From: Centipeda flueggei ATCC 43531
GTDB taxonomy: Bacteria; Bacillota; Negativicutes; Selenomonadales; Selenomonadaceae
Length of the DNA: 64,000 nucleotides
Direction of reading: 5' to 3'
NCBI RefSeq assembly: GCF_000160695.1
Contig: NZ_GG694008.1
Location: 26,080-90,079 of the forward strand
This document shows positions 1 through 64,000 of the stretch, piece by piece. The notes under the pieces are model-generated. The model was not told where the DNA came from and ran no database searches. It worked only from the letters and a program-made list of their open reading frames with translations. Every line of letters starts with the position of its first letter. Positions within the stretch are counted from its first letter, which is position 1. Made by a program: the position numbers and the translations under genes.

Positions 1-198
1 AAAACGTGCTGCGCGGGAAATGTGCAGCTGCTCCGGGAAGACAAACCGTCCCTGTGTAATCGCCACCACACTCTCAGCGCAGCAGACCAGATCGTCCGCC
101 GTCACCTGCTCTCCTGCATAGTACTCAATCGCATCCACAATGTCATCCGCATCTGTCAGAATACGTGTCGGCACAGGAAGAATCTTCAGTTCAGCCAT
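1..198 (-). CDS. CofE-like coenzyme F420:L-glutamate ligase domain protein, partial
   Basis: Only the first 66 codons are in the window; the gene runs off the left edge. The N-terminus starts MAELKILPVPTRILTDADD and continues with AESVVAITQGR, which resembles the start of the F420-0:gamma-glutamyl ligase (CofE/FbiB) family. The ATG at 198 overlaps the TGA of the upstream membrane protein by 8 bp, so the two are translationally linked. Family members add glutamate to coenzyme F420, but this lineage is not known for F420, so the substrate here is uncertain. Only the family call is supported. Confidence 0.6.
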   Translation of the reverse strand, partial: MAELKILPVPTRILTDADDIVDAIEYYAGEQVTADDLVCCAESVVAITQGRFVFPEQLHISRAARF

Positions 199-763
199 TC
201 TGCACCTTCCCTTCCCGTACAAGCGCAACCCCGGCGAGCGCGGCAATCTCCGCCGCTGTCATCTTCATCAGTACCTTGGAATAATGCGCCGGCATCCGCC
301 CCGTCTCCAGATAGATCAGATCCATGCGAAAATCCACCATGTGGGCAATCGCATCATCGAGTGTATGTCCGTTTCGCCCCTCAATAGAGAGCTTGAGAGC
401 AAGATTTATGCGCTGCTTCTTCTCTATCAGTGCCGCCTCGAAGTAGTCATCCTCGCGCGGTACCCCCTCACACTCCACCTTGCCGTGCACCAATGCGCCA
501 TCGTACTGCTCATAGGGCAGCTGAACACGCAGGATCGCATCCATGATTGTTCCGCACTGCTTCCCCTCATTGGCAAAGGGAATCGTCGCACCGATCACCA
601 GACGCCTGGGCGTCCGTTCCACGACAGAAAAGGGCGTCATCTCCTCCGTCTTCGGCACGATCACCTCCGTACCAAGATAAGCAAAGAGTATCTTCACGCC
701 CGCATACACAATAAAAACGACTGCGATCAGCAGATGCAGCCACCACGAAAATTCAGATCCCAA
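191..763 (-). CDS. membrane-anchored protein of unknown function
   Basis: A 190-residue protein I do not recognise. Residues about 8-30 form one hydrophobic segment (LLIAVVFIVYAGVKILFAYL), followed by a soluble domain of about 155 residues with no motif I can name. This fits an inner-membrane protein with one helix. It overlaps the thioesterase gene upstream by 11 bp and the CofE-like gene downstream by 8 bp, so the three form a translationally coupled set behind murI. Tight coupling makes a real gene likely. A role with the CofE-like protein is inference only. Confidence 0.7.
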   Translation of the reverse strand: MGSEFSWWLHLLIAVVFIVYAGVKILFAYLGTEVIVPKTEEMTPFSVVERTPRRLVIGATIPFANEGKQCGTIMDAILRVQLPYEQYDGALVHGKVECEGVPREDDYFEAALIEKKQRINLALKLSIEGRNGHTLDDAIAHMVDFRMDLIYLETGRMPAHYSKVLMKMTAAEIAALAGVALVREGKVQNG

Positions 764-1187
764 TGTCCCGTCCTTCTTTCTCCGCCGTCATCGCCGCTTC
801 CATCGGCACATAGAACTCCTTGGGCAGGCGCGTTATATGTCCCGTATCGCGATGCGTAAATACATTTTCTGAGAAGCCGCTCACCAGCAGTGTTCCCGCC
901 TGATTGAGAATGCGGTAGGAGAACACCATCTTGGCCTTTGTGAGCGCCGTCGCCGTGGTCTCGATCACCAGCTCATCATCAAAATGACCTGGTGCATGGT
1001 ACTCCGCACCGACCTTCGTGATTGGGAATACGTACCCCGCCTCCATCAATGCGCCCAACGTGATGCCGATGCGCCGCAGATACGCGACGCGTCCGATCTC
1101 AAACCAGCGGATGTAGTTCGCATGATGCACGACCGCCATCGCATCCGTATCGTAAAAATTCACCCGATGTGTTACCTCAACCGGCAT
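753..1187 (-). CDS. acyl-CoA thioesterase, 4HBT/YbgC family
   Basis: A hot-dog-fold thioesterase of about 144 residues. Near the N-terminus it carries FYDTDAMAVVHHANYIRWFE, the YbgC/FadM signature with the catalytic Asp, followed by the usual central helix. Family members hydrolyse short- or medium-chain acyl-CoA (or acyl-ACP) in the cytoplasm; the substrate cannot be read here. I chose the ATG at 1187 because GAAAGGAG lies 5 bases upstream; an in-frame ATG at 1202 would sit upstream of that ribosome-binding site. It follows murI with a small overlap of signals and overlaps the next gene by 11 bp. Confidence 0.85.
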   Translation of the reverse strand: MPVEVTHRVNFYDTDAMAVVHHANYIRWFEIGRVAYLRRIGITLGALMEAGYVFPITKVGAEYHAPGHFDDELVIETTATALTKAKMVFSYRILNQAGTLLVSGFSENVFTHRDTGHITRLPKEFYVPMEAAMTAEKEGRDIGI

Positions 1188-1198
1188 GAAAACTCCTT

Positions 1199-1987
1199 TC
1201 AAACAATCTCTTCCATTCGCGCGGCACGCGCGAGATCCGCCTCCATGTGCGCCAGCTCCTCTGCACGCACAACGGGACGCCCCGACTCAAAAAACGTGCA
1301 GTGTGCGGTCTGCGCACCGATCGGCTGCGTTCGCAGCCCCGTTCGCCGCGCGAGCTCCTCCACCGTTCCCTCATTCCCATCCACGAGACGCACATTCTGC
1401 GGCAAAAGCTGCCGCATCGTATCCTTGAAATAGTTGAAATGCGTACAGCCGAGCACGATCGCAGAATAATCCGCAAAACGATACGGTGCAAACGCATCCC
1501 GCAGATACGCCTCCACCGCCGATGAGACGAACTCCTGCCGCTCGGCGAACTCCACCAGCTGCGGCAGTGCCAGGAGATCCACCAATCCGTTCGGGTCGCA
1601 GGAGGAAATCAGCCGTTTCAGCTTCTCCCCATGCACCGTGATCGGCGTCGCCGTGACGAGCACACGATGATCCGCATCGCGCGTGAGCGCCTTCTTGACC
1701 GCAGGCTCCATCCCAATGATCGGCACATCGTAGAGACGGCGCATCTCATCTACGGCCACAGAGGTCGCCGTATTGCATGCGACGACCACAGCATCGGCGC
1801 GCTGCTGCTCAATGAGAAAGCGAAACGCGGTACGAACAAAGCCGCGCACGGCGGGAACAGATTTCGTCCCATACGGCACATGATCGCGGTCAGCATAGAA
1901 GATAAACTCCTCCGACGGCAGCACACGGCGAGCATGACTAAGCACCGTCAGACCGCCATAGCCTGAATCAAACAGCGCAATGCGCAT
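1199..1987 (-). CDS. murI: glutamate racemase
   Basis: A 262-residue enzyme converting L- to D-glutamate for peptidoglycan. The N-terminus has FDSGYGGLTVL, and both catalytic cysteines are in place: Cys71 in VACNTATS and Cys181 in VLGCTHF. Length is normal for the family. It is the first gene of a minus-strand operon with the thioesterase, the membrane protein and the CofE-like gene. An extended -10 promoter lies about 40 bp upstream of the ATG. Confidence 0.95.
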   Translation of the reverse strand: MRIALFDSGYGGLTVLSHARRVLPSEEFIFYADRDHVPYGTKSVPAVRGFVRTAFRFLIEQQRADAVVVACNTATSVAVDEMRRLYDVPIIGMEPAVKKALTRDADHRVLVTATPITVHGEKLKRLISSCDPNGLVDLLALPQLVEFAERQEFVSSAVEAYLRDAFAPYRFADYSAIVLGCTHFNYFKDTMRQLLPQNVRLVDGNEGTVEELARRTGLRTQPIGAQTAHCTFFESGRPVVRAEELAHMEADLARAARMEEIV

Positions 1988-2025
1988 CTGTCCATCTCCT
2001 CTTCCTGATCGAAACCGACGGTTCT

Positions 2026-2034
2026 ATTATAGCA
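2026..2034 (-). promoter_or_regulatory. extended -10 promoter for murI operon
   Basis: On the minus strand TGC is directly followed by TATAAT, an extended -10 box, about 40 bp upstream of the murI ATG. The region 17 bp further upstream (TAGCCA) is a poor -35 match, which is compatible with an extended -10 promoter. Confidence 0.5.
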
Positions 2035-2093
2035 ACTTCTTCTCTCTTTGGCTAGTTTACGTTACGGCAGCATGATATTGTGGCGGGGCTATT

Positions 2094-2351
2094 ATGGGAG
2101 AGTTTCTGTTGTTAGGCATCGGCAGCACGAGGGCATTCTTGGCCGTCCTCCTTTATCTTACCGGGATTCTGGCGATTTTAACGCGAAAATACGCGCTCAC
2201 TTTTTTCCAGGAACTGGACAAGATGCCCGACTACCCTCGTACCAATCATGAACTGCAGGTGCTCAGAGGAATAAAGGATCAAAAGATATTTTTCATCATC
2301 TTAGTTGTCTATTTCTTCGCCATGGGAACAGTTACGCTGTGTTATGAATAA
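2094..2351 (+). CDS. small membrane protein of unknown function
   Basis: An 85-residue ORF with two hydrophobic stretches (about residues 13-30 and 64-81) separated by a charged loop, as in a two-helix inner-membrane protein. It is on the opposite strand to murI and ends 100 bp before the brnQ promoter, so it would be monocistronic. Only a weak purine stretch (GGCGGGG) precedes the ATG. No family is recognised. The clean two-helix topology favours a real gene over chance. Confidence 0.5.
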   Translation: MGEFLLLGIGSTRAFLAVLLYLTGILAILTRKYALTFFQELDKMPDYPRTNHELQVLRGIKDQKIFFIILVVYFFAMGTVTLCYE

Positions 2352-2451
2352 ATATGCTGTATGCGCCATATTTTCTCATGGGACACAGAGAATCCGCTGT
2401 TATGCTCCCGTTGCATTCATACTTTTTCGCCCGCATAATCTGCCGCATTCT

Positions 2452-2480
2452 TTGACAAAATTGCGTGTCCCCTGTATAAT
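2452..2480 (+). promoter_or_regulatory. sigma-A promoter for brnQ
   Basis: TTGACA (2452-2457), a 17-bp spacer and TATAAT (2475-2480): a perfect consensus promoter 50 bp upstream of the brnQ ATG. No T-box or leader structure fits in the short untranslated region. Confidence 0.85.
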
Positions 2481-2530
2481 CGATTTATTGAAATTTTATG
2501 ATTCTTTTGTAACTGAGAAGGCATGGCAGT

Positions 2531-3883
2531 ATGAAACAGCGGCTGACGAAAAAGGAATATCTCTTTGTCGCATCCCTCCTCTTCGGGCTGGTCTTTGGTG
2601 CGGGCAACCTGATCTTTCCCGCATCGATGGGTCAGCGGGCGGGGATGGAGATGCTGCCCGCCCTCGTCGGGTTCTGCATCACAGGCGTGGGGCTGCCCCT
2701 GCTCGGCATTGCGGCGATCAGCATTACGGCGAGTGACAGTCTCTCCGCGATTGGGAACAGGGTGGGGCGGCGTTTTTCCCTGCTCTTTACCTGCGCACTC
2801 TATCTCTGCATCGGGCCGCTCTTCGCCATCCCGCGCACGGCGACCGTTTCCTTTCAGGTTGGCATTCTGCCGTTCGTCGCCCCTCCCCTGCACGATGTTC
2901 TGCTCCTCGTCTTTACCGCGCTCTTCTTTTCCGTGGTGCTCTTTTTCTCCCTGCGTCCGTCGGGGATTCTGATCTGGGTCGGCAAGGTGCTGAATCCGCT
3001 CTTTCTCTTTTTTCTCGCCGTCATGATCGTCGCTGCACTAAGAGAGCCGATGGGCAGCGTGTGGACGATGCCGCCCGCCGGAGCGTACGCAGAGAATGCC
3101 TTTTTCACCGGACTGCTCGAGGGCTATAATACGATGGATGTGCTCGCCGCTCTCGCCTACGGCAGCATCCTCGTCGCGTCCATCCGCCGTCTCGGGCTGT
3201 CCTCGCCCGCTGGTCTCTCCTACAGCACGATCGTTTCGGGCAGTCTCAGCACACTGCTCATGGCGCTCATCTATCTCGCACTCACCTACGTCGGTGCACA
3301 GAGCCGTGCCGTCTGCGGCATTGATGCCAACGGCGGCGATGTACTCGCCCATATTGCGGCGCATTACTTCGGCGCGTACGGCGGCATTCTGCTCGGGATC
3401 ACGATCACCTGTGCGTGTCTCAAGACCGCCATTGGACTCGTCACGGCATGTGCGTCAACGTTCGCCGTGCTCTTTCCGCGCAGTTTTTCCTATACAAAAT
3501 ACACCGTGCTTTTCTCCGTGTTCTCGTTCGCCATATCGAATGTCGGTCTCAGCCGCATTATCGCGTATTCCCTCCCCGTGCTCTACTTCCTCTATCCCGT
3601 CGCCATCGTCCTCATCGCCCTCTGTCTCATCGAGGGGCTGATCGGCTATCACCGCCCGCTCTATGTCTGGAGCATTGTCGGCACGAGTGCGGCCGCATTC
3701 TTCGACTTTCTCCACGCACTGCCGCCTGCTCTGCAGAATGCGGCTGCATGGACGCCTGCCCTGTGTACGGCAGGAGAGGCGCTCCCCCTCGCATCCCTCG
3801 GGATGGGGTGGGTCGTGCCCACGCTGATTGGTCTTTCGGTCGGTACGCTCATCTGCGCATGGCAAAAAGCGCACAGCTATTGA
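2531..3883 (+). CDS. brnQ: branched-chain amino acid transport system II carrier protein
   Basis: A 450-residue integral membrane protein of the LIVCS (BrnQ) family, which imports leucine, isoleucine and valine with a cation. The N-terminal stretch LFGLVFGAGNLIFPASMGQR is the family signature, and about twelve hydrophobic segments follow. Length is normal. GAGAAGG precedes the ATG. The stop codon overlaps the -35 box of the tRNA-Ser promoter, so the gene ends without its own terminator and may read through to the hairpin after the tRNA. Confidence 0.93.
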   Translation: MKQRLTKKEYLFVASLLFGLVFGAGNLIFPASMGQRAGMEMLPALVGFCITGVGLPLLGIAAISITASDSLSAIGNRVGRRFSLLFTCALYLCIGPLFAIPRTATVSFQVGILPFVAPPLHDVLLLVFTALFFSVVLFFSLRPSGILIWVGKVLNPLFLFFLAVMIVAALREPMGSVWTMPPAGAYAENAFFTGLLEGYNTMDVLAALAYGSILVASIRRLGLSSPAGLSYSTIVSGSLSTLLMALIYLALTYVGAQSRAVCGIDANGGDVLAHIAAHYFGAYGGILLGITITCACLKTAIGLVTACASTFAVLFPRSFSYTKYTVLFSVFSFAISNVGLSRIIAYSLPVLYFLYPVAIVLIALCLIEGLIGYHRPLYVWSIVGTSAAAFFDFLHALPPALQNAAAWTPALCTAGEALPLASLGMGWVVPTLIGLSVGTLICAWQKAHSY

Positions 3884-3908
3884 CGCGGCGTCTCCTTTTT
3901 GATAGAAT
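3880..3908 (+). promoter_or_regulatory. promoter for tRNA-Ser
   Basis: TTGACG (3880-3885), 17-bp spacer, TAGAAT (3903-3908), 24 bp before the tRNA 5' end. The -35 box contains the brnQ stop codon. Confidence 0.7.
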
Positions 3909-3932
3909 GCAAAGGTATTCCTTACAGCGTAT

Positions 3933-4021
<89 letters not shown>

Positions 4022-4032
4022 TAATGAACAGT

Positions 4033-4078
4033 AAAAGGTTGTTATACGAAGGCTCTGCTTCGTATAACAACCCTTTTT
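4033..4078. terminator. hairpin terminator after tRNA-Ser
   Basis: An 18-bp nearly perfect stem (AAAGGTTGTTATACGAAG with its complement) around a 6-base loop, followed by a T-run on the plus strand and flanked by A's on the left. It can also end minus-strand transcripts from pyrR. Confidence 0.85.
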
Positions 4079-4137
4079 GTGTTCTTTCCGTCGCTGCGCA
4101 GTTTCTCCCTGTCAAAAAGGGAGCGTCTCCGGCTCGC

Positions 4138-5586
<1,449 letters not shown>

Positions 5587-5590
<4 letters not shown>

Positions 5591-6054
5591 GACAGGAACT
5601 CCTTCTTCTGCACAAAGAGCGCCCAGAGGACGCAGATTGTTCCCAAGACAATGGCAATATCCGCAATGTTAAACACCGGCCAGATGCGAAAGTCAAAGAA
5701 ATCAACGACACGCCCCATACGGATGCGGTCTGCCATATTGCTGAGTGCCCCTGCCGCAAAGCCGACACTTCCGTAGTGAATAAGTGCACTGCTCCGCGAC
5801 AGGCGTGAATAAAGAAACAGAAATACGAAGAAGAACAGTGCTGCAGTGAGCAGGAACAACCACTGCTGATGCTCAAATATACCAAACGCTGCCCCGGGAT
5901 TCAGGACATAAGTCAGATGAAAGACGGAAGGCACAATGGGAATGCTCTCTCCCGGCAGCATGGTCGTCTCCACATGATACTTGACCATCTGGTCAAAGAG
6001 TAAGATCCCGCCAAACAGTGCGGCGGCTTTCCGGCGACCGATCATTGCCTTCAA
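5587..6054 (-). CDS. lspA: lipoprotein signal peptidase (signal peptidase II)
   Basis: A 155-residue membrane aspartyl protease with four hydrophobic segments. The two catalytic aspartates are D109 in SNMADR and D132 in FNIADIA. It cleaves prolipoproteins before the lipid-modified Cys, in the inner membrane. The start is uncertain: the TTG at 6054 sits 4 bases after AGGAGG inside the divIVA end, while ATG at 6045 is an in-frame alternative. Confidence 0.93.
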
Positions 6055-6611
6055 TCGTCCTCCTGCTCTTTTGCTTCTTTCATTAACTGCGGCGCAGTCG
6101 ATGGAGTTTCTCTTTCGTGCACCATATCCGGCATCTCTGCGATGGCATCGTTAATCAGGGCAAGCTCCGCCTGTACATTCCCCTTCATACGGCGCAGGAA
6201 TTGGTGCTTCTCGCGCACCAGCCGCTCATACTCTGCGACAATGCTGCGTACCTTGTCTGCCGCCTCATCCAGCTGTGCCTTTGCCTGCAGCGTCGCCTCA
6301 CGGCGTATGTTCTGTGCCTCCTTCGCCGTCGCCTCAAGGAGGCGGTCAGCGCCCTGCTTCGCGCTTGTGCTCATTTCCTCAGCTGTTTTCTGCGCGACGA
6401 TGAGCGTCTCGCGCATACTCTGCTCGATGCGGCGAAACTCTCCGTTTGCCGAGCGTTCACGCTCCAGCTCGCCTCTCAGCCGCTCATTTTCATCCAGTAC
6501 TGCCGTGTATGCCTTCATGATCTCATTGAGAAAATCGTTGACCTCGTTCTCGTTAAACCCGCGAAAACTCCGACCAAACTCCTTGGCATGAATATCCATC
6601 GGTGTCAGCAT
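6051..6611 (-). CDS. divIVA: DivIVA domain cell-division protein
   Basis: The N-terminus MLTPMDIHAKEFGRSFRGFN is the DivIVA membrane-binding head, followed by about 120 residues of charged, heptad-like coiled coil. DivIVA marks curved membrane at septa and poles and recruits other factors. I start at ATG 6611, which has AGGCGGGAG upstream; an in-frame TTG at 6632 overlaps the ylmH stop. The length of about 186 residues is typical. Its place after ylmH, sepF and yggS matches the Firmicute ylm cluster. Confidence 0.92.
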   Translation of the reverse strand: MLTPMDIHAKEFGRSFRGFNENEVNDFLNEIMKAYTAVLDENERLRGELERERSANGEFRRIEQSMRETLIVAQKTAEEMSTSAKQGADRLLEATAKEAQNIRREATLQAKAQLDEAADKVRSIVAEYERLVREKHQFLRRMKGNVQAELALINDAIAEMPDMVHERETPSTAPQLMKEAKEQEDD

Positions 6612-6628
6612 CGCGCTCCCGCCTTTCT

Positions 6629-7423
6629 TCAAAAGAATCGATGCAGTACAACAACCGTGCGTCCCTTCTTCGTCTGTCCGCGCACCTCAGTCACCTCGAC
6701 GCGGCCGCGCCCACGCATGGATAGTACGTCCCCCTCTTTCACTGTCTTGGATGCACTCGCCGTGCTCTGCCAGTTATGCTTCACCTTATCGGCGGCGATG
6801 TCGTCCGCTGCACGGCTGCGTGAAATGCCGAATCCTGCCGCGACGATGGAGTCGAGCCGCAGCGACGCCACCGTCGCGCGGATCTCCTTCGTCCGCTCCT
6901 CACGCGGCGCAATCTCCGCCAGATCAGAGGGGGCGGTCTTGACACTAACCGCGCCGATCATCGTCAAGTTCTCGATCAGGAACGGGGCAATCTTGGCATC
7001 GCAGAGAATTTTCGCCGTATCAGGCGCGGGCAGAATATCGCCGATCATCTCGCGCTCGATGCCGAGTCCCATCACGGCACCGAGAACATCGCGATGTGTG
7101 AGCCGAGCAAACTGCCCGTTCCACGCTGCCTCCACGCAGGCGATGCCGAAATCCTCCGTCCGCCCTGCAAAGTCCCGATGGCGCAGCATCGCACGCGCGC
7201 GTTCCGCCCCCTGATAGCCGCCGTCAAAGTCGAGCTGCAGATCGTCATAGCTTGCGCGGATTGTTTCGGCAATCTCCTGTCCGTATGGGTCAAGGAAAGG
7301 ACTGATACGGAATCTTCGCGTCTTGATGACCGCCTCAGTGAGATCGAGCAGGCGTACCGCTGTCTCCTCTCCATCACTGCCACGATAAAAGCGGAGAATC
7401 CGCTCCTTCTGTTCCGATGCCAT
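6629..7423 (-). CDS. ylmH: YlmH-family S4-domain RNA-binding protein
   Basis: A 264-residue protein. The N-terminal part contains RFRISPFLDPYGQEIAE, typical of YlmH, and an S4 domain lies near the C-terminus (about residues 185-245, around SRSRAADDIAADKVK). YlmH is associated with ribosome rescue and with division genes in Gram-positives. It stands between proC and divIVA in the usual order, and its stop lies 18 bp before the divIVA ATG. Confidence 0.9.
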   Translation of the reverse strand: MASEQKERILRFYRGSDGEETAVRLLDLTEAVIKTRRFRISPFLDPYGQEIAETIRASYDDLQLDFDGGYQGAERARAMLRHRDFAGRTEDFGIACVEAAWNGQFARLTHRDVLGAVMGLGIEREMIGDILPAPDTAKILCDAKIAPFLIENLTMIGAVSVKTAPSDLAEIAPREERTKEIRATVASLRLDSIVAAGFGISRSRAADDIAADKVKHNWQSTASASKTVKEGDVLSMRGRGRVEVTEVRGQTKKGRTVVVLHRFF

Positions 7424-7446
7424 AGTCCCTCCTCTGGAAAATGCTG

Positions 7447-8262
7447 TTATCCCTGCTGTTTGCCAAGTTCCTTAGAACGCTCTGCCGCCGCGAGCACCGC
7501 CTCGATAAGCGCTGCGCGCACGCCGGCATTCTCCATCACGCGCAGCCCTGCTGCCGTCGTCCCTGCCGGGCTGGTCACTGCGGCACGCAGTGCGGCAGGT
7601 GCAGCCCCATCAAGCACCATCTGTGCCGCTCCGAGCAGTGTCTGTGCAGCGAATACCTGCGCCGTATCATGCCGAAGCCCTGCGGCAACACCGCCATCCG
7701 TAAGTGCCTCGATCATAAGGAACGCATAGGCAGGACCACTGCCCGAAAGGCCTGTCACAGCATCAAGATCACACTCCTTCACCTCGACGACACGTCCCGC
7801 CGTGCCGAGCACCACGTCCACCGCTTTGCGCGCGGACGCATCCGCATCGCCGCTGCACGCATAGGCGGACATCCCCGCGCCGACGGCCAGTGGGGTATTC
7901 GGCATGGCACGGATGATCGGATGCCTCGGATATGCCGCTGCGATCTGCGCCATCGTCAGTCCAGCCACGATGGAGAGCACGAGTGCGCCCCTCCGCAGAT
8001 ACGGAGTCGTTTCGTGCATCGCCGCCGCAGCCGCAGCGGGCTTTACTGCCAACACGAGAACATCAATATGGGGCAGAAAATCCTCTGCCCCGACCTGTGC
8101 ATTCACATGATACGTTTGACGAAGTACATCACACCGCGCTGCCTTATGCTCCGATATGAAGATATGGGACGGCGGGACTGCCCCCTCCGCTGTCATTCCT
8201 GCGATCATCGCCTCTGCCATCGCACCGCCGCCGATGATGCCGATCTGCTGTTTATCGCCCAT
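7447..8262 (-). CDS. proC: pyrroline-5-carboxylate reductase
   Basis: A 271-residue enzyme catalysing the last step of proline synthesis. It has an N-terminal Rossmann motif (IGIIGGGAMAEAMIAGM) and the C-terminal family signature around VTGLSGSGPAYAFLMIEAL, which includes the substrate-binding Ser/Gly residues. It is inserted between sepF and ylmH, 8 bp after sepF. ProC in this division cluster is common in Firmicutes and does not prove a division role. Confidence 0.94.
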   Translation of the reverse strand: MGDKQQIGIIGGGAMAEAMIAGMTAEGAVPPSHIFISEHKAARCDVLRQTYHVNAQVGAEDFLPHIDVLVLAVKPAAAAAAMHETTPYLRRGALVLSIVAGLTMAQIAAAYPRHPIIRAMPNTPLAVGAGMSAYACSGDADASARKAVDVVLGTAGRVVEVKECDLDAVTGLSGSGPAYAFLMIEALTDGGVAAGLRHDTAQVFAAQTLLGAAQMVLDGAAPAALRAAVTSPAGTTAAGLRVMENAGVRAALIEAVLAAAERSKELGKQQG

Positions 8263-8270
8263 GCTCTAAC

Positions 8271-8771
8271 CTACCGGTCCAGGAAGGACATATTATCCCC
8301 AAGGCGGCGTTCCTCCTCAGAATAGCTGACGTTGACATTGCTTGGCGCACAGAGGATAACATTGTTGCTGATCTTCTTGATGTCACCATTAAGTGCATAC
8401 GTCGTTCCGCTGATGAAATCAATAATACGGTTGGCGACACTTTTTTCCGTCTTTTCAAAGTTCAGCACAACCGGCTTCTTCTTCTGAAGGTTGACCGCCA
8501 CCTGCTGTGCATCGTCAAAGGACTGCGGCTCGATGACAATGACATTCATACGGTATGCAGCAACAACATTATCAATTGGCGTCGCACCGGGAGCTGCACC
8601 GGCAGGCGGAGTAAAGTCGGGGAATGCTGAGAGATTTGCTCCTGTCTCGATGCGCGGACGTCCCGCATGCGAACCTATCTCTGTCACGGGTGCCGGTTTT
8701 CTCTCCTCTCGCATTTCGAGGTCTTCATCTTCCTCGGACGAAATACCGAATAGATTCTTAAAAAATTTCAC
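8271..8771 (-). CDS. sepF: cell division protein SepF
   Basis: A 166-residue protein. The first residues (MKFFKNLFGI) form the amphipathic membrane anchor, followed by an acidic linker and the SepF core from about residue 80 (VIEPQSFDDAQQVAVNL...). SepF tethers and bundles FtsZ at the division site. It stands 6 bp after the YggS gene. Its presence in a didermal Firmicute with DivIVA is consistent with Negativicutes. Confidence 0.92.
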   Translation of the reverse strand: MKFFKNLFGISSEEDEDLEMREERKPAPVTEIGSHAGRPRIETGANLSAFPDFTPPAGAAPGATPIDNVVAAYRMNVIVIEPQSFDDAQQVAVNLQKKKPVVLNFEKTEKSVANRIIDFISGTTYALNGDIKKISNNVILCAPSNVNVSYSEEERRLGDNMSFLDR

Positions 8772-8777
8772 AATCCC

Positions 8778-9485
8778 TCACACTCCTAGGGTATAGTCAC
8801 GTGCACCAAAAATCGCTGTGCCGACACGCACCAGATTTGCACCCTCCTCGACAGCAATGCGGTAATCGTGTGTCATGCCCATCGAGAGATATCGAATATC
8901 TGCCTTGTGCGGTTCTGCCGCCTTCGTCTGCTGGAACAATTCATACATCGCACGAAAGAGCGGACGACACTGCTCCACATCCTCATAATTCGGCGCTATA
9001 CACATAAAACCCTGCAAGCGAATCGAATCCATTCCATCAATTGCCGCAAGAAGTTCCTCAAGATCCTCACGATAGATGCCTGATTTGCTCTCCTCCCGTG
9101 CAAGGTTGACCTGTACAAGGATATTCTGTACCTTGCCGAACTTCTCCGCTGCACGGTCGATTGCCCGTGCCAAATGAACGGAATCCACTGAATGAATCAG
9201 ATCAAACAGCCGCACGGCATGTTTTGCCTTATTCGTCTGCAAATGACCGATCAGATGCCACTTTACCTCACGCTCCAGCGTCTCCGCCTTATCCATTGCC
9301 TCTTGGATGCGGTTTTCTCCGATGTTCATGAGTCCCGCATCAATGGCTTCCTGCATGGCCGTGACTGGATGATTCTTCGTCACGGCAATCAGTTCTACCG
9401 GTGCATCCTTTGAGACGCGCGTCCGCCGTGCACGTGCCGCCATGATCTCAGCCTGCACCTTTCGAATCTGTTCGCCTATCATCAC
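8778..9485 (-). CDS. YggS/YlmE-family PLP homeostasis protein
   Basis: A 235-residue single-domain protein with the alanine-racemase N-terminal fold. The PLP lysine is in LIAVTKNHP (about residue 36), and the C-terminal motif LSMGMTHDY is intact. The family buffers pyridoxal phosphate and has no known enzymatic reaction. It lies next to sepF, as ylmE does in Bacillus, and starts 1 base after the stop of the YfiH-like gene. Confidence 0.92.
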   Translation of the reverse strand: MMIGEQIRKVQAEIMAARARRTRVSKDAPVELIAVTKNHPVTAMQEAIDAGLMNIGENRIQEAMDKAETLEREVKWHLIGHLQTNKAKHAVRLFDLIHSVDSVHLARAIDRAAEKFGKVQNILVQVNLAREESKSGIYREDLEELLAAIDGMDSIRLQGFMCIAPNYEDVEQCRPLFRAMYELFQQTKAAEPHKADIRYLSMGMTHDYRIAVEEGANLVRVGTAIFGARDYTLGV

Positions 9486-10301
9486 TCAACTCAACTCCAT
9501 TACTGCCGCCATTCGCCCTGTCCTGCCTCCTGCGGCACGATAGGAGTAAAACCACGTATGATCGCACGACGTGCATGTACCCGCACAGTCAATCTGTTGT
9601 GGAGGAACACCTGCTTCCTCGAGCTGGATACGGTTTGCCTCCCATAGATCGAGATGCTGTTCCCCTCCCCTGTTCAAGACAATCTTATCGGCATCATCCG
9701 AAAAAGCACTGCGGAACTGTGCAGCAGCATCCTCACCGACAACATAGCAATCCGCACAAATGGAAGGCCCAATTCCTGACAAAACATCTGCAGGACGCGT
9801 CCCAAACTCCTCGCCCATATATGCCAGCGTCTTCATGCCAATCCGCCCGACAGTTCCGCGCCATCCGGCATGAATGAGTCCCATGGCATGATGTACAGGA
9901 TCATAGAGCAAGACCGGCACACAGTCCGCATAGCAGAGCATGAGTGCAACACCGCTGTCATTGGTCACCATCGCATCAGCATCGGCGATACAGTCTGCAT
10001 AGTCTTTTGCCCCGCGCCCCGCGTCACGGCGAAAGACACGCACGATCTCCGTTCCATGTACTTGCCGCAATGTACAAAGCTGCGCGGCAGAAAGGCCAAG
10101 TGCGGCACAGTAACGCTTTCGATTTTCGCGCACAGCGCGGGGATCATCGTCCACGTGCAGGGCCATATTGAGTGTATCATACGGCGGTGCGCTGACACCG
10201 CCATGACGCGCTGAAAATCCATGAATCAGCCGATCTTCAGGAAAGAGATCGAGCCGCCCGCTCCAGAGATTATTGCTGAGATGCTGCAGCACAAAACTCA
10301 T
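9486..10301 (-). CDS. YfiH/YlmD-family purine nucleoside phosphorylase (laccase fold)
   Basis: About 271 residues. The zinc-site motifs of the YfiH (DUF152) family are present: RQVHGTE, the Cys-containing ADCVPVLLYD, and LIHAGWRGTV. These proteins act on adenosine and inosine with phosphate; older names call them polyphenol oxidases. I start at ATG 10301, which overlaps the TGA of the radical SAM gene (ATGA) with GGAAAGG upstream, rather than at 10337. Confidence 0.9.
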   Translation of the reverse strand: MSFVLQHLSNNLWSGRLDLFPEDRLIHGFSARHGGVSAPPYDTLNMALHVDDDPRAVRENRKRYCAALGLSAAQLCTLRQVHGTEIVRVFRRDAGRGAKDYADCIADADAMVTNDSGVALMLCYADCVPVLLYDPVHHAMGLIHAGWRGTVGRIGMKTLAYMGEEFGTRPADVLSGIGPSICADCYVVGEDAAAQFRSAFSDDADKIVLNRGGEQHLDLWEANRIQLEEAGVPPQQIDCAGTCTSCDHTWFYSYRAAGGRTGRMAAVMELS

Positions 10302-12046
10302 ACCGTCATCCTTTCCACAGGTTTGCAGACGCCGCATCGCTGACAGCCGTCAAAGCAAATCGGCGTCGACAGCAGATGCTGTGCACGATCATTCTCCTGC
10401 CACAGATAATGCTTGGAAAAGCCCATATCGAGGTGGTCCCACGGCAGATACGACTCCTCCTCCCACGCGGGGACGAGATATCGCTCCTCAGAGAGGCCGT
10501 CCGCCCGCATCTCTGCACCGAAATCCTTTGCCCCTCGCTTCATCGCTGCACGCACAAGAGGGGCGGCAAGGCGGCGGTCGCCGCGCGCAAGCACCGACTG
10601 AATACGCGCCTCTTTCGGTGACTCGAAATGAAGAATGATTTTTTTGCGGCGGCTGAGGGTCTGTGCCAATCGCTTCATCACGGCATCCATCCGCTTCTTG
10701 TCAGCAGCCGGCATCCACTGAAAGGGGGTAAACGGCTTCGGCACAAACGGGTTGACACTGAGCGTCAGTGTGCCGCGGCATCCTTTCTCATCCATATAAT
10801 CTCGCAGACGCTGCGTGAGATCAATGATCGCGTCGATGTCAGCATCCTCCTCGAACGGCAGCCCCACCATAATATATAGTTTGAAATTAGGGATATGTGC
10901 AGCCGCGCCGAGATCAACAGCAGTAAAGAGATGATGCTCTTCAATCCCCTTATTGATGACGGCACGCATCCGCGCACTCCCTGCCTCCGGCGCAAGGGTT
11001 AATGTCTTTAACCCGCTCGCGGCAAGAGACTCAACAAGGCCCTTTGTCACAGAATCTGCGCGAAAGGATGCGACCGACATGGAGAGTCCCTCCCCGAGAA
11101 TGGAGCGGCAGAGCGCATCAATCTCGGGGTAATCCGAAATTGCCGCTCCCATCAGTCCAATCTTCTTCCCATAGGCAAGAGCGTCGCGTACCTCCGACTC
11201 AATCACAGAAAGGGAGCGGTTGCGTGGACGGCGAAAACAGTACCCCGCCATGCAGAAGCGGCAATGACGTCCGCAGCCGCGTGCCGTCTCAATGAGATAG
11301 AAATTGAACTCCGTATCATCCGTAACAACGACGGTATGCGCCGGAAACGAATCAAGATCTTCCACCCACTGACGGACCACGCGAGGCGGGACATCCTGCG
11401 CTGGGGCAAGCGTCTTCAGTCCGCCGTCCATATCATAGGTTGGCGTATAGAGGGCAGGCACATAGACTCCGGGAACATGCGCAAGACGATGCAGAAGGGC
11501 TTCCCGCGCCTCGCCGGCTCGTACCCCCTCATGATAGGCATCCATCAGCGCGGGAAGAATTACTTCCCCCTCACCGATCACAAATGCGTCGATCATCTCC
11601 GCGAGCGGCTCCGGGTTAAACGTGGCACATGGCCCTCCTGCAATAACCAGCGGATCATGCTCTGTACGCTCTGCAGCAAAAGGACGGATGCGGCTGTGTA
11701 CCAGCATTTCGGCAACATGAAAATAATCCATCTCAAAAGAGACAGCAAAACCGATGATGGCAAAGTCCGCAAGCGGTGTCTGCGTCTCCATGCTCATCAT
11801 CGGAGTCTCTGAACGCACATAGTGCGGCATTTCATCGCGATCCGGCAGAAAAACACGTTCACACGCCGTATCGCTGCGCTCATTCAAGAGCTCATAGAGA
11901 ATATGAATTCCAAGGTTCGACATACCGACAAAGTAGGTATTGGGATAAGCGAGGGCGAAGCGCGTACGTGCACCCGCAGGATAACGATAATATCCGCGTT
12001 CCTGTGCCAAACGCTGCCGCAGTCTTCCTCTCAGCCGATGATCCAA
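10298..12046 (-). CDS. B12-binding-type radical SAM protein (TIGR03960-like)
   Basis: A 582-residue protein. The N-terminal half has a cobalamin-binding-like region (AYPNTYFVGMSNLGIHILYE). The radical SAM cluster motif is CGRHCRFCMAGYC (CxxxCxxC), preceded by ETARG. A C-terminal stretch with CFDGCQRCGVC may bind another metal. The family is widespread in Firmicutes and its reaction is not established. Its usual partner (a DUF2344 protein) is not next to it. It overlaps the YfiH-like gene by 4 bp. Confidence 0.88.
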   Translation of the reverse strand: MDHRLRGRLRQRLAQERGYYRYPAGARTRFALAYPNTYFVGMSNLGIHILYELLNERSDTACERVFLPDRDEMPHYVRSETPMMSMETQTPLADFAIIGFAVSFEMDYFHVAEMLVHSRIRPFAAERTEHDPLVIAGGPCATFNPEPLAEMIDAFVIGEGEVILPALMDAYHEGVRAGEAREALLHRLAHVPGVYVPALYTPTYDMDGGLKTLAPAQDVPPRVVRQWVEDLDSFPAHTVVVTDDTEFNFYLIETARGCGRHCRFCMAGYCFRRPRNRSLSVIESEVRDALAYGKKIGLMGAAISDYPEIDALCRSILGEGLSMSVASFRADSVTKGLVESLAASGLKTLTLAPEAGSARMRAVINKGIEEHHLFTAVDLGAAAHIPNFKLYIMVGLPFEEDADIDAIIDLTQRLRDYMDEKGCRGTLTLSVNPFVPKPFTPFQWMPAADKKRMDAVMKRLAQTLSRRKKIILHFESPKEARIQSVLARGDRRLAAPLVRAAMKRGAKDFGAEMRADGLSEERYLVPAWEEESYLPWDHLDMGFSKHYLWQENDRAQHLLSTPICFDGCQRCGVCKPVERMTV

Positions 12047-12070
12047 TACCCTCTCTCTGCCTTTCGTATC

Positions 12071-12535
12071 TTATTCCTTCTCGCGGTGTGCGCGCAGTGT
12101 CTCCAGTTCCTCGATAAAATTCGTAATATCGTCGAATTTTCGATAGACCGACGCAAAACGAATATAAGCGACTTCATCGAAATCCTTGAGCCTCTCCATG
12201 ACGATCTCACCGATCTTCTCGGACGGCACCTCCGGCTCTGTGCGGTTGCGGATCTCATGCTCGATCTCCGCAACAAAGTTCGTGATCTGCCCCATGGAAA
12301 TATCACGCTTATCACACGAGCGGATGATGCCCGTCAGCAGCTTGTCGCGGCTAAACGGCTCACGGCGGTTATCGCGCTTGACGACCATGAGCGGCAGGCG
12401 CTCCACAACCTCGTAGGTCGTAAAGCGGCGCCCGCATTTGCTGCACTCGCGGCGGCGGCGGATGGTTGTCCCCTCATCCGCTGCGCGGGAATCAATGACG
12501 CGGCTGTCCGGCTGTTTGCAAAAAGGACACCTCAT
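12071..12535 (-). CDS. nrdR: transcriptional repressor NrdR
   Basis: A 154-residue regulator of ribonucleotide reductase genes. It has an N-terminal zinc ribbon (CPFC ... CSKCGRRF, about residues 3-34) and an ATP-cone domain starting near VVKRDNRREPFSRDKLL. Length and start are as usual. It senses ATP/dATP and represses nrd operons; no nrd gene lies in this window. It stands between the RodZ-like gene and the radical SAM gene. Confidence 0.95.
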   Translation of the reverse strand: MRCPFCKQPDSRVIDSRAADEGTTIRRRRECSKCGRRFTTYEVVERLPLMVVKRDNRREPFSRDKLLTGIIRSCDKRDISMGQITNFVAEIEHEIRNRTEPEVPSEKIGEIVMERLKDFDEVAYIRFASVYRKFDDITNFIEELETLRAHREKE

Positions 12536-12589
12536 CGCCCTCCCCCTTTCTCATGTCAGGCAGGACCGATTCTAAATTGATTTGCACAA

Positions 12590-13438
12590 TTACTGCTGTT
12601 CAGCAGCATTGCCGGCCGCAGGGGGCAAGGTATCTGTCAGCGTTTTGGTCGTTCGCGTAAACGTACGCTCCACGACGTCCCCCTCATCACCAAACTTTCC
12701 AAGTTTTTTCCCGTTTGCCGTCACTTCAAGAGCGCCTGCGTTGCCGGCGCGCACGACGATCGACTCTTTGCCCTGCCAACTCTGGGTCTTGCCATTCTCA
12801 ATGATGCCCTCGAAGACATTCTTGCCGTCAACGGTCACTTCCGTCCAGCAGCGCTCAGTAAGATGCACGCTCACACGCACGTCCTTGGCAGCAGGTGTCG
12901 CCTCACGCGCCTCATCCACAGCGTTCACCTCTGCCGCAGGCGTCTTCTGCGCGGGCTGACTCTCCACATGCACGGGCGCTGGCGGGGTGTTTGTCTCACG
13001 CGCAGGAGAGTTGATGTACGAAACGAGTGCCGCACCGCCGCCGACCAGAGCAACGAGCACCACAATACCGGCGGCCAGCTTGCCGAGCATCCCCGTGTAG
13101 GAGGCGTGCCGGCTGCCAATGGATATCTCAGAGAGCGACTCATCGCCGATGTTGTTGAGCGAGATACGCCGCGGCTTCTCCGCGGCGGGCGGTGCCGTCG
13201 GCGCAGCTGCCGTTCCATTCTCCTCCGCGAACTGCTGTACCAGAGCCTCCGCATCCAAATGCAGAAATCCTGCATAGTTGCGGACGAATCCTTTAGCATA
13301 AACCATGCCCGGCAGCGCATCGATGTTCCCCCGCTCGATACTTTCAATATAGAGGGCGCGGATACTCGTGCCCTTCTCTATATCTGCAATTGTCAGTCCT
13401 TGCTTCTCACGAGTCTTTCGCAGGATGTCTCCGACCAT
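12590..13438 (-). CDS. RodZ-like helix-turn-helix membrane protein
   Basis: About 282 residues. An N-terminal HTH_25 domain (VGDILRKTREKQGLTIADIE, residues 1-70) is followed by a Pro/Ala-rich linker, one membrane helix (about residues 130-150, AAGIVVLVALVGGGAALVSY), a second linker and a C-terminal DUF4115 domain. This is the RodZ layout, linked to MreB and cell shape. GGGAGGG precedes ATG 13438; the in-frame extension up to 13513 lacks a ribosome-binding site. A role in envelope growth fits the neighbouring division cluster. Confidence 0.87.
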   Translation of the reverse strand: MVGDILRKTREKQGLTIADIEKGTSIRALYIESIERGNIDALPGMVYAKGFVRNYAGFLHLDAEALVQQFAEENGTAAAPTAPPAAEKPRRISLNNIGDESLSEISIGSRHASYTGMLGKLAAGIVVLVALVGGGAALVSYINSPARETNTPPAPVHVESQPAQKTPAAEVNAVDEAREATPAAKDVRVSVHLTERCWTEVTVDGKNVFEGIIENGKTQSWQGKESIVVRAGNAGALEVTANGKKLGKFGDEGDVVERTFTRTTKTLTDTLPPAAGNAAEQQ

Positions 13439-13519
13439 GAAGCTCCCTCCCTGACTTTTGTCATATATTGAATAATTCCTTTTGATTATACACAAAGTAA
13501 GCAGCAAAAACAAATTTTT

Positions 13520-14659
13520 TCAATTCAGTTCCGCCGCAATCACACAAACAGCATCCGCAAACGCCTTCACATCATCCTCATGGGTAAACCGACCAAGGCT
13601 CACACGAATTGCCGTACGCGCCTCCTCCGAAGAGCATCCCATCGCACGCAGGACGTGAGATGGATGCGCTGCCCCCGCACTGCATGCACTCCCTGCCGAT
13701 ACCGCAAATCCTGCAAGATCCAGCCGGATGAGCAGTGCATCCTGCGCAGCCCCACGGATACCGAAGTTCAAGATGCCGGCAAGACGCTCCTCACTGGCGC
13801 CATAAAATCGAAGCCCCTCTATACGGGAAAGATCATCACGCAGCTGTTCCGTAAACGCGCGCAGCTTCGCATCCTCTTCCCCCATCTCCGCACGGGCAAT
13901 CTCCGCTGCACACCCACAGCCGGCAATCCCTGCCACATTCTCCGTCCCCGCGCGCAGATCGCGTTCCTGTGCTCCACCGCAAAGAAGCGGTGTCATCTCA
14001 GCGGGATGACGTACATAGAGTACACCGACGCCCTTGGGTCCACAGAACTTATGCGCCGAAAGCGAGAGCGCATCGACGTGCAGTTTCTCCACGTCGAGCG
14101 GAATATGTCCGGCCGCCTGGACGGCATCCGTGTGAAACAGAATGCCTCGTTCCTCTAGAAGTGCGCCAATCTCTGCAATCGGCTGAAGCGTTCCGACCTC
14201 GTTGTTCGCCGTCATGATGCTGACGAGCGCCGTATCTGTTTGCAGTGCCGCCTCCACATCAGACAGTGTGATACGGCCTTCCGCATCAACGGGCAGCTCC
14301 GTCAGGGTATACCCATGCGCCGCCAGATCACGGCAGGTTTCACGTACCGCAGGATGCTCAACGGCAGAGGTCACGATATGTCTGCAGCCTTTCTTTCGCC
14401 GTCCCTCCGCCAGACTGCGCAGTGCCCAGTTGTCGCTCTCCGTACCGCCGCTCGTAAAGAATACCTCCGCCGGGGACGCACCGATAAGCGCCGCTGTCTG
14501 CTCGCGCGCGCGCATCACCGCGCGGCGTGCCGCCTGTCCGAAATAATGAAGGCTCGACGGATTGCCGTACACAGCAGTCAGATACGGCTGCATGGATGCA
14601 AGCACACGAGCATCAAGCGGTGTCGTCGCAGCGTAGTCGAGGTAAACCGGATGCTTCAT
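13520..14659 (-). CDS. cysteine desulfurase, NifS/IscS type
   Basis: About 379 residues, class V aminotransferase fold. The start YLDYAATTPLD is typical, the PLP lysine is in SLSAHKFCGPKG, and the catalytic Cys loop is SAGSACSAG. It delivers sulfur from cysteine for Fe-S clusters and thiolated tRNA. ATG 14659 overlaps the stop of the Rrf2 gene (ATGA). No iscU or mnmA follows, so the acceptor is not given by the context. Confidence 0.93.
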   Translation of the reverse strand: MKHPVYLDYAATTPLDARVLASMQPYLTAVYGNPSSLHYFGQAARRAVMRAREQTAALIGASPAEVFFTSGGTESDNWALRSLAEGRRKKGCRHIVTSAVEHPAVRETCRDLAAHGYTLTELPVDAEGRITLSDVEAALQTDTALVSIMTANNEVGTLQPIAEIGALLEERGILFHTDAVQAAGHIPLDVEKLHVDALSLSAHKFCGPKGVGVLYVRHPAEMTPLLCGGAQERDLRAGTENVAGIAGCGCAAEIARAEMGEEDAKLRAFTEQLRDDLSRIEGLRFYGASEERLAGILNFGIRGAAQDALLIRLDLAGFAVSAGSACSAGAAHPSHVLRAMGCSSEEARTAIRVSLGRFTHEDDVKAFADAVCVIAAELN

Positions 14660-15099
14660 TGATTGCACCCTGCACGATGATGTCCACGCTGTACAAGATC
14701 GGAAAGCGCAATATTGTTCAATACGCTGTTAATGCTCTCACAGACTTCCTCCCAAATCTGACGCGTCACACAATTTCCTGCTCGCTCACAGCTCTGATCA
14801 CGCGCTTCCGCATCCGTCAGCAGACAGTCAACAAGGGCAATCGGTCCTTCGACCGCCGTGATGATCCGCCCTATCGTCACCTGTCCAGGCGGAAGCGCGA
14901 GTGTATAGCCCCCCTGCGCCCCGCGCACACTCTCTACTAGCCCCGCACGCCGCAGAGGCACCATCAGTTGTTCCAGATAATGTTCGGAAATTCCCTGTGA
15001 AGCAGCAATTGCATGCAGCGGAACAACCCCCTTACCATAGTGAAGAGCAAGCTCATAGAGAGCCGTCACACTGTAGCGGCCTTTCGTTGAAAGCTTCAT
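14656..15099 (-). CDS. Rrf2-family regulator, IscR-like
   Basis: About 147 residues. A winged-helix N-terminus (MKLSTKGRYSVTALYELALH) and the dimerisation helix are present. Three cysteines occur in the cluster region (VDC, QSC, GNC, about residues 91-108), as in IscR, but the spacing C-x11-C-x5-C is wider than in E. coli. This suggests an Fe-S-sensing repressor of the coupled cysteine desulfurase gene. CymR-type members lack these cysteines. GGGAG stands 6 bases before ATG 15099. Confidence 0.88.
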   Translation of the reverse strand: MKLSTKGRYSVTALYELALHYGKGVVPLHAIAASQGISEHYLEQLMVPLRRAGLVESVRGAQGGYTLALPPGQVTIGRIITAVEGPIALVDCLLTDAEARDQSCERAGNCVTRQIWEEVCESINSVLNNIALSDLVQRGHHRAGCNQ

Positions 15100-15140
15100 A
15101 AACATCTCCCGAATGAATGGCCAGCACCAATCAATCCAGA

Positions 15141-15187
15141 TAAAATTATATCCACATTATTATAAATGAGTTTCGTTTTCCTGTCAA
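15141..15187 (-). promoter_or_regulatory. promoter and possible operator of the Rrf2-desulfurase operon
   Basis: On the minus strand TTGACA (15182-15187), 17-bp spacer, TATAAT (15159-15164). Just downstream lies GATATAATTTTATC, an imperfect inverted repeat (GATA/TATC) within the likely transcription start region. Rrf2 proteins bind such AT-rich sites, so autoregulation is an inference. Confidence 0.65.
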
Positions 15188-15209
15188 AAACAGGTTTGTA
15201 CCGAGTTCT

Positions 15210-15662
15210 TTATGTGCCCGTCGAACCAAATCCGCCGCCGCGTGCAGCCCCGCAGCCCGCTGCATCGCCGTCGGCAGTCAAGTAGCGCGTAAAGATCCCC
15301 TGTGCAATCCGCTCACCCGCTGCGATATGCACGGGCTCTTTCCCATAATTGTAAAGAGGAACGATGATATGCCCCTCATTGTCCGCGTTTCCATAGTAGT
15401 CCGCATCGATCACGGCGACGCCGTTCATCAGCATGAGCTGACGTTTCACCGCCATGCTTGAGCGAATGTAGAGCAGCAGGACCTCGTCCGCCTGCATATA
15501 TGTCTTGAGACCCGTCGGCACCATAGCAAAACCATGCGGAGGAATCTCCGCAGCCTCCGCCGCTGCAAGATCATACCCCGCACTTGCGCCTGTCTTGCGT
15601 TCGGGGCATGACACGCCTGTCTTTACATACGCCGATACTATCTCAAATCCACGCTGCCTCAC
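15210..15662 (-). CDS. dut: dUTP diphosphatase
   Basis: A 150-residue trimeric dUTPase. Motifs are present in order: AGYDLAAA, RSSMAVKR, the uracil-binding region GVAVIDADYYG, GERIAQGIF, and the C-terminal RGGGFGSTG that closes on the triphosphate. It removes dUTP and makes dUMP. A GTG start at 15662 has GGAGGG 6 bases upstream. It stands alone between hfq and the Rrf2 promoter. Confidence 0.95.
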   Translation of the reverse strand: MRQRGFEIVSAYVKTGVSCPERKTGASAGYDLAAAEAAEIPPHGFAMVPTGLKTYMQADEVLLLYIRSSMAVKRQLMLMNGVAVIDADYYGNADNEGHIIVPLYNYGKEPVHIAAGERIAQGIFTRYLTADGDAAGCGAARGGGFGSTGT

Positions 15663-15730
15663 ATTGTTCCCTCCAAATGAAACGCCGCTGCACCACAGTC
15701 GGCACAGCAGCGTGATAGATTCGGTACGGA

Positions 15731-15964
15731 TTACGACACATCATCCCCCGTCCGCACCGGCTGTGCCGGCGTAATAGTCGAGACAGCATGTTTATAGATC
15801 ATCTGCTGTTTTCCCATGACATCCATCATCAGGACAAAATTATCAAAGCCTCTCACGGTGCCCTTGATCTGGAAACCGTTCAGGAGATGGATCGTCACAG
15901 GAATTCCGTCTTTCCGTACCTGATTGAGAAAATTATCCTGTAAATTGATGACCTTAGCCGTCAT
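15731..15964 (-). CDS. hfq: RNA chaperone Hfq
   Basis: A 77-residue Sm-like protein. It contains [20 protein letters not shown] and the Sm2 motif YKHAVSTI, plus a short acidic tail. It brings small RNAs to mRNAs. I start at ATG 15964, with GAAAGGAG upstream inside the end of miaA; an in-frame start at 16000 lies before this site. The miaA-hfq order is widely conserved, and the genes overlap by 11 bp. Confidence 0.95.
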
Positions 15965-16919
15965 TCTTCGGTGCTCCTTTCGCCTGCCATGCCTGTACAT
16001 CCGTCAAAATACGCTCCAGCAGTTCCGGTTCCGTCCACGCGTCCGCATCGTACCAGCGGATGTAGGGCATCCTCCGATACCACGTCAGCTGACGCTTCGC
16101 AAAATGCCGCGTTGCCGTCTGCACGGCCGTGATGGCCTCCGCGCGCGTGATCTCTCCTGCAAGATGCGCAGCTGTCTCCTTATAGCCGATGCCCTTCATT
16201 GCAGGAGCATCGCGGCGCACACCGCTGTCCAAAAGGCGCTGCACTTCTGCGCACAGCCCTGCGGCAAACATCGCCTCAACGCGCTCATTGATGCGTGCAT
16301 AGAGATGTGCCCTCTCCCGTGTGAGCCCAATGACGAGAGCATCATAGGGCGGTGCACCGCGCTTCATCGCATGCGCACACGAGATGCTCTCATCGCCGTA
16401 GCGCGCGACCTCGAGCGCGCGGATCACGCGGCGCAGATTGTTCGCGTGAATTCGCTCTGCCGCAGCGGGGTCACGATACGCGAGAAAGTGATGTACGCGG
16501 CCGCTGCCGCGGCGTGCGGCGATGCCCGCCATAGCTTGGCGAAAACACGTATGCTCCTGCGTCACGTTGAAGTCATATCCCTCGACGAGCGCCTTGACGT
16601 AGAGTCCCGTCCCTCCGACGACGAATGGCAGCCGCCCTGCTGCATCAAAGTCACGTACAAGTTCCGACACGCGCGCAACAAACTCCGTCACGGAGAATGT
16701 CTCATCCGCATCGAGCACGTCGATGAGATGATGCGGCACACGGGCACGTTCCTCCGACGTCGGCTTCGCACTGCCGATGTCAAAGCCACGATAGACAAGC
16801 ATTGAATCCCCGGAGATGATCTCCGTTCCAAGCTCCTCCGCAAGGTGGAGTGAGAGCGCCGTCTTGCCCACTGCTGTGGGGCCAAGGAGAACGAGCAGAG
16901 GCGTCTTCCGCGCCCGCAT
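15954..16919 (-). CDS. miaA: tRNA dimethylallyltransferase
   Basis: About 321 residues. The P-loop is [13 protein letters not shown], and the substrate-tunnel motifs [19 protein letters not shown] and [12 protein letters not shown] are present. It isopentenylates A37 of tRNAs reading U-starting codons. The real start is ATG 16919, overlapping the hydrolase stop (TGATG). The 49 codons of open frame upstream lie inside the neighbouring gene. Confidence 0.95.
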
Positions 16920-17593
16920 CAAAGCTCCATCGTATCTCCGGGTGCCATGATATGCACCCTGGCTCGCGTCATGGCTTCCGTCACATCCTTGTAGTGCCGT
17001 GCCTCCTGCTTGATGACCGGCCACGTATTGTAGTGAATGGGGATCACATGCCCCGCGTTGACCCACTGCGCCGCCATCGCTGCATCCTCAAGTCCCATCG
17101 TATAGTTATCGCCGATGGGCAGGACGGCATAGTCGATGCTGTCCTTGCGCCCGATGAGCTGCATATCGCTGAACAGCGCCGTATCGCCCGCATAGTAGAC
17201 CGTCCTGCCGCCGATATACACGACGAATCCGCAGGCAATCCCGCCCGCCACGCCCGCGCTGTGCTGGGCAAACGTCATGCGCACCTTGCCGAACGGCAGA
17301 TTGAGCGAGCCGCCAATATTCATCGGGCAGGATTCAATCTCCGCCAGCGCCTGACTCTCACAGACACTGATAACCTCCGGGGTCGACACGATTTTCGCCC
17401 CTGTACGCGCCGCGATCGACGGCGCATCGCCCAGATGATCCCCGTGCGCATGAGAAACGAGAATATAGTCACACTCCACATCGTCTGCCTTAACGCTGGC
17501 GACGGGATTTCCTGTCAAAAATGGATCGACAAGCACCTTATGCGTCCCATCATCCAACAAAAATGCTGCATGCCCGTAGTAACTGAATTTCAC
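16919..17593 (-). CDS. UPF0173-type metal-dependent hydrolase
   Basis: About 224 residues with a metallo-beta-lactamase fold. The metal motif is SHAHGDHLGD; further ligands are probably in YYAGDT and PIHY. The family is conserved and its substrate unknown. GTG 17593 gives the usual N-terminus MKFSYYGHA; a TTG one codon upstream (17596) is equally possible behind GGGGAG. It is first in the set with miaA and hfq. Confidence 0.85.
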   Translation of the reverse strand: MKFSYYGHAAFLLDDGTHKVLVDPFLTGNPVASVKADDVECDYILVSHAHGDHLGDAPSIAARTGAKIVSTPEVISVCESQALAEIESCPMNIGGSLNLPFGKVRMTFAQHSAGVAGGIACGFVVYIGGRTVYYAGDTALFSDMQLIGRKDSIDYAVLPIGDNYTMGLEDAAMAAQWVNAGHVIPIHYNTWPVIKQEARHYKDVTEAMTRARVHIMAPGDTMEL

Positions 17594-17663
17594 CAATGCA
17601 ATCACTCCCCTCAATAACACAGTAATTCATCTTTATTATACGTCCCGCCCTCATATTGTCAAT

Positions 17664-17719
17664 AGAAAGAGGCTGCTGTACGAGGACGAAAAATCCTAGC
17701 ACAACAGCCTATCTTTCCA
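17664..17719 (-). terminator. terminator after ileS
   Basis: An interrupted stem (GAAAGAGGCTGCTGT against ACAACAGCCTATCTTTC) lies right after the ileS stop and is followed by a pyrimidine run on the minus strand. Confidence 0.65.
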
Positions 17720-17726
17720 AAAAATC

Positions 17727-20700
17727 TTATTTAATGCTCAGCGTCAGCTTCTCGCCGTTGATGTTCCACTCCTTGCTCGTGCCCATCGGCGCATCACAGG
17801 AGAGGCTGTCGGCAAGCGTGATCTCGCGGATGAACGCCTCGTTCCTGCGCGCAATCTCAACGAGGCGCGGGTTGCCCGAGAGGTCGAGCGCAATGTGATC
17901 CGTCACCTCAAGGCCGCATTCCTTGCGCATCGTCTGCGCCTTGCTGATGATCTCACGGACAAAGCCCTCCTCGATCAGCGCCTCGGTGAGCGTGGTCGAC
18001 AGGGCGACCGTCACGCCGCCATAACTCTGGCAGTTATACCCATCACGCTGGGAGACCGTCACCTCGACATCCTCTGCTGTCACCGCAATATCGCCGTCGG
18101 GCAGATGGAGCACATAGCTTCCGCCTCCGGCGAGAGCATCCTTGACGGCTGCACCGTCGCTCGCCTCGAGTGCCTTTTTGACCGCACCCATCTGCTTTCC
18201 GACCTTTGGTCCGAGAACGTGGAAATTCGGCTTGACGTGATAGGCGAGGAAGTCCGACATATCGTCGCGGAAGATGACCTCCTTGATGTTCAGCTCATCC
18301 TCGATGATCTTCACGAAGAAGTCCGGCAGTTCATGTGCCGCCTTGACATACATCTGCCCCACCGGCTGGCGGTTCTTGATGTTCGCCGCGTTGCGTGCCG
18401 CACGGCCGAGTGTTACGACCTCAAGCACGACCTCCATATTGTCCTCAAGCGCGGGATCAATCCACGCCTCGTTTGCCGTCGGGAAGTCCGCGAGGTGCAC
18501 AGAGATCGGCGCATTCTTGTCAACGGAGCAGACCAGATTGCGGTAGATGCTCTCCGTGATGAACGGCACCATCGGCGCCGCCGCCTTCACCGTCGTCACG
18601 AGTGCCGTATAGAGCGTCAGATAGGCGTTCTCCTTATCCTGCTCCATGCCCTTCGCCCAGAAGCGGCTGCGGCAGCGGCGGACATACCAGTTCGACAGCT
18701 CTTCGACGAAGGACTGCAGTGCCTTGGCCGCCTCTGTGACGCGATAGTGTCCGAGGCAGTCGTCCACCGTGCGCACCATCGTGTTCAGTCGCGAGAGCAC
18801 CCAGCGATCCATCACCGAAAGCTGGTCATAGTCCAGCGTATGCTTGGTTGGATCGAATTCGTCGATATTCGCATAGAGCACGTAGAACGCATAGGTGTTC
18901 CACAGTGTCCCCATGAACTTGCGCGCGCCCTCCTGCACGGCATCGTCGTGGAAGCGGTTCGGCAGCCACGGTGCGCTGTTCTCATAGAAGTACCAGCGGA
19001 TCGCGTCCGCGCCGTGCCGTCCGAGGGCATCCATCGGGTCAACGGCGTTGCCCTTGGACTTGCTCATCTTCTGCCCGTCCTTGTCCTGCACATGACCGAG
19101 CACAATGACGTTGCGATAGGGGCTCTTGTCAAAGAGCAGCGTGCTGATGGCGATCAGTGAGTAGAACCAGCCGCGTGTCTGATCGACGGCCTCGGAGATG
19201 AAGTCCGCCGGGAAGTATTTCTCAAAGAGTTCCTTGTTTTCAAACGGATAGTGCCACTGGGCAAACGGCATCGATCCCGAGTCAAACCAGCAGTCAATGA
19301 CCTCGGGCACACGGTGCATCGTCTCTCCGCATTCCGGGCACGGGAATGTGATCGCATCAATATACGGGCGATGCAGCTCAATGTCCGCCGGGCAGTTCGG
19401 CTGCAGCTCGCGCAGCTCTGCAATCGAGCCGACTGCATGCTCATGCCCGCAGGAGCATTTCCATATATTGAGCGGCGTCCCCCAGTAGCGGTTGCGGCTG
19501 ATGCCCCAATCCTGCACATGCTCGATCCAGTTGCCGAAACGCCCCTCGCCGATGGACGGCGGGATCCAGTTGACCGTCTTGTTGTTCGCGACAAGCGCGT
19601 CACGCACGGCCGTCATGCGGATGAACCACGAGGCGCGCGCATAGTAGATGAGCGGCGTATCGCAGCGCCAGCAGTGCGGATAGCTGTGCGTGAACTCCGG
19701 TGCCTTGAAGAGCTTGCCGCTCTTCTCGAGATCGTCGAGAATCAGCGGATCCGCATTCTTCACAAAGACGCCCGGCCAATCCGTCTCCTCGGTCATCTCG
19801 CCCTTTTCGTTGACGAACTGGACGAACGGCATATTGTATTTGCGGCAGACACGGTTATCGTCTTCGCCGAATGCCGGGGCCATGTGGACGATGCCCGTGC
19901 CGTCCTCCGTGGTGACGTAGTCGTCACAGGTCACGAAGAACGCCTTGTCACGCACATCCTGCGTCGCAAAGGGATAGAGCGGCTCGTACCTGCGGTGCTC
20001 GAGCTCGCTTCCCTTCATCGTCGCAAGCTCCTCGCGCTCGCCCCGCGAGCCGTCGAATACGCTGTCCGCGAGAGCTTCAGCAAGATAATAGACCTTGCCG
20101 CAGACGCGCAGTTTGACGTATGTTACATTTGGGTTCACGCAGAGGGCGAGGTTCGACGGGAGCGTCCACGGGGTCGTCGTCCATGCGAGGAAATAGGCGT
20201 CCTCGTCCGCCGCTTTGAACTTCACAATGGCCGAGCGCTCGGTGACATCCTTGTATCCCTGCGCCACCTCGTGCGAGGAGAGCGGCGTGCCGCAGCGCGG
20301 GCAGTATGGAACGATCTTATGCCCCTGATAGAGAAGCCCCTTCTTCCAGATCTCCTTCAGCGCCCACCACTCAGACTCGATGAAGTCATTCTCGTACGTG
20401 ATGTAGGGATGCTCCATATCCGCCCAGAAACCGACGACATCGGAGAACTGCTCCCACATGCTCTTATACTTCCAGACCGACTCACGGCATTTCTTGATGA
20501 ACGGCTCGATGCCGTACTCCTCGATCTGTTCCTTCCCATTGATGCCGATCGCCTTCTCGACCTCCAGCTCAACGGGCAGCCCATGCGTGTCCCAGCCTGC
20601 CTTGCGGAGCACCTTGCGCCCCTTCATCGACTGATAGCGCGGCAGCATATCCTTGATGACGCGCGTCAAAACGTGCCCGATATGCGGGCGGCCGTTCGCC

Positions 20701-20846
20701 GTCGGCGGGCCGTCGTAGAACGTGAACGTATCGCAGCCCTCACGCTGGTCAACAGCACGCTGTGCAATATGATTCTCGCGCCAAAAATCCGCAACAGCTT
20801 TCTCGCGCGCAGCAAAATCCAAATTCGTATCTACTTTTTCGTACAA
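17727..20846 (-). CDS. ileS: isoleucyl-tRNA synthetase
   Basis: About 1039 residues, class I synthetase. Catalytic motifs are GRPHIGHV (HIGH) and KMSKSKGN (KMSKS). The editing domain is between them; Cys pairs (CPRCG, CSCGH, CPECGE) fall inside the CP1 region. I choose the TTG at 20846 because GGGAGGG lies 7 bases before it. An in-frame ATG at 20876 lies only 3 bases downstream of the -10 box, too early to be in the mRNA. The gene is monocistronic with its own promoter and terminator. The 5' region is too short for a T-box. Confidence 0.95.
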   Translation of the reverse strand: MYEKVDTNLDFAAREKAVADFWRENHIAQRAVDQREGCDTFTFYDGPPTANGRPHIGHVLTRVIKDMLPRYQSMKGRKVLRKAGWDTHGLPVELEVEKAIGINGKEQIEEYGIEPFIKKCRESVWKYKSMWEQFSDVVGFWADMEHPYITYENDFIESEWWALKEIWKKGLLYQGHKIVPYCPRCGTPLSSHEVAQGYKDVTERSAIVKFKAADEDAYFLAWTTTPWTLPSNLALCVNPNVTYVKLRVCGKVYYLAEALADSVFDGSRGEREELATMKGSELEHRRYEPLYPFATQDVRDKAFFVTCDDYVTTEDGTGIVHMAPAFGEDDNRVCRKYNMPFVQFVNEKGEMTEETDWPGVFVKNADPLILDDLEKSGKLFKAPEFTHSYPHCWRCDTPLIYYARASWFIRMTAVRDALVANNKTVNWIPPSIGEGRFGNWIEHVQDWGISRNRYWGTPLNIWKCSCGHEHAVGSIAELRELQPNCPADIELHRPYIDAITFPCPECGETMHRVPEVIDCWFDSGSMPFAQWHYPFENKELFEKYFPADFISEAVDQTRGWFYSLIAISTLLFDKSPYRNVIVLGHVQDKDGQKMSKSKGNAVDPMDALGRHGADAIRWYFYENSAPWLPNRFHDDAVQEGARKFMGTLWNTYAFYVLYANIDEFDPTKHTLDYDQLSVMDRWVLSRLNTMVRTVDDCLGHYRVTEAAKALQSFVEELSNWYVRRCRSRFWAKGMEQDKENAYLTLYTALVTTVKAAAPMVPFITESIYRNLVCSVDKNAPISVHLADFPTANEAWIDPALEDNMEVVLEVVTLGRAARNAANIKNRQPVGQMYVKAAHELPDFFVKIIEDELNIKEVIFRDDMSDFLAYHVKPNFHVLGPKVGKQMGAVKKALEASDGAAVKDALAGGGSYVLHLPDGDIAVTAEDVEVTVSQRDGYNCQSYGGVTVALSTTLTEALIEEGFVREIISKAQTMRKECGLEVTDHIALDLSGNPRLVEIARRNEAFIREITLADSLSCDAPMGTSKEWNINGEKLTLSIK

Positions 20847-20879
20847 AAGAATCCCTCCCGCAGCATACATAGTCATGCT

Positions 20880-20908
20880 ATTCTAGCACGGGAACGGCGA
20901 TTTTTCAA
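20880..20908 (-). promoter_or_regulatory. promoter for ileS
   Basis: Minus strand TTGAAA (20903-20908), 17-bp spacer, TAGAAT (20880-20885). Transcription would begin near 20873, inside what a longer ORF would call coding, which decides for the TTG start at 20846. Confidence 0.75.
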
Positions 20909-20972
20909 GGAATCCGTGCGTTTATCTGTCCCAAAAGGACAGGCATGCTAAAATCCGCACTTCGTCGCCAAT

Positions 20973-21013
20973 AAAAAAGGAACTGCTGCACAAGTTCATG
21001 CACCAGTTCCTTT
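20973..21013 (-). terminator. terminator after dnaJ
   Basis: AAAGGAACTG pairs with CAGTTCCTTT, with a further inner TGCA stem, and is followed by a T-run on the minus strand. It ends the hrcA-grpE-dnaK-dnaJ operon. Confidence 0.85.
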
Positions 21014-21018
21014 GAAAA

Positions 21019-22167
21019 TCATGTAAACAGATCTTTGAACTTCTCCGTAAAACTCTTCTGCTCCGGATTCACCGCATCGCCGCTCAGCTCCGCGAACTCC
21101 TTGAGGAGCTCCTTCTGCTTCGCCGAGAGTTTCTGCGGTGTCGTAACCTTGACACGGACATGCTCATCGCCGCGTCCCGTGCCGCGCAGACTTGGGATGC
21201 CCTTGCCCTTGACACGCAGCACCGTGCCCGTCTGGATGCCTGCGGGGATCTTAAGATCAACCGCTCCGTCGAGTGTCGGCACCTGCACAACTGCACCGAG
21301 CGATGCCTGCACAAATGTGATCGGGATCTCGATGATGACATCGTTGCCGCGCCGCTGAAACAGCTTATGCGGACGGATGAAGATATAGACGTAGAGATCC
21401 CCGCTCGCGCCGCCGCGCACACCTGCTTCGCCGCCGCCCGTTACACGGACGCGCTGACCGTCGTCTACGCCGCGCGGGATGTTGACCTTGATCGTCTTCG
21501 TCACGCGCTTGCGCCCTGTCCCGCGGCAGTCAGAGCACGGCGTCTTGATGATCTTGCCCTTACCGTGACACTGACTGCACGTACGCGAGGTCATCATGCT
21601 GCCGAACATTGTCCGCTGCATCACCTGCTCCTGCCCGGAGCCATGACACGTCGGACAAGTCTCTGCCGCAGAGCCCTTTGCCGCGCCGGAGCCGCCGCAA
21701 GTCGGGCAGTTCTCCTCACGCGGGATGGAGAGCTCGACCTCCTTGCCGAATGCCGCCTCCTCAAACGAAATCTCCAGATCATAGCGCAGATCAGCCCCGC
21801 GTTCGGGACCCTGTCTGCGTGCACGGCGGCTGCCGCCGCCCATGCCGAACATATCGAAGATGTCGTTCATGTCGAAGCCTTCGAATCCTCCGCCGAAGGG
21901 GCTGCCCCCTCCGGCTCCCGCACCGCCGCGGCGCGGATCGAAGGCATCATGACCAAACTGGTCATACGCCGCCTTCTTCTGCGGATCCTTCAGCACATCG
22001 TACGCCTCGTTGACCTCCTTGAATTTCTCCTCGGCAGTCTTCGGGTCGTCACGGTTGAGATCGGGGTGATACTTGCGCGCGAGTTTCTTGTATGCTTTTT
22101 TGATCTCGTCGTCCGAAGCTCCCTTTTTGAGGCCAAGGACTTCGTAGTAATCGCGTTTCTCGCTCAC
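21019..22167 (-). CDS. dnaJ: chaperone DnaJ
   Basis: A 382-residue type I Hsp40. In order: J domain with HPD in YHPDLN, Gly/Phe-rich region (about 75-110), four zinc repeats ([32 protein letters not shown]) and C-terminal substrate-binding domains. It stimulates the DnaK ATPase and delivers clients. It is the last gene of the heat-shock operon, 9 bp after dnaK. Confidence 0.97.
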
Positions 22168-22176
22168 GATACCACC

Positions 22177-24042
<1,866 letters not shown>

Positions 24043-24078
24043 GTTATATTCCCCCAAAAATCATAAGATGTTATTTCG

Positions 24079-24648
24079 TTAGTTTCCGGCAACCTGCACC
24101 ATCGCAGGACGAATCACACGTCCTCTCGCCTGGTAGCCCTTCTGGAGCACCTGTGTGATCGTGCCGTCCTCCGCATCCGCATCCTCCACGCGCATCACTG
24201 CCTGATGGAAATTCGGATCGAAGGGCTGCCCCTCTGCCTCGATGGTCTCAAGGCCGTGCTTCTGCATGACCTCACGCAGCTGCGTGTGAATCATCTCGAC
24301 GCCCTTTTGGAACGCCTCGACATCCGTCTGCTCCACGGTGAGTGCCCGCTCAAAGTTATCGAGGAGCGGCAGCAGATCGCTGAGCATATTCTGTGTAATA
24401 ACGGCGGCAAGTTCTTCTTTTTCCTTTGCCGTGCGGCGGCGGAAATTCTCAAAATCCGCCTGCAGGCGCAGGATACGATCGCTCTTTTCCTTCAGCTCCG
24501 CCTCGAGCGCGGCAATTTTATCCGCCTCGGCCAGGGCGCTGTCCTCCTCCCCTGCGGGTGCGTCCGCCGCATCCGTCTCAGTCGCAGCGTCCGCAGCAGT
24601 CTCAGGCTGCTCCTCTGCGGTATCCTGCACCTTCTCTTCTTTCTGCAA
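24079..24648 (-). CDS. grpE: nucleotide exchange factor GrpE
   Basis: About 189 residues. An acidic, low-complexity N-terminus (Glu/Ala-rich) is followed by the long coiled coil (LQADFENFRRRTAKEKEEL) and the C-terminal beta domain ending in GYQARGRVIRPAMVQV. It releases ADP from DnaK. TTG 24648 is chosen because GGTAGGAGAGG lies upstream at the hrcA stop; a GTG at 24669 would overlap hrcA. Confidence 0.93.
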   Translation of the reverse strand: MQKEEKVQDTAEEQPETAADAATETDAADAPAGEEDSALAEADKIAALEAELKEKSDRILRLQADFENFRRRTAKEKEELAAVITQNMLSDLLPLLDNFERALTVEQTDVEAFQKGVEMIHTQLREVMQKHGLETIEAEGQPFDPNFHQAVMRVEDADAEDGTITQVLQKGYQARGRVIRPAMVQVAGN

Positions 24649-24662
24649 GCCGTTCACCTCTC

Positions 24663-25697
24663 CTACCACTTTAATTGATAGATCATTTCTGTCAAATTCG
24701 TATTGACATAGTCAAGGATGCGCATTGCTTTCGCATACTCCATCCGCGTCGGGCCGAGTACGGCGATCGTTCCGAGCAGCTTTCCGTCAACGTGGTACGT
24801 TGCTGTAATAAAGCTGCTGTCCCAAAACGTACTGCTCTCGTTCTCGCGCCCGATTGTGACCGTCAGTCCCTCTCCCGCATGCGTATGCAGGATATCCTTT
24901 ACAAGATCCTCGCGCTCGAGGACGAGCAGCATCGCGCGTACGCGATCAAGATCCTGGAACTCTGGATTACTGAGGAGCTGCGCTGTTCCGCCAAGGTAGA
25001 GACGACCATCCTCACGTCCTTCGAGCGCACGGTGCATCACCTCCACCGCCGCGACGAAAATCGACTCATCGCCGATCGCATCGCGGATGCGGCGCATGTC
25101 CTGCTTTGTCACGGCACGGAGTGCCTTGCCTGAGAGCGTCTGATTCACCGCACCCGCCATACGCTGGAAGTCCGTGAACGTTGCACCGTCGGGAATCTCG
25201 ACGATACGGTTTTCAACGAACCCTGCATCCGTCATGAGGACGGCAATCGCGTGACCGAGGTCAAGCGGCAGGAACTGCAGCATACGGAACGTGGACTGTG
25301 CGGCCTGCGGGGCAAGCACGAGCGACACGTTATGTGTCACATCGGCGATGAGGCGTGCTGTTTCCTGGAACACCTCATCCATGCGCCGCACATGCCCCTT
25401 GTACCAGTCATGAATCTTTGTCCTCTCGGCGTCCGTCACCGGAGCGATGGGCTGCAGCCCGTCGACATAGAAGCGATAACCCTTCGACGATGGAATACGC
25501 CCGGCAGATGTGTGCGGATGTTCCAGATAGCCGAGCATCTCCAGATCTGCCATTTCGTTGCGGATGGTGGCAGGGCTGATGCCGAGATTGTACTTTTGTG
25601 CAAGCGTTCGAGATCCGACCGGCTCCGCCGATGCGATGTAGTCATCGACGACCGCCCATAGGATTTGGCTCTTGCGCTCGTCCAGATCGTTCGACAT
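24663..25697 (-). CDS. hrcA: heat-inducible transcription repressor HrcA
   Basis: A 344-residue repressor with an N-terminal winged helix (VGSRTLAQKYNLGISPATIRNE is cut across residues about 27-48) and a GAF-like dimerisation part. It binds the CIRCE element found 24 bp upstream of its own ATG and so represses the whole operon at normal temperature. GAAAGGAGAGG precedes the start. Confidence 0.95.
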   Translation of the reverse strand: MSNDLDERKSQILWAVVDDYIASAEPVGSRTLAQKYNLGISPATIRNEMADLEMLGYLEHPHTSAGRIPSSKGYRFYVDGLQPIAPVTDAERTKIHDWYKGHVRRMDEVFQETARLIADVTHNVSLVLAPQAAQSTFRMLQFLPLDLGHAIAVLMTDAGFVENRIVEIPDGATFTDFQRMAGAVNQTLSGKALRAVTKQDMRRIRDAIGDESIFVAAVEVMHRALEGREDGRLYLGGTAQLLSNPEFQDLDRVRAMLLVLEREDLVKDILHTHAGEGLTVTIGRENESSTFWDSSFITATYHVDGKLLGTIAVLGPTRMEYAKAMRILDYVNTNLTEMIYQLKW

Positions 25698-25720
25698 TCA
25701 CCCCTCTCCTTTCAATTCTG

Positions 25721-25747
25721 TTAGCACTCTATTGGTCTGAGTGCTAA
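25721..25747. promoter_or_regulatory. CIRCE operator (HrcA binding site)
   Basis: TTAGCACTC, 9 bases, GAGTGCTAA: a perfect match to the 9-9-9 CIRCE consensus, between the promoter and the hrcA ATG. It is the only copy I see in the window. Confidence 0.97.
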
Positions 25748-25762
25748 TCAAAATCTATAAAG

Positions 25763-25791
25763 AATATACAGCGTAAAAAACAAAAAGTCAA
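25763..25791 (-). promoter_or_regulatory. promoter of the hrcA-grpE-dnaK-dnaJ operon
   Basis: Minus strand TTGACT (25786-25791), 17-bp spacer, TATATT (25763-25768). CIRCE lies at about the transcription start. Confidence 0.8.
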
Positions 25792-25966
25792 GTATAAAAT
25801 GACAAAAAGTCAAAGTTTTTTTGATGATTTATTGCAAAAGGGAAGTGAGAGAAACAGTATCGTACGGATATGGCTGGCTGAGAAAGAAATACAGTGCGTG
25901 AAAGATCGGCAGACGCTGACCGGCACGAAAAAAGGAAAGACACAGGAAAATGGTGAAAAGAACGCA
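25792..25966. other. intergenic region without a visible gene
   Basis: Part of the 330-bp gap between hrcA and upp. Upstream of the hrcA promoter I see only A/T-rich and purine-rich sequence with no ribosome-binding site and no convincing ORF. Open frames here have no family resemblance. Confidence 0.5.
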
Positions 25967-26013
25967 TAAAAAGAGCTGCTGCATAAGGTGATCTCCCTGA
26001 TACAGCAGCTCTT
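25967..26013 (-). terminator. terminator after upp
   Basis: AAGAGCTGCTG pairs with CAGCAGCTCTT around a 21-base loop; a T-run follows on the minus strand. It ends rpiB-glyA-upp. Confidence 0.75.
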
Positions 26014-26029
26014 GAGAAAAAGTGATATC

Positions 26030-26686
26030 TCAGAGTGTGCCAAAGATACGGTCGCCCGCATCGCCGAGCCCCGGTACGATGTAGCCGTGCTCGTTGAGGC
26101 AGTCGTCCACTGCCGCGACGTAGATCGGTACGTCGGGGTGGTCTGCCGCTACGCGACGAATGCCCTCGGGTGCGGAGACAAGGCACATGAGGATGATGCT
26201 GCGCGCACCCTTGTCCTTGAGCATGGTAAGCGCTGCTGACGCACTGCCGCCCGTGGCGAGCATGGGATCGGGCACAATGAGGGTACGATCCTCGATGCCG
26301 CGCGGGAGCTTTGCATAGTACTCGACGGGGGCAAGTGTCTCGGGGTCGCGATAGAGCCCGATGTGTCCGACGCGCGCCGCGGGAATGAGGTTCAGGATGC
26401 CGTCGAGCATCCCGAGCCCTGCACGCAGGATCGGGACAATGCCGAGTTTCTTGCCCGCAAGCATTTTCGCATGGCAGTGTGCGACGGGGGTCTCGATCTC
26501 CACATCGCGCAGGGGGAAGTCGCGCGTGATCTCGTATGCCATGAGCATAGCGATCTCCGAGAGCAGCTCGCGGAATTCCTTTGTCCCTGTCTCCCTGCGG
26601 CGCATGATGGTCAGTTTGTGCTGGATGAGCGGGTGATCGACAAGATGGAGTGTCGGTATGTCGGACGGACGGAATGTGTCAGCCAT
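26030..26686 (-). CDS. upp: uracil phosphoribosyltransferase
   Basis: About 218 residues. It makes UMP from uracil and PRPP. The PRPP loop is [19 protein letters not shown] and the uracil-binding end is [17 protein letters not shown] start at ATG 26686 behind GGAAAGGAAG; a TTG at 26704 is upstream of this site. It is last in rpiB-glyA-upp, as seen in Firmicutes. Confidence 0.95.
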
Positions 26687-26719
26687 GGGATGCTTCCTTT
26701 CCAAGGGGAGGAATGGGCC

Positions 26720-27982
26720 TCAGTTCTCCCCAAGATGTTCATAGAGCGGATATTTTCTGCAGAGCGCATCGACGCGGCGGCATGCCTCTGCGCGGCGGCT
26801 CTCGTCCGTCGGCGCATCGAGGACGTGTGCAATGATGCGTGCGACCTCACGCATGTCCTCCTCGCGGAAGCCGCGCGTAGTGAGCGCGGGCGAGCCGAGA
26901 CGGATGCCGCTCGTGACGAATGGGCTGCGCGGCTCGAACGGAATGGTGTTGCGGTTCGATGTGATATTGACCTCGTCGAGGAGGGTCTGCGCATCCTTGC
27001 CCGTGATGTCCTTGTTCGTGAGGTCAACAAGCATAACATGCGTGTCCGTACCGCCCGACACGATGCGGTAGCCGAGCTTTGTGAGTTCGTCGGCGAGCGC
27101 TGAGGCATTCTTTACGACCTGTGCGCCGTACTCCTTGAACGAGGGCTGCAGTGCCTCGCCGAGCGCGACTGCCTTTGCCGCGATGACGTGCATCAAAGGC
27201 CCGCCCTGGATGCCGGGGAATACTGCCTTGTTGATCTTTTTCCCGAGCTCCTCGTCGCGTCCGAGAATGAGGCCGCCACGCGGGCCGCGCAGGGTTTTGT
27301 GCGTGGTCGAGGTCACGATATCGGCGCAGGGGACGGGGCTGGGGTGTTGTCCCGCGGCAACGAGTCCCGCGATGTGGGCCATGTCAACCATGAAGATGGC
27401 ATCGATGCTTTTGGCGATGGCGGCGATGCGCTCAAAGTCGATGATGCGCGCATACGCCGATGCACCCGCAATGATCATACGCGGATGATGCTCGGCGGCG
27501 AGTTTTTCGAGGGCGTCGTAGTCGATGCGCTCGGTCTCACGGTCGACTCCGTAGGGGATGACTTTGTAGTAGCTGCCGGAGATGTTGACGGGGCTGCCGT
27601 GCGTGAGGTGTCCGCCGTCCGTGAGATTCATGCCGAGGATGGTGTCGCCCGGCTGCAGGAGCGCGAAGAATACCGCCATATTCGCCTGTGCGCCCGAGTG
27701 GGGCTGAACGTTCGCCCACGCCGCACCGAAAAGTTTCTTCGCACGGTCAATGGCAAGCTGCTCCGCAACATCGACATACTCACAGCCGCCGTAGTAACGC
27801 TTTCCTGGATAGCCCTCGGCGTACTTGTTTGTGAGAACACTCCCCTGCGCCTCCATGACGGCACGGCTGACGATGTTCTCCGAAGCAATGAGCTCGAGTT
27901 TCGTCCGCTGGCGGTTCAGCTCGTGATCGATCGCCTTTGCAATCTGCGGGTCTGCCTGGTTCAGCGCATCCATAATGCTCAT
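26720..27982 (-). CDS. glyA: serine hydroxymethyltransferase
   Basis: A 420-residue PLP enzyme interconverting serine and glycine with tetrahydrofolate. The PLP lysine is in [15 protein letters not shown], and the N-terminus ends in LIASENIVS, both family signatures. AAGGGAG precedes the ATG. Located 12 bp after rpiB and before upp. Confidence 0.96.
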
Positions 27983-27994
27983 CTGTGTTCTCCC

Positions 27995-28447
27995 TTACCT
28001 GTCTTTTTTCTGCTCGAGTGCCATGATTTTATCGACACGGCGTGCATGGCGGCCGCCCTCGAACGCAGTGCGTATCCATGCGCGCACGATCTCTCCCGCA
28101 GGGCCGATACCTGTCACGCGCCCCCCCATGGCAAGGACGTTCGCGTCGTTGTGCTTGCGCGACATGATCGCCGAATAGACGTCGGTACAGAGTGCGGCGC
28201 GGATGCCGTTGATCTTGTTTGCCGCGATGGAGATGCCGATTCCCGTGCCGCAGAGGACAATGCCGCGATCCGCCTTGCCGGAAACAATGTCAGCGCAGAC
28301 TTTCTCCGCGATGTCGGGATAGTCCACCGACTCTTTGCCAAAGGTGCCGACATCCGTCACCTGGATGTCACTGAATTCGTGAAGCACCATCTTGACTTCT
28401 TCTTTGAGATCCACGGCTCCATGATCGCTGCCAATCGTAATGTTCAT
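27995..28447 (-). CDS. rpiB: ribose 5-phosphate isomerase B
   Basis: 150 residues, starting MNITIGSDHGAVDLKEEV with the sugar-phosphate isomerase (RpiB/LacAB) fold. The active-site Cys66 lies in VLCGTGIGISIAANK. It interconverts ribose 5-phosphate and ribulose 5-phosphate. GGAGGAG precedes the ATG at 28447. The frame stays open far upstream, but that part is antisense to nothing useful and overlaps the permease gene in another frame. Confidence 0.94.
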   Translation of the reverse strand: MNITIGSDHGAVDLKEEVKMVLHEFSDIQVTDVGTFGKESVDYPDIAEKVCADIVSGKADRGIVLCGTGIGISIAANKINGIRAALCTDVYSAIMSRKHNDANVLAMGGRVTGIGPAGEIVRAWIRTAFEGGRHARRVDKIMALEQKKDR

Positions 28448-28512
28448 GAGCTCCTCCTTCTCTGCATGTATATTCGTCCTTATCTTAACACAATTCAATG
28501 AAAAAAAACAGA

Positions 28513-29355
28513 TCATCGCTGCGCGTGTGCACGGAGGGCGAGCGAGAGGAAGAAGATGAGGGCAGCGGCAGCGACGATTGCCGCGCCTGCCGCGATACCG
28601 AGGTAGTAAGCGGAGAAGAGTCCGACGATGCCCGCGGTGAGCGCAGTGAGGACAGCGATGAGGTGGTACTCCTTGACACTGCGTGCCACATTGCGTGCCG
28701 CTGCCCCCGGCAGAACGAGGAGTGCGTTGATGATGAGGATGCCGACCCACTGGATGCTGACGGCGACGACGACGGCGAGCAGTGCGGCAAACGCCGCCTC
28801 GATGCGCACGACGGAGATGCCTCTGCTGTGTGCAAGCGACGGGTTGACAGAAAGCAGAAGCAGATGGTTGAACAGGAGTGCCCAGATCAGTACGACGAGA
28901 ACATCGACGGCAAGCAGCCCTATAAGATCGGCCGGGGTGATGCTCAGTATGTCGCCGATGAGAAGTGGGGAAAACTTTGAAAAACCGCCGCCCCGACTCA
29001 TGACCATGAGTCCAACAGCGATGGCGGTCGAGGAAAACACGCCGATAACGGTGTCTGCCGATGCGGCTGTCCGATACTTGATGTATGTGATGAGCAGAGC
29101 GAAGGCGATCGAGAAGATGATGAGCGCGGTGAGCGGTGAAACGATGCCGATGAGTGCGCCGACGGCAATGCCTGTAAATGCGCCGTGTCCGAGGGAGTCC
29201 GAGAAGAACGCCATGCGGCTCGAGACGACCATGGTCGAGAGAAGCCCAAAGAGAGGCGTCATGAGGAGGACGGCGAGGAGAGCGTTTTTCATAAAGGTGT
29301 ACTCTGTCCACGAAAATGGCAGAAGCGTATCCATGATGTGGTAGATCAGTTCCAT
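28513..29355 (-). CDS. metal ABC transporter permease (ZnuB/MntB type)
   Basis: A 280-residue integral membrane protein of the ABC-3 family with about eight hydrophobic segments. The stretch FFSDSLGHGAFTGIAVGALIG is the family's cytoplasmic coupling region. It should form the pore for Zn2+, Mn2+ or Fe2+ import. It overlaps its ATPase gene by 10 bp. No periplasmic binding protein gene is next to it, so the metal is not resolved. Confidence 0.9.
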   Translation of the reverse strand: MELIYHIMDTLLPFSWTEYTFMKNALLAVLLMTPLFGLLSTMVVSSRMAFFSDSLGHGAFTGIAVGALIGIVSPLTALIIFSIAFALLITYIKYRTAASADTVIGVFSSTAIAVGLMVMSRGGGFSKFSPLLIGDILSITPADLIGLLAVDVLVVLIWALLFNHLLLLSVNPSLAHSRGISVVRIEAAFAALLAVVVAVSIQWVGILIINALLVLPGAAARNVARSVKEYHLIAVLTALTAGIVGLFSAYYLGIAAGAAIVAAAALIFFLSLALRAHAQR

Positions 29356-30173
29356 TCCGTCTCCTCCTCTCCTTCGCCGTGCTCTTCCGTCGGTGCGCGC
29401 AGGCGGCTGAGGTCGGGCAGAATGCCGAAGATCTCCTCCATTGCAGGAGAGCGGTAGACCGTCTCAGGGGTTCCTGCTGCGGCGACACCGTGGTTCATCA
29501 GGATGACTTTGTCCGCGTGGCGCGCAGCCATACCAAGGTCGTGCGAGATGAGGAGGATCGCCAGATCCTCCTTGGCGCGCAGTTCTGCGACGATCTCGTA
29601 AAAGAGCGCAAGCCCGCGCTGATCGACACCAGAGACGGGTTCATCGAGGAGGAGAAGGTTGGGAATAGGGTCAAGTGCAAGTGCAAGGAGAACACGCTGG
29701 AGCTCTCCACCCGAGAGTGCGCCGAGGCGGCGGTCGATGAGGTGCTCCACGTGCACACGGGCAAGACTTTCCGTCGCACGCGCACGATAGGGACGCGCCG
29801 AACAGATCCAGACAGGACGCGGTGTAATGCACGCCATGAAGAGATCCATGACCGTGGTCGGCGCACTCACATCGAGGCGAAGGTACTGCGGCACGTAGCC
29901 GATGACGGGACGCTCTGTATGACGCCCCTCGCCATCCACAAAGCGGATATGTCCTGTGTGCGGCACCTCGCCGAGAATGGCGCGCAGGAGTGTCGATTTT
30001 CCTGCACCATTTGGTCCGATGATGGCAGTGAGTTCGCCGCAGTGAAAGTGCAGATTGACATGTGAAAAGACATTGAACGTTCCGTAAGAGACGCCAAAGT
30101 CCTCGACGCGCGTGCAGCAGAAGTGTGCGCAGCCTTCTGCTGCGCCGCTGTGATGAAAGATATGCCTGAGCAT
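29346..30173 (-). CDS. metal ABC transporter ATP-binding protein (ZnuC type)
   Basis: 275 residues. Walker A is GPNGAGKST, the signature is LSGGELQRV, Walker B is LLLLDEPVSGVD, and the H-loop is LLISHD. An unusual N-terminal extension before the ATPase core is rich in possible metal ligands (HHSGAAEGCAHFCC, residues 7-20). An acidic C-terminal tail (EEHGEGEEETE) is also present. AGAGG precedes the ATG. It pairs with the ABC-3 permease. Confidence 0.9.
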   Translation of the reverse strand: MLRHIFHHSGAAEGCAHFCCTRVEDFGVSYGTFNVFSHVNLHFHCGELTAIIGPNGAGKSTLLRAILGEVPHTGHIRFVDGEGRHTERPVIGYVPQYLRLDVSAPTTVMDLFMACITPRPVWICSARPYRARATESLARVHVEHLIDRRLGALSGGELQRVLLALALDPIPNLLLLDEPVSGVDQRGLALFYEIVAELRAKEDLAILLISHDLGMAARHADKVILMNHGVAAAGTPETVYRSPAMEEIFGILPDLSRLRAPTEEHGEGEEETEWN

Positions 30174-30194
30174 GATGGTCCTCTGATTTGATTC

Positions 30195-30932
30195 CTAATC
30201 CGTCAGCCGGCGGAATTTCCATGTGCCGGCGACAATGCCGAAGATGGCGTAGAGTGCGATAACGCCAAGTGAAATGACAGAATAGTCCCCCGCTGTCCCA
30301 AGACTGCGCAGGAGATGACTCGTATGAGTCAACGGCAGAATCTCCACGAAACAGCGCACAGTCCCCGGCAGTGCCGCCGTGGAGAAGAACGTCCCGCAAA
30401 GAAAGGACATGGGCAGGAGGACGTAAAGATTAACCTGGCTCATCTCCTCATAGGTAGAGATATACATCGCCGCCAGAAATCCGATCTCGGCAAAGATCAT
30501 GCAGTTCATGGTCAGTACAAGCAGGAAAAGCGGCGTAATGGCAAAATGTGCGCCAAAGAGATCGCTGAGCACGATGATGATGGCGGAGGAGATGAGGCCG
30601 CGCAGTACCGCACCCGCGACCTTGCCGATGACGAAAGCATCCGGACGGATCGGTGCAATGAGATACTCCTCAAGGCTCTTATGGTAGATGCGTTCCGCAT
30701 GCACTGAAATGATGCTGTTAAAGCTGATGTTCATGGAGTTCATCGCCAGAAGGCCCGGGACAAAGAAGTCCATGTACGAACTGCCGCCAACATCGATACT
30801 CCGTCCCAGCCCCCACCCAAAGGCAATAAGAAACATGAGCGGTGAGATCATACGGCTCAGGATATATTTTTTCAGGCGGCGGCGCAGGACGATCCAGTCG
30901 CGCCAGAATACCGTCCATATATCGCCAAGCAT
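30195..30932 (-). CDS. ABC-2 type exporter permease
   Basis: About 245 residues with six hydrophobic segments and a C-terminal ABC-2 signature region (LYVLLPMSFLCGTFFSTAAL). It resembles permeases of daunorubicin/NodJ-type exporters. The start at ATG 30932 overlaps the ATPase stop by one base (TGATG), so both are translated together. The longer open frame up to 31094 lies inside the ATPase gene. Substrate unknown. Confidence 0.88.
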   Translation of the reverse strand: MLGDIWTVFWRDWIVLRRRLKKYILSRMISPLMFLIAFGWGLGRSIDVGGSSYMDFFVPGLLAMNSMNISFNSIISVHAERIYHKSLEEYLIAPIRPDAFVIGKVAGAVLRGLISSAIIIVLSDLFGAHFAITPLFLLVLTMNCMIFAEIGFLAAMYISTYEEMSQVNLYVLLPMSFLCGTFFSTAALPGTVRCFVEILPLTHTSHLLRSLGTAGDYSVISLGVIALYAIFGIVAGTWKFRRLTD

Positions 30933-31825
30933 CAGAGTCCCTCCTTCCGTCCCGTCAGCTCGATGAATACGTCTTCCAGATTTGTGGGGCGCAGGAGCAC
31001 ACGTGTCATCGTATCCTCGATTCCGCGCGCATAGGCGCGCGCTTCCTCCTGCGTGTGGAAAAAACGATAGGCGCGGCCATCCTCCCCATCCCATTCCACA
31101 GCATGTGTACCAAGCGACTCACAAAAGTCGTGCGGCGTCTGCAAGTCAACAAGCCTCCCCTTGTTGATGATGGCGACACGGGCGCACAGTGCCTCTGCTT
31201 CCTCGATGTAGTGTGTCGTAAGGAACACCGTCACGCCGCGTGCCGCAATGCCATGCACCATATCCCAGATATGGCGGCGAATCTGTGGGTCGAGTGCGAC
31301 GGTCGGCTCGTCGAGAAAGAGGACGCGCGGACGATGGATAAGAGCACGTGCGATGAGCAGACGGCGCTTCATTCCCCCCGAGAGGCGGCGCACACCGTCA
31401 TTGCGTACCTCCATGAGCGACATCTCCGTCAGCAGTTCCTCAATACGCGCCGTACGCTCCGCGCTTCCCATGTGATGCAGGCGTGCATGAAGCTCCATAT
31501 TATCCCATACGGTGAGCTCCTGGTCAAAATTCACATGCTGCGGCACGACGCCGATCTGTGCCTTGACGTGACGTTCTGCCGCACGGATATCCTCTCCGCC
31601 GATGCGGATGGAGCCGCTTGTCGGCTGCGTCTGCATCGTGAGCATACGAATGATCGTGGTTTTTCCCGCGCCGTTGGGCCCAAGGAGACCGAACACCTCA
31701 CCGCGCCGCACGGAGAGCGAAATATCCGCGACCGCCGTCTTCCACGCGCCCTCTTTTCTCTCATTTGTGTGCGGAAACTTCTTGATGAGATGCTCCATCT
31801 CGATCATCATGTCTTTGGTCATCAT
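30932..31825 (-). CDS. ABC exporter ATP-binding protein
   Basis: 297 residues. Walker A GPNGAGKTT, signature RLSGGMKRRLLIAR, Walker B VLFLDEPTVALD, followed by the DrrA-type C-terminal region. It powers the coupled ABC-2 permease. The start overlaps the stop of the Gfo/Idh gene (ATGA), forming a three-gene unit. What it exports cannot be told. Confidence 0.9.
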   Translation of the reverse strand: MMTKDMMIEMEHLIKKFPHTNERKEGAWKTAVADISLSVRRGEVFGLLGPNGAGKTTIIRMLTMQTQPTSGSIRIGGEDIRAAERHVKAQIGVVPQHVNFDQELTVWDNMELHARLHHMGSAERTARIEELLTEMSLMEVRNDGVRRLSGGMKRRLLIARALIHRPRVLFLDEPTVALDPQIRRHIWDMVHGIAARGVTVFLTTHYIEEAEALCARVAIINKGRLVDLQTPHDFCESLGTHAVEWDGEDGRAYRFFHTQEEARAYARGIEDTMTRVLLRPTNLEDVFIELTGRKEGL

Positions 31826-32811
31826 GCATCTATCCGAAACGGAATCTCCGCCATCAGCCGCGCCTTTTCCAGCACAGTCATGACGATCCGTGTTATGTCA
31901 AATCCTGCTTCCACGCGTGCATAATCCTGACGCAGGAATATATCCCGCATTTCCTCGAACTCATGCACCATACGATGGGCATGGCGATTCAGTGCAAAGG
32001 TCTCCGGCTCCGCCCCGCGCAGCTGCACAGTAAAATTCTTCAGTTCATTCGGTGTGCCGTCCGCACGAATCCATCCCGACTCGCCCTGCACCATAAAGAA
32101 GGAAGGGCTGCTGCTGTCCTTTGCCGCCGCAGACGAAGCTGCAAAACCATCATAGCGCAGGATCAAAAATCCTGACGTATCAATCCCGTTAAAGCCGATA
32201 TTCGCCGCATAGGACACGGACTTAGGTGCGCCAAAGAGCGCCGCGATGAGCGCGGCATTGTAGACGTTCAGATCATAGAGTGCGCCGCCCGAGCAGGCCG
32301 GGTCAAACGCGGGGGCAACGTCATGTGCAAGGTAACGGTCATAACGACTCGAATATTGAGAGAAGTTCGCCTGCACAAGACGGATAGGACCAAGCTTTGG
32401 CAGCTGTTCCTTAATCCCTGCCAGATTGGGCAGAAAGAGCGGCGTCATTGCTTCGAACACATAACGCTGTGCCGCACGGGCGCACGAAATCAGCTTCTCC
32501 GCCTCCGCCAGCGTGGAAGTAAAGGGCTTCTCTACGATCACATGCCAGCCTGCAGCAACGGCCTGACACGCATAATCAAAATGTGCGCTGTTCACGATGC
32601 CGAGGTAGACGAAGTCTGCCGCATGGGATGCAAGCATTGCCTCATAGTCGGTCACGACACGTGGAATACAGAACTCGCGCGCCAATGCCTCAGCTTTCTC
32701 TCTGCTGTGCGGACGCGCGCATATCACGGGAACTTCGATTCCCTCCACCGTGCACAGCGCGCAGAGGGCCTCCCGTGCGATCATCCCCGTTCCAACGACT
32801 GCGATTTTCAT
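31822..32811 (-). CDS. Gfo/Idh/MocA-family oxidoreductase
   Basis: 329 residues. An N-terminal Rossmann fold (IAVVGTGMIAREAL), the family lysine in VIVEKPFTSTLAEAEKLI, and a C-terminal substrate domain. Family members oxidise or reduce sugars or similar compounds with NAD(P). The 4-bp overlap with an ABC exporter ATPase is unusual for this family and gives no clear substrate. Confidence 0.88.
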   Translation of the reverse strand: MKIAVVGTGMIAREALCALCTVEGIEVPVICARPHSREKAEALAREFCIPRVVTDYEAMLASHAADFVYLGIVNSAHFDYACQAVAAGWHVIVEKPFTSTLAEAEKLISCARAAQRYVFEAMTPLFLPNLAGIKEQLPKLGPIRLVQANFSQYSSRYDRYLAHDVAPAFDPACSGGALYDLNVYNAALIAALFGAPKSVSYAANIGFNGIDTSGFLILRYDGFAASSAAAKDSSSPSFFMVQGESGWIRADGTPNELKNFTVQLRGAEPETFALNRHAHRMVHEFEEMRDIFLRQDYARVEAGFDITRIVMTVLEKARLMAEIPFRIDA

Positions 32812-32880
32812 GCAATACTCCTATCCATTCCTTTACATTTTCGATCGTGCCATTCATTATAACAGGGTCTTCCTACAAAG

Positions 32881-32921
32881 AAAAGAGCCCGCCACAGGAG
32901 CAGATGCTCCTGTGACAGACT
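32881..32921 (-). terminator. hairpin between cbiK and the oxidoreductase gene
   Basis: On the minus strand this lies upstream of the Gfo/Idh gene and directly after cbiK. CACAGGAGCA pairs with TGCTCCTGTG around two bases, with additional outer pairs, and is followed by CTTTTC on the minus strand. It most likely ends transcripts from cbiK. Confidence 0.75.
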
Positions 32922-32939
32922 CCAATCCTATACGCTGTG

Positions 32940-33974
32940 TTACTTCATCATTTTGATGTGATCTGCATCTGCACCCTTACGTCCCTGCAGCGCATCCCAT
33001 GCATCGTTGGCACGCTCCACAAAAGCAGCACGAATCGCCGGGTTCTCACCGAGACCATGGAGGTAAGTGTTTACCTTAAAGCCCTGGCTCTCAAGAATAC
33101 TCTTGTGCGAGTCTGAATCCTTGCCGGCCATGTCGTTGTGTGCATGATCGCCCGCAACCATCATGATCGGCATGAGCGTAACCATCTTGATGTGGTTCTG
33201 CTTGAGTTTCGGCAGGATCGTTTCAAGGCTCGGCCAGCCCTCAACCGTGTAGACATAGACGTTCTTATAGCCGAGCTCGTTGAGCTTTGCCTGAATCACG
33301 GAATAGTAAGCGTTGGAGACATGCGGCGTACCGTGTGCCATGAGAAGGAGCGCCTCATCCTTCCCCAGCGCCGGGAACTGGCTTGAGACCGCCTTGATGA
33401 ACTCTGTCACGTCGTCTGACTGATCTTCCTGCCCCTGCCAGTACATGAGTGACGTACCGCAGGTCATCGTCTTGAACTGATCCTTATACTCGTTGTACAC
33501 GGCCTTGACATAGGAATACTCCATGCCCGGGATAACATCGAGCGACACCAGTGCAACGCGGGAGTATCCCTCCGCTTTGAGCTGCATCAGTGCCTCCTCG
33601 GGTGTGGGGTAGTGCTTGCCTTCCTTCGCCGCGATACGGTCGATGATGATATGGGAGGTAAATGCCGTAACGACCTTCACGCCGGGGTTTGCGTCCTGAA
33701 TATCACGCACGGTCGCCTCAATCGTCTTCTCACGCGTATCTTTGAACGTTGTGCCGAAGCTGGCGACAACGATGGCATCCTTGTTCGTGTAGTTTGCCAT
33801 CTGCGGGTTCTCATACTTCAGAACACCGATCTCCGAAGCCTCCATAAGCGCCGGTGTCACCGTCTTGACCGCGGGGTTCAGCTCATACGCAGCCTCCGCC
33901 GGGCTGTACGATGAGAGTCCCAAAACCGCCGAGCACGCAAGTGAAGTGACCAGCATTTTCTTCCAGTTTTTCAT
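32940..33974 (-). CDS. cbiK: sirohydrochlorin cobaltochelatase CbiK, exported form
   Basis: About 344 residues. Residues 1-28 form a signal peptide (basic start MKNWKKM, hydrophobic core, cut after PAEA). The mature part has the class II chelatase motifs VVASFGTTF, LLMAHGTPH and GDHAHND, with candidate active-site histidines. CbiK inserts Co2+ into sirohydrochlorin for B12; an exported variant is known in Desulfovibrio and has been linked to haem handling. AGGAGGAG precedes ATG 33974. No other cobalamin or haem gene is adjacent. Confidence 0.9.
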   Translation of the reverse strand: MKNWKKMLVTSLACSAVLGLSSYSPAEAAYELNPAVKTVTPALMEASEIGVLKYENPQMANYTNKDAIVVASFGTTFKDTREKTIEATVRDIQDANPGVKVVTAFTSHIIIDRIAAKEGKHYPTPEEALMQLKAEGYSRVALVSLDVIPGMEYSYVKAVYNEYKDQFKTMTCGTSLMYWQGQEDQSDDVTEFIKAVSSQFPALGKDEALLLMAHGTPHVSNAYYSVIQAKLNELGYKNVYVYTVEGWPSLETILPKLKQNHIKMVTLMPIMMVAGDHAHNDMAGKDSDSHKSILESQGFKVNTYLHGLGENPAIRAAFVERANDAWDALQGRKGADADHIKMMK

Positions 33975-34068
33975 TCCGACTCCTCCTAAAACAGAGGCTT
34001 CCCCCATAACAAGAAAGCCAAATGACTCCCCCATCAATTCAGTTCTATTATATATAGATTACGTTTAT

Positions 34069-34097
34069 AGGATACATCGTCAACAGGAAATTGTCAA
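34069..34097 (-). promoter_or_regulatory. putative promoter for cbiK
   Basis: Minus strand TTGACA (34092-34097), 17-bp spacer, TATCCT (34069-34074). A second TTGAC repeat lies 13 bp downstream inside the spacer. An AT-rich imperfect inverted repeat (TATA...TATA) follows and could bind a regulator. Confidence 0.5.
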
Positions 34098-34111
34098 CAT
34101 ACATCGACGAC

Positions 34112-34855
34112 TTATTTTCCCGTATCCTGCTCGACATGATCCTTCCATGCATCCGATTTCTTGCTGCCGCTCGCACGCTCTGCGACGTAGGCACCGACAG
34201 CATCGTAGTTCGCACGGACGCCGCTCGATGTGTTCTTGTACGTCACGGCGTTTGCCTTTGATACACCAATCGCCCCCGCTTCCTCCGCGGCATCGATGTT
34301 CGCGCCGAGGTAGATGAAGTCCCAGCCTTCCTTCTCCTGCTTGTCCGAGATGAGTTTCTTTACCTTTTCCTTAGTGAACTCGGTGCTCGCGTTCTCCATT
34401 CCATCCGTGATGATGACAAAGATGACCTTTGTCCCCTTCTTCGCCGTGACCCCTGTCCGTTCCATGCGAAGAATCGTCCCGCCGACTGCATCGAGCAGTG
34501 CCGTCGTACCGCCCGTCTCATAGTCGCGCTCGGTCAGTGGATGAACATGGAGGATATTTCTGCGCTCATAGAGGAGATCCGTCTTGTCATTAAAGAGCAC
34601 CGTCGTTACCTGCACATCGACATTGAGTTTTTTCTCCTTCTCAATCATCGAATTAAACCCGCCGATGGTGTCCGCCTCAAGTCCGTGCATCGATCCGCTC
34701 TTGTCGAGAACCATCACAAGTTCGATGCTGCTTGGTGTTTCCTCCAGTGCAGGCGCTTTCCGCACACTCTCTTCTGCCGCATGCGCCGACGCCGCTGCGG
34801 CACACATGAGACAGAACAGTGCCGTCAGCAGGATGGACAAAAACTTTTTCCGCAT
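34112..34855 (-). CDS. exported von Willebrand factor A domain protein
   Basis: About 247 residues. The signal peptide spans residues 1-26 (RKKFLSILLTALFCLMCAAA core, cut after SAHA). A single vWA domain follows, with a MIDAS motif DKSGS (Asp51) and further metal ligands in GGTTALLDA and ITDGMEN. Such proteins bind partners through a metal ion in the periplasm or on the surface. GGAGGG precedes ATG 34855. The repeat element at 34888-35051 lies directly upstream, between gene and its likely promoter. Confidence 0.87.
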   Translation of the reverse strand: MRKKFLSILLTALFCLMCAAAASAHAAEESVRKAPALEETPSSIELVMVLDKSGSMHGLEADTIGGFNSMIEKEKKLNVDVQVTTVLFNDKTDLLYERRNILHVHPLTERDYETGGTTALLDAVGGTILRMERTGVTAKKGTKVIFVIITDGMENASTEFTKEKVKKLISDKQEKEGWDFIYLGANIDAAEEAGAIGVSKANAVTYKNTSSGVRANYDAVGAYVAERASGSKKSDAWKDHVEQDTGK

Positions 34856-34887
34856 GGTAACCCTCCTATCTCTCAAGTCTTCTCTAG

Positions 34888-35051
34888 GGAATCACTGATA
34901 AAATGAAGTCCGTCGGATTGGTACAGATGTTTTGTCCTGTCCAGGAGACAAGCTGGACGCACAACAGCAGAGGCCATGTGGAGGATCCTGGGGTACAGGC
35001 AGGACGAAAAAGATGTACAAATACGACTGTGCTGAATTTATCAGTACTTCC
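34888..35051 (-). repeat. dispersed repeat with terminal inverted repeats, copy 1
   Basis: A 164-bp element with ends GGAATCACTGATAAA (left) and TTTATCAGTACTTCC (right), which are near-perfect inverted repeats. Read on the minus strand it aligns end to end with the copy at 62791-62951, and its centre aligns with 37289-37402. The flanks CTAG and TTGG are only loosely alike. It has no ORF with a family match. A small non-autonomous mobile element is the best reading. Confidence 0.75.
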
Positions 35052-35055
35052 TTGG

Positions 35056-35064
35056 ATTATAGCA
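35056..35064 (-). promoter_or_regulatory. extended -10 reading into repeat copy 1
   Basis: TGC followed by TATAAT on the minus strand, four bases outside the repeat. A transcript from here would carry the whole repeat as leader of the vWA gene. No good -35 is seen. Confidence 0.4.
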
Positions 35065-35093
35065 ATGTTGAATAACATTCACATTAGAAAAGC

Positions 35094-35113
35094 AAAAAAG
35101 CCGGTCGCCCGGC
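35094..35113 (-). terminator. terminator after sigH
   Basis: GCCGG, GCGA loop, CCGGC, then TTTTTT on the minus strand, 20 bp after the sigH stop. Confidence 0.85.
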
Positions 35114-35132
35114 ATTCCCTCTATCTTTATTC

Positions 35133-35933
35133 CTACTCCCGTCCCACGCGGTTGATGGTCGTCAGACCGCGATAAACGGTCCCGATATCGAGATCGTCCC
35201 CGCGCGACTCCATGTATTTTTCCAGTTTCCGTTTGACACGCTGCAGTGCGTTATCGATGGATTTAACCTGACGATGCAGGTCAACGGCAATCTCCTGGTA
35301 GGACTTGCCGTCGAGATAGCTCATTAGAACACGCCACTCAAGATCGCTGAGAATCTCCTCCATCTTCTGCTCGATATCGATGAACTCCTCGTGACTGATG
35401 ACCAGTTCCTCAGGATCGCTGATACGCGCACCGGACAGCACATCGAGCAGCGTGCGGTCAGAGTCCTCATCATAGATTGGCTTGTTCAGTGAGACATAGG
35501 AGTTAAGCGGGATATGCTTCTGCCGTGTCGCCGTCTTGATTGCTGTGATGATCTGGCGTGTCACGCAGAGCTCCGCAAAGGCACGAAAGGACGAAAGTTT
35601 GTCCGGACGATAATCACGGATCGCCTTGAAGAATCCGATCATCCCCTCCTGCACAATGTCCTCGCGGTCTGCCCCGATGAGAAAGTAGGAGCGTGCTTTG
35701 GAGCGCACGAAGTTACGGTACTTGTTGATAAGATAGTCGAGTGCCTCATCGCCGTCACAGCCTCGAATGCGATTCAACAGATCCTCGTCCGAACAACCAT
35801 CGAAGACGCTGCTTTCCACAGCATCGTCTGCGAACGCATCTTTTTCGGTGTCAGATTCTCCCGGATCCAGCTCCTCGGGCACGGCTTGTTCATCATCCAA
35901 CAAGGGCGTCTGCTTATCGCCGTAAAAAATCAT
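35133..35933 (-). CDS. sigH: SigH-like RNA polymerase sigma factor
   Basis: About 266 residues. After an acidic N-terminus come region 2 (about residues 50-120, with DREDIVQEGMIGFFKAIRDY) and region 4 with a C-terminal HTH (SYQEIAVDLHRQVKSIDNAL). This matches sigma-H of spore formers, which sits beside rpmG-secE-nusG; here that block is upstream on the same strand. The start is uncertain: ATG 35933, or GTG 35942 with GGGAG 5 bases upstream. It has its own promoter and terminator. Confidence 0.85.
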   Translation of the reverse strand: MIFYGDKQTPLLDDEQAVPEELDPGESDTEKDAFADDAVESSVFDGCSDEDLLNRIRGCDGDEALDYLINKYRNFVRSKARSYFLIGADREDIVQEGMIGFFKAIRDYRPDKLSSFRAFAELCVTRQIITAIKTATRQKHIPLNSYVSLNKPIYDEDSDRTLLDVLSGARISDPEELVISHEEFIDIEQKMEEILSDLEWRVLMSYLDGKSYQEIAVDLHRQVKSIDNALQRVKRKLEKYMESRGDDLDIGTVYRGLTTINRVGRE

Positions 35934-36013
35934 ACGATGCACCGTCTCTCCCAGAAAATCCCTCGCGAGGCGGACGGTACAGTTCCGCCCCACACTACAA
36001 ATGTCCTAGATTT

Positions 36014-36043
36014 ATTATAACTCTATTGTAAAAGTCCCGTCAA
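36014..36043 (-). promoter_or_regulatory. promoter for sigH
   Basis: Minus strand TTGACG (36038-36043), 18-bp spacer, TATAAT (36014-36019). Confidence 0.75.
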
Positions 36044-36048
36044 GAGAC

Positions 36049-36093
36049 AAAAAAGGACTGCCGCACGATGGTTTTCACCTCGTGCACAGTCCC
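36049..36093 (-). terminator. terminator at the end of the rplJ-rplL operon
   Basis: GGACTG-CGCACGA pairs with TCGTGC-CAGTCC around a short loop, followed by a T6 run on the minus strand. It lies before the sigH promoter. Confidence 0.8.
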
Positions 36094-36296
36094 TATTTGT
36101 ACCTCTTACACCGCTTTGTACTGCCCTTTGCGTCCCCTATTCAAAAAACAGATCACAGGACGCTGCTGCCTGGATAATAGGCTGCACGGGAAAACATCCC
36201 ACCAGTCAAATCCAAGAGAGACAGCGCAGACGTGCGGATGACATTGACCGCTCCCCGTCAAGCGGGGACGGCTGAGGAAATTTACATCAGACGGAA
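36094..36296. other. untranslated region downstream of rplL
   Basis: About 200 bp between rplL and its terminator with no ORF. It holds a small GC hairpin (CCCCG, five bases, CGGGG at 36253-36267) without a T-run, which may be a 3'-end structure or processing site. Nothing else is recognised. Confidence 0.4.
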
Positions 36297-36668
36297 TTAC
36301 TTCAGCTCGACCGTTGCGCCGGCCTCTTCGAGCTTCTTCTTGAGCTCCTCAGCCTCAGCCTTGCCGACGTTCTCCTTGACCGGCTTCGGTGCTCCGTCAA
36401 CGAGCTCCTTCGCTTCCTTCAGACCAAGGCCCGTTGCCTCACGGACAGCCTTGATGACGTTGATCTTCTTATCGCCTGCAGCTGCAAGAACGACAGTAAA
36501 CTCCGACTTCTCCTCGCCGCCTGCTGCGGGTGCAGCACCGCCGGCAGCAGCAACAGCAACCGGTGCAGCTGCGCTGACACCAAACTTCTCTTCCATAGCC
36601 TTAACAAGCTCGGAGAGTTCGAGAACGGTCATGTTCTCAATGGCTTCCAGAATCTGATCCTTATTCAT
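36297..36668 (-). CDS. rplL: 50S ribosomal protein L7/L12
   Basis: About 123 residues. N-terminal dimerisation part ([20 protein letters not shown]), an Ala/Gly hinge, and the C-terminal factor-binding domain with [18 protein letters not shown] read here as [24 protein letters not shown] precedes ATG 36668. It forms the ribosomal stalk with L10. Confidence 0.97.
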
Positions 36669-36713
36669 GCTGTATACCTCCAAAAATATGTAAATTCTCT
36701 CTCAATCTGCTGT

Positions 36714-37250
36714 TTATGCGGACGCCTTCTGCGCACGCACAGCCTCAAGCACATAGACGGCATTGCGGATAACCCCCTGAAGCACGTTTACCGTGTTCGA
36801 GATCGGCGCATTCATGCTGCCCATGAGTTTTGCAACCAGCTCCTCGCGCGACGGGAGCGATGCAAGTGCCTGCACCTCAGCTGTATCGATGACCTTGCCC
36901 TCAACGGTACCGACCTTGACGGACAAGATGCCCTTTTCGTCGAGCTTGTTCTTCTTGATATAGCCGCAAATGACCTTTGCTGGTGCAACAGCATCATCTG
37001 CCGAGAATGCAAATGCAGTCGTACCTTCGAGATGCGGATCCAGCCCCTCAAGGCCAAGTGCATCCGCCGCACGGCGCAGCATCGTGTTCTTTACAACGTG
37101 ATAGGAAACACCCGCAGCGCGCAGTTCACGGCGCAGCTCTGTATCCTGTGCCACAGTAAGACCGGTGTACGTGGTAAATACGGCTCCTTTCGCCGAGCTA
37201 AGCTGTTCTTTCAGCTTCTCGACGATGACTTCTTTCTTGTGATCTGCCAT
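36714..37250 (-). CDS. rplJ: 50S ribosomal protein L10
   Basis: 178 residues. It starts KKEVIVEKLKEQLSSAKGAV and has YTGLTVAQDTELRRELRAAG, typical of L10, which anchors L7/L12 at the stalk base. GGGAGGG lies upstream. Unlike usual, a repeat-derived segment (37289-37402) separates the L10 leader terminator from this start. Confidence 0.97.
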   Translation of the reverse strand: MADHKKEVIVEKLKEQLSSAKGAVFTTYTGLTVAQDTELRRELRAAGVSYHVVKNTMLRRAADALGLEGLDPHLEGTTAFAFSADDAVAPAKVICGYIKKNKLDEKGILSVKVGTVEGKVIDTAEVQALASLPSREELVAKLMGSMNAPISNTVNVLQGVIRNAVYVLEAVRAQKASA

Positions 37251-37288
37251 GTAATCATTTCCCTCCCTTCTTGTCGCCGTTCATCTTG

Positions 37289-37402
37289 GCACGTCCTTCC
37301 GTTCTCGCTGCGTCGGAACATCCTCCACGCAGGCCTTAACTGCGCGTCTGGTGTTCCTCCTTGCTCGAACAAAAATCCGCACCAATCTGGACGGCTCTTA
37401 TT
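37289..37402 (+). repeat. dispersed repeat, copy 3 (ends decayed)
   Basis: The core from ACATCCTCCACGC through AAAATCCGCACCAATCTGG aligns without gaps, about two thirds identical by eye, to 62791-62951 on the same strand. The terminal inverted repeats are not recognisable. It lies between the attenuator hairpin of the L10 leader and the rplJ ribosome-binding site, so it is part of the rplJ-rplL leader mRNA in antisense orientation. Confidence 0.6.
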
Positions 37403-37411
37403 CTTTTGAAT

Positions 37412-37541
37412 GAAAAATCTCCGGCTGCTATCCTGCCGGAGATGAATGTTCAAATTCACGTCCGGCCTCGGCAGGCGACCATGTCGTTAGATGCTTGCGC
37501 AAACCTGCTGTCTACAGCCCGGGGAAATTCCGTGCGCTGTT
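37412..37541 (-). promoter_or_regulatory. L10 leader (autoregulatory mRNA structure)
   Basis: On the minus strand the segment has GACAGCAGGT and CCTGCCGAGG, the conserved paired parts of the Firmicute L10 leader, followed by the hairpin TCTCCGG/CCGGAGA with T5 at 37413-37442, which serves as terminator. L10 (with L12) is known to bind this structure and stop its own operon. Confidence 0.8.
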
Positions 37542-37548
37542 AAAAGAA

Positions 37549-38232
37549 TTAGCTGAGCGCAACGGGGACGGCGGGTCCCATCGTCGCCACAACGGTGATG
37601 GAGCGGATGTACTGCCCCTTTGCCGCTGCCGGCTTCACGCGGATCAGCGTGTCGATGATCGCCTGATAGTTTTCGCGGAGTTTCTCCGCATCAAAGGAGG
37701 CCTTCCCGATGGGAACGTGGACATTGCCCGCCTTGTCCGTGCGGTACTCCACCTGACCTGCCTTGATTTCGCCGATGGCTTTCTTCAGATCCATCGTGAC
37801 CGTGCCGAGCTTCGGGTTCGGCATGAGTCCGCGCGGGCCGAGCACCTTGCCGAGGCGGCCGACCGTGCCCATCATGTCGGGCGTAGCGACAGCAACGTCA
37901 AAATCGAGCCAACCGCCCTGAATCTTCTGCACGATCTCATCCGAGCCGACGAAGTCAGCCCCTGCTGCCTCAGCCTCAGCGACCTTCTCGCCCTTGGCAA
38001 AGACAAGCACGCGCTGTGTCTTGCCCGTGCCGTGCGGCAGGACGAGTGCACCGCGCACCTGTTGATCCGCATACTTCGGATCGACGCCGAGGCGCACATG
38101 CAGCTCAATGGTCTCGTCGAATTTGGCGGTCGCCGTCTTCTTGACGAGTTCCATCGCTTCCTGCGAAGCATAGAGCTTGCCGGCCTCGATCAGCTTCGCA
38201 GCGTCTTGGTACTTCTTACCAGCTTTTGCCAT
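37549..38232 (-). CDS. rplA: 50S ribosomal protein L1
   Basis: 227 residues with the L1 signature region [20 protein letters not shown] (here [20 protein letters not shown]) and [16 protein letters not shown]. It binds 23S rRNA at the L1 stalk. It follows rplK by about 58 bp and precedes the L10 leader. Confidence 0.97.
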
Positions 38233-38290
38233 GAATAAACTCCCTTCGTGGTCATAACGGGCATACGCCCTTCCACTTTATCCCAGACGA

Positions 38291-38716
38291 TCAGTCTGTG
38301 ATCTCAATGCCCATGCTGCGGGCGGTGCCCTCGATCATAGACGTCGCCGCCTCGATCGATGCGGCGTTCAAATCCGGCATCTTGGACTCAGCAATCTCAC
38401 GTGCCTTCGCACGCGGAAGCTTTGCGACCTTCGTCTTGTTCGGCTCGCCTGACGCCTTCTCAATGCCCGCCGCCTTCTTCAGCAGAACTGCTGCCGGAGG
38501 GGTCTTCGTGATAAAGGTAAAGGAACGATCCTCAAAGACTGTGATCTCAACCGGAATGATGAGCCCCGCCTGCTTCGCCGTACGCTCGTTGAAGTCCTTG
38601 ACGAATGCCATGATATTGACGCCCGCCTGACCAAGCGCAGGTCCGACCGGAGGAGCTGGTGTCGCCTTGCCCGCAGGAACCTGCAGCTTCACGACACGCG
38701 CAACCTTCTTTGCCAT
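38291..38716 (-). CDS. rplK: 50S ribosomal protein L11
   Basis: About 141 residues. It starts [19 protein letters not shown] and includes [20 protein letters not shown], the L11 signature. It forms the GTPase-associated centre with 23S rRNA. GGAGGTGATG precedes ATG 38716. Confidence 0.97.
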
Positions 38717-38749
38717 CGACACATCACCTCCTTTCGGTGCGTATTATGT

Positions 38750-39301
38750 TCAAATCAGTTCGACCTGATCGATTTCGACATCGAGCGACTTCCCATCCAC
38801 ATCGACCTTTACGCCCATGCTTGACATATCGATCGATGTGATCTTGCCCGCATAGTCCTCGAATGCGCCCGAGGTGATGCGCACGGTATCCCCGACGTTC
38901 ACCTTCGTACGGCGTTTCGGCTCTGCGCCGACCGAGCCCGAGAGAATGCGCTCCGCCTCCTCCGCCGTCAGCGGGATGGGATGCTTCTCCGAGCCGACGA
39001 AACCTGTGACGCCCGTCGTATTGCGCACGACGTACCATGAGTGTTCATCGACGATCATATCGACGAGGACATACCCCGGGAACACCTTGCGCGGGACAAC
39101 CTTTTCCTTGCCGTCCTTGACCTCGATCTCGTTCTCCACAGGCACGACGACGTCAAAGATCATCTCGCTCATGCTCGCCGAGTGCATGAGGCGTTCAAGG
39201 TTCGCCTTGACCTTGTTCTCATACCCCGAGTAAGTGTGGATGACATACCATGCGCGATGCGGATTCGCCTGCCGGAGATTGAGTTCTTCCTTCTCTGCCA
39301 T
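38750..39301 (-). CDS. nusG: transcription termination/antitermination protein NusG
   Basis: About 183 residues. The NGN domain has WYVIHTYSGYENKVKANLE and FPGYVLVDMI; a C-terminal KOW domain has VNVGDTVRITSGAFEDY. It binds RNA polymerase and links it to Rho or ribosomes. ATG 39301 follows GTGAGGG. Standard order secE-nusG-rplK-rplA. Confidence 0.97.
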   Translation of the reverse strand: MAEKEELNLRQANPHRAWYVIHTYSGYENKVKANLERLMHSASMSEMIFDVVVPVENEIEVKDGKEKVVPRKVFPGYVLVDMIVDEHSWYVVRNTTGVTGFVGSEKHPIPLTAEEAERILSGSVGAEPKRRTKVNVGDTVRITSGAFEDYAGKITSIDMSSMGVKVDVDGKSLDVEIDQVELI

Positions 39302-39315
39302 ATCCCTCACCCCGT

Positions 39316-39501
39316 CTAGTAATGCAGGATAACCTGAAAAATGCGCGCAAAAATAGTGTCGCAGATCCAGATGAGCGCGCAGACGACAATGATCGCGATG
39401 CCGACGACACCGGTATAGGTCGCCAACTCACGCCGCGTCGACCACGAGACTTTCTTCATCTCGGCGACAACTTCCCGCAGGAACTTCACTATCTTTCCCA
39501 T
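39316..39501 (-). CDS. secE: preprotein translocase subunit SecE
   Basis: 61 residues, the short single-helix form. The amphipathic part FLREVVAEMKKVSWSTRREL is followed by one membrane helix. It belongs to the SecYEG channel. The ATG at 39501 lies 10 bp after the rpmG stop; the longer open frame upstream overlaps rpmG. Confidence 0.93.
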   Translation of the reverse strand: MGKIVKFLREVVAEMKKVSWSTRRELATYTGVVGIAIIVVCALIWICDTIFARIFQVILHY

Positions 39502-39511
39502 GATACGGGCT

Positions 39512-39661
39512 TTACTTCGTCTCTTTATGCGGCGTGTGCTTGCGGCAGAACTTGCAGTACTTGCTGAACTCCAGACGATCCGGGTTGTTCTTCTTGTTCT
39601 TGTTCGTGCGATAGTTGCGGCTATGGCACTCCGTGCACTCAAGCGTGATGTTGTTGCGCAT
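39512..39661 (-). CDS. rpmG: 50S ribosomal protein L33
   Basis: 49 residues starting [20 protein letters not shown] with a second Cys pair in CKFC, so this is the zinc-binding (C+) form. GAGGAGAG precedes the ATG. It opens the rpmG-secE-nusG block. The gene is too short for many ORF lists. Confidence 0.95.
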
Positions 39662-39705
39662 GAATATCTACTCTCCTCATTTGTTATCGTGAAATCGCTC
39701 TTGCT

Positions 39706-39734
39706 AATTTATCATACTTGGAAAATGCTGTCAA
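39706..39734 (-). promoter_or_regulatory. promoter for rpmG-secE-nusG
   Basis: Minus strand TTGACA (39729-39734), 17-bp spacer, TAAATT (39706-39711), about 45 bp before the rpmG ATG. Confidence 0.75.
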
Positions 39735-39787
39735 CGTGTGCCGCGCATTTTCCATCAGGAGACACCGAAGTGCTCCCTGAAAGCATA

Positions 39788-39809
39788 AAAGAACCCCCGT
39801 TGCGGGGGC
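39788..39809 (-). terminator. terminator after the tRNA cluster
   Basis: TGCCCCCGCAACGGGGGTTC followed by TTTT on the minus strand, directly after tRNA-Met. Confidence 0.85.
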
Positions 39810-39820
39810 ATCAATCAAAA

Positions 39821-39897
39821 TGGTGGCGGCACAGAGATTTGAACTCCGGACACTGCGGGTATGAACCGCATGCTCTAGCCAACTGAGCTATGCCGCC
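39821..39897 (-). tRNA. tRNA-Met(CAU), elongator
   Basis: 77 nt. Acceptor GGCGGCA/TGCCGCC, anticodon loop TTCATAC (CAU), CCA encoded. A normal G1-C72 pair and lack of the GGG/CCC anticodon stem separate it from the initiator type. An Ile2 identity cannot be fully excluded from sequence alone. Confidence 0.9.
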
Positions 39898-39903
39898 GTT
39901 ATA

Positions 39904-39979
39904 TGGAGCTGATGACCAGGATTGAACTGGTGACCTTATCCTTACCAAGGATACGCTCTGCCGACTGAGCTACACCAGC
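39904..39979 (-). tRNA. tRNA-Thr(GGU)
   Basis: 76 nt. Acceptor GCTGGTG pairs with CATCAGC, anticodon loop TTGGTAA (GGU), T-loop GTTCAATCC, CCA encoded. Confidence 0.94.
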
Positions 39980-39988
39980 GCACAGACT

Positions 39989-40064
<76 letters not shown>

Positions 40065-40071
40065 ATAAAAG

Positions 40072-40157
40072 TGGTGGGCAGGGATGGATTCGAACCATCG
40101 TAATCCGAAGATGACAGATTTACAGTCTGTTGCCTTTAACCACTCGGCCACCTACCC
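40072..40157 (-). tRNA. tRNA-Tyr(GUA)
   Basis: 86-nt class II tRNA. Acceptor GGGTAGG/CCTGCCC, anticodon loop CTGTAAA (GUA), long variable arm, CCA encoded. Confidence 0.95.
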
Positions 40158-40172
40158 ATGATACTATGCAAT

Positions 40173-40248
<76 letters not shown>

Positions 40249-40281
40249 ATATTCTGTCGTGTATTGCACTGACAATACGGT

Positions 40282-40310
40282 ATTATACGGCAAAGGAACA
40301 GGCGCGTCAA
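40282..40310 (-). promoter_or_regulatory. promoter of the tRNA cluster
   Basis: Minus strand TTGACG (40305-40310), 17-bp spacer, TATAAT (40282-40287), 34 bp before the first tRNA. Confidence 0.8.
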
Positions 40311-40321
40311 TACCTAAAATA

Positions 40322-40369
40322 GAAAAAAGGACGATGATGCGAAAGTTTTCCGTTTCGCATCGCCGTCCT
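40322..40369 (-). terminator. terminator after pfk
   Basis: GGACG-GATGCGAAA pairs with TTTCGCATC-CGTCC around eight bases and is followed by T6 on the minus strand. Confidence 0.85.
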
Positions 40370-40409
40370 CCGATACGCTCTCCTCCCAAAACGGCGGGAC
40401 GAGAGGAAT

Positions 40410-41672
40410 TCATTCTGCAGCATCACCATCAAAGAGATAGGCATAACGCTCCTTGAACGCCTCCTGTGTCATGCGATAGGCGTTCGCAAGTCCCGGATCG
40501 TCGAGGTCGCCCTTTTCGAGACGCATCATGAACCCGCGTGCAATGCGGTAGTGGACGGAAGCGATGTTGACCTTGCGCACCTTCGTCTTGCCCGTCTCTG
40601 GGTCACGGATCTCATCGAAGCGCATTGGCACCGCCTGATTGTCCTGAATCGTGATGATCGCCCCCGTATCCCCCTGCATGAGGAACTTGACAGCGGAGTA
40701 GCCGAGCGAGCGGCAGTAGTCAATATCATAGGCGATCGGCGCCGTGCAGCGCAGCTCATAGCCGATCTCCTTGTCGATGACGCTGATGGTGATGCCGAGC
40801 TTCTTCGTCTCGGCGAGCACCGCCTGCTTGATGATCTCGCCGAAGTCGAGCTCGCTGTAGCGGATATGACCGTGCTCGTCGGTAACAACATTGCCGAGTT
40901 TCGCAAAGTCCTCCTCGGCGATCTTCTCGATCACGCCCTCAGCAATGACGGCAACGCCGTAGTTGCGTCCCGTGAGGTAACGCTTCACGATCGAGCCGAC
41001 AATCACGTCAACGACCTGCTGCAGCGGGATCTTGTCCTGTGCAAACTCCTCGGGGATGATGGTGATCGCCGCGCCTGCGCTCCGCCCCATCCCGAGGGCA
41101 AGATGCCCCGCCGTACGGCCCATGGCAATGGTGAAGTACCAGCGGTTGTTCGTCGTGCTCGCATCCTCCATGAGGTTCTCGATCTCCATCGTGCCGAAGG
41201 CACGCGCCGTCTCAAAGCCAAATGTCGGCACGCCCTCGGGAAGCGGCAGGTCGTTGTCGATGGTCTTCGGGACGTGGACGACGTTGATCGTGCGCCCCAT
41301 CTTGCGTGCATACTCGGAGACCGCCATAGAACTGAACGCCGTATCGTCGCCGCCGATGGTCACAAGATGCGTCACGCCAAGCTCGGTCAGTGTCTCGACC
41401 ACGGTGCGGAGGTCGGATTCCTTCTTTGTTGGGTTGAAGCGCGACATCTTCAGAATGCAGCCGCCCGTCAGGTGAATGCGGCTGATGTTCGCAGGCTCAA
41501 GGCGTACGTAGTTCTTCTCGCCGCGTGCAATCCGCGAAAAGCCGTCGTAGATGCCGAGCACATCCCAGCCGTGCCGCGTTGCCTCGCTGACCACGGCAGA
41601 GATGACGCTGTTGATGCCGGGCGCAGGCCCCCCGCCGCAGATAATCGCAATCACATTCTTGATGCCAATCAT
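40410..41672 (-). CDS. 6-phosphofructokinase, PPi-dependent type
   Basis: About 420 residues of the phosphofructokinase family. The phosphoryl-donor loop reads TIGGDDTAFSS, with Asp where ATP enzymes have Gly (GGDGS), and the active-site motif is PKTIDND with Lys where ATP enzymes have Gly. Both changes mark pyrophosphate-dependent enzymes (established for the family). It would thus make glycolysis reversible at this step. MGRTAGH is also present. ATG 41672 follows AGGAGG by 7 bases. Monocistronic. Confidence 0.9.
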   Translation of the reverse strand: MIGIKNVIAIICGGGPAPGINSVISAVVSEATRHGWDVLGIYDGFSRIARGEKNYVRLEPANISRIHLTGGCILKMSRFNPTKKESDLRTVVETLTELGVTHLVTIGGDDTAFSSMAVSEYARKMGRTINVVHVPKTIDNDLPLPEGVPTFGFETARAFGTMEIENLMEDASTTNNRWYFTIAMGRTAGHLALGMGRSAGAAITIIPEEFAQDKIPLQQVVDVIVGSIVKRYLTGRNYGVAVIAEGVIEKIAEEDFAKLGNVVTDEHGHIRYSELDFGEIIKQAVLAETKKLGITISVIDKEIGYELRCTAPIAYDIDYCRSLGYSAVKFLMQGDTGAIITIQDNQAVPMRFDEIRDPETGKTKVRKVNIASVHYRIARGFMMRLEKGDLDDPGLANAYRMTQEAFKERYAYLFDGDAAE

Positions 41673-41782
41673 GAACATGCCTCCTCTTTAGAATTGTCTG
41701 TACTCCGTATAGATTCGACAAAATGAATTGTTTTCCTGCTCTCTTTGTCAACGATTCGTCACAGCTCGTATTTTCATACGAG

Positions 41783-42490
41783 TTATGACATAAGCCGCTG
41801 CACAAGACGGTACACATCGGCATCGCTCAGCTGAAAACGCGCCCTGTGATTCAGAATATATGACCGTACGACATCGCCGCGATCCGTAAAACGATCCGAA
41901 CAATCCTCCAGAATCACATTTGGATGTGTAAAGAAGACTATGCCATCCACCCAGACGCGTGTGCCTACAGGCTTCAGATACTCCGCCAAGGCATGAATCT
42001 GATGCTTGAGCTGCTTGACGGGGTTCCGCATGGCAACGGTGTAATCCGTGCCCCGCCGTCCCGTCTTCTCCTGTTCCCAATCGCCTGCGTGCGGAGTGAT
42101 CGTCCCGCTGTGGTGCTTCGTATTCACGATAAAGGCGCCGTTGCATCCAATGACGACGATGCTGCAGTAGGCGCCGGGCACCTGCACATTGCTCAGGACG
42201 TGATAGCTGTCCGGCAGCTGCCGCAGGACATCCAACGCCCGCTCCACCCCCTTGTCGCCCGAGGCAGACTTTCGATAGGCGTGCCAGAAGTGCTTGCCGA
42301 CAGCCCCCGTAGCCGCAAAGGTGAGCAGCACGGGAATGGCAACGCCCATGTGAAGCAGGTGTCCGGATAGGATGTTGCGCATCCACCACAGCCAAATCAG
42401 TAAGCAGGAAGCGCCAAAAACACCCGCGAGAAGAAGATTCCGCTGTTTCTCATGGGCAAAGGAGGATTCCCGTGCATGCAGTACCGCCAT
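41783..42490 (-). CDS. NERD-domain membrane protein
   Basis: About 235 residues. Two hydrophobic helices near the N-terminus (about 20-55) precede a nuclease-related NERD domain with KGVERALDVLRQL, VVIGCNGAFIVNTKHH and a C-terminal WVDGIVFFTHPN. NERD domains resemble restriction-type nucleases, but activity is not shown for most. It is last in map-helicase-NERD, 37 bp after the helicase. A hairpin (CTCGTAT/ATACGAG) at its end may act as terminator. Confidence 0.8.
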   Translation of the reverse strand: MAVLHARESSFAHEKQRNLLLAGVFGASCLLIWLWWMRNILSGHLLHMGVAIPVLLTFAATGAVGKHFWHAYRKSASGDKGVERALDVLRQLPDSYHVLSNVQVPGAYCSIVVIGCNGAFIVNTKHHSGTITPHAGDWEQEKTGRRGTDYTVAMRNPVKQLKHQIHALAEYLKPVGTRVWVDGIVFFTHPNVILEDCSDRFTDRGDVVRSYILNHRARFQLSDADVYRLVQRLMS

Positions 42491-42527
42491 ATAAAACAAC
42501 CTTTCTCAACGATGATATCTGCGTGCG

Positions 42528-43808
42528 TCACCGCTTCCTGCGGCTGCGCCGCCCGATGTTCGTGACGGTCTTGCCCGCCTTTTTGCTGCGCGGCTTCGAC
42601 TTCGTGCGCTTGGGCAGCGCTCGGCGTTTTGCATCGCGCGGCGGATGTGCTTTTTTCTGTGCGTCCCCCTCCCCTGCGGGCGGTGCGGGACGCTTTTTTT
42701 TCTTGACTACGTCACGGCGCAGGCATGCCTTCAGCGCCGCCTCCATCTTGCGGAGTTTTTCGTGCTGATGCGGCGCAACGAGTGTGATCGCCTTGCCCTG
42801 TGTCCCTGCGCGCCCCGTGCGGCCGATGCGGTGGATGTAGTCGGTCACCGTCGGCGGCAGGTCGTAGTTATAGACGTGGGTCACGCCCTCGATGTCGAGT
42901 CCGCGCGCCGCAATGTCCGTCGCGCAGAGGATCTGCAGTTTTGCACTGCGGAACTGGCGCAGGACGAAACTGCGCTGCGTCTGCGTGAGGTCGCCGCTGA
43001 GCGCATCGACGAGATAGCCACGCTGTGCGAGCTCCATCATGAGCGCACGGGTGCGCTCCTTCGTGGCGCAGAACACCATGGCAAGATACGGTGCCTCCTC
43101 GTTGATGGAGGCACAGAGGCGGTCGAGCTTGTCCCCTGCACTGACGGGTATGACGACCTGTTCGATGGCGGCGAGTGTCACGGTCTCGCCCGCGAGACGA
43201 ATGTGCGCGGGGTTAGTCATGAACCGCTTGGTCAGGCGCACAATGCGCTCGGGCATCGTTGCCGAGAAGAGTGCGAGCTGATAGTCCTGTGCCGCAGCAC
43301 CGAGCAGGGTCTCCACATCCTCGATGAAGCCCATCTTCAGCATCTCGTCCGCCTCGTCGAGGACGACCTTGTTCACACGGCCGAGCGCAAGCGTTCCGCG
43401 CCGTACGTGATCGAGCAGACGTCCCGGCGTACCGATGACGAGCTGCGGACTGCGGCGCAGCTTTTCCTTCTGCCGCTCGATGTCCGCCCCGCCATAGATC
43501 ACAGTCGTTCCGATGCCAAGAGGCTCCGCGAGCGATGCAGCGACGTGTTCGATCTGGATGGCGAGCTCGCGCGTCGGTGCAATAACGAGTGCCTGCGCTG
43601 CCGCACCCTGCGGCTTGATGCGCGCAAGGAGCGGCAGGAGATAGGCGAGTGTCTTGCCCGTCCCCGTCTGCGCCTGTGCGATCACGTCACGCCCCGCGCG
43701 CATGGGCGGGATCGCCTGCTCCTGCACGGGGGTCGGCTGCGTGATGCCCTGTTTTTGGAGGAGTGCGGTCAGCGTCTCCGAGATGCCGAGCTGATCGAAA
43801 TGCGTCAT
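42528..43808 (-). CDS. DEAD-box RNA helicase
   Basis: About 426 residues. Q motif near the start, AQTGTGKT (I), PTRELA (Ia), DEAD (II), SAT (III) and HRIGRTGRAG (VI). A basic tail of about 55 residues (KKKKRPAPP ... GRRSRRKR) probably binds RNA. It resembles CshA/RhlE-type helicases in ribosome assembly or RNA decay. ATG 43808 overlaps the map stop (ATGA); the open frame to 43898 lies inside map. Confidence 0.93.
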   Translation of the reverse strand: MTHFDQLGISETLTALLQKQGITQPTPVQEQAIPPMRAGRDVIAQAQTGTGKTLAYLLPLLARIKPQGAAAQALVIAPTRELAIQIEHVAASLAEPLGIGTTVIYGGADIERQKEKLRRSPQLVIGTPGRLLDHVRRGTLALGRVNKVVLDEADEMLKMGFIEDVETLLGAAAQDYQLALFSATMPERIVRLTKRFMTNPAHIRLAGETVTLAAIEQVVIPVSAGDKLDRLCASINEEAPYLAMVFCATKERTRALMMELAQRGYLVDALSGDLTQTQRSFVLRQFRSAKLQILCATDIAARGLDIEGVTHVYNYDLPPTVTDYIHRIGRTGRAGTQGKAITLVAPHQHEKLRKMEAALKACLRRDVVKKKKRPAPPAGEGDAQKKAHPPRDAKRRALPKRTKSKPRSKKAGKTVTNIGRRSRRKR

Positions 43809-44677
43809 GATGAAAGTACCTCTGCGCCTGTCTCTGTGATGAGAATGGTCTTTTCCCACTGCGCAGAGAGCGTCCCGTCCTTCGTCCGCACCGTCCATCC
43901 GTCCGTGCGGTCTACAGTGACATCGTAATCGCCCGCATTGATCATCGGCTCGACCGTGAACACCATGCCCGGCACCATGAGCATTCCCGTTCCCGGCTCA
44001 CCCTCATGCGGGACATACGGCTCCATGTGAAAGTCCTTGCCGACGCCATGACCGCCGAGTGCCGTGACGACCGAGTACCCGTTGGCATGCGCCCAGTCGC
44101 CGCACGCCGCACTCACGTCGCCGAGGAAATGCCACGGGCGCGCCGCAGCGATGCCGCGCTCCATGCACTCCTTCGTCACCTTGACGAGCCGCTCCGCTGC
44201 CGCCGGCACCTTGCCGATGAGATACATCCGCGAAGCATCCGCATAGTAGCCGTCCACGATGACGGTCGAGTCGACGTTGATGATATCGCCCTCTTTGAGC
44301 ACATCCTTGGTCGACGGAATCCCATGACAGACCACATTGTTGATCGACGTACAGATGCTCTTGGGGAAACCCTCGAAGCCGAGGCAGGCGGGAATGCCGC
44401 CGTGCGAGACAATGTACTCGTGCGCCGCACGATCCAGCGTCTCCGTGTCAACGCCCGGCGCGACGAGCGTCCCCATGAGATCGAGCACTGCATCGTTGAT
44501 GACAGCGGCACGGCGGATGCCCGCGATATCCGCCTCGTTATTGATGATCTTGTGCGGCGGACGCACCTGTCCCTTGATTACATCATAGCGAATGGAGGCG
44601 ATGCGCTCGTCAAAGTCCTCGTGACATTTTTTATATTTCTTGCCGCTGCCGCACCAGCATAGGTCATTTCGATTCAT
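43805..44677 (-). CDS. map: methionine aminopeptidase with SEC-C zinc motif
   Basis: About 290 residues. The N-terminus MNRNDLCWCGSGKKYKKCH is a SEC-C motif, which binds zinc and may dock to the ribosome. The catalytic domain follows, with metal ligands in NVDSTVIVDGYYADAS, GGHGVG and FTVEPM. It removes the initiator Met. AAGGAG precedes ATG 44677. It is the longer Firmicute variant, with its own promoter. Confidence 0.95.
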   Translation of the reverse strand: MNRNDLCWCGSGKKYKKCHEDFDERIASIRYDVIKGQVRPPHKIINNEADIAGIRRAAVINDAVLDLMGTLVAPGVDTETLDRAAHEYIVSHGGIPACLGFEGFPKSICTSINNVVCHGIPSTKDVLKEGDIINVDSTVIVDGYYADASRMYLIGKVPAAAERLVKVTKECMERGIAAARPWHFLGDVSAACGDWAHANGYSVVTALGGHGVGKDFHMEPYVPHEGEPGTGMLMVPGMVFTVEPMINAGDYDVTVDRTDGWTVRTKDGTLSAQWEKTILITETGAEVLSS

Positions 44678-44715
44678 TCCTGCACTCCTTATCATCCTGA
44701 CATTTCTCTCCTCGT

Positions 44716-44744
44716 ATTATAGACCGAAAAAGAGTTTTTATCAA
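44716..44744 (-). promoter_or_regulatory. promoter for map-helicase-NERD
   Basis: Minus strand TTGATA (44739-44744), 17-bp spacer, TATAAT (44716-44721). Confidence 0.75.
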
Positions 44745-44772
44745 AGGTTTTCCGTACTGTACAGCGTCTGCC

Positions 44773-44801
44773 TTGACATGACAGAAGGGATAAGCTACAC
44801 T
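44773..44801 (+). promoter_or_regulatory. promoter for the polysaccharide deacetylase
   Basis: TTGACA (44773-44778), 17-bp spacer, TACACT (44796-44801), 39 bp before the GTG start. Confidence 0.65.
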
Positions 44802-44840
44802 TAACACGTTGTTAATTTCTATTAAAAAGAAGGTATTTTA

Positions 44841-45680
44841 GTGAAATTCCCACGTTGGCTGCTCATTCCGATCGTTCTGATTCTCCTGTGTTTCGCTGCT
44901 GCGGTGCTGCTCATGTGCACATCCCCCGGCGTGCCCGTGCTCAACTACCATCAGGTCGAGGACAAGGACGGCAACCCACTCACACTGTACTGCGACCAGT
45001 TTGACCAGCAGATGGCATACCTTGCAGAAGAGGGCTACCATACGATCACGCTGGACGAGATGATGGACGCGGCGGAAAGCGGTGCGCCGCTCCCCGCAAA
45101 GCCTGTCGTCATTACCCTCGATGACGGGTACGTTGACAACTACGAGTATGCCTATCCAATCCTAAAAAAATATGGATTCAAGGCAACGATCTTCCTCATC
45201 AACGATTTCACGGGCGTCTATCCAAACTATCTGACGTGGGAACAGATCCATGAGATGCAGGACTCCGGGCTGATCAACTTTGAGAGTCACACGATGACGC
45301 ACGCGAATCTATCGGAGCTAACCTCGCGCGACGAGCTGCGCCATGAGATCGCCGACTCCCGCGTCGCTCTCTCAGAGAAGCTGGGCAGAGAGATCAGCTA
45401 CATTGCCTACCCGGGCGGACGCGTCACCAATGACGTCGAGGAGATCACACGCGCAGCCGGATACCGCGGCGGCTTCACCGTTCACTATGGTCTTTCTACA
45501 CCTACAGAGGGCGCATACCAAATGGACCGCATCCCCATCTTCGGCTGCAATACGCATACAATGACGCGCTTTAAGCTGCGGGTGGCATTCGCTCCGCTCA
45601 TCGCACCATTCGAAGATTTACGTCTGGATTTGCGTGCATGGGGGCTCTCCCTAATCGCCAATTATCTCCCGATCCCCTAA
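44841..45680 (+). CDS. polysaccharide deacetylase (NodB) family protein
   Basis: 279 residues. An N-terminal signal anchor (WLLIPIVLILLCFAAAVLLM) is followed by a short PVLNYHQV segment and a NodB domain: TLDDGY (catalytic/metal Asp), ESHTMTHANLS (metal His) and AYPGGR. This fits a CE4 deacetylase acting on peptidoglycan or surface glycans outside the membrane. GAAGG precedes a GTG start. Confidence 0.9.
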   Translation: MKFPRWLLIPIVLILLCFAAAVLLMCTSPGVPVLNYHQVEDKDGNPLTLYCDQFDQQMAYLAEEGYHTITLDEMMDAAESGAPLPAKPVVITLDDGYVDNYEYAYPILKKYGFKATIFLINDFTGVYPNYLTWEQIHEMQDSGLINFESHTMTHANLSELTSRDELRHEIADSRVALSEKLGREISYIAYPGGRVTNDVEEITRAAGYRGGFTVHYGLSTPTEGAYQMDRIPIFGCNTHTMTRFKLRVAFAPLIAPFEDLRLDLRAWGLSLIANYLPIP

Positions 45681-46009
45681 GATTCGCTTCTTCAACACTG
45701 TCTGCATCGCATGCGCCACGTGGTCATCGATGATACGCGTGTCTCAGGCCATTGTTCATGTTCATTTCATTTAAGGCTTAAACTTACAACCAGCCCCTAT
45801 GATGGCAGCAACTATCCACGCCAGGACGGAGACATAAACGAGATTAACATAACCGACACACATCCCCCCCGAGCCGGCATGAAGGAGGCGGCGCCCCAAG
45901 TATGCCGCTTTGCAGGCTTGCAGACAAATAAATGCTGCAGGCAAATTGTAGACAAACACAATATTTTTGTGAATAAACTGTAAAAGATTGGGACAGGACG
46001 CAAAAAATA
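45681..46009. other. intergenic region, no clear gene
   Basis: 330 bp between the deacetylase and the small protein gene. The minus strand holds a short frame (45771-45959) whose last 28 residues are hydrophobic (YVNLVYVSVLAWIVAAIIGA), possibly a small membrane peptide or a gene remnant. It has no proper ribosome-binding site, so I do not call it. Confidence 0.4.
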
Positions 46010-46018
46010 TGCTATAAT
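46010..46018 (+). promoter_or_regulatory. extended -10 promoter for the 65-residue gene
   Basis: TGC directly followed by TATAAT (46013-46018). The upstream -35 region is weak (TTGGGA at 19 bp). Confidence 0.6.
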
Positions 46019-46054
46019 GCCCGTATTGGTTATTGTGTTTAAGGAGGGCTTTTC

Positions 46055-46252
46055 ATGGATTTTGAAGCACTGGTGAAAGCGAAGTTTGACGAGGCTTATG
46101 CGGCGACGGAGCATCCGAAGAAATTCTTCCTCACGGAGAACGGACGCGGTGTTGTCGACGGCGGCGAGATGTACAACGCACTGCTCCACGATGTGCTCGA
46201 TGTCGTTCAAAAGGCAGTCATCGGCATTCTTAAAGAAAGCCATCACAACTAA
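46055..46252 (+). CDS. small protein of unknown function (65 residues)
   Basis: A 65-residue soluble, mildly acidic protein: MDFEALVKAKFDEAYAATE, then a short GRGVVDGGEMY loop and a C-terminal helix ending ILKESHHN. GGAGG stands 7 bases before the ATG, an extended -10 promoter lies 36 bp upstream, and a strong terminator follows, so this is a complete single-gene unit that is probably well expressed. I do not recognise the family. Confidence 0.75.
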   Translation: MDFEALVKAKFDEAYAATEHPKKFFLTENGRGVVDGGEMYNALLHDVLDVVQKAVIGILKESHHN

Positions 46253-46266
46253 AAATGTAAAAAACA

Positions 46267-46316
46267 CAAAGGCTTTGCCATACAGAACGGTGTGTATGAC
46301 AAAGCCTTATTTTTTT
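46267..46316 (+). terminator. terminator after the 65-residue gene
   Basis: AAGGCTTTG pairs with CAAAGCCTT, with further inner pairs, followed by T7. Confidence 0.85.
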
Positions 46317-46349
46317 CCTTTGAAATTATGGGGCCGCCCTTTATGCTGC

Positions 46350-47810
46350 TCAGGTACTCTCATAGCGGAACGGTTCAAGCTCCCACATAGCACCTGTCAG
46401 ACGTATGACATCGACATCGGTGAACACGCGAAGTGTCGGATGCACATCCTCCTGCGGGAAGAGAGCAATCGTCGCCGCCTCCTCCCCATACTGGAAGAAC
46501 GCCTCAACGGCACTGTGATCGATATAAAGCCGCAGAGAGAGCGTATGATCGACGTAGAGTTTGAAGGAACGCGTGCCGCGTCCGCCGGAGCGCATCCCCT
46601 TGCGGTCGATGGTCATCACCTGCTCCAGCCGGTGATAGCGGAATACCAGTTTCTCTGCTCCATAGACCAGCTCGACGGCAACGGTGTAGACATCTCCCAT
46701 CTCGATGTCGAGCAGCAGCTCTGTGAGGTCAAAGAGCTCCGTTTCATAGGCACTCTTCCTCGCCATCTCAAGGGCTCGCTCTGTCTCGCGGTGGCGCAGA
46801 GCCTTCAGCTCGCGCACCGGCTCAGAGAAAATATGTCCCTGGCGCAGCGTCAGTACACGCGGCAGCGTCAGGCTGTGCATCCACCCATCCGCACGCGTCG
46901 GATAGTCGTCCTCACGATCGGGCATCCCCATCCAGCCAATGAGGATATGCCGACCCTCATGCGTCATGACCTGCGGCGCATAGAAGTCAAACCCGTGATC
47001 GAGTTCCTTGAACCTTCCATGCATCAACATCTCCATCGCATCCATCGAGGCATGTCCCGCGATGTAGCCCGACTGATAGAGATTTTGCCGGTCATAGGCA
47101 CGCGCGGGAACCCCCTGCGGACAGAACAGCAGCACATCATAGTCGCCGAACGAGAGGAGATTTGGACATTCCCACATATAGCCGAAATCCTTCAGCTGTG
47201 TTTTCAGTTCACCGCGGCACTCCCAGCCGTCCTCCGTCTCACGGTAGACGAGAACGCAGCCGCGCTCCTCGACGGTCTGCGCCCCAATGATGAGATAGCG
47301 TACCCCATCACGGGTGAAAAGGTATGGATCACGAAAATGTGCCGTAAATCCGGGCGGTGGTCCATCAATGATGATGTTCTCCTTTTTTACCGCACCCGCC
47401 GCCTTCGTATACGTACCAAAACGCTGTGCAGAGCTGCGGTTTCCCGCCGCATCTTTTGCATTGCAGGTATAAAGAATGCGCAGCCGTCCGTCCTCCTCTG
47501 TTCCGCAGCCCGAGTAGCAGCCGTCCTTATCATGTGCATCGCTCGGCCACAGAGCAATCTGTGGAACAGTGTAGGTACAGAAATCGCGCGTCTTCGTATG
47601 CGCCCATGTCTTGTTTTTGTGCGTGCAGCCGAAGGGGTTCCATTGATAGAAGATATGCCAGCCATTGTGATAGGAAAGCCCATTCGGATCGTTGATGAGA
47701 CCGAACGGCATTTCCAGATGAAATCGATTATGCAGGCGCTCGGTAAAGGGAAATCCCGCGGCAAGACGCGCATCGATCTTCCGCTTGTCAAAATTCTCCA
47801 CAACACTCAC
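46350..47810 (-). CDS. scrB: sucrose-6-phosphate hydrolase (GH32)
   Basis: 486 residues. The GH32 catalytic triad is visible: nucleophile Asp41 in NDPNG, Asp161 in FRDPY, and acid/base Glu214 in WECPN. A C-terminal beta-sandwich follows. Because a sucrose-type PTS gene precedes it with a 4-bp overlap (GTGA), the substrate is most likely sucrose 6-phosphate, cut to glucose 6-phosphate and fructose. A general beta-fructofuranosidase is the alternative. Confidence 0.92.
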   Translation of the reverse strand: MSVVENFDKRKIDARLAAGFPFTERLHNRFHLEMPFGLINDPNGLSYHNGWHIFYQWNPFGCTHKNKTWAHTKTRDFCTYTVPQIALWPSDAHDKDGCYSGCGTEEDGRLRILYTCNAKDAAGNRSSAQRFGTYTKAAGAVKKENIIIDGPPPGFTAHFRDPYLFTRDGVRYLIIGAQTVEERGCVLVYRETEDGWECRGELKTQLKDFGYMWECPNLLSFGDYDVLLFCPQGVPARAYDRQNLYQSGYIAGHASMDAMEMLMHGRFKELDHGFDFYAPQVMTHEGRHILIGWMGMPDREDDYPTRADGWMHSLTLPRVLTLRQGHIFSEPVRELKALRHRETERALEMARKSAYETELFDLTELLLDIEMGDVYTVAVELVYGAEKLVFRYHRLEQVMTIDRKGMRSGGRGTRSFKLYVDHTLSLRLYIDHSAVEAFFQYGEEAATIALFPQEDVHPTLRVFTDVDVIRLTGAMWELEPFRYEST

Positions 47811-49675
47811 TCCTCGGGGCGAAAGGTAACGAAGGTCAGACCGAATGCGACAGCAAAGCCGACAATATTGACAAGGATGTAGGCGGGAAGATGGTCAAGG
47901 TAGAGCAATGTGCCCGGCAGCACCGTAATGCCCATGCCCGTTCCCGCAAGGTGCAGGAACCCCGCGGCGGCACCCGCACAGGCCCCCCCGGCAAGTCCGC
48001 AGATAAAGGGCCGCATGAAGCGCAGATTGATGCCGAAAATCGCCGGCTCCGTGATGCCGAGGAAGGCGGGCACGGCAGAGGAGATATAAAGTGCACGCTT
48101 TTTCGCATTGTGCGTACGTGCCGCAACAGCGACGGCAGCGCCGCCCTGTGCAACGATTGCGCCCGTGATGATGGCATTGAACGGATCAACGCCCGTCGAT
48201 GCGAGGAGCTGTACCTCAAGTGCATTGAACACATGATGCACACCGAACACGACAATCACCTGATGCAAACCGCCGACAACAAATCCGCCGATGCCGTACG
48301 GCAGCTCCAGAAAGGTACGTACCGCACCGAAGATAACGATCTCCAGTGTGTGCATGATCGGACCGATAACGAGCAGGCCGAGCAGCATCGAAACGAGCAG
48401 CGTGAGGAAAGGTGTGACAATGAGGTCAACGATGTCCGGCACAAAGGTCTTGAACCATTTCTGCAGACGCGCGGCAAAGATGCCGAGCACGAGCGCGGGA
48501 AGAACCGAGCCCTGATAGCCAACCACGGGAATTGGAATCCCGAAGATCTCCATGGAGAGCGGAACAGCATCGCCTGCTGCGATGGCGTAGGCGTTCGGCA
48601 GCTGTGGTGCGACGAGCATCAGCCCGAGCACGATGCCAATGACAGGCGTCCCACCGAAACGGTTCATGGTTGACCAGCAGACGAGTGCCGGCAGAAAGGC
48701 AAAGGCGGTATCTGTGAGAATCTGACTCATGCGTATTAGGTTCTCATTCATCCCAATCCCAAGACTCTGCGCCATCCCGCGCAGCCCCATAAAGAGTCCT
48801 GTCGCGACGAGCACGGGAATGACGGGGACAAAGACATCCCCGAGCGTACGTGATACCTTCTGCAGCGGCGTCATCTGTTCGTACGCCTCCTGCTTTCCGC
48901 TGGCAGCAGCGGCCGCGAGATTCGTCCCCGCAATAAAGGCATCATAAACCTTGTCAACAAAGCCCGTACCGAGGATGATCTGATACTGTGCGGCAGCAAA
49001 GAACTGCCCCTTCACGCCGTCAATGTTCTCAATCGCCTTCTCATCAATGAGCGTCTTGTCGTTGACGATCAGCCGCAGCCGTGTTGCACAGTGCTCGGCG
49101 CTGCGGACGTTTCCCGCCCCGCCGACGTACTTCCAGATCAGTTTGGCGACGCGCTCCTCCTTCGGCAGATTCGGATCGATCTCCGCACCTGCGGCAGTGC
49201 TGTGTTCCTCCTGCGGTGCACCGTCCTCCTCCGCATCATCGCCCGAGGAGATCTCCGCGCCGTCCAGTGTAAAGGTGATTTTCCCATAGTCCGCTGCATT
49301 CGTGACAAGCACGGGTGTTGTCGTCTCATACCCTTCCGCGCGGATGGCATCGGGGTCAAATTCAAGCAGGAGCTGCCCCTTTTGCACCGTATCGCCCTGT
49401 GCCACATGCGAGGTAAAGTGCTTTCCCTCAAGTTTCACCGTATCTACTCCGACATGGATAAGCAAGTCCACACCATCTGCGGAATGAATGCCGATGGCAT
49501 GTTTCGTCGCAAAGAGCACGGTCACCTCTCCATCGACCGGTGAAACAACACGCCCCTCCGGATCGGCGACAGCAGCGCCGCGCCCCATTGCCCCGCTGGC
49601 GAATGCCGGATCCGTCACCTCGGACAATGGAATCAGGCGTCCGTGCAGCGGACTGTCCAAACGAATATCCTGCAT
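47807..49675 (-). CDS. scrA: PTS sucrose-type transporter, EIIA-EIIB-EIIC fusion
   Basis: 622 residues. Domains in order: glucose-type EIIA (about 1-150; phospho-His74 in LLIHVGVDTV), an acidic linker, EIIB (about 170-250; phospho-Cys196 in SAEHCATRL) and a multi-helix EIIC (about 265-620). Many sucrose PTS proteins have the order B-C-A, so the A domain here is at the other end. It imports and phosphorylates the sugar for the coupled scrB. Own promoter upstream; no LacI-type regulator gene adjacent. Confidence 0.9.
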   Translation of the reverse strand: MQDIRLDSPLHGRLIPLSEVTDPAFASGAMGRGAAVADPEGRVVSPVDGEVTVLFATKHAIGIHSADGVDLLIHVGVDTVKLEGKHFTSHVAQGDTVQKGQLLLEFDPDAIRAEGYETTTPVLVTNAADYGKITFTLDGAEISSGDDAEEDGAPQEEHSTAAGAEIDPNLPKEERVAKLIWKYVGGAGNVRSAEHCATRLRLIVNDKTLIDEKAIENIDGVKGQFFAAAQYQIILGTGFVDKVYDAFIAGTNLAAAAASGKQEAYEQMTPLQKVSRTLGDVFVPVIPVLVATGLFMGLRGMAQSLGIGMNENLIRMSQILTDTAFAFLPALVCWSTMNRFGGTPVIGIVLGLMLVAPQLPNAYAIAAGDAVPLSMEIFGIPIPVVGYQGSVLPALVLGIFAARLQKWFKTFVPDIVDLIVTPFLTLLVSMLLGLLVIGPIMHTLEIVIFGAVRTFLELPYGIGGFVVGGLHQVIVVFGVHHVFNALEVQLLASTGVDPFNAIITGAIVAQGGAAVAVAARTHNAKKRALYISSAVPAFLGITEPAIFGINLRFMRPFICGLAGGACAGAAAGFLHLAGTGMGITVLPGTLLYLDHLPAYILVNIVGFAVAFGLTFVTFRPEE

Positions 49676-49732
49676 ATGGATTCTCCCCGTGAAATCACAT
49701 CGATGCGCCCCTCAGCGCATATTCTAATGAAA

Positions 49733-49761
49733 AGTTTACTAATTTATTTTTTCATTGTCAA
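49733..49761 (-). promoter_or_regulatory. promoter for scrA-scrB
   Basis: Minus strand TTGACA (49756-49761), 17-bp spacer, TAAACT (49733-49738), about 60 bp before the scrA ATG. The spacer and downstream region are AT-rich and could hold an operator, which I cannot define. Confidence 0.65.
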
Positions 49762-49798
49762 TGGGAACTGCGCATCCCGCATAAATCCGCAAAATCAT

Positions 49799-49827
49799 TT
49801 TACAACCCAAAACCTATATGGTACAAT
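49799..49827 (+). promoter_or_regulatory. promoter for the glucitol-type EIIA gene
   Basis: TTTACA (49799-49804), 17-bp spacer, TACAAT (49822-49827). Confidence 0.6.
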
Positions 49828-49874
49828 AATGATGGAAAGGTTCATACATATCACAGTTGGGGGAGGCACTACAG

Positions 49875-50237
49875 ATGTCTGTAAAGTATGAGGTCAGCGT
49901 GACCGCCATCGGGAAACTGGCGAGCAAATTCCTCGAGACGAACAACAGCATCATCCTGCTGGATGAGGAAACGCACCCGAATCTCGCAGAAATGGTCATC
50001 GAGCACACCTCAAGCGAGCTCAAAGGAACCATCACCGTGGGAGATACTCTTATCCTGGGAAAACAGAAGTACAAGATTACGCGGGTTGGCGAAAACGTGA
50101 ACGAAACCATACGTGAAAATGGACACTGTACCCTGCTCTTCAATACGACAGGATCGATGCCCGGTCAGATCGAACTGGAGGGCAGCGCGGTTCCGCCTCT
50201 TTCTGTGGGGGTAAAATTCACGTTCTGCGGGAAATAA
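49875..50237 (+). CDS. orphan PTS glucitol/sorbitol-type EIIA protein
   Basis: About 120 residues resembling the GutA/SrlB EIIA family over its full length: VIEHTSSELKGTITVGDTL, YKITRVGENVNETIRENGHC and a C-terminal GSMPGQIELEG. The His in IEHTS is the candidate phospho-acceptor. ATG 49875 has GGGGGAGG 8 bases upstream. No EIIB, EIIC or sorbitol dehydrogenase is nearby, and it has its own promoter and terminator, so a regulatory role is possible. Confidence 0.8.
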   Translation: MSVKYEVSVTAIGKLASKFLETNNSIILLDEETHPNLAEMVIEHTSSELKGTITVGDTLILGKQKYKITRVGENVNETIRENGHCTLLFNTTGSMPGQIELEGSAVPPLSVGVKFTFCGK

Positions 50238-50246
50238 GACACCGTC

Positions 50247-50277
50247 AAAAGAGTCAGCCATGCTCGCTGGCTCTTTT
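50247..50277 (+). terminator. terminator after the EIIA gene
   Basis: AAAAGAG-CAGCCA pairs with TGGCTCTTTT around a short loop, 9 bp after the stop. Confidence 0.8.
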
Positions 50278-50294
50278 CTGGTTCATACACAAAG

Positions 50295-50477
50295 ATAGAA
50301 AATGCGGCGCAGCATGACATCATCTATCTTGGCTGTCCGATCTGGTATCAGGACATGCCAATGTCAATCTGCACCTTCCTCGAAAGCCATGATTTTTCCG
50401 GAAAGATCATCACTCCATTCTGCACAGGATCCGGCAATGCGATGCGCGGCATGGAAGCGGAAATCCCAAGCTGTAAA
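50295..50477 (+). pseudogene. flavodoxin remnant
   Basis: In one plus-strand frame about 60 codons read ENAAQHDIIYLGCPIWYQDM, then PMSICTFLESHDFSGKIITP and FCTGSGNAM. This is the middle of a flavodoxin: the FMN-loop tyrosine/tryptophan region and the following strand. The N-terminal phosphate loop and the C-terminus are missing and no start codon fits. It is a truncated relic, squeezed between two terminators. Confidence 0.75.
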
Positions 50478-50480
50478 AGA

Positions 50481-50517
50481 AAGACGCTTTTCACCAATAA
50501 CGTGAAGAGCGTCTTTT
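50481..50517 (-). terminator. terminator after the pilC-like gene
   Basis: AAGACGCT-TTCAC pairs with GTGAA-AGCGTCTT. T-runs on both sides make it active in both directions; it ends the ecfT-truA-pil operon. Confidence 0.8.
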
Positions 50518-50525
50518 TCCATTGT

Positions 50526-51734
50526 CTACATCATCGCGTCCATCGCATCAAAAATCGGCAGGAGAAAAGAGAGTACGGCAAAGAAGATCACCCCCGCGAC
50601 AAAGACAATCATGATCGGTTCGGCAAGTGCCGCCGCACGCTGTCCAATGGCCTCCGCCCTGCGGCCGCAGTAGTCCGCCGCCTGTGGGAGAATATGCTCG
50701 AGTTCCCCTGCCTCCTCCCCAGCGGCCAGCATTCCCCGCAGGAGCGGCGGCAAATATGGCTCATCTGACAGTATTTGTGTAAGGCTGTGTCCCTCAATCA
50801 GGCAGCGTTCAACATGCTGCAGGCGTCGCTCAAGCACGCGATTCCCCGTCACGGTGCAGGCAAGCGCAACAGCCCGATCCAGGCGAATTCCACTGTGCAG
50901 CAGAATAGCCAAAATTCGCAGGATCATCTGCCATGTGCCAAATGACACAAGATCTCCCAAAATGGGCAGATGCAGAAGAAACCGATCCCACAGGAAGCGC
51001 ACAGACGGCACACGCAGGACGAGCCCGACGGCGGTGAGGATCGTCCCCCCCACGAGTATTGTCTGAGCAGGTGCAGCAGACATCTGTGCGGATACGGCGA
51101 GAAGAAGGCGCGTCGGCAAGGGGAGTGCAGTGTGCAGATCCGCCAACAGTACGGCGAAGATCGGCAGGACGAACACCGTCATGAGAGCAAGAACGAGCAA
51201 TGTCGCTGCCAACAGAAAACACGGATAGAGAAGCGCACTGCGAACCGCCTCGCGCGTCCGATGTACTTCCGTGAGGAAGGAAGCAGCTGCCCGCAGAACA
51301 ACATCGAGTGCGCCGCTTTCCTCACCAGCACGCACCATGCCGACCAGGACGGACGAAAACACCTGTCTCTGCATGCTCATCGCCTGGGATAGAGACATAC
51401 CATGCATCACGGCGCGATGAAGCGTACGGATGACACGTCCCATCGATGTGCCGTGCTCCCCCGCAAGGAGTCGTTCCAACGCACAATGCACGGGAATCCC
51501 CACGGCAAGAAGTACGGAAAGCTCTTGAAGGAAAGCAATGCATTCCTCCGCTGTTATCCCCGAACGCAGGCGCAGAATGCGTGGGAAATGAAAAACACGC
51601 CGCTCCTCGATCGAGAGAACCGACGCGCCGCGCTCCATGATCATCCGCGCCGCTGCAGGCGGGCTTTCTGCCTCGATACTTCCGTGCACCTTCTGTCCAT
51701 CTGCTGCGCGCGCTGTATAAGAATACACCGTCAT
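50526..51734 (-). CDS. type II secretion/type IV pilus inner-membrane protein, GspF/PilC family
   Basis: 402 residues with two GspF repeats (about 65-190 and 270-395), each ending in hydrophobic segments; the motif GEESGALDVVL occurs in the first and GEEAGELEHIL in the second. The N-terminus MTVYSYTARAADGQKVHGSI is typical for PilC. It is the membrane platform for the pilus ATPases. It overlaps the PilT-like gene by 4 bp and is followed by a terminator. Confidence 0.92.
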   Translation of the reverse strand: MTVYSYTARAADGQKVHGSIEAESPPAAARMIMERGASVLSIEERRVFHFPRILRLRSGITAEECIAFLQELSVLLAVGIPVHCALERLLAGEHGTSMGRVIRTLHRAVMHGMSLSQAMSMQRQVFSSVLVGMVRAGEESGALDVVLRAAASFLTEVHRTREAVRSALLYPCFLLAATLLVLALMTVFVLPIFAVLLADLHTALPLPTRLLLAVSAQMSAAPAQTILVGGTILTAVGLVLRVPSVRFLWDRFLLHLPILGDLVSFGTWQMILRILAILLHSGIRLDRAVALACTVTGNRVLERRLQHVERCLIEGHSLTQILSDEPYLPPLLRGMLAAGEEAGELEHILPQAADYCGRRAEAIGQRAAALAEPIMIVFVAGVIFFAVLSFLLPIFDAMDAMM

Positions 51735-52729
51735 GCGAGGATCCCCCGCCTCCTGAGCAGTTCCTCAGCCGCCTCCATCGTCTGCATCCCCTGTGCACTG
51801 CCGCTCATCATGAGTGCCGTGAGCTGCTCATAGCGCCCCTGCCGCAGGATGTTGCGTACAGCAGGCGTTGCCGAAAGCACCTCAAATGCAGCAACGCGCC
51901 CGCCGCCCCGCCGCGGCAGGAGCCGCTGGACGAATATCCCGCGCTGCATGGCATCAGCAAACTGGGCGCGCACCGCATCGCGCACATCAGCCGGGAACAG
52001 GCTCTCCACACGCCGCGCTGCCTGTGCCGCTGATGACGCATGAAGTGTCCCCACGACGAGTATTCCCGTCGTTGCCGCAAGAAGTGCCGCCTCCATCGTC
52101 GCGCGGTCGCGTATCTCTCCGACGAGAAGGAGATCCGGATCTTCGCGCAGGGCACTGCGCACCGCATTGGGAAATGACGCGAAATCGTGTCCCAGCTCGC
52201 GCTGACTGAAAAAAGAACGATCCGGCGCAAAGATATACTCAACCGGATCCTCCAATGTGATGATATGAGCACTGCGCACATGATTGATGGCATCAATCAG
52301 TGCGGCGAGCGTCGTCGTTTTGCCCGCGCCCGTCGCTCCGCAGAGCAGCACCAGTCCATCGTGCGCATCAAGCGATGTGCGCAGTGCGGACGGCATACCG
52401 ATTTCATCCGGTGTCATAATACGCTCCGGCAGGAGACGCAGAGCAAGAGAAAGTCCGTCGTGCGTCCGATAGAAGTTCCCACGGAAGCGGCGTTTCTCCC
52501 AGACCCATGCAAAATCCACATCCCCTGCTCTGAGCAATGCACGCTGCTCGGCAGAAAGCATGCACTCCGCACACTGCTCCATGAATGCGCCGCTCGGCAC
52601 AAAGTTCTCTGCCATGAGGTTCCCATCACGGCGTATCTGGACATGCTGACATGGAGCTGCATGGAGGTCAGACGCATTCCACACCGTCATATTTCGCAGG
52701 AGAGCCTGCCATACTTCCATTTCATCCAT
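51731..52729 (-). CDS. PilT-family retraction ATPase
   Basis: About 332 residues. Walker A is CGATGAGKTTTLAAL, the Asp box is ITLEDPVEYIF, Walker B is DLLLVGEIRD, and the His box is VVGTLHASSAAQ. The family disassembles type IV pili. ATG 52729 overlaps the PilB-like stop by 8 bp; the open frame to 52771 is inside that gene. It differs from the usual AIRAENL hallmark, so assignment to PilT rather than another secretion ATPase rests on length and order. Confidence 0.85.
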   Translation of the reverse strand: MDEMEVWQALLRNMTVWNASDLHAAPCQHVQIRRDGNLMAENFVPSGAFMEQCAECMLSAEQRALLRAGDVDFAWVWEKRRFRGNFYRTHDGLSLALRLLPERIMTPDEIGMPSALRTSLDAHDGLVLLCGATGAGKTTTLAALIDAINHVRSAHIITLEDPVEYIFAPDRSFFSQRELGHDFASFPNAVRSALREDPDLLLVGEIRDRATMEAALLAATTGILVVGTLHASSAAQAARRVESLFPADVRDAVRAQFADAMQRGIFVQRLLPRRGGGRVAAFEVLSATPAVRNILRQGRYEQLTALMMSGSAQGMQTMEAAEELLRRRGILA

Positions 52730-53966
52730 AGAGCGCACGTTCCACCTCCTCCATCGTCGTCTGTCCGGCAATTGCTTTGGCTATGCCGTCCTGCCACAGT
52801 GAGTGCATGCCTTCCTGCTCTGCCGTTTGCCGCAGGACATCCCGTGATTCCATCTCAAGGATTGCCGTGCGGATCCGTGCGGAGACAGGAAGCAATTCAT
52901 GTATTGCCATCCGCCCACGATAACCGCTTCCATGGCAATGCGGGCAGCCGCGCCCGCGTGAGAGCGTCATGCCGACATGGTACAGACCACCAAGCTGCAG
53001 TGCCTCATCGGAGTCCGCCGCAATCTCATAAGTCTCGCAGCAGCGATCACAGACACGGCGAACGAGGCGTTGAGCGATCACGCCCGAAAGCGTCGCTGCA
53101 AGCAGATAGGGCGGCACCCCCATCTCGATCATGCGGAAAACAGCCGACACGGCATCCTCCGTGTGCAGCGTCGAGAAGAGTGCATGTCCTGTAAGAGCAA
53201 TCCGCACCCCCATCTCCGCCGTCTCACGGTCACGGATTTCACCAAGCAGGATCTTCTGTACATCCTGCCGCAGTGCTGCACGCAGCCCAGTGACAAAGGT
53301 CAGTCCTGCCTCCGGACATACTTCAAACTGACTGATTCCGTCAATGCGCCGCTCCACGGGATCCTCAAGGGTCATAATATGACAGGCGGGATCGTTCAGT
53401 TCTGCGAGAGCCGCATAAAGCGTCGTCGTCTTGCCGGAGTTCATCGGCCCACAGACGAGAAGGAGCCCTGTGGGCCGATGGATGAGTCGTGAAAAGATTT
53501 CCTCATTCTCCTGTGTGAATCCAAGCTCTGCACAGCTAAGAAAATGATCTGCCGCATCCATGATGCGCACCACCATCCGCTCGCCGCCCACGACGGGAAG
53601 CACAGCTGCGCGCATATCGACGGCACGCCGGCCGCGCAGATAGCGAATCTGGCCGTCCTGCGGACGATTCCGCTTTGCCGTATCAATTCCTGCCATCACC
53701 TTCAGCCGTGCAATAACGACAGGCGCAAGCGCTGCAGGAAGCAGGACGGGATGCTCCCGCAGGATTCCATCAATACGAACGCGGATGCGAAGTCCGCCGT
53801 CCACCGGCTCAAGGTGAATGTCCGTCGCTTCCTCATCAAGGGCTGTATCCAGGATAACATTGACAAGGGTCAGGACGTGACTGCTGCGGCTTTCCCCATC
53901 GGGAGCGCCATGCCGCACCTCACGTGCAGCATACAGCACCAGGCGCTGCATAGCTTCCGCCTCCAT
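52722..53966 (-). CDS. PilB/GspE-family assembly ATPase
   Basis: 414 residues. The N2 domain contains LDEEATDIHLEPVDGG; Walker A reads GPMNSGKTTTLYA, Asp box TLEDPVE, Walker B KILLGEIRDRETAE, His box STLHTEDAVS, and a four-Cys zinc motif (CDRCC ... CPHC). The usual N1 domain of PilB (about 150 residues) is missing. It powers pilus or pseudopilus assembly. It lies 19 bp after truA. Confidence 0.9.
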   Translation of the reverse strand: MEAEAMQRLVLYAAREVRHGAPDGESRSSHVLTLVNVILDTALDEEATDIHLEPVDGGLRIRVRIDGILREHPVLLPAALAPVVIARLKVMAGIDTAKRNRPQDGQIRYLRGRRAVDMRAAVLPVVGGERMVVRIMDAADHFLSCAELGFTQENEEIFSRLIHRPTGLLLVCGPMNSGKTTTLYAALAELNDPACHIMTLEDPVERRIDGISQFEVCPEAGLTFVTGLRAALRQDVQKILLGEIRDRETAEMGVRIALTGHALFSTLHTEDAVSAVFRMIEMGVPPYLLAATLSGVIAQRLVRRVCDRCCETYEIAADSDEALQLGGLYHVGMTLSRGRGCPHCHGSGYRGRMAIHELLPVSARIRTAILEMESRDVLRQTAEQEGMHSLWQDGIAKAIAGQTTMEEVERALYG

Positions 53967-53985
53967 GCCGATTGCCCCCTTTCCA

Positions 53986-54753
53986 TCACAGCATCTTCCG
54001 CTGCCCGTAGTCTACCGCGAGGAGATACAATCCACAAGCCGGTGCCGTAGGAGGGGCGAGACGGCGGTCACGCGCCGCAAAAATCTCGGCAAAACGTGAG
54101 GGAGAAATACGCCCCATACCGACTGCCGCTGCCGTGCTGACAATGTTCCGCACCATGTGGTAAAGAAAGCCTGTGCCGTGCACATAGATTGAGAGCCGCC
54201 CCTCCTCCTCTGTCAGCCGTATCTCATCGAGCGTGCGCACAGGCGACATTGGTGCACCGCCCGCCGCACGGAACGAAGAATAGTCATGTGTCCCCTTGAG
54301 CAGGAGCAGCACGGCGTGCATCGCCTCATGATCGAGCGGCTGAAAGACCTGCCACGCATAGTTTCTCGTAAATGGATTCGGCACACGGCATTCTTCTATA
54401 CGATAGACGTACGCTTTGCCCGTTGCGCTGTGACGTGCACTGAACTCCCGCGGCGCCTCCCACGCCTGTGACACAACGATATCCGGCGGCAGGAGCCCGT
54501 TCACTGCACGCGGCAGATGCTCTGTCGGAATTCGTCCATCCGTAAAGAAGTTCACCACCTGTCCATAGGCATGAACTCCTGCATCCGTACGCCCAGCTGC
54601 TGCCAGTTCCACCATCTCACCGCAGATCTTTGCAAGTGCTCCCTCGAGGACATTCTGCACCGCCAAAACAGGCGGGGTCTGCCGTTGGAAACCGTGATAA
54701 TTCGTCCCGTCATAGGCGATTGTCAGTGCAATATTTCGTGCACGCTGCTTCAT
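53986..54753 (-). CDS. truA: tRNA pseudouridine(38-40) synthase
   Basis: About 255 residues. IALTIAYDGTNYHGFQRQ starts the domain; the catalytic Asp is in AAGRTDAGVHAYG, and FLYHMVRNIV lies near the end. It makes pseudouridine 38-40 in tRNA anticodon arms. ATG 54753 follows GGAG; a TTG at 54777 overlaps the ecfT end. The ecfT-truA order is conserved in Firmicutes. Confidence 0.94.
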   Translation of the reverse strand: MKQRARNIALTIAYDGTNYHGFQRQTPPVLAVQNVLEGALAKICGEMVELAAAGRTDAGVHAYGQVVNFFTDGRIPTEHLPRAVNGLLPPDIVVSQAWEAPREFSARHSATGKAYVYRIEECRVPNPFTRNYAWQVFQPLDHEAMHAVLLLLKGTHDYSSFRAAGGAPMSPVRTLDEIRLTEEEGRLSIYVHGTGFLYHMVRNIVSTAAAVGMGRISPSRFAEIFAARDRRLAPPTAPACGLYLLAVDYGQRKML

Positions 54754-54766
54754 CATCTCCACATGC

Positions 54767-55597
54767 TCAGGGCGCAAAAGTCAGCCCTCCCATACTTACG
54801 GCGCAGATTCCGGCCGCACCGACGACGAACACGAAGATCGACACATAGTCCACACGTCCTGTATGCAGCTCTTTCATCTGCGTGCGCCCCTCGCCGCCGC
54901 GATAGCAGCGAGATTCCATCGCAAGAGCCAGTTCATCCGCCCGACGAAAAGCAGAGAGAAAGAGCGGCACGAGAACGGGCACAATAGCACGCATCCGCTG
55001 CACAATACTGCCGTGCTCGAAGTCCGCACCGCGTGCCTTCTGTGCCTTCATGATACGATCCAGTTCCTCCAGCAGCGTGGGGATGAAGCGCAGCGCAATG
55101 GTCATCATCATCGAAAGCTCATGCACGGGAACGCCTACACGACGCAGCGGCGAGAGGAGTGCTTCCAGCCCGTCCGTCAGGCGCAGGGGACTCGTTGTCA
55201 GTGTCAAGAGGGTGCTCAGCAGGATAAGCAGGATGAGCCGCAGACCGATATATGCACCGCGAACCAGCCCCTCCTGCGTCGCCGTAAACGGACCGGCAGA
55301 AAAAAGCTCCGCCCCGGGCGTCATAAAGAGATGAACGCCGAACGTAAAGAGCACAATCCAGAGGATGGGGCGAATCGACCGCAGCTGCATCCCGAGCGGT
55401 ACACCCGAGAAAATCATGAGAAGCACGACACTAATGCCAAGTGCCGTAAAGCCCTCCACACGATCGACAAAAAAAATCAACAGCAGAAAGAAAAAGAGCA
55501 GGACAATCTTAACCCGTGGGTCCATGCGATGCAGAAAGGAATTCCCTGGGAGATAGCGTCCGATTTGTATGTCATTTAACAAAATTACCACGTCCAT
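54767..55597 (-). CDS. ecfT: ECF transporter transmembrane component EcfT
   Basis: 276 residues (CbiQ/EcfT family) with about five membrane helices and the coupling motif MKAQKARGADFEHG (an Ala-Arg-Gly motif). EcfT links vitamin-binding S components to the ATPases EcfA1/A2. In relatives the two ATPase genes precede ecfT; here they are missing and a plus-strand EAL gene lies there. The start may be ATG 55597, which would leave almost no leader, or TTG 55582 (giving MLNDIQIGRY). Confidence 0.9.
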   Translation of the reverse strand: MDVVILLNDIQIGRYLPGNSFLHRMDPRVKIVLLFFFLLLIFFVDRVEGFTALGISVVLLMIFSGVPLGMQLRSIRPILWIVLFTFGVHLFMTPGAELFSAGPFTATQEGLVRGAYIGLRLILLILLSTLLTLTTSPLRLTDGLEALLSPLRRVGVPVHELSMMMTIALRFIPTLLEELDRIMKAQKARGADFEHGSIVQRMRAIVPVLVPLFLSAFRRADELALAMESRCYRGGEGRTQMKELHTGRVDYVSIFVFVVGAAGICAVSMGGLTFAP

Positions 55598-55609
55598 TTT
55601 CTTTTTTTC

Positions 55610-55638
55610 ATTATATCATCAATGATGGTATTTTTCAT
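55610..55638 (-). promoter_or_regulatory. promoter for ecfT-truA-pil operon
   Basis: Minus strand ATGAAA (55633-55638), 17-bp spacer, TATAAT (55610-55615). The predicted transcription start is only about 6 nt before ATG 55597. Confidence 0.55.
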
Positions 55639-55742
55639 TTGTTTTTAGAAGAATATATGCTATACTGTTTAAAATAATCAATTATATATTCATCCTCGAT
55701 TCGTTCTTGTTATTGATGAAGATGAAAAAGAAAGGGTTCTCC

Positions 55743-56966
55743 ATGGAAGACGCATTCATCGGACGGCAGGCTATTCTCGATCAGCAAAAAAAAGTCTATG
55801 CATACGAGATGCTCTTTCGCAGTGGTTTGAAAAATGCTTTTGATCCGACACTGGACGGAAACGTGGCCACACAGAGCGTCATGGTCAATGCCATGCTTGA
55901 CTTTGGGATGAAAAAACTCGTCTCCGACCACAAAGCATTCATCAACTTCACCGAAAAAAATCTTCTAACCCGTGCGCCAAAACTTCTCCCGCCCGACAGC
56001 ATTGTGGTCGAGATCCTCGAAACGGTCCAGCCCACGCCGGAGATCATTGAGGCTGTACAGGAACTGAAAAACGAGGGCTACAAAATTGCTCTCGACGACT
56101 TCATCCTTCAGCCCGGTTATGAACCGCTGATTGACTTGGCAGATATCATCAAGGTAGACTTCCGCATCACAGCGGATCCTGGGGAACGTGCCCGCCTGCA
56201 CGAGGTATTGCCTCCACACGTTCATCTGCTCGCCGAAAAGGTCGAGACGGAGGATGAATTTCGCCAAGCGATTGACGCCGGCTACGTTCTCTTCCAGGGT
56301 TATTTCTTCTGCAAGCCTGTCGTATTGCACAAAAAAAGGATCACAAACAACGACCTCTCCCGCATTCGACTGCTGAAGGAAGTCAACCGCCCTGACTTTA
56401 ACTTTTCTGCGATCATCGACGTTATTTGTGCAGATACCGGTCTCGTACACAAGCTGCTCACCTACATCAACTCAGTCGGTATCGGTCTCAACCATCACAT
56501 CTCCAATCTGCGCCAGGCGACGGTGCTGCTCGGAGCAAACGGCATCCGCAACTGGGTGACGCTCATCAGCCTCCAGACCTTTTCTGCGGATAAACCGTCG
56601 GAGTTATTTACCCTCTCGCTTATACGGGCGAAGTTCTGTGAATTGATTGCGCTGAAGCTAAACCGTCCGACCATCACTCCGGATACGGGATTTCTGCTCG
56701 GTATGTTTTCCCTGATCGATGTTCTCCTCAACCAGCCGATGTCCGAGGTGCTCAAAGAAATCACTCTCTCCGATGAACTCAACGCAGCACTGATCGGCGA
56801 GGACAATGAACTGCGGCGTCTGCTTGACCTTGTCATTTCCTACGAGAAAGGCGATTGGGAAACGGTTGCCGGCTGCTGCATGCGTGAAAAGTTCCCGTTT
56901 GAAGCTCTCGTCCCCCTGTATAATGACGTACTCGAATGGTACAACATAGTGCGGTCCGTCGGCTGA
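55743..56966 (+). CDS. EAL-HDOD signalling protein (YuxH-like)
   Basis: About 407 residues. An EAL-type domain (about 1-200) is followed by an HDOD domain (about 205-400). The signature EAL is EML in YAYEMLFRSG, although ALDDF and KVDF strands are kept; several metal ligands look lost, so c-di-GMP hydrolysis is unlikely and a binding role is more probable. AAAGGG stands 8 bases before ATG 55743. It ends against an HD-GYP gene on the opposite strand. Confidence 0.88.
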   Translation: MEDAFIGRQAILDQQKKVYAYEMLFRSGLKNAFDPTLDGNVATQSVMVNAMLDFGMKKLVSDHKAFINFTEKNLLTRAPKLLPPDSIVVEILETVQPTPEIIEAVQELKNEGYKIALDDFILQPGYEPLIDLADIIKVDFRITADPGERARLHEVLPPHVHLLAEKVETEDEFRQAIDAGYVLFQGYFFCKPVVLHKKRITNNDLSRIRLLKEVNRPDFNFSAIIDVICADTGLVHKLLTYINSVGIGLNHHISNLRQATVLLGANGIRNWVTLISLQTFSADKPSELFTLSLIRAKFCELIALKLNRPTITPDTGFLLGMFSLIDVLLNQPMSEVLKEITLSDELNAALIGEDNELRRLLDLVISYEKGDWETVAGCCMREKFPFEALVPLYNDVLEWYNIVRSVG

Positions 56967-56976
56967 CGGACCGCAC

Positions 56977-57013
56977 ATAAAACACCCATCGCCCGCAGCG
57001 ATGGGTGTTTTAT
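56977..57013. terminator. bidirectional terminator between EAL-HDOD and HD-GYP genes
   Basis: A perfect 16-bp stem, ATAAAACACCCATCGC against GCGATGGGTGTTTTAT, around five bases; A/T ends on both sides allow termination in both directions. Confidence 0.85.
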
Positions 57014-57044
57014 GTGTACATTGTTATTTGTGTACATTGTTATT
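57013..57044. repeat. 16-bp tandem duplication at the HD-GYP stop
   Basis: TGTGTACATTGTTATT occurs twice in a row without mismatch; the second unit contains the stop codon of the HD-GYP gene. Confidence 0.9.
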
Positions 57045-58095
57045 TCGGATTATATTCGAGAATTTTGACTTTCGTCTCCTCGTTGAGATCGATGACCTCA
57101 TCCTCCGAAATCGTTACGATCGGGAGCGGCACAACGCCATGCGGATATGCCGTGATCGTTCCCTCACGATGATTGCTGAGGAGAACCCGCGAGCCCAGAA
57201 ATGCATTCTTGATATTCATCAGCACCGGCAAACAGACCTGCGGATCGAGCGCCGTATACATCTGCCGAGCGATTTCCGTCACCGCATCGAACGGCGTGCG
57301 GCGTGGGTACCCTTCACGCTCGACCGTAATATTGTCATAGAGATCCGCCACGGCGATAATCCGTGCATAGAGGTGAATATCCTCCCCCTTGCTGTTGAAT
57401 GGAAATCCGCTGCCGTCCATACGCTCATGATGCTGCATTGCCGCCAGGCGCACCCCTTCCGTCAGCCCGGGGACGTTATTAAGAATATGGGCACCATCCA
57501 CCGTATGCTGAATGTACTTCTCGTAATCCTCGCCTTCAAGTGTTGTAATGTTCTTTTCGAGCAGGCGCCGATCAAACTTCGATTTTCCTATATCATGCAG
57601 AAACCCCGCAAGGACAACATCCTTCGCGGTCTCACGGTCAAGTTTCATCCACTTGGCAATGACACCCGCGAGGATAGAAACACGCAATGAATGATTATAG
57701 ATGTCACTCGCAAGATGGTTGACCTCATTGAGATAGTCGATTGCACCGCTGCGGCGCGAGAGCGGCAGCAAGTCGCCCTGCACCATTTCGTTGGTCTCTT
57801 CCACAGGAACAGCGCCCGTCTTCTTCGTCTCCTCAAAGATCGACTTCGCTGTTCCGATGACATTCTCGTACTGCTTGATGAAGAGATTGCTGCGGGAAAA
57901 GATCGGTGAATTCTCTTCCGCCAGTTCCGTCTCATCCTTGATGTAGACAACAGGAATCTTCAAAAATTTCAGGCGTGTGATATGCGCCTGCGTCAGTTCC
58001 GTATTCTCAGATACAACCACAACCCGCTTAGCGTTGACGATCGTCCGCGCCAGAATCATTCCATCCTTAAGATCGTCTACGGATATAGCACGCAA
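57040..58095 (-). CDS. HD-GYP domain protein (predicted c-di-GMP phosphodiesterase)
   Basis: 351 residues. An N-terminal domain of about 130 residues (DUF3391-like: SVDDLKDGMILARTIVNAK) is followed by HD-GYP: GFLHDIGK with metal ligands, then HHERMDGSGFP (the GYP motif as GFP) and ARIIAVADLYD. It should degrade c-di-GMP, but activity with GFP in place of GYP is not certain. TTG start at 58095 with GGGAGGG 7 bases upstream. Confidence 0.88.
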   Translation of the reverse strand: MRAISVDDLKDGMILARTIVNAKRVVVVSENTELTQAHITRLKFLKIPVVYIKDETELAEENSPIFSRSNLFIKQYENVIGTAKSIFEETKKTGAVPVEETNEMVQGDLLPLSRRSGAIDYLNEVNHLASDIYNHSLRVSILAGVIAKWMKLDRETAKDVVLAGFLHDIGKSKFDRRLLEKNITTLEGEDYEKYIQHTVDGAHILNNVPGLTEGVRLAAMQHHERMDGSGFPFNSKGEDIHLYARIIAVADLYDNITVEREGYPRRTPFDAVTEIARQMYTALDPQVCLPVLMNIKNAFLGSRVLLSNHREGTITAYPHGVVPLPIVTISEDEVIDLNEETKVKILEYNPK

Positions 58096-58197
58096 GACAA
58101 GTCCCTCCCTCGATTTACACAGTTTCTTCGCACGAATTTATCACGTCTATAAATAATTCGACCTCAGGCGAAAAAAACCTGCTTGATTAAAAAAATC

Positions 58198-58227
58198 TTG
58201 ACATATTTTCTGCGTTTATCGTATAAT
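58198..58227 (+). promoter_or_regulatory. promoter of the amino-acid ABC operon
   Basis: TTGACA (58198-58203), 18-bp spacer, TATAAT (58222-58227). Confidence 0.85.
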
Positions 58228-58284
58228 ACACCTACATCAGCACTTTATTGTATTAAAGTAGCAGTAAGATAAGGAGAGGTGAAG

Positions 58285-59091
58285 ATGGACTGGAAAACGG
58301 TTCTGACAGGAGCGGCGGTACTCGCCTGCTCAGCGGCGATCCTGACGGGCTGCGGAAGTACCGAAAAAGCCCCCTCGACAGACAACGCAGCAGAGATGGG
58401 AAAAATCATTGTCGGACTTGATGATAATTTCCCGCCGATGGGCTTTAAGGACGAGAACAACGAGATCGTCGGCTTCGATGTTGACCTCGCAAAAGAGGCA
58501 GCCAAACGCCTCGGCCGTGAAGTGGAGTTCAAGGCTATCGACTGGTCCAGCAAGGAAGCCGAACTCAAAAGCGGCCGCGTACAGGTGCTCTGGAACGGTC
58601 TCGACATCACAGAGAAGCGCAAGGAGAACATGCTCTTCTCGAATCCCTACATGGACAACCACCAGATCATCTTCGTGAAGAAGGGCAATACCGCAGTCAC
58701 GGACGAGAAGAGCCTCGCGGGCAAGACCGTCGGCACGCAGAGCGCGGGCACGGCGGAGGAGTACATGGACGCCTCGGATTTCTATAAAAAGGAGGTCAAG
58801 GAGGTCAAGAAGTACCCTGACTACGTTGCGGCATTCATGGATCTCGAGAACGGCCGCCTCGATGCCGTCATCGGTGATGAGATCGTCGGCCGCTATTATA
58901 TGAGCAAACACCCCGACACGCTGGATGCGCTTGACGTGGTCGTCGGACCAGTGAGCGAGTTCGGCATTGCCTTTGCAAAGGACAACACGAAGCTGCGCGA
59001 CGAGGTGCAGAAGGTGCTCGACGAGATGAAGGCGGACGGTACAATCGCCAAGATCTCAACGAAGTGGTTCACCAAGGATATCACGAAATAA
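58285..59091 (+). CDS. amino-acid ABC transporter substrate-binding lipoprotein
   Basis: About 268 residues. A lipoprotein signal ends in ILTGC (lipidated Cys23). The SBP_bac_3 domain has GLDDNFPPMGFKDENNEIVG at its start and TVGTQSAGTAEEY later. It binds a polar amino acid or cystine. GGAGAGG precedes ATG 58285. A hairpin after the stop reduces expression of the two transport genes downstream. Confidence 0.92.
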   Translation: MDWKTVLTGAAVLACSAAILTGCGSTEKAPSTDNAAEMGKIIVGLDDNFPPMGFKDENNEIVGFDVDLAKEAAKRLGREVEFKAIDWSSKEAELKSGRVQVLWNGLDITEKRKENMLFSNPYMDNHQIIFVKKGNTAVTDEKSLAGKTVGTQSAGTAEEYMDASDFYKKEVKEVKKYPDYVAAFMDLENGRLDAVIGDEIVGRYYMSKHPDTLDALDVVVGPVSEFGIAFAKDNTKLRDEVQKVLDEMKADGTIAKISTKWFTKDITK

Positions 59092-59098
59092 AAGGAAG

Positions 59099-59132
59099 AG
59101 AAAGGCTGCCGTATCGTGCGGCAGCCTTTTTT
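59099..59132 (+). terminator. partial terminator between binding protein and permease
   Basis: AAAGGCTGCCG pairs with CGGCAGCCTTT, followed by T6, inside the operon. It probably keeps the binding protein in excess. Confidence 0.85.
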
Positions 59133-59149
59133 CTGTAAGGAACGTCTTC

Positions 59150-59794
59150 ATGGATAAAACACTGGATACCATACGTCTCATGCTCGAGGGCTCAACGATC
59201 ACCCTCGAGATTTTCTGTGTCACCCTCGCACTTGCCCTGCCGCTTGGACTCTTTGCCGCACTTGGACGGCTTTCACATTTTCGCCCGCTGAGCCGCATGC
59301 TCGAGATCTACATCTGGATCATGCGCGGTACGCCGCTCATGCTGCAGCTCCTCTTCGTCTACTTTGCCCTGCCGATGGTCGGTATCCTGCTCCCCGACAT
59401 TGCAGCAGCACTGCTCGCCTTTATTCTCAACTATGCCGCCTACTTCGCCGAAATCTTCCGTGCGGGCATACAGGCGGTACCGCGCGGACAGTTCGAGGCG
59501 GCGCGTGTGCTCGGCATGAGTGCGCCGCTCACCATGCGCCGCATCATCCTGCCGCAGGTACTGCGCATTACACTCCCCCCCGTCAGCAATGAGACCATCA
59601 ACCTTGTCAAGGATACCTCACTCGTCTACATCCTCGCCATGAACGACCTGCTGCGCGTCGCGCGCACCATCGTCCAGCGCGAATTCGACATGACTCCCTT
59701 TCTCATCGCAGGCATCTTCTACCTCACCATGACTGCCGTACTCACTTATGGGTTCAAGAAATTGGAGGCGCACTATGGCAGATATGGAAACTAA
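59150..59794 (+). CDS. amino-acid ABC transporter permease
   Basis: 214 residues of the HisM/GlnP family with five membrane helices; the EAA-type coupling loop is EAARVLGMSAPLTMRRIILP. The start TITLEIFCVTLALALPLGL is typical. It overlaps the ATPase gene by 20 bp, and TAAGGA precedes the ATG. Confidence 0.92.
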   Translation: MDKTLDTIRLMLEGSTITLEIFCVTLALALPLGLFAALGRLSHFRPLSRMLEIYIWIMRGTPLMLQLLFVYFALPMVGILLPDIAAALLAFILNYAAYFAEIFRAGIQAVPRGQFEAARVLGMSAPLTMRRIILPQVLRITLPPVSNETINLVKDTSLVYILAMNDLLRVARTIVQREFDMTPFLIAGIFYLTMTAVLTYGFKKLEAHYGRYGN

Positions 59795-60557
59795 AGACAC
59801 GATGCTCACGATGCGCGGCATCTACAAATCCTTCGGTGACCTCAGCGTTTTAAACGGCATCGACCTCACCCTCGCACGCGGGGAGGTGCTCGCCATCATC
59901 GGCTCCTCCGGCTCGGGAAAATCAACGCTCCTGCGCTGCATCAACAAACTCGAAACAATCGACCGCGGCGACATTACCATCGGCGGCGAGGTGCTCTGTC
60001 ATACGGCGGATGATACATCATCGGCGGCTTATGCTGACGCCGCCGATATACGGCGCATCCTCATGGCAACGGGCATGGTCTTTCAGCAGTTCAACCTTTT
60101 CCCGCACATGACCGTGATCGAGAACCTCATCGAGGCACCAATTCACGTCAAGGGGATGAAACGTGACGAAATCCTCCCCTACGCCCGTGACCTCCTCAAA
60201 AAAGTTGGACTCTTCGACCGCGAGAACTACTACCCGAGCCAGCTCTCGGGCGGACAGCAGCAGCGCGTCGCCATCGCGCGTGCACTCGCCATGAAGCCCG
60301 ACATCATGCTCTTCGACGAACCGACTTCCGCCCTTGACCCTGAACTGACAGGCGAGGTGCTGCACACCATGCGCGAGCTCGCCGCCGAGCACATGACCAT
60401 GATCGTCGTCACGCACGAAATGGCATTTGCCCGTGAGGCAGCTGCCAATGTCGTCTTTATGGAGAACGGCGTCATCGTCGAGCAGGGCGCGCCGCAGACA
60501 TTTTTCAGTACACCAAAAGAGGAACGGACACGGGAGTTTCTGCGGAATATGCTTTGA
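59775..60557 (+). CDS. amino-acid ABC transporter ATP-binding protein
   Basis: About 260 residues. Walker [10 protein letters not shown], signature [13 protein letters not shown], Walker [14 protein letters not shown]-loop VVTHEM. This is the GlnQ/HisP family. GGAGG stands 6 bases before ATG 59775. A stretch rich in Thr/Ala/Asp ([16 protein letters not shown]) interrupts the region after Walker A, an insertion of about 15 residues compared with usual members. Confidence 0.93.
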
Positions 60558-60588
60558 GCGTATGCTGATAAAGCGATGCCTGTCAGAC

Positions 60589-60640
60589 GATAAAGGGGAC
60601 AGATACAGAGAAATCACTTTCTGTATCTGTCCCCTTTATC
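60589..60640. terminator. long perfect hairpin between the ABC operon and the MATE gene
   Basis: A perfect 20-bp stem (GATAAAGGGGACAGATACAG with its complement) around 12 bases. It can end transcripts from both sides. Confidence 0.8.
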
Positions 60641-60655
60641 ATATTCCTGCAAAAA

Positions 60656-61996
60656 CTAGTCCGTCCGCAGTGTCTTTTCTGTCCAGAAGTAGGCGACAGC
60701 GACGGGAACGGCAGCACCGATCCATGCGAGAGGATTGGCAAGACATGCACCCAAAAATCCAAGATGCGCGCAGAGGAAGATCGCCGCCCCCGCGCGCATC
60801 ATGAGCTCCATCGCCCCCGCGATCGTCGGGACAACGCTCTGCCCGAGCCCCTGCAGGACGTTGCGGTAGACGAGCAGAACGGCGAGGATGATATACGCCG
60901 AGCCATTGACGAGGAGGAAGGTCTGCCCATAGGCAATGACCTCATCCGCGCCCTGTGCATCTGCACCGACAAAAAGTGCCAGCAGATATGTCCCGAAGGC
61001 GATGAGCAGGATACCGATCGCGACGGCAAATGCCACGGACATTTTGAGACATGCATGTACCCCTGCACGAATACGTGCATACTGCTGTGCACCATAATTC
61101 TGCGCCGTATATGCCGCCATCGCATAGCCAAAGGAGAGCATGGGCATGACGGCGACGGCATCAATCTTCTGCGTCGCTGCGTATGCTGCCACGGGAAGTG
61201 CGCCGAGGTTGTTGAGGGCAACTTGGAGGATGATGGCTCCGAGGGCAATAACGGAGGACTGCAGCCCCATCGGCAGCCCCATTCGCAGGTGTGCGGCAAG
61301 AAGTGCAGCGTCGAGTTTCCAGTCCTGCCATGCGGGGCAGAGGGTCGGAATGCGCTGCCGTATGTAGATATAAAAAAGAAGCGCCCCGATCGCCTGTGAA
61401 AGAACAGTCGCACCTGCCGCTCCCGGAATGCCGAGGTCAAGCACAAGAATGGCGATTGGCTCAAGGGCGACATTGACAGCAAGTGTGATCCCCAGAAGAA
61501 TCGTCGGCGTCATGCTGTCTCCAAGGGCACGGACGAGACAGTTTTGCAGATAAAGCAGAAGAAAGATAACCAGTCCCGCAAAGATGATGAATATAAAGTC
61601 CTCTGCCCCATCCAGAATCTCGGGCGGTGTCTCCATGAGAACGAGGAGCGTACGCGTCAAGGGCAGGAGTATCGCGGTCAAAAGAAGCGCCGTCAGGACG
61701 CCGAGCAGGACGCATGCCGCCGCACTGCGGCGTACGCCGTCTGCATCCATCGCACCGAACCGCTGTCCCGTATAAATCGTAATACCTGTGCAGAATCCCA
61801 TAACGAAGCCGAGGGCAAGGAACATGAGACTGCCTGTACAGCCGACGGAGGCAAGTGCATTCACCCCAAGGAATCGCCCAACGATGAGCGTATCGACAAA
61901 GGAATAGAGCTGCTGCATCATATTTCCTGCAATCAGCGGAAGAGCAAAGAAAAAGATCAGCCGTGCGGGGCTGCCCGACGTCAGATTCTTCATCAT
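60656..61996 (-). CDS. MATE-family efflux transporter
   Basis: 446 residues with about twelve hydrophobic helices. The start LTSGSPARLIFFFALPLIAG and IVGRFLGVNALASVG are the NorM/DinF-like signature of the first bundle. It exports cationic compounds in exchange for Na+ or H+; the substrate is unknown. ATG 61996 overlaps the YdcF-like stop (ATGATG), so both are translated together. Confidence 0.92.
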   Translation of the reverse strand: MMKNLTSGSPARLIFFFALPLIAGNMMQQLYSFVDTLIVGRFLGVNALASVGCTGSLMFLALGFVMGFCTGITIYTGQRFGAMDADGVRRSAAACVLLGVLTALLLTAILLPLTRTLLVLMETPPEILDGAEDFIFIIFAGLVIFLLLYLQNCLVRALGDSMTPTILLGITLAVNVALEPIAILVLDLGIPGAAGATVLSQAIGALLFYIYIRQRIPTLCPAWQDWKLDAALLAAHLRMGLPMGLQSSVIALGAIILQVALNNLGALPVAAYAATQKIDAVAVMPMLSFGYAMAAYTAQNYGAQQYARIRAGVHACLKMSVAFAVAIGILLIAFGTYLLALFVGADAQGADEVIAYGQTFLLVNGSAYIILAVLLVYRNVLQGLGQSVVPTIAGAMELMMRAGAAIFLCAHLGFLGACLANPLAWIGAAVPVAVAYFWTEKTLRTD

Positions 61997-62754
61997 TCGA
62001 GATACCTCGTCACAGCGATACGCAGTTTTTCTTGAAGGTATACGGTATTCGTGAGGAGTGCCCCTGCATTCGGCGCAAATTTCAATAGATAGAGCTGCGA
62101 ATCTCCGCTGACCAAAAAGTCTGTTGGGTATGGCGTCACCGTGATGCCCTGTTTCTCAAAGTTGAGCACGGCACGCGGCAGATGGAATGCCGAGGTCACG
62201 AGGATGGGATGCATCAGACCTTCACGGCGCAGAATCTCTGCCGTGTAGTGTGCATTCTGTCCCGTCGTAAGGCTGCGCGTCTCCACACGAATCATCTCGT
62301 CGGGGACACCAAGCGAGCGCAAAACACGACGCGCAATCTCCGCCTCAGACCCTGTATCACTGAACACCTGTCCGCCCGAGAGAAGAATCGGCAGATGTGT
62401 GCGCAGATGGAGACGATACGCCGCCAGGAGACGTGAGGACGGGCTCTGCGCGAGCATCCCCATGCCGTCCACATCCTGCACATCTGCGATTGCTCCGCCG
62501 CCAAGCATGATGATGACATCGCCCTGCGGCACCTCGGGCACGGGATACGTCCGCTCAAGCTCCCCCATCAGGCGATCCGAGACGGCTCCGATGGAGAGGA
62601 GATAGAGCATGGCGGCAAGCGCACAGAGCAGCATAGCCGCACGGGATTGATGCCGCCTCTTCCATAGATAGACAGCAAGCCCAAGCATAGCAAGAACAAA
62701 AATCCCCGGCGGCAGAATCCATGCTGCCCCAAATTTTAAAATGTAAATCATCAT
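61993..62754 (-). CDS. YdcF/ElyC-family membrane protein (DUF218)
   Basis: 253 residues. Two membrane helices (about 7-30 and 40-60) precede a DUF218 domain with DVIIMLGGG, LPILLSGGQ, ETRSLTTGQNA and VTSAFHLPRA. Family members (ElyC, SanA) are linked to envelope integrity. The repeat element at 62791-62951 lies 36 bp upstream of its ATG, so its promoter must be in or beyond that repeat. Confidence 0.88.
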   Translation of the reverse strand: MMIYILKFGAAWILPPGIFVLAMLGLAVYLWKRRHQSRAAMLLCALAAMLYLLSIGAVSDRLMGELERTYPVPEVPQGDVIIMLGGGAIADVQDVDGMGMLAQSPSSRLLAAYRLHLRTHLPILLSGGQVFSDTGSEAEIARRVLRSLGVPDEMIRVETRSLTTGQNAHYTAEILRREGLMHPILVTSAFHLPRAVLNFEKQGITVTPYPTDFLVSGDSQLYLLKFAPNAGALLTNTVYLQEKLRIAVTRYLE

Positions 62755-62790
62755 CTCATACGTCCAATCGCGATTTATTTCGATATGCTA

Positions 62791-62951
62791 GGAAAGCACT
62801 GATAAATTCGGTACAACCATCTTGACGTATCTTTTTTGCCCGCACTTCGGCGGAAAATCCTCCACAGAGCACCACTCTGCGTCCGGTTTTCCACCTCGTT
62901 CGGACGAAAAAATCTACGCCAACCTGGCAGACCTCATTTATCAGTGATTCC
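62791..62951 (+). repeat. dispersed repeat with terminal inverted repeats, copy 2
   Basis: A 161-bp element, the best preserved of three. Ends GGAAAGCACTGATAAA and TTTATCAGTGATTCC are inverted repeats. Internal marks are AATCCTCCACAGAGC and CGTTCGGACGAAAAA. The copy at 34888-35051 aligns on the opposite strand. It lies upstream of the YdcF-like gene. No transposase is encoded. Confidence 0.75.
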
Positions 62952-63131
62952 TTAGAAAAATCAACAACCGCAGCAACTGCAAGGTGTCTCACAAATATAT
63001 AGCGCAACTACGGTGCCCCTATTATAGGATATTTTAGGGGATTTTTGTAGCACGGGAGGCAAATAAATCCGCCGCAATACTGCTATCGATGGAGGCTCTG
63101 AGCACAACGACAAGCGCAAACGTTTTTCCTG
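62952..63131. other. intergenic region after repeat copy 2
   Basis: 180 bp without a credible gene. It holds an A/T-rich stretch with a small inverted repeat (CCCCTATTATAGG...TTTTAGGGG around 63017-63042). A minus-strand frame that runs through the repeat is rejected as coding. Confidence 0.4.
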
Positions 63132-63160
63132 TTGACAGGGTATTCCTTCCCCTGTATTCT
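63132..63160 (+). promoter_or_regulatory. promoter for the right-edge genes
   Basis: TTGACA (63132-63137), 17-bp spacer, TATTCT (63155-63160). Confidence 0.6.
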
Positions 63161-63235
63161 AAATATATTGTTTAGTTCATAAGGTACGTACAACGAATTT
63201 GAAGATGTGTTTGTCGGCAAATCATAATTGCATCA

Positions 63236-63424
63236 TTGGCAGCGGCTCATGTCGTTGCTTTTGTATTTTCCGCTGTGGGTGAAAATATCTCGCTTGATAC
63301 CATGAAACGCCCAAACGAGAAGGATATGACGGTAATCGCGGAGAACTATCTCCGTACAAAGCACGTACGGAACTCGGCACAGAGATTCGTGCGGATAGAA
63401 ACATCTTACTTACTGGTGAGGTGA
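63236..63424 (+). CDS. possible small protein, 62 residues
   Basis: A frame from a TTG at 63236 with a hydrophobic start (AAAHVVAFVFSAVG) and a basic end (KHVRNSAQRFVR). It ends 4 bases before the next gene, as in an operon, and has a promoter upstream, but no good ribosome-binding site. It could be the end of a degraded gene. I recognise no family. Confidence 0.3.
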   Translation: MAAAHVVAFVFSAVGENISLDTMKRPNEKDMTVIAENYLRTKHVRNSAQRFVRIETSYLLVR

Positions 63425-63428
63425 TCCG

Positions 63429-64000
63429 ATGAAAAAATCAATATGCATTGTATTGTTCACAGTCTTGCTGATTTTTACTTCACGATGCATCTACCATGAG
63501 ATATGCGCGCGTGCAACCTACGACGGGGTGATTGTTGGTTCACGCTCTGTAGGAGAAGAGAAAAGTATTTGTTTTTTTAATCCGAATCATGTAGATGAAT
63601 ATACATGTATTTCTTTAGATAATATACGTTTATTCCAAGATTGCAGGCTCTTAGATGCCGCCATGGATCAAGAAGGAGAAGTTTTTCTGCTAATAACAAA
63701 TAAACAAGTAACCAATAAACAAGAAATTCGCATTGTGAAATTAAATACCGACGGGCTTGTTATTCTTCCGATAACTTTGACAATACAATTTGATATATCC
63801 ATGATTGTTACCGAAGAACATATTGTTCTTGGCACAAAGCAAAACATCCTTTTTTTTGATAAAAAGGGACAAGAGACGAATAGATATCACTATCCGCGGA
63901 AAGATTTTTTTATGAGACCATATAAACATGGTGTAATAATACAAACCGACTCCGGAGAGGTATTATATTTAACGGCCAATAGCGCAGAACACCTTTTAAC
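63429..64000 (+). CDS. secreted or membrane-anchored protein of unknown function, partial
   Basis: A frame open from ATG 63429 to the right edge, 190 codons so far. Residues 1-27 look like a signal peptide or anchor (KKSICIVLFTVLLIFTSRC). The rest is rich in Ile, Asn, Lys and short beta-like stretches (EEHIVLGTKQNILFFDKKG), hinting at a beta-propeller but not proving it. GAGGTG stands 7 bases upstream. Codons are much more AT-rich than elsewhere in the window, which suggests recent acquisition. Confidence 0.7.
   Translation, partial: MKKSICIVLFTVLLIFTSRCIYHEICARATYDGVIVGSRSVGEEKSICFFNPNHVDEYTCISLDNIRLFQDCRLLDAAMDQEGEVFLLITNKQVTNKQEIRIVKLNTDGLVILPITLTIQFDISMIVTEEHIVLGTKQNILFFDKKGQETNRYHYPRKDFFMRPYKHGVIIQTDSGEVLYLTANSAEHLL

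What the first reader, a model, noticed from the sequence alone, without database searches (positions are those of the whole stretch)
62791..62951. A short mobile-like repeat family with terminal inverted repeats
The sequences 62791-62951 and 34888-35051 (reverse) align end to end and share ends of the type GGAATCACTGATAAA / TTTATCAGTGATTCC. Size (about 160 bp), inverted ends and lack of a transposase fit a non-autonomous element (MITE). The ends and CTAG-like flanks recall IS5-group elements, but that link is only inference.
Basis: partly seen in the sequence, partly recalled or inferred. Interest (0 to 1): 0.7.

Follow-up and report, generated by a model that had tools for sequence, protein, structure and literature searches.

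The report
Mobile RNA-hairpin repeat of Selenomonas
A 160-base non-coding DNA element, about 80 copies of which are scattered through this Selenomonas-type genome, appears to jump with the help of a transposase from a separate IS5-type insertion sequence, and its interior is kept, across several genera, as one long hairpin that folds well from only one of the two DNA strands.

Summary
A covariance model finds 83 places in this genome, and relatives in 20 of 30 genera of the family. It is a MITE. Of 203 insertions, 99 have an exact 4-bp duplication (chance 16; consensus YTAR), and empty sites show exactly those 4 bp. Six genomes of the same genus carry a 1.24-kb IS5-family element with the same ends. 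The host genome has the MITEs but no intact transposase.
It is one hairpin kept by heavy covariation: 32 of 55 pairs have compensatory changes (227 cells against 69 in shuffles). It is kept on one strand only: G·A mispairs outnumber C·T by 1176 to 40, and G·U outnumber A·C. Changes private to single copies are nearly symmetric (115 G·U, 90 A·C). So the structure seems to be kept in the lineages that spread, not in resting copies. There is no bias towards neighbouring genes or the replication strand. No Rfam family matches.
It is a new, well-supported family of a known kind (ERIC/NEMIS-like MITE). Its RNA-level function is inferred, not shown.

The parts
62792..62951 (-). full-length element of the finding (160 bp); strand given is the one whose RNA folds best
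   Evidence: R1 159.3 bits on -, 48.7 on +; MFE -63.3 on - and -39.8 on +
62788..62791 (.). left copy of the 4-bp target duplication, CTAG
   Evidence: register of 4 bp established
62952..62955 (.). right copy of the 4-bp target duplication, TTAG (one change)
62792..62806 (+). terminal inverted repeat GAAAGCACTGATAAA
62937..62951 (-). terminal inverted repeat GGAATCACTGATAAA
34888..35051 (+). second full-length element (164 bp), target duplication CTAG 34884-34887 / TTGG 35052-35055
   Evidence: 117.3 bits
37272..37400 (-). third copy of the hairpin, terminal repeats lost, in the rplJ 5' untranslated region between the L10-leader attenuator and the rplJ start

Best explanation
It is a MITE. 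A transposase of an IS5-group insertion sequence, supplied in trans, recognises the terminal repeats (GGAAnCRCTGATAAA) and inserts the element at YTAR sites with a 4-bp duplication (mobility, duplication and shared ends shown; trans-mobilisation inferred). Between the ends lies no gene. Instead there is a ~130-nt sequence that, copied into RNA from one strand, folds together with the ends into a single long hairpin with three nearly invariant G·A internal loops (GA/GA, GA/GA, GNA/GA). Selection keeps that fold in the lineages that spread, while individual resting copies decay almost neutrally (inferred from the substitution pattern). The most likely reading is that the hairpin serves the element's own spread or the tolerability of a fresh insertion. 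It would do so as RNA when the element is transcribed, for instance by being bound or processed as a closed unit, as proposed for NEMIS and ERIC repeats. That last step is inference; I give it about 0.4 on its own. The confidence below is for the MITE, IS5-type mobilisation and strand-specific structure together.
For: Copy number: 41 blastn matches, 83 model places, 14 of 14 genomes of the genus, 20 of 30 genera. Mobility: exact 4-bp duplication in 99 of 203 insertions against 15.7 in shuffles, 3 bp 10 against 11.3, 5 bp 1. Empty sites overlap by exactly 4 bp, e.g. G000 C7:346009 (ctgCCTAA[..]TTAAatacc) against S. felix ctgCCTAAatacc, and a copy inside an IS5 transposase gene of S. massiliensis that is uninterrupted at that site in two other genomes. 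IS partner: 1235-1247-bp elements with ends GGAATCACTGATAAATAGTG / GGAAACACTGATAAATTCTTAT, matching the MITE end for end, flanked by YTAR-type sites; transposase PF05598+PF01609, NF033581 309 bits against a cut-off of 140; IS5 duplicates YTAR (PMC10359306). Structure: 94.9% of cells paired, 32 of 55 pairs with double changes, 227 cells against 69 shuffled, covariation 0.397 against 0.06-0.12 for slid structures. One strand: MFE -77.8 against -52.6, 120 of 122 copies; G·A 1176 against C·T 40 and G·U 721 against A·C 324 in a strand-neutral register; GA/GA loops in 185 and 188 of 202. Spread rather than upkeep: private changes G·U 115, A·C 90, shared 949 and 14.
Against: No transcript was seen. 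There is no orientation bias to neighbouring genes (28 co-directional, 32 antisense) and none to the replication strand, which an RNA made by read-through would be expected to show. An internal promoter is not conserved (the TGATAAAAT at the left end in the local genus is lost in others). The shared G·U:A·C ratio on the fold's own register is partly circular; in a strand-neutral register the contrast between shared and private G·U is weak (2.1 against 1.5) and only the G·A one is strong (75 against 2.5). The host genome now lacks the transposase, so recent activity there is not shown.
Confidence: 0.85

Rival explanations
1. An ordinary palindromic MITE: arms kept alike by template switching or hairpin correction at the DNA level, with no RNA function.
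For: Long palindromes do correct their arms (general knowledge); mosaic-looking and arm-deleted copies (about 105 and 58 bp) suggest that the arms recombine. Individual copies decay nearly neutrally.
Against: Correction is blind to strand, but G·A exceeds C·T 29-fold and the G·A loops are nearly invariant across genera; the other strand folds 25 kcal/mol worse.
Confidence: 0.12
2. ERIC-like: the hairpin RNA acts on the host's mRNAs (stability or processing) and is kept because some insertions benefit the host.
For: ERIC and NEMIS RNA act on neighbouring transcripts (PMC2229807). One copy in the rplJ leader region has lost its ends but kept the hairpin in two species.
Against: No orientation preference to genes; private changes show little pairing constraint in place.
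Confidence: 0.25
3. A single-stranded-DNA mover (IS200/IS605 or REP/RAYT type) whose hairpin is read on one strand.
For: Strand-specific hairpin with G·A mispairs.
Against: Inverted terminal repeats and 4-bp duplications at empty sites, IS5-family partner, no leading/lagging bias.
Confidence: 0.03
4. A host structured RNA gene (riboswitch or leader) found at fixed places.
For: Conserved structure; one copy sits beside the L10 leader.
Against: Sites differ between species, with empty sites; no Rfam match; many copies per genome.
Confidence: 0.02

Closest known systems
ERIC/IRU repeats of enterobacteria (127 bp)
   Same: Short intergenic MITE, whole element folds as one long stem-loop in RNA, duplication of the target, no transposase (PMC2229807)
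   Different: Different sequence, length and host phylum; target YTAR with 4 bp, here with an identified IS5-family partner; strand-specific covariation measured here
Correia/NEMIS elements of Neisseria (107/155 bp)
   Same: MITE of similar size with terminal inverted repeats; its transcript is a stem-loop (proposed RNase III substrate, PMC2229807)
   Different: Ends and interior differ; no sequence relation found or tested beyond Rfam
IS5-group insertion sequences (IS5 of E. coli type; here a 1.24-kb IS with a 332-aa transposase)
   Same: Ends beginning GGAA, 4-bp YTAR duplication, same termini as the IS in six genomes of the genus
   Different: No transposase; interior unrelated to the IS, only the ends are shared (as described for other MITEs in PMC3852290)
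L10 leader (RF00557)
   Same: A copy of this element lies next to it upstream of rplJ in two species
   Different: Separate RNA; the element is downstream of the leader's attenuator and absent there in other species

Membership tests
MITE | short, no transposase or other gene | tested here: met
   160 bp, full-length copies 140-170 bp; no conserved ORF
MITE | terminal inverted repeats | tested here: met
MITE | target-site duplication proven by empty sites | tested here: met
MITE | high copy number | tested here: met
   83 places in this genome, more than 100 half-sites in several relatives
IS5-group mobilised element | same ends as an autonomous IS5-family element | tested here: met
IS5-group mobilised element | 4-bp duplication of YTAR | tested here: met
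   YTAR for IS5 from PMC10359306
IS5-group mobilised element | moved by that transposase in trans | not testable with these tools
   needs a transposition assay
IS5-group mobilised element | autonomous partner in the same genome (usual, not required) | tested here: not met
   no PF01609 match; best transposase-like stretch E 0.014 with stops. Present in six other genomes of the genus
ERIC/NEMIS-type RNA hairpin repeat (works like) | transcribed and acting on neighbouring mRNA | not testable with these tools
   no expression data
known Rfam family | reaches a curated covariance model | tested here: not met
IS200/IS605 or REP/RAYT ssDNA element | no inverted terminal repeats, no target duplication | tested here: not met

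The most novel reading that the evidence does not exclude
A DNA transposon derivative whose spread depends on a strand-specific RNA hairpin: a bacterial counterpart of a SINE in logic (non-coding structured RNA core, machinery borrowed in trans), but moved by a DDE transposase. The apical G·A motif, also found inside a second repeat family with different ends (L121, L182), would be the binding site of a host or transposon protein.
Probability: 0.2. Interest if true: 0.85.

Novelty: new variant of a known kind. Interest (0 to 1): 0.5.

Why it matters
The element is a major, apparently undescribed repeat of oral and rumen Selenomonadaceae. Transcribed hairpin MITEs have long been suspected of RNA functions without a way to tell RNA selection from palindrome repair. 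Here hundreds of copies over many genera separate the two: the G·A and G·U asymmetry points to one strand, and the contrast between shared and private changes points to selection during spread. That makes the question of whether MITE RNA matters, and for whom, directly testable.

Tried and rejected
Host RNA gene at a fixed locus: rejected by empty sites. L10 leader as the source of the interior: rejected, since the leader is a separate, adjacent RNA present in the relatives examined, while the element is beside it in only two. Known Rfam family: none. Orientation bias to genes and to the replication strand by GC skew: none. Conserved internal promoter: read from the sequences, TGATAAAAT is not kept outside related genera. 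Papers on Selenomonas MITEs or structured RNAs: nothing relevant in the held library. Same-ended IS for the more divergent MITE subfamilies (genera g3, g14, g25-g27): similar but not identical ends only. A scan of viral contigs for the inner end motif gave 26 contigs that were not examined further.

Full report
Observation. The stretch 62791-62951 and the stretch 34888-35051 (other strand) do align end to end. The true borders are 62792-62951 (160 bp) and 34888-35051 (164 bp); the bases CTAG/TTAG and CTAG/TTGG around them are the two sides of a 4-bp target duplication. In the whole genome (G000, 2.16 Mb, 8 contigs) blastn finds 41 matches. The 10-mer of the ends occurs 71 times against 0 in the reversed control. 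A covariance model built from 38 diverse copies finds 83 distinct places, 64 of them 140-170 bp long. All 14 genomes of the genus have matches; the model finds the family in 81 of 189 genomes and 20 of 30 genera searched. Named records with it include Selenomonas infelix, S. felix, S. massiliensis, Centipeda periodontii, Mitsuokella sp. oral taxon 131 and rumen Veillonellaceae bins.

It moves. Among 203 distinct insertions, 99 have an exact 4-bp duplication against 15.7 in shuffled flanks; 3-bp and 5-bp duplications are at chance. The site consensus is YTAR. All-against-all comparison of flanks gave many filled/empty pairs overlapping by exactly 4 bp. Read out, the G000 copy at C7:346009 is tctgCCTAA[element]TTAAatacc where S. 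felix has tctgCCTAAatacc; two S. felix copies and one S. massiliensis copy have empty sites in related species; and one copy sits inside an IS5 transposase gene of S. massiliensis that is uninterrupted at that site in two other genomes.

Who moves it. A search for DDE_Tnp_1 in the genus found in G001, G005, G007, G010, G011 and G013 an insertion sequence of 1235-1247 bp where both ends were resolved (one end unresolved in G007). Its two ends, GGAATCACTGATAAATAGTG and GGAAACACTGATAAATTCTTAT (L081, L082; near variants elsewhere), match the left and right ends of the MITE respectively, and its flanks are YTAR-like, one copy with an exact TTAA duplication. Its 332-aa transposase has DUF772 and DDE_Tnp_1 and scores 309 bits against NCBIfam NF033581, IS5 family (cut-off 140). 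IS5 is known to duplicate YTAR (PMC10359306). The host genome itself has no such gene: PF01609 gives nothing, and the transposase finds only a 46-residue stretch at E 0.014 with stops. MITE and IS share only their ends, as is common (PMC3852290). That this transposase moves this element is therefore inferred from ends, duplication and motif.

What the interior is. Folding both strands of the window copy gave -63.3 (minus strand, z -6.2) and -39.8 kcal/mol. Over 122 copies from 29 genomes the favoured strand averages -77.8 and the other -52.6; 120 of 122 go the same way. An alignment of 38 copies from 8 genera, all less than 90% alike, folds into one hairpin with 55 pairs. Counting that structure: 94.9% of cells paired, 32 pairs with changes on both sides, 227 such cells against 69 +/- 7 in shuffles, covariation score 0.397 against 0.194 shuffled and 0.06-0.12 when the partner is slid. 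Helix 1 is the terminal repeats and would pair in any MITE; helices 2 to 5 are the telling part (30 pairs with double changes).

One strand only. To avoid an RNA-biased register I aligned each copy to its own reverse complement with a score that treats all mispairs alike. In the interior there are 1176 G·A against 40 C·T and 721 G·U against 324 A·C. Two symmetric GA/GA loops are present in 185 and 188 of 202 copies, and a GNA/GA loop below the apical stem in about 184. A palindrome kept by DNA repair, or a cruciform, has no reason to prefer one strand this way.

Where selection acts. For each copy I took differences private to it, judged against its five nearest copies. Starting from Watson-Crick pairs, 115 became G·U and 90 became A·C (p 0.09), whereas shared states on the same pairs are 949 and 14. 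The shared figure is inflated because the register came from the RNA strand; in the strand-neutral register shared against private is 2.1 and 1.5 for G·U/A·C, and 75 and 2.5 for G·A/C·T. Cells are not independent. With these cautions the pattern says that resting copies decay almost freely while the lineages that give rise to new copies keep the fold.

Context. Copies are mostly intergenic. Relative to the RNA strand, neighbours are co-directional 28, antisense 32, converging 22, diverging 20, with 8 inside an ORF (simple ORF calls), and there is no GC-skew bias (107 of 224). In the window, 62792-62951 lies 37 bases upstream of a DUF218 gene (61993-62754, minus), RNA strand in the same direction; 34888-35051 lies between a sigma-factor gene (35133-35993, minus) and a vWA-domain gene (minus; the domain call is weak), antisense to both. 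A third, TIR-less copy at 37272-37400 lies between the L10-leader attenuator and rplJ; it is shared with S. infelix (G004) and absent from G009 and the other genera examined. This could be an exapted copy.

Interpretation. That it is a MITE is shown. That IS5-group transposases move it is strongly supported. That the interior is selected as a one-strand structure is strongly supported by sequence statistics; that the strand is RNA rather than single-stranded DNA is inference, favoured because ends and duplications exclude the single-strand movers. What the hairpin does is open. Without orientation bias to genes, a benefit to host transcripts is not the simplest reading; a role in the element's spread, or in making new insertions tolerable when transcribed, fits the private/shared contrast better. 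ERIC and NEMIS (PMC2229807) are the nearest in kind.

Novelty. The kind is known; the family appears undescribed in the library searched and in Rfam. The strand-resolved evidence is the new part.

Noticed in passing
window 37272-37400 (-): TIR-less copy of the hairpin in the rplJ 5' untranslated region, shared with S. infelix; a candidate for host use.
   Followed up: partly
L182 3800-4070; L121 902-1031 and 1162-1265: A second hairpin repeat (about 130 bp, one copy with ends GTGACGTG..CACGTCAC) with nearly the same apical G·A motif (about 90% over 34 nt with the MITE), found in the two genomes of the genus that have few MITEs.
   Followed up: partly
L121 902-1647: In G009 the spacers before tRNA 1, between the two tRNAs, and between tRNA 2 and 23S rRNA each hold one of these hairpins (two of the second family, one MITE relative).
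   Followed up: partly
L363 842-930 (-): Hairpin core in another genus, apparently just downstream of rplL with a MITE-like end at its right side; the place is inferred from position only.
   Followed up: partly
G000 C8:58778, 671090, 709256, 801433, 1038379, 1102110; C6:232290: Size classes: seven copies of 56-59 bp and eight of about 100-120 bp, some with intact 4-bp duplications; likely arm deletions, perhaps between the repeated AGAT motifs.
   Followed up: partly
L033, L037, L038, L061: Copies that look mosaic: the same right-arm block beside different left arms, so pairing is broken there; suggests recombination between copies.
   Followed up: no
window 37403-37535 (-): L10 leader (RF00557) just under Rfam's gathering score (35.8 against 44) in the expected place upstream of rplJ.
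   Followed up: yes
G116, G136, G142, G071: Genomes of other genera with only one strong model match each (E 1e-23 to 1e-32); places not retrieved, might be fixed single copies.
   Followed up: no
L395-L420: 26 viral contigs hold the inner end motif CACTGATAAATTCAGC; possible copies in prophages, not examined.
   Followed up: no
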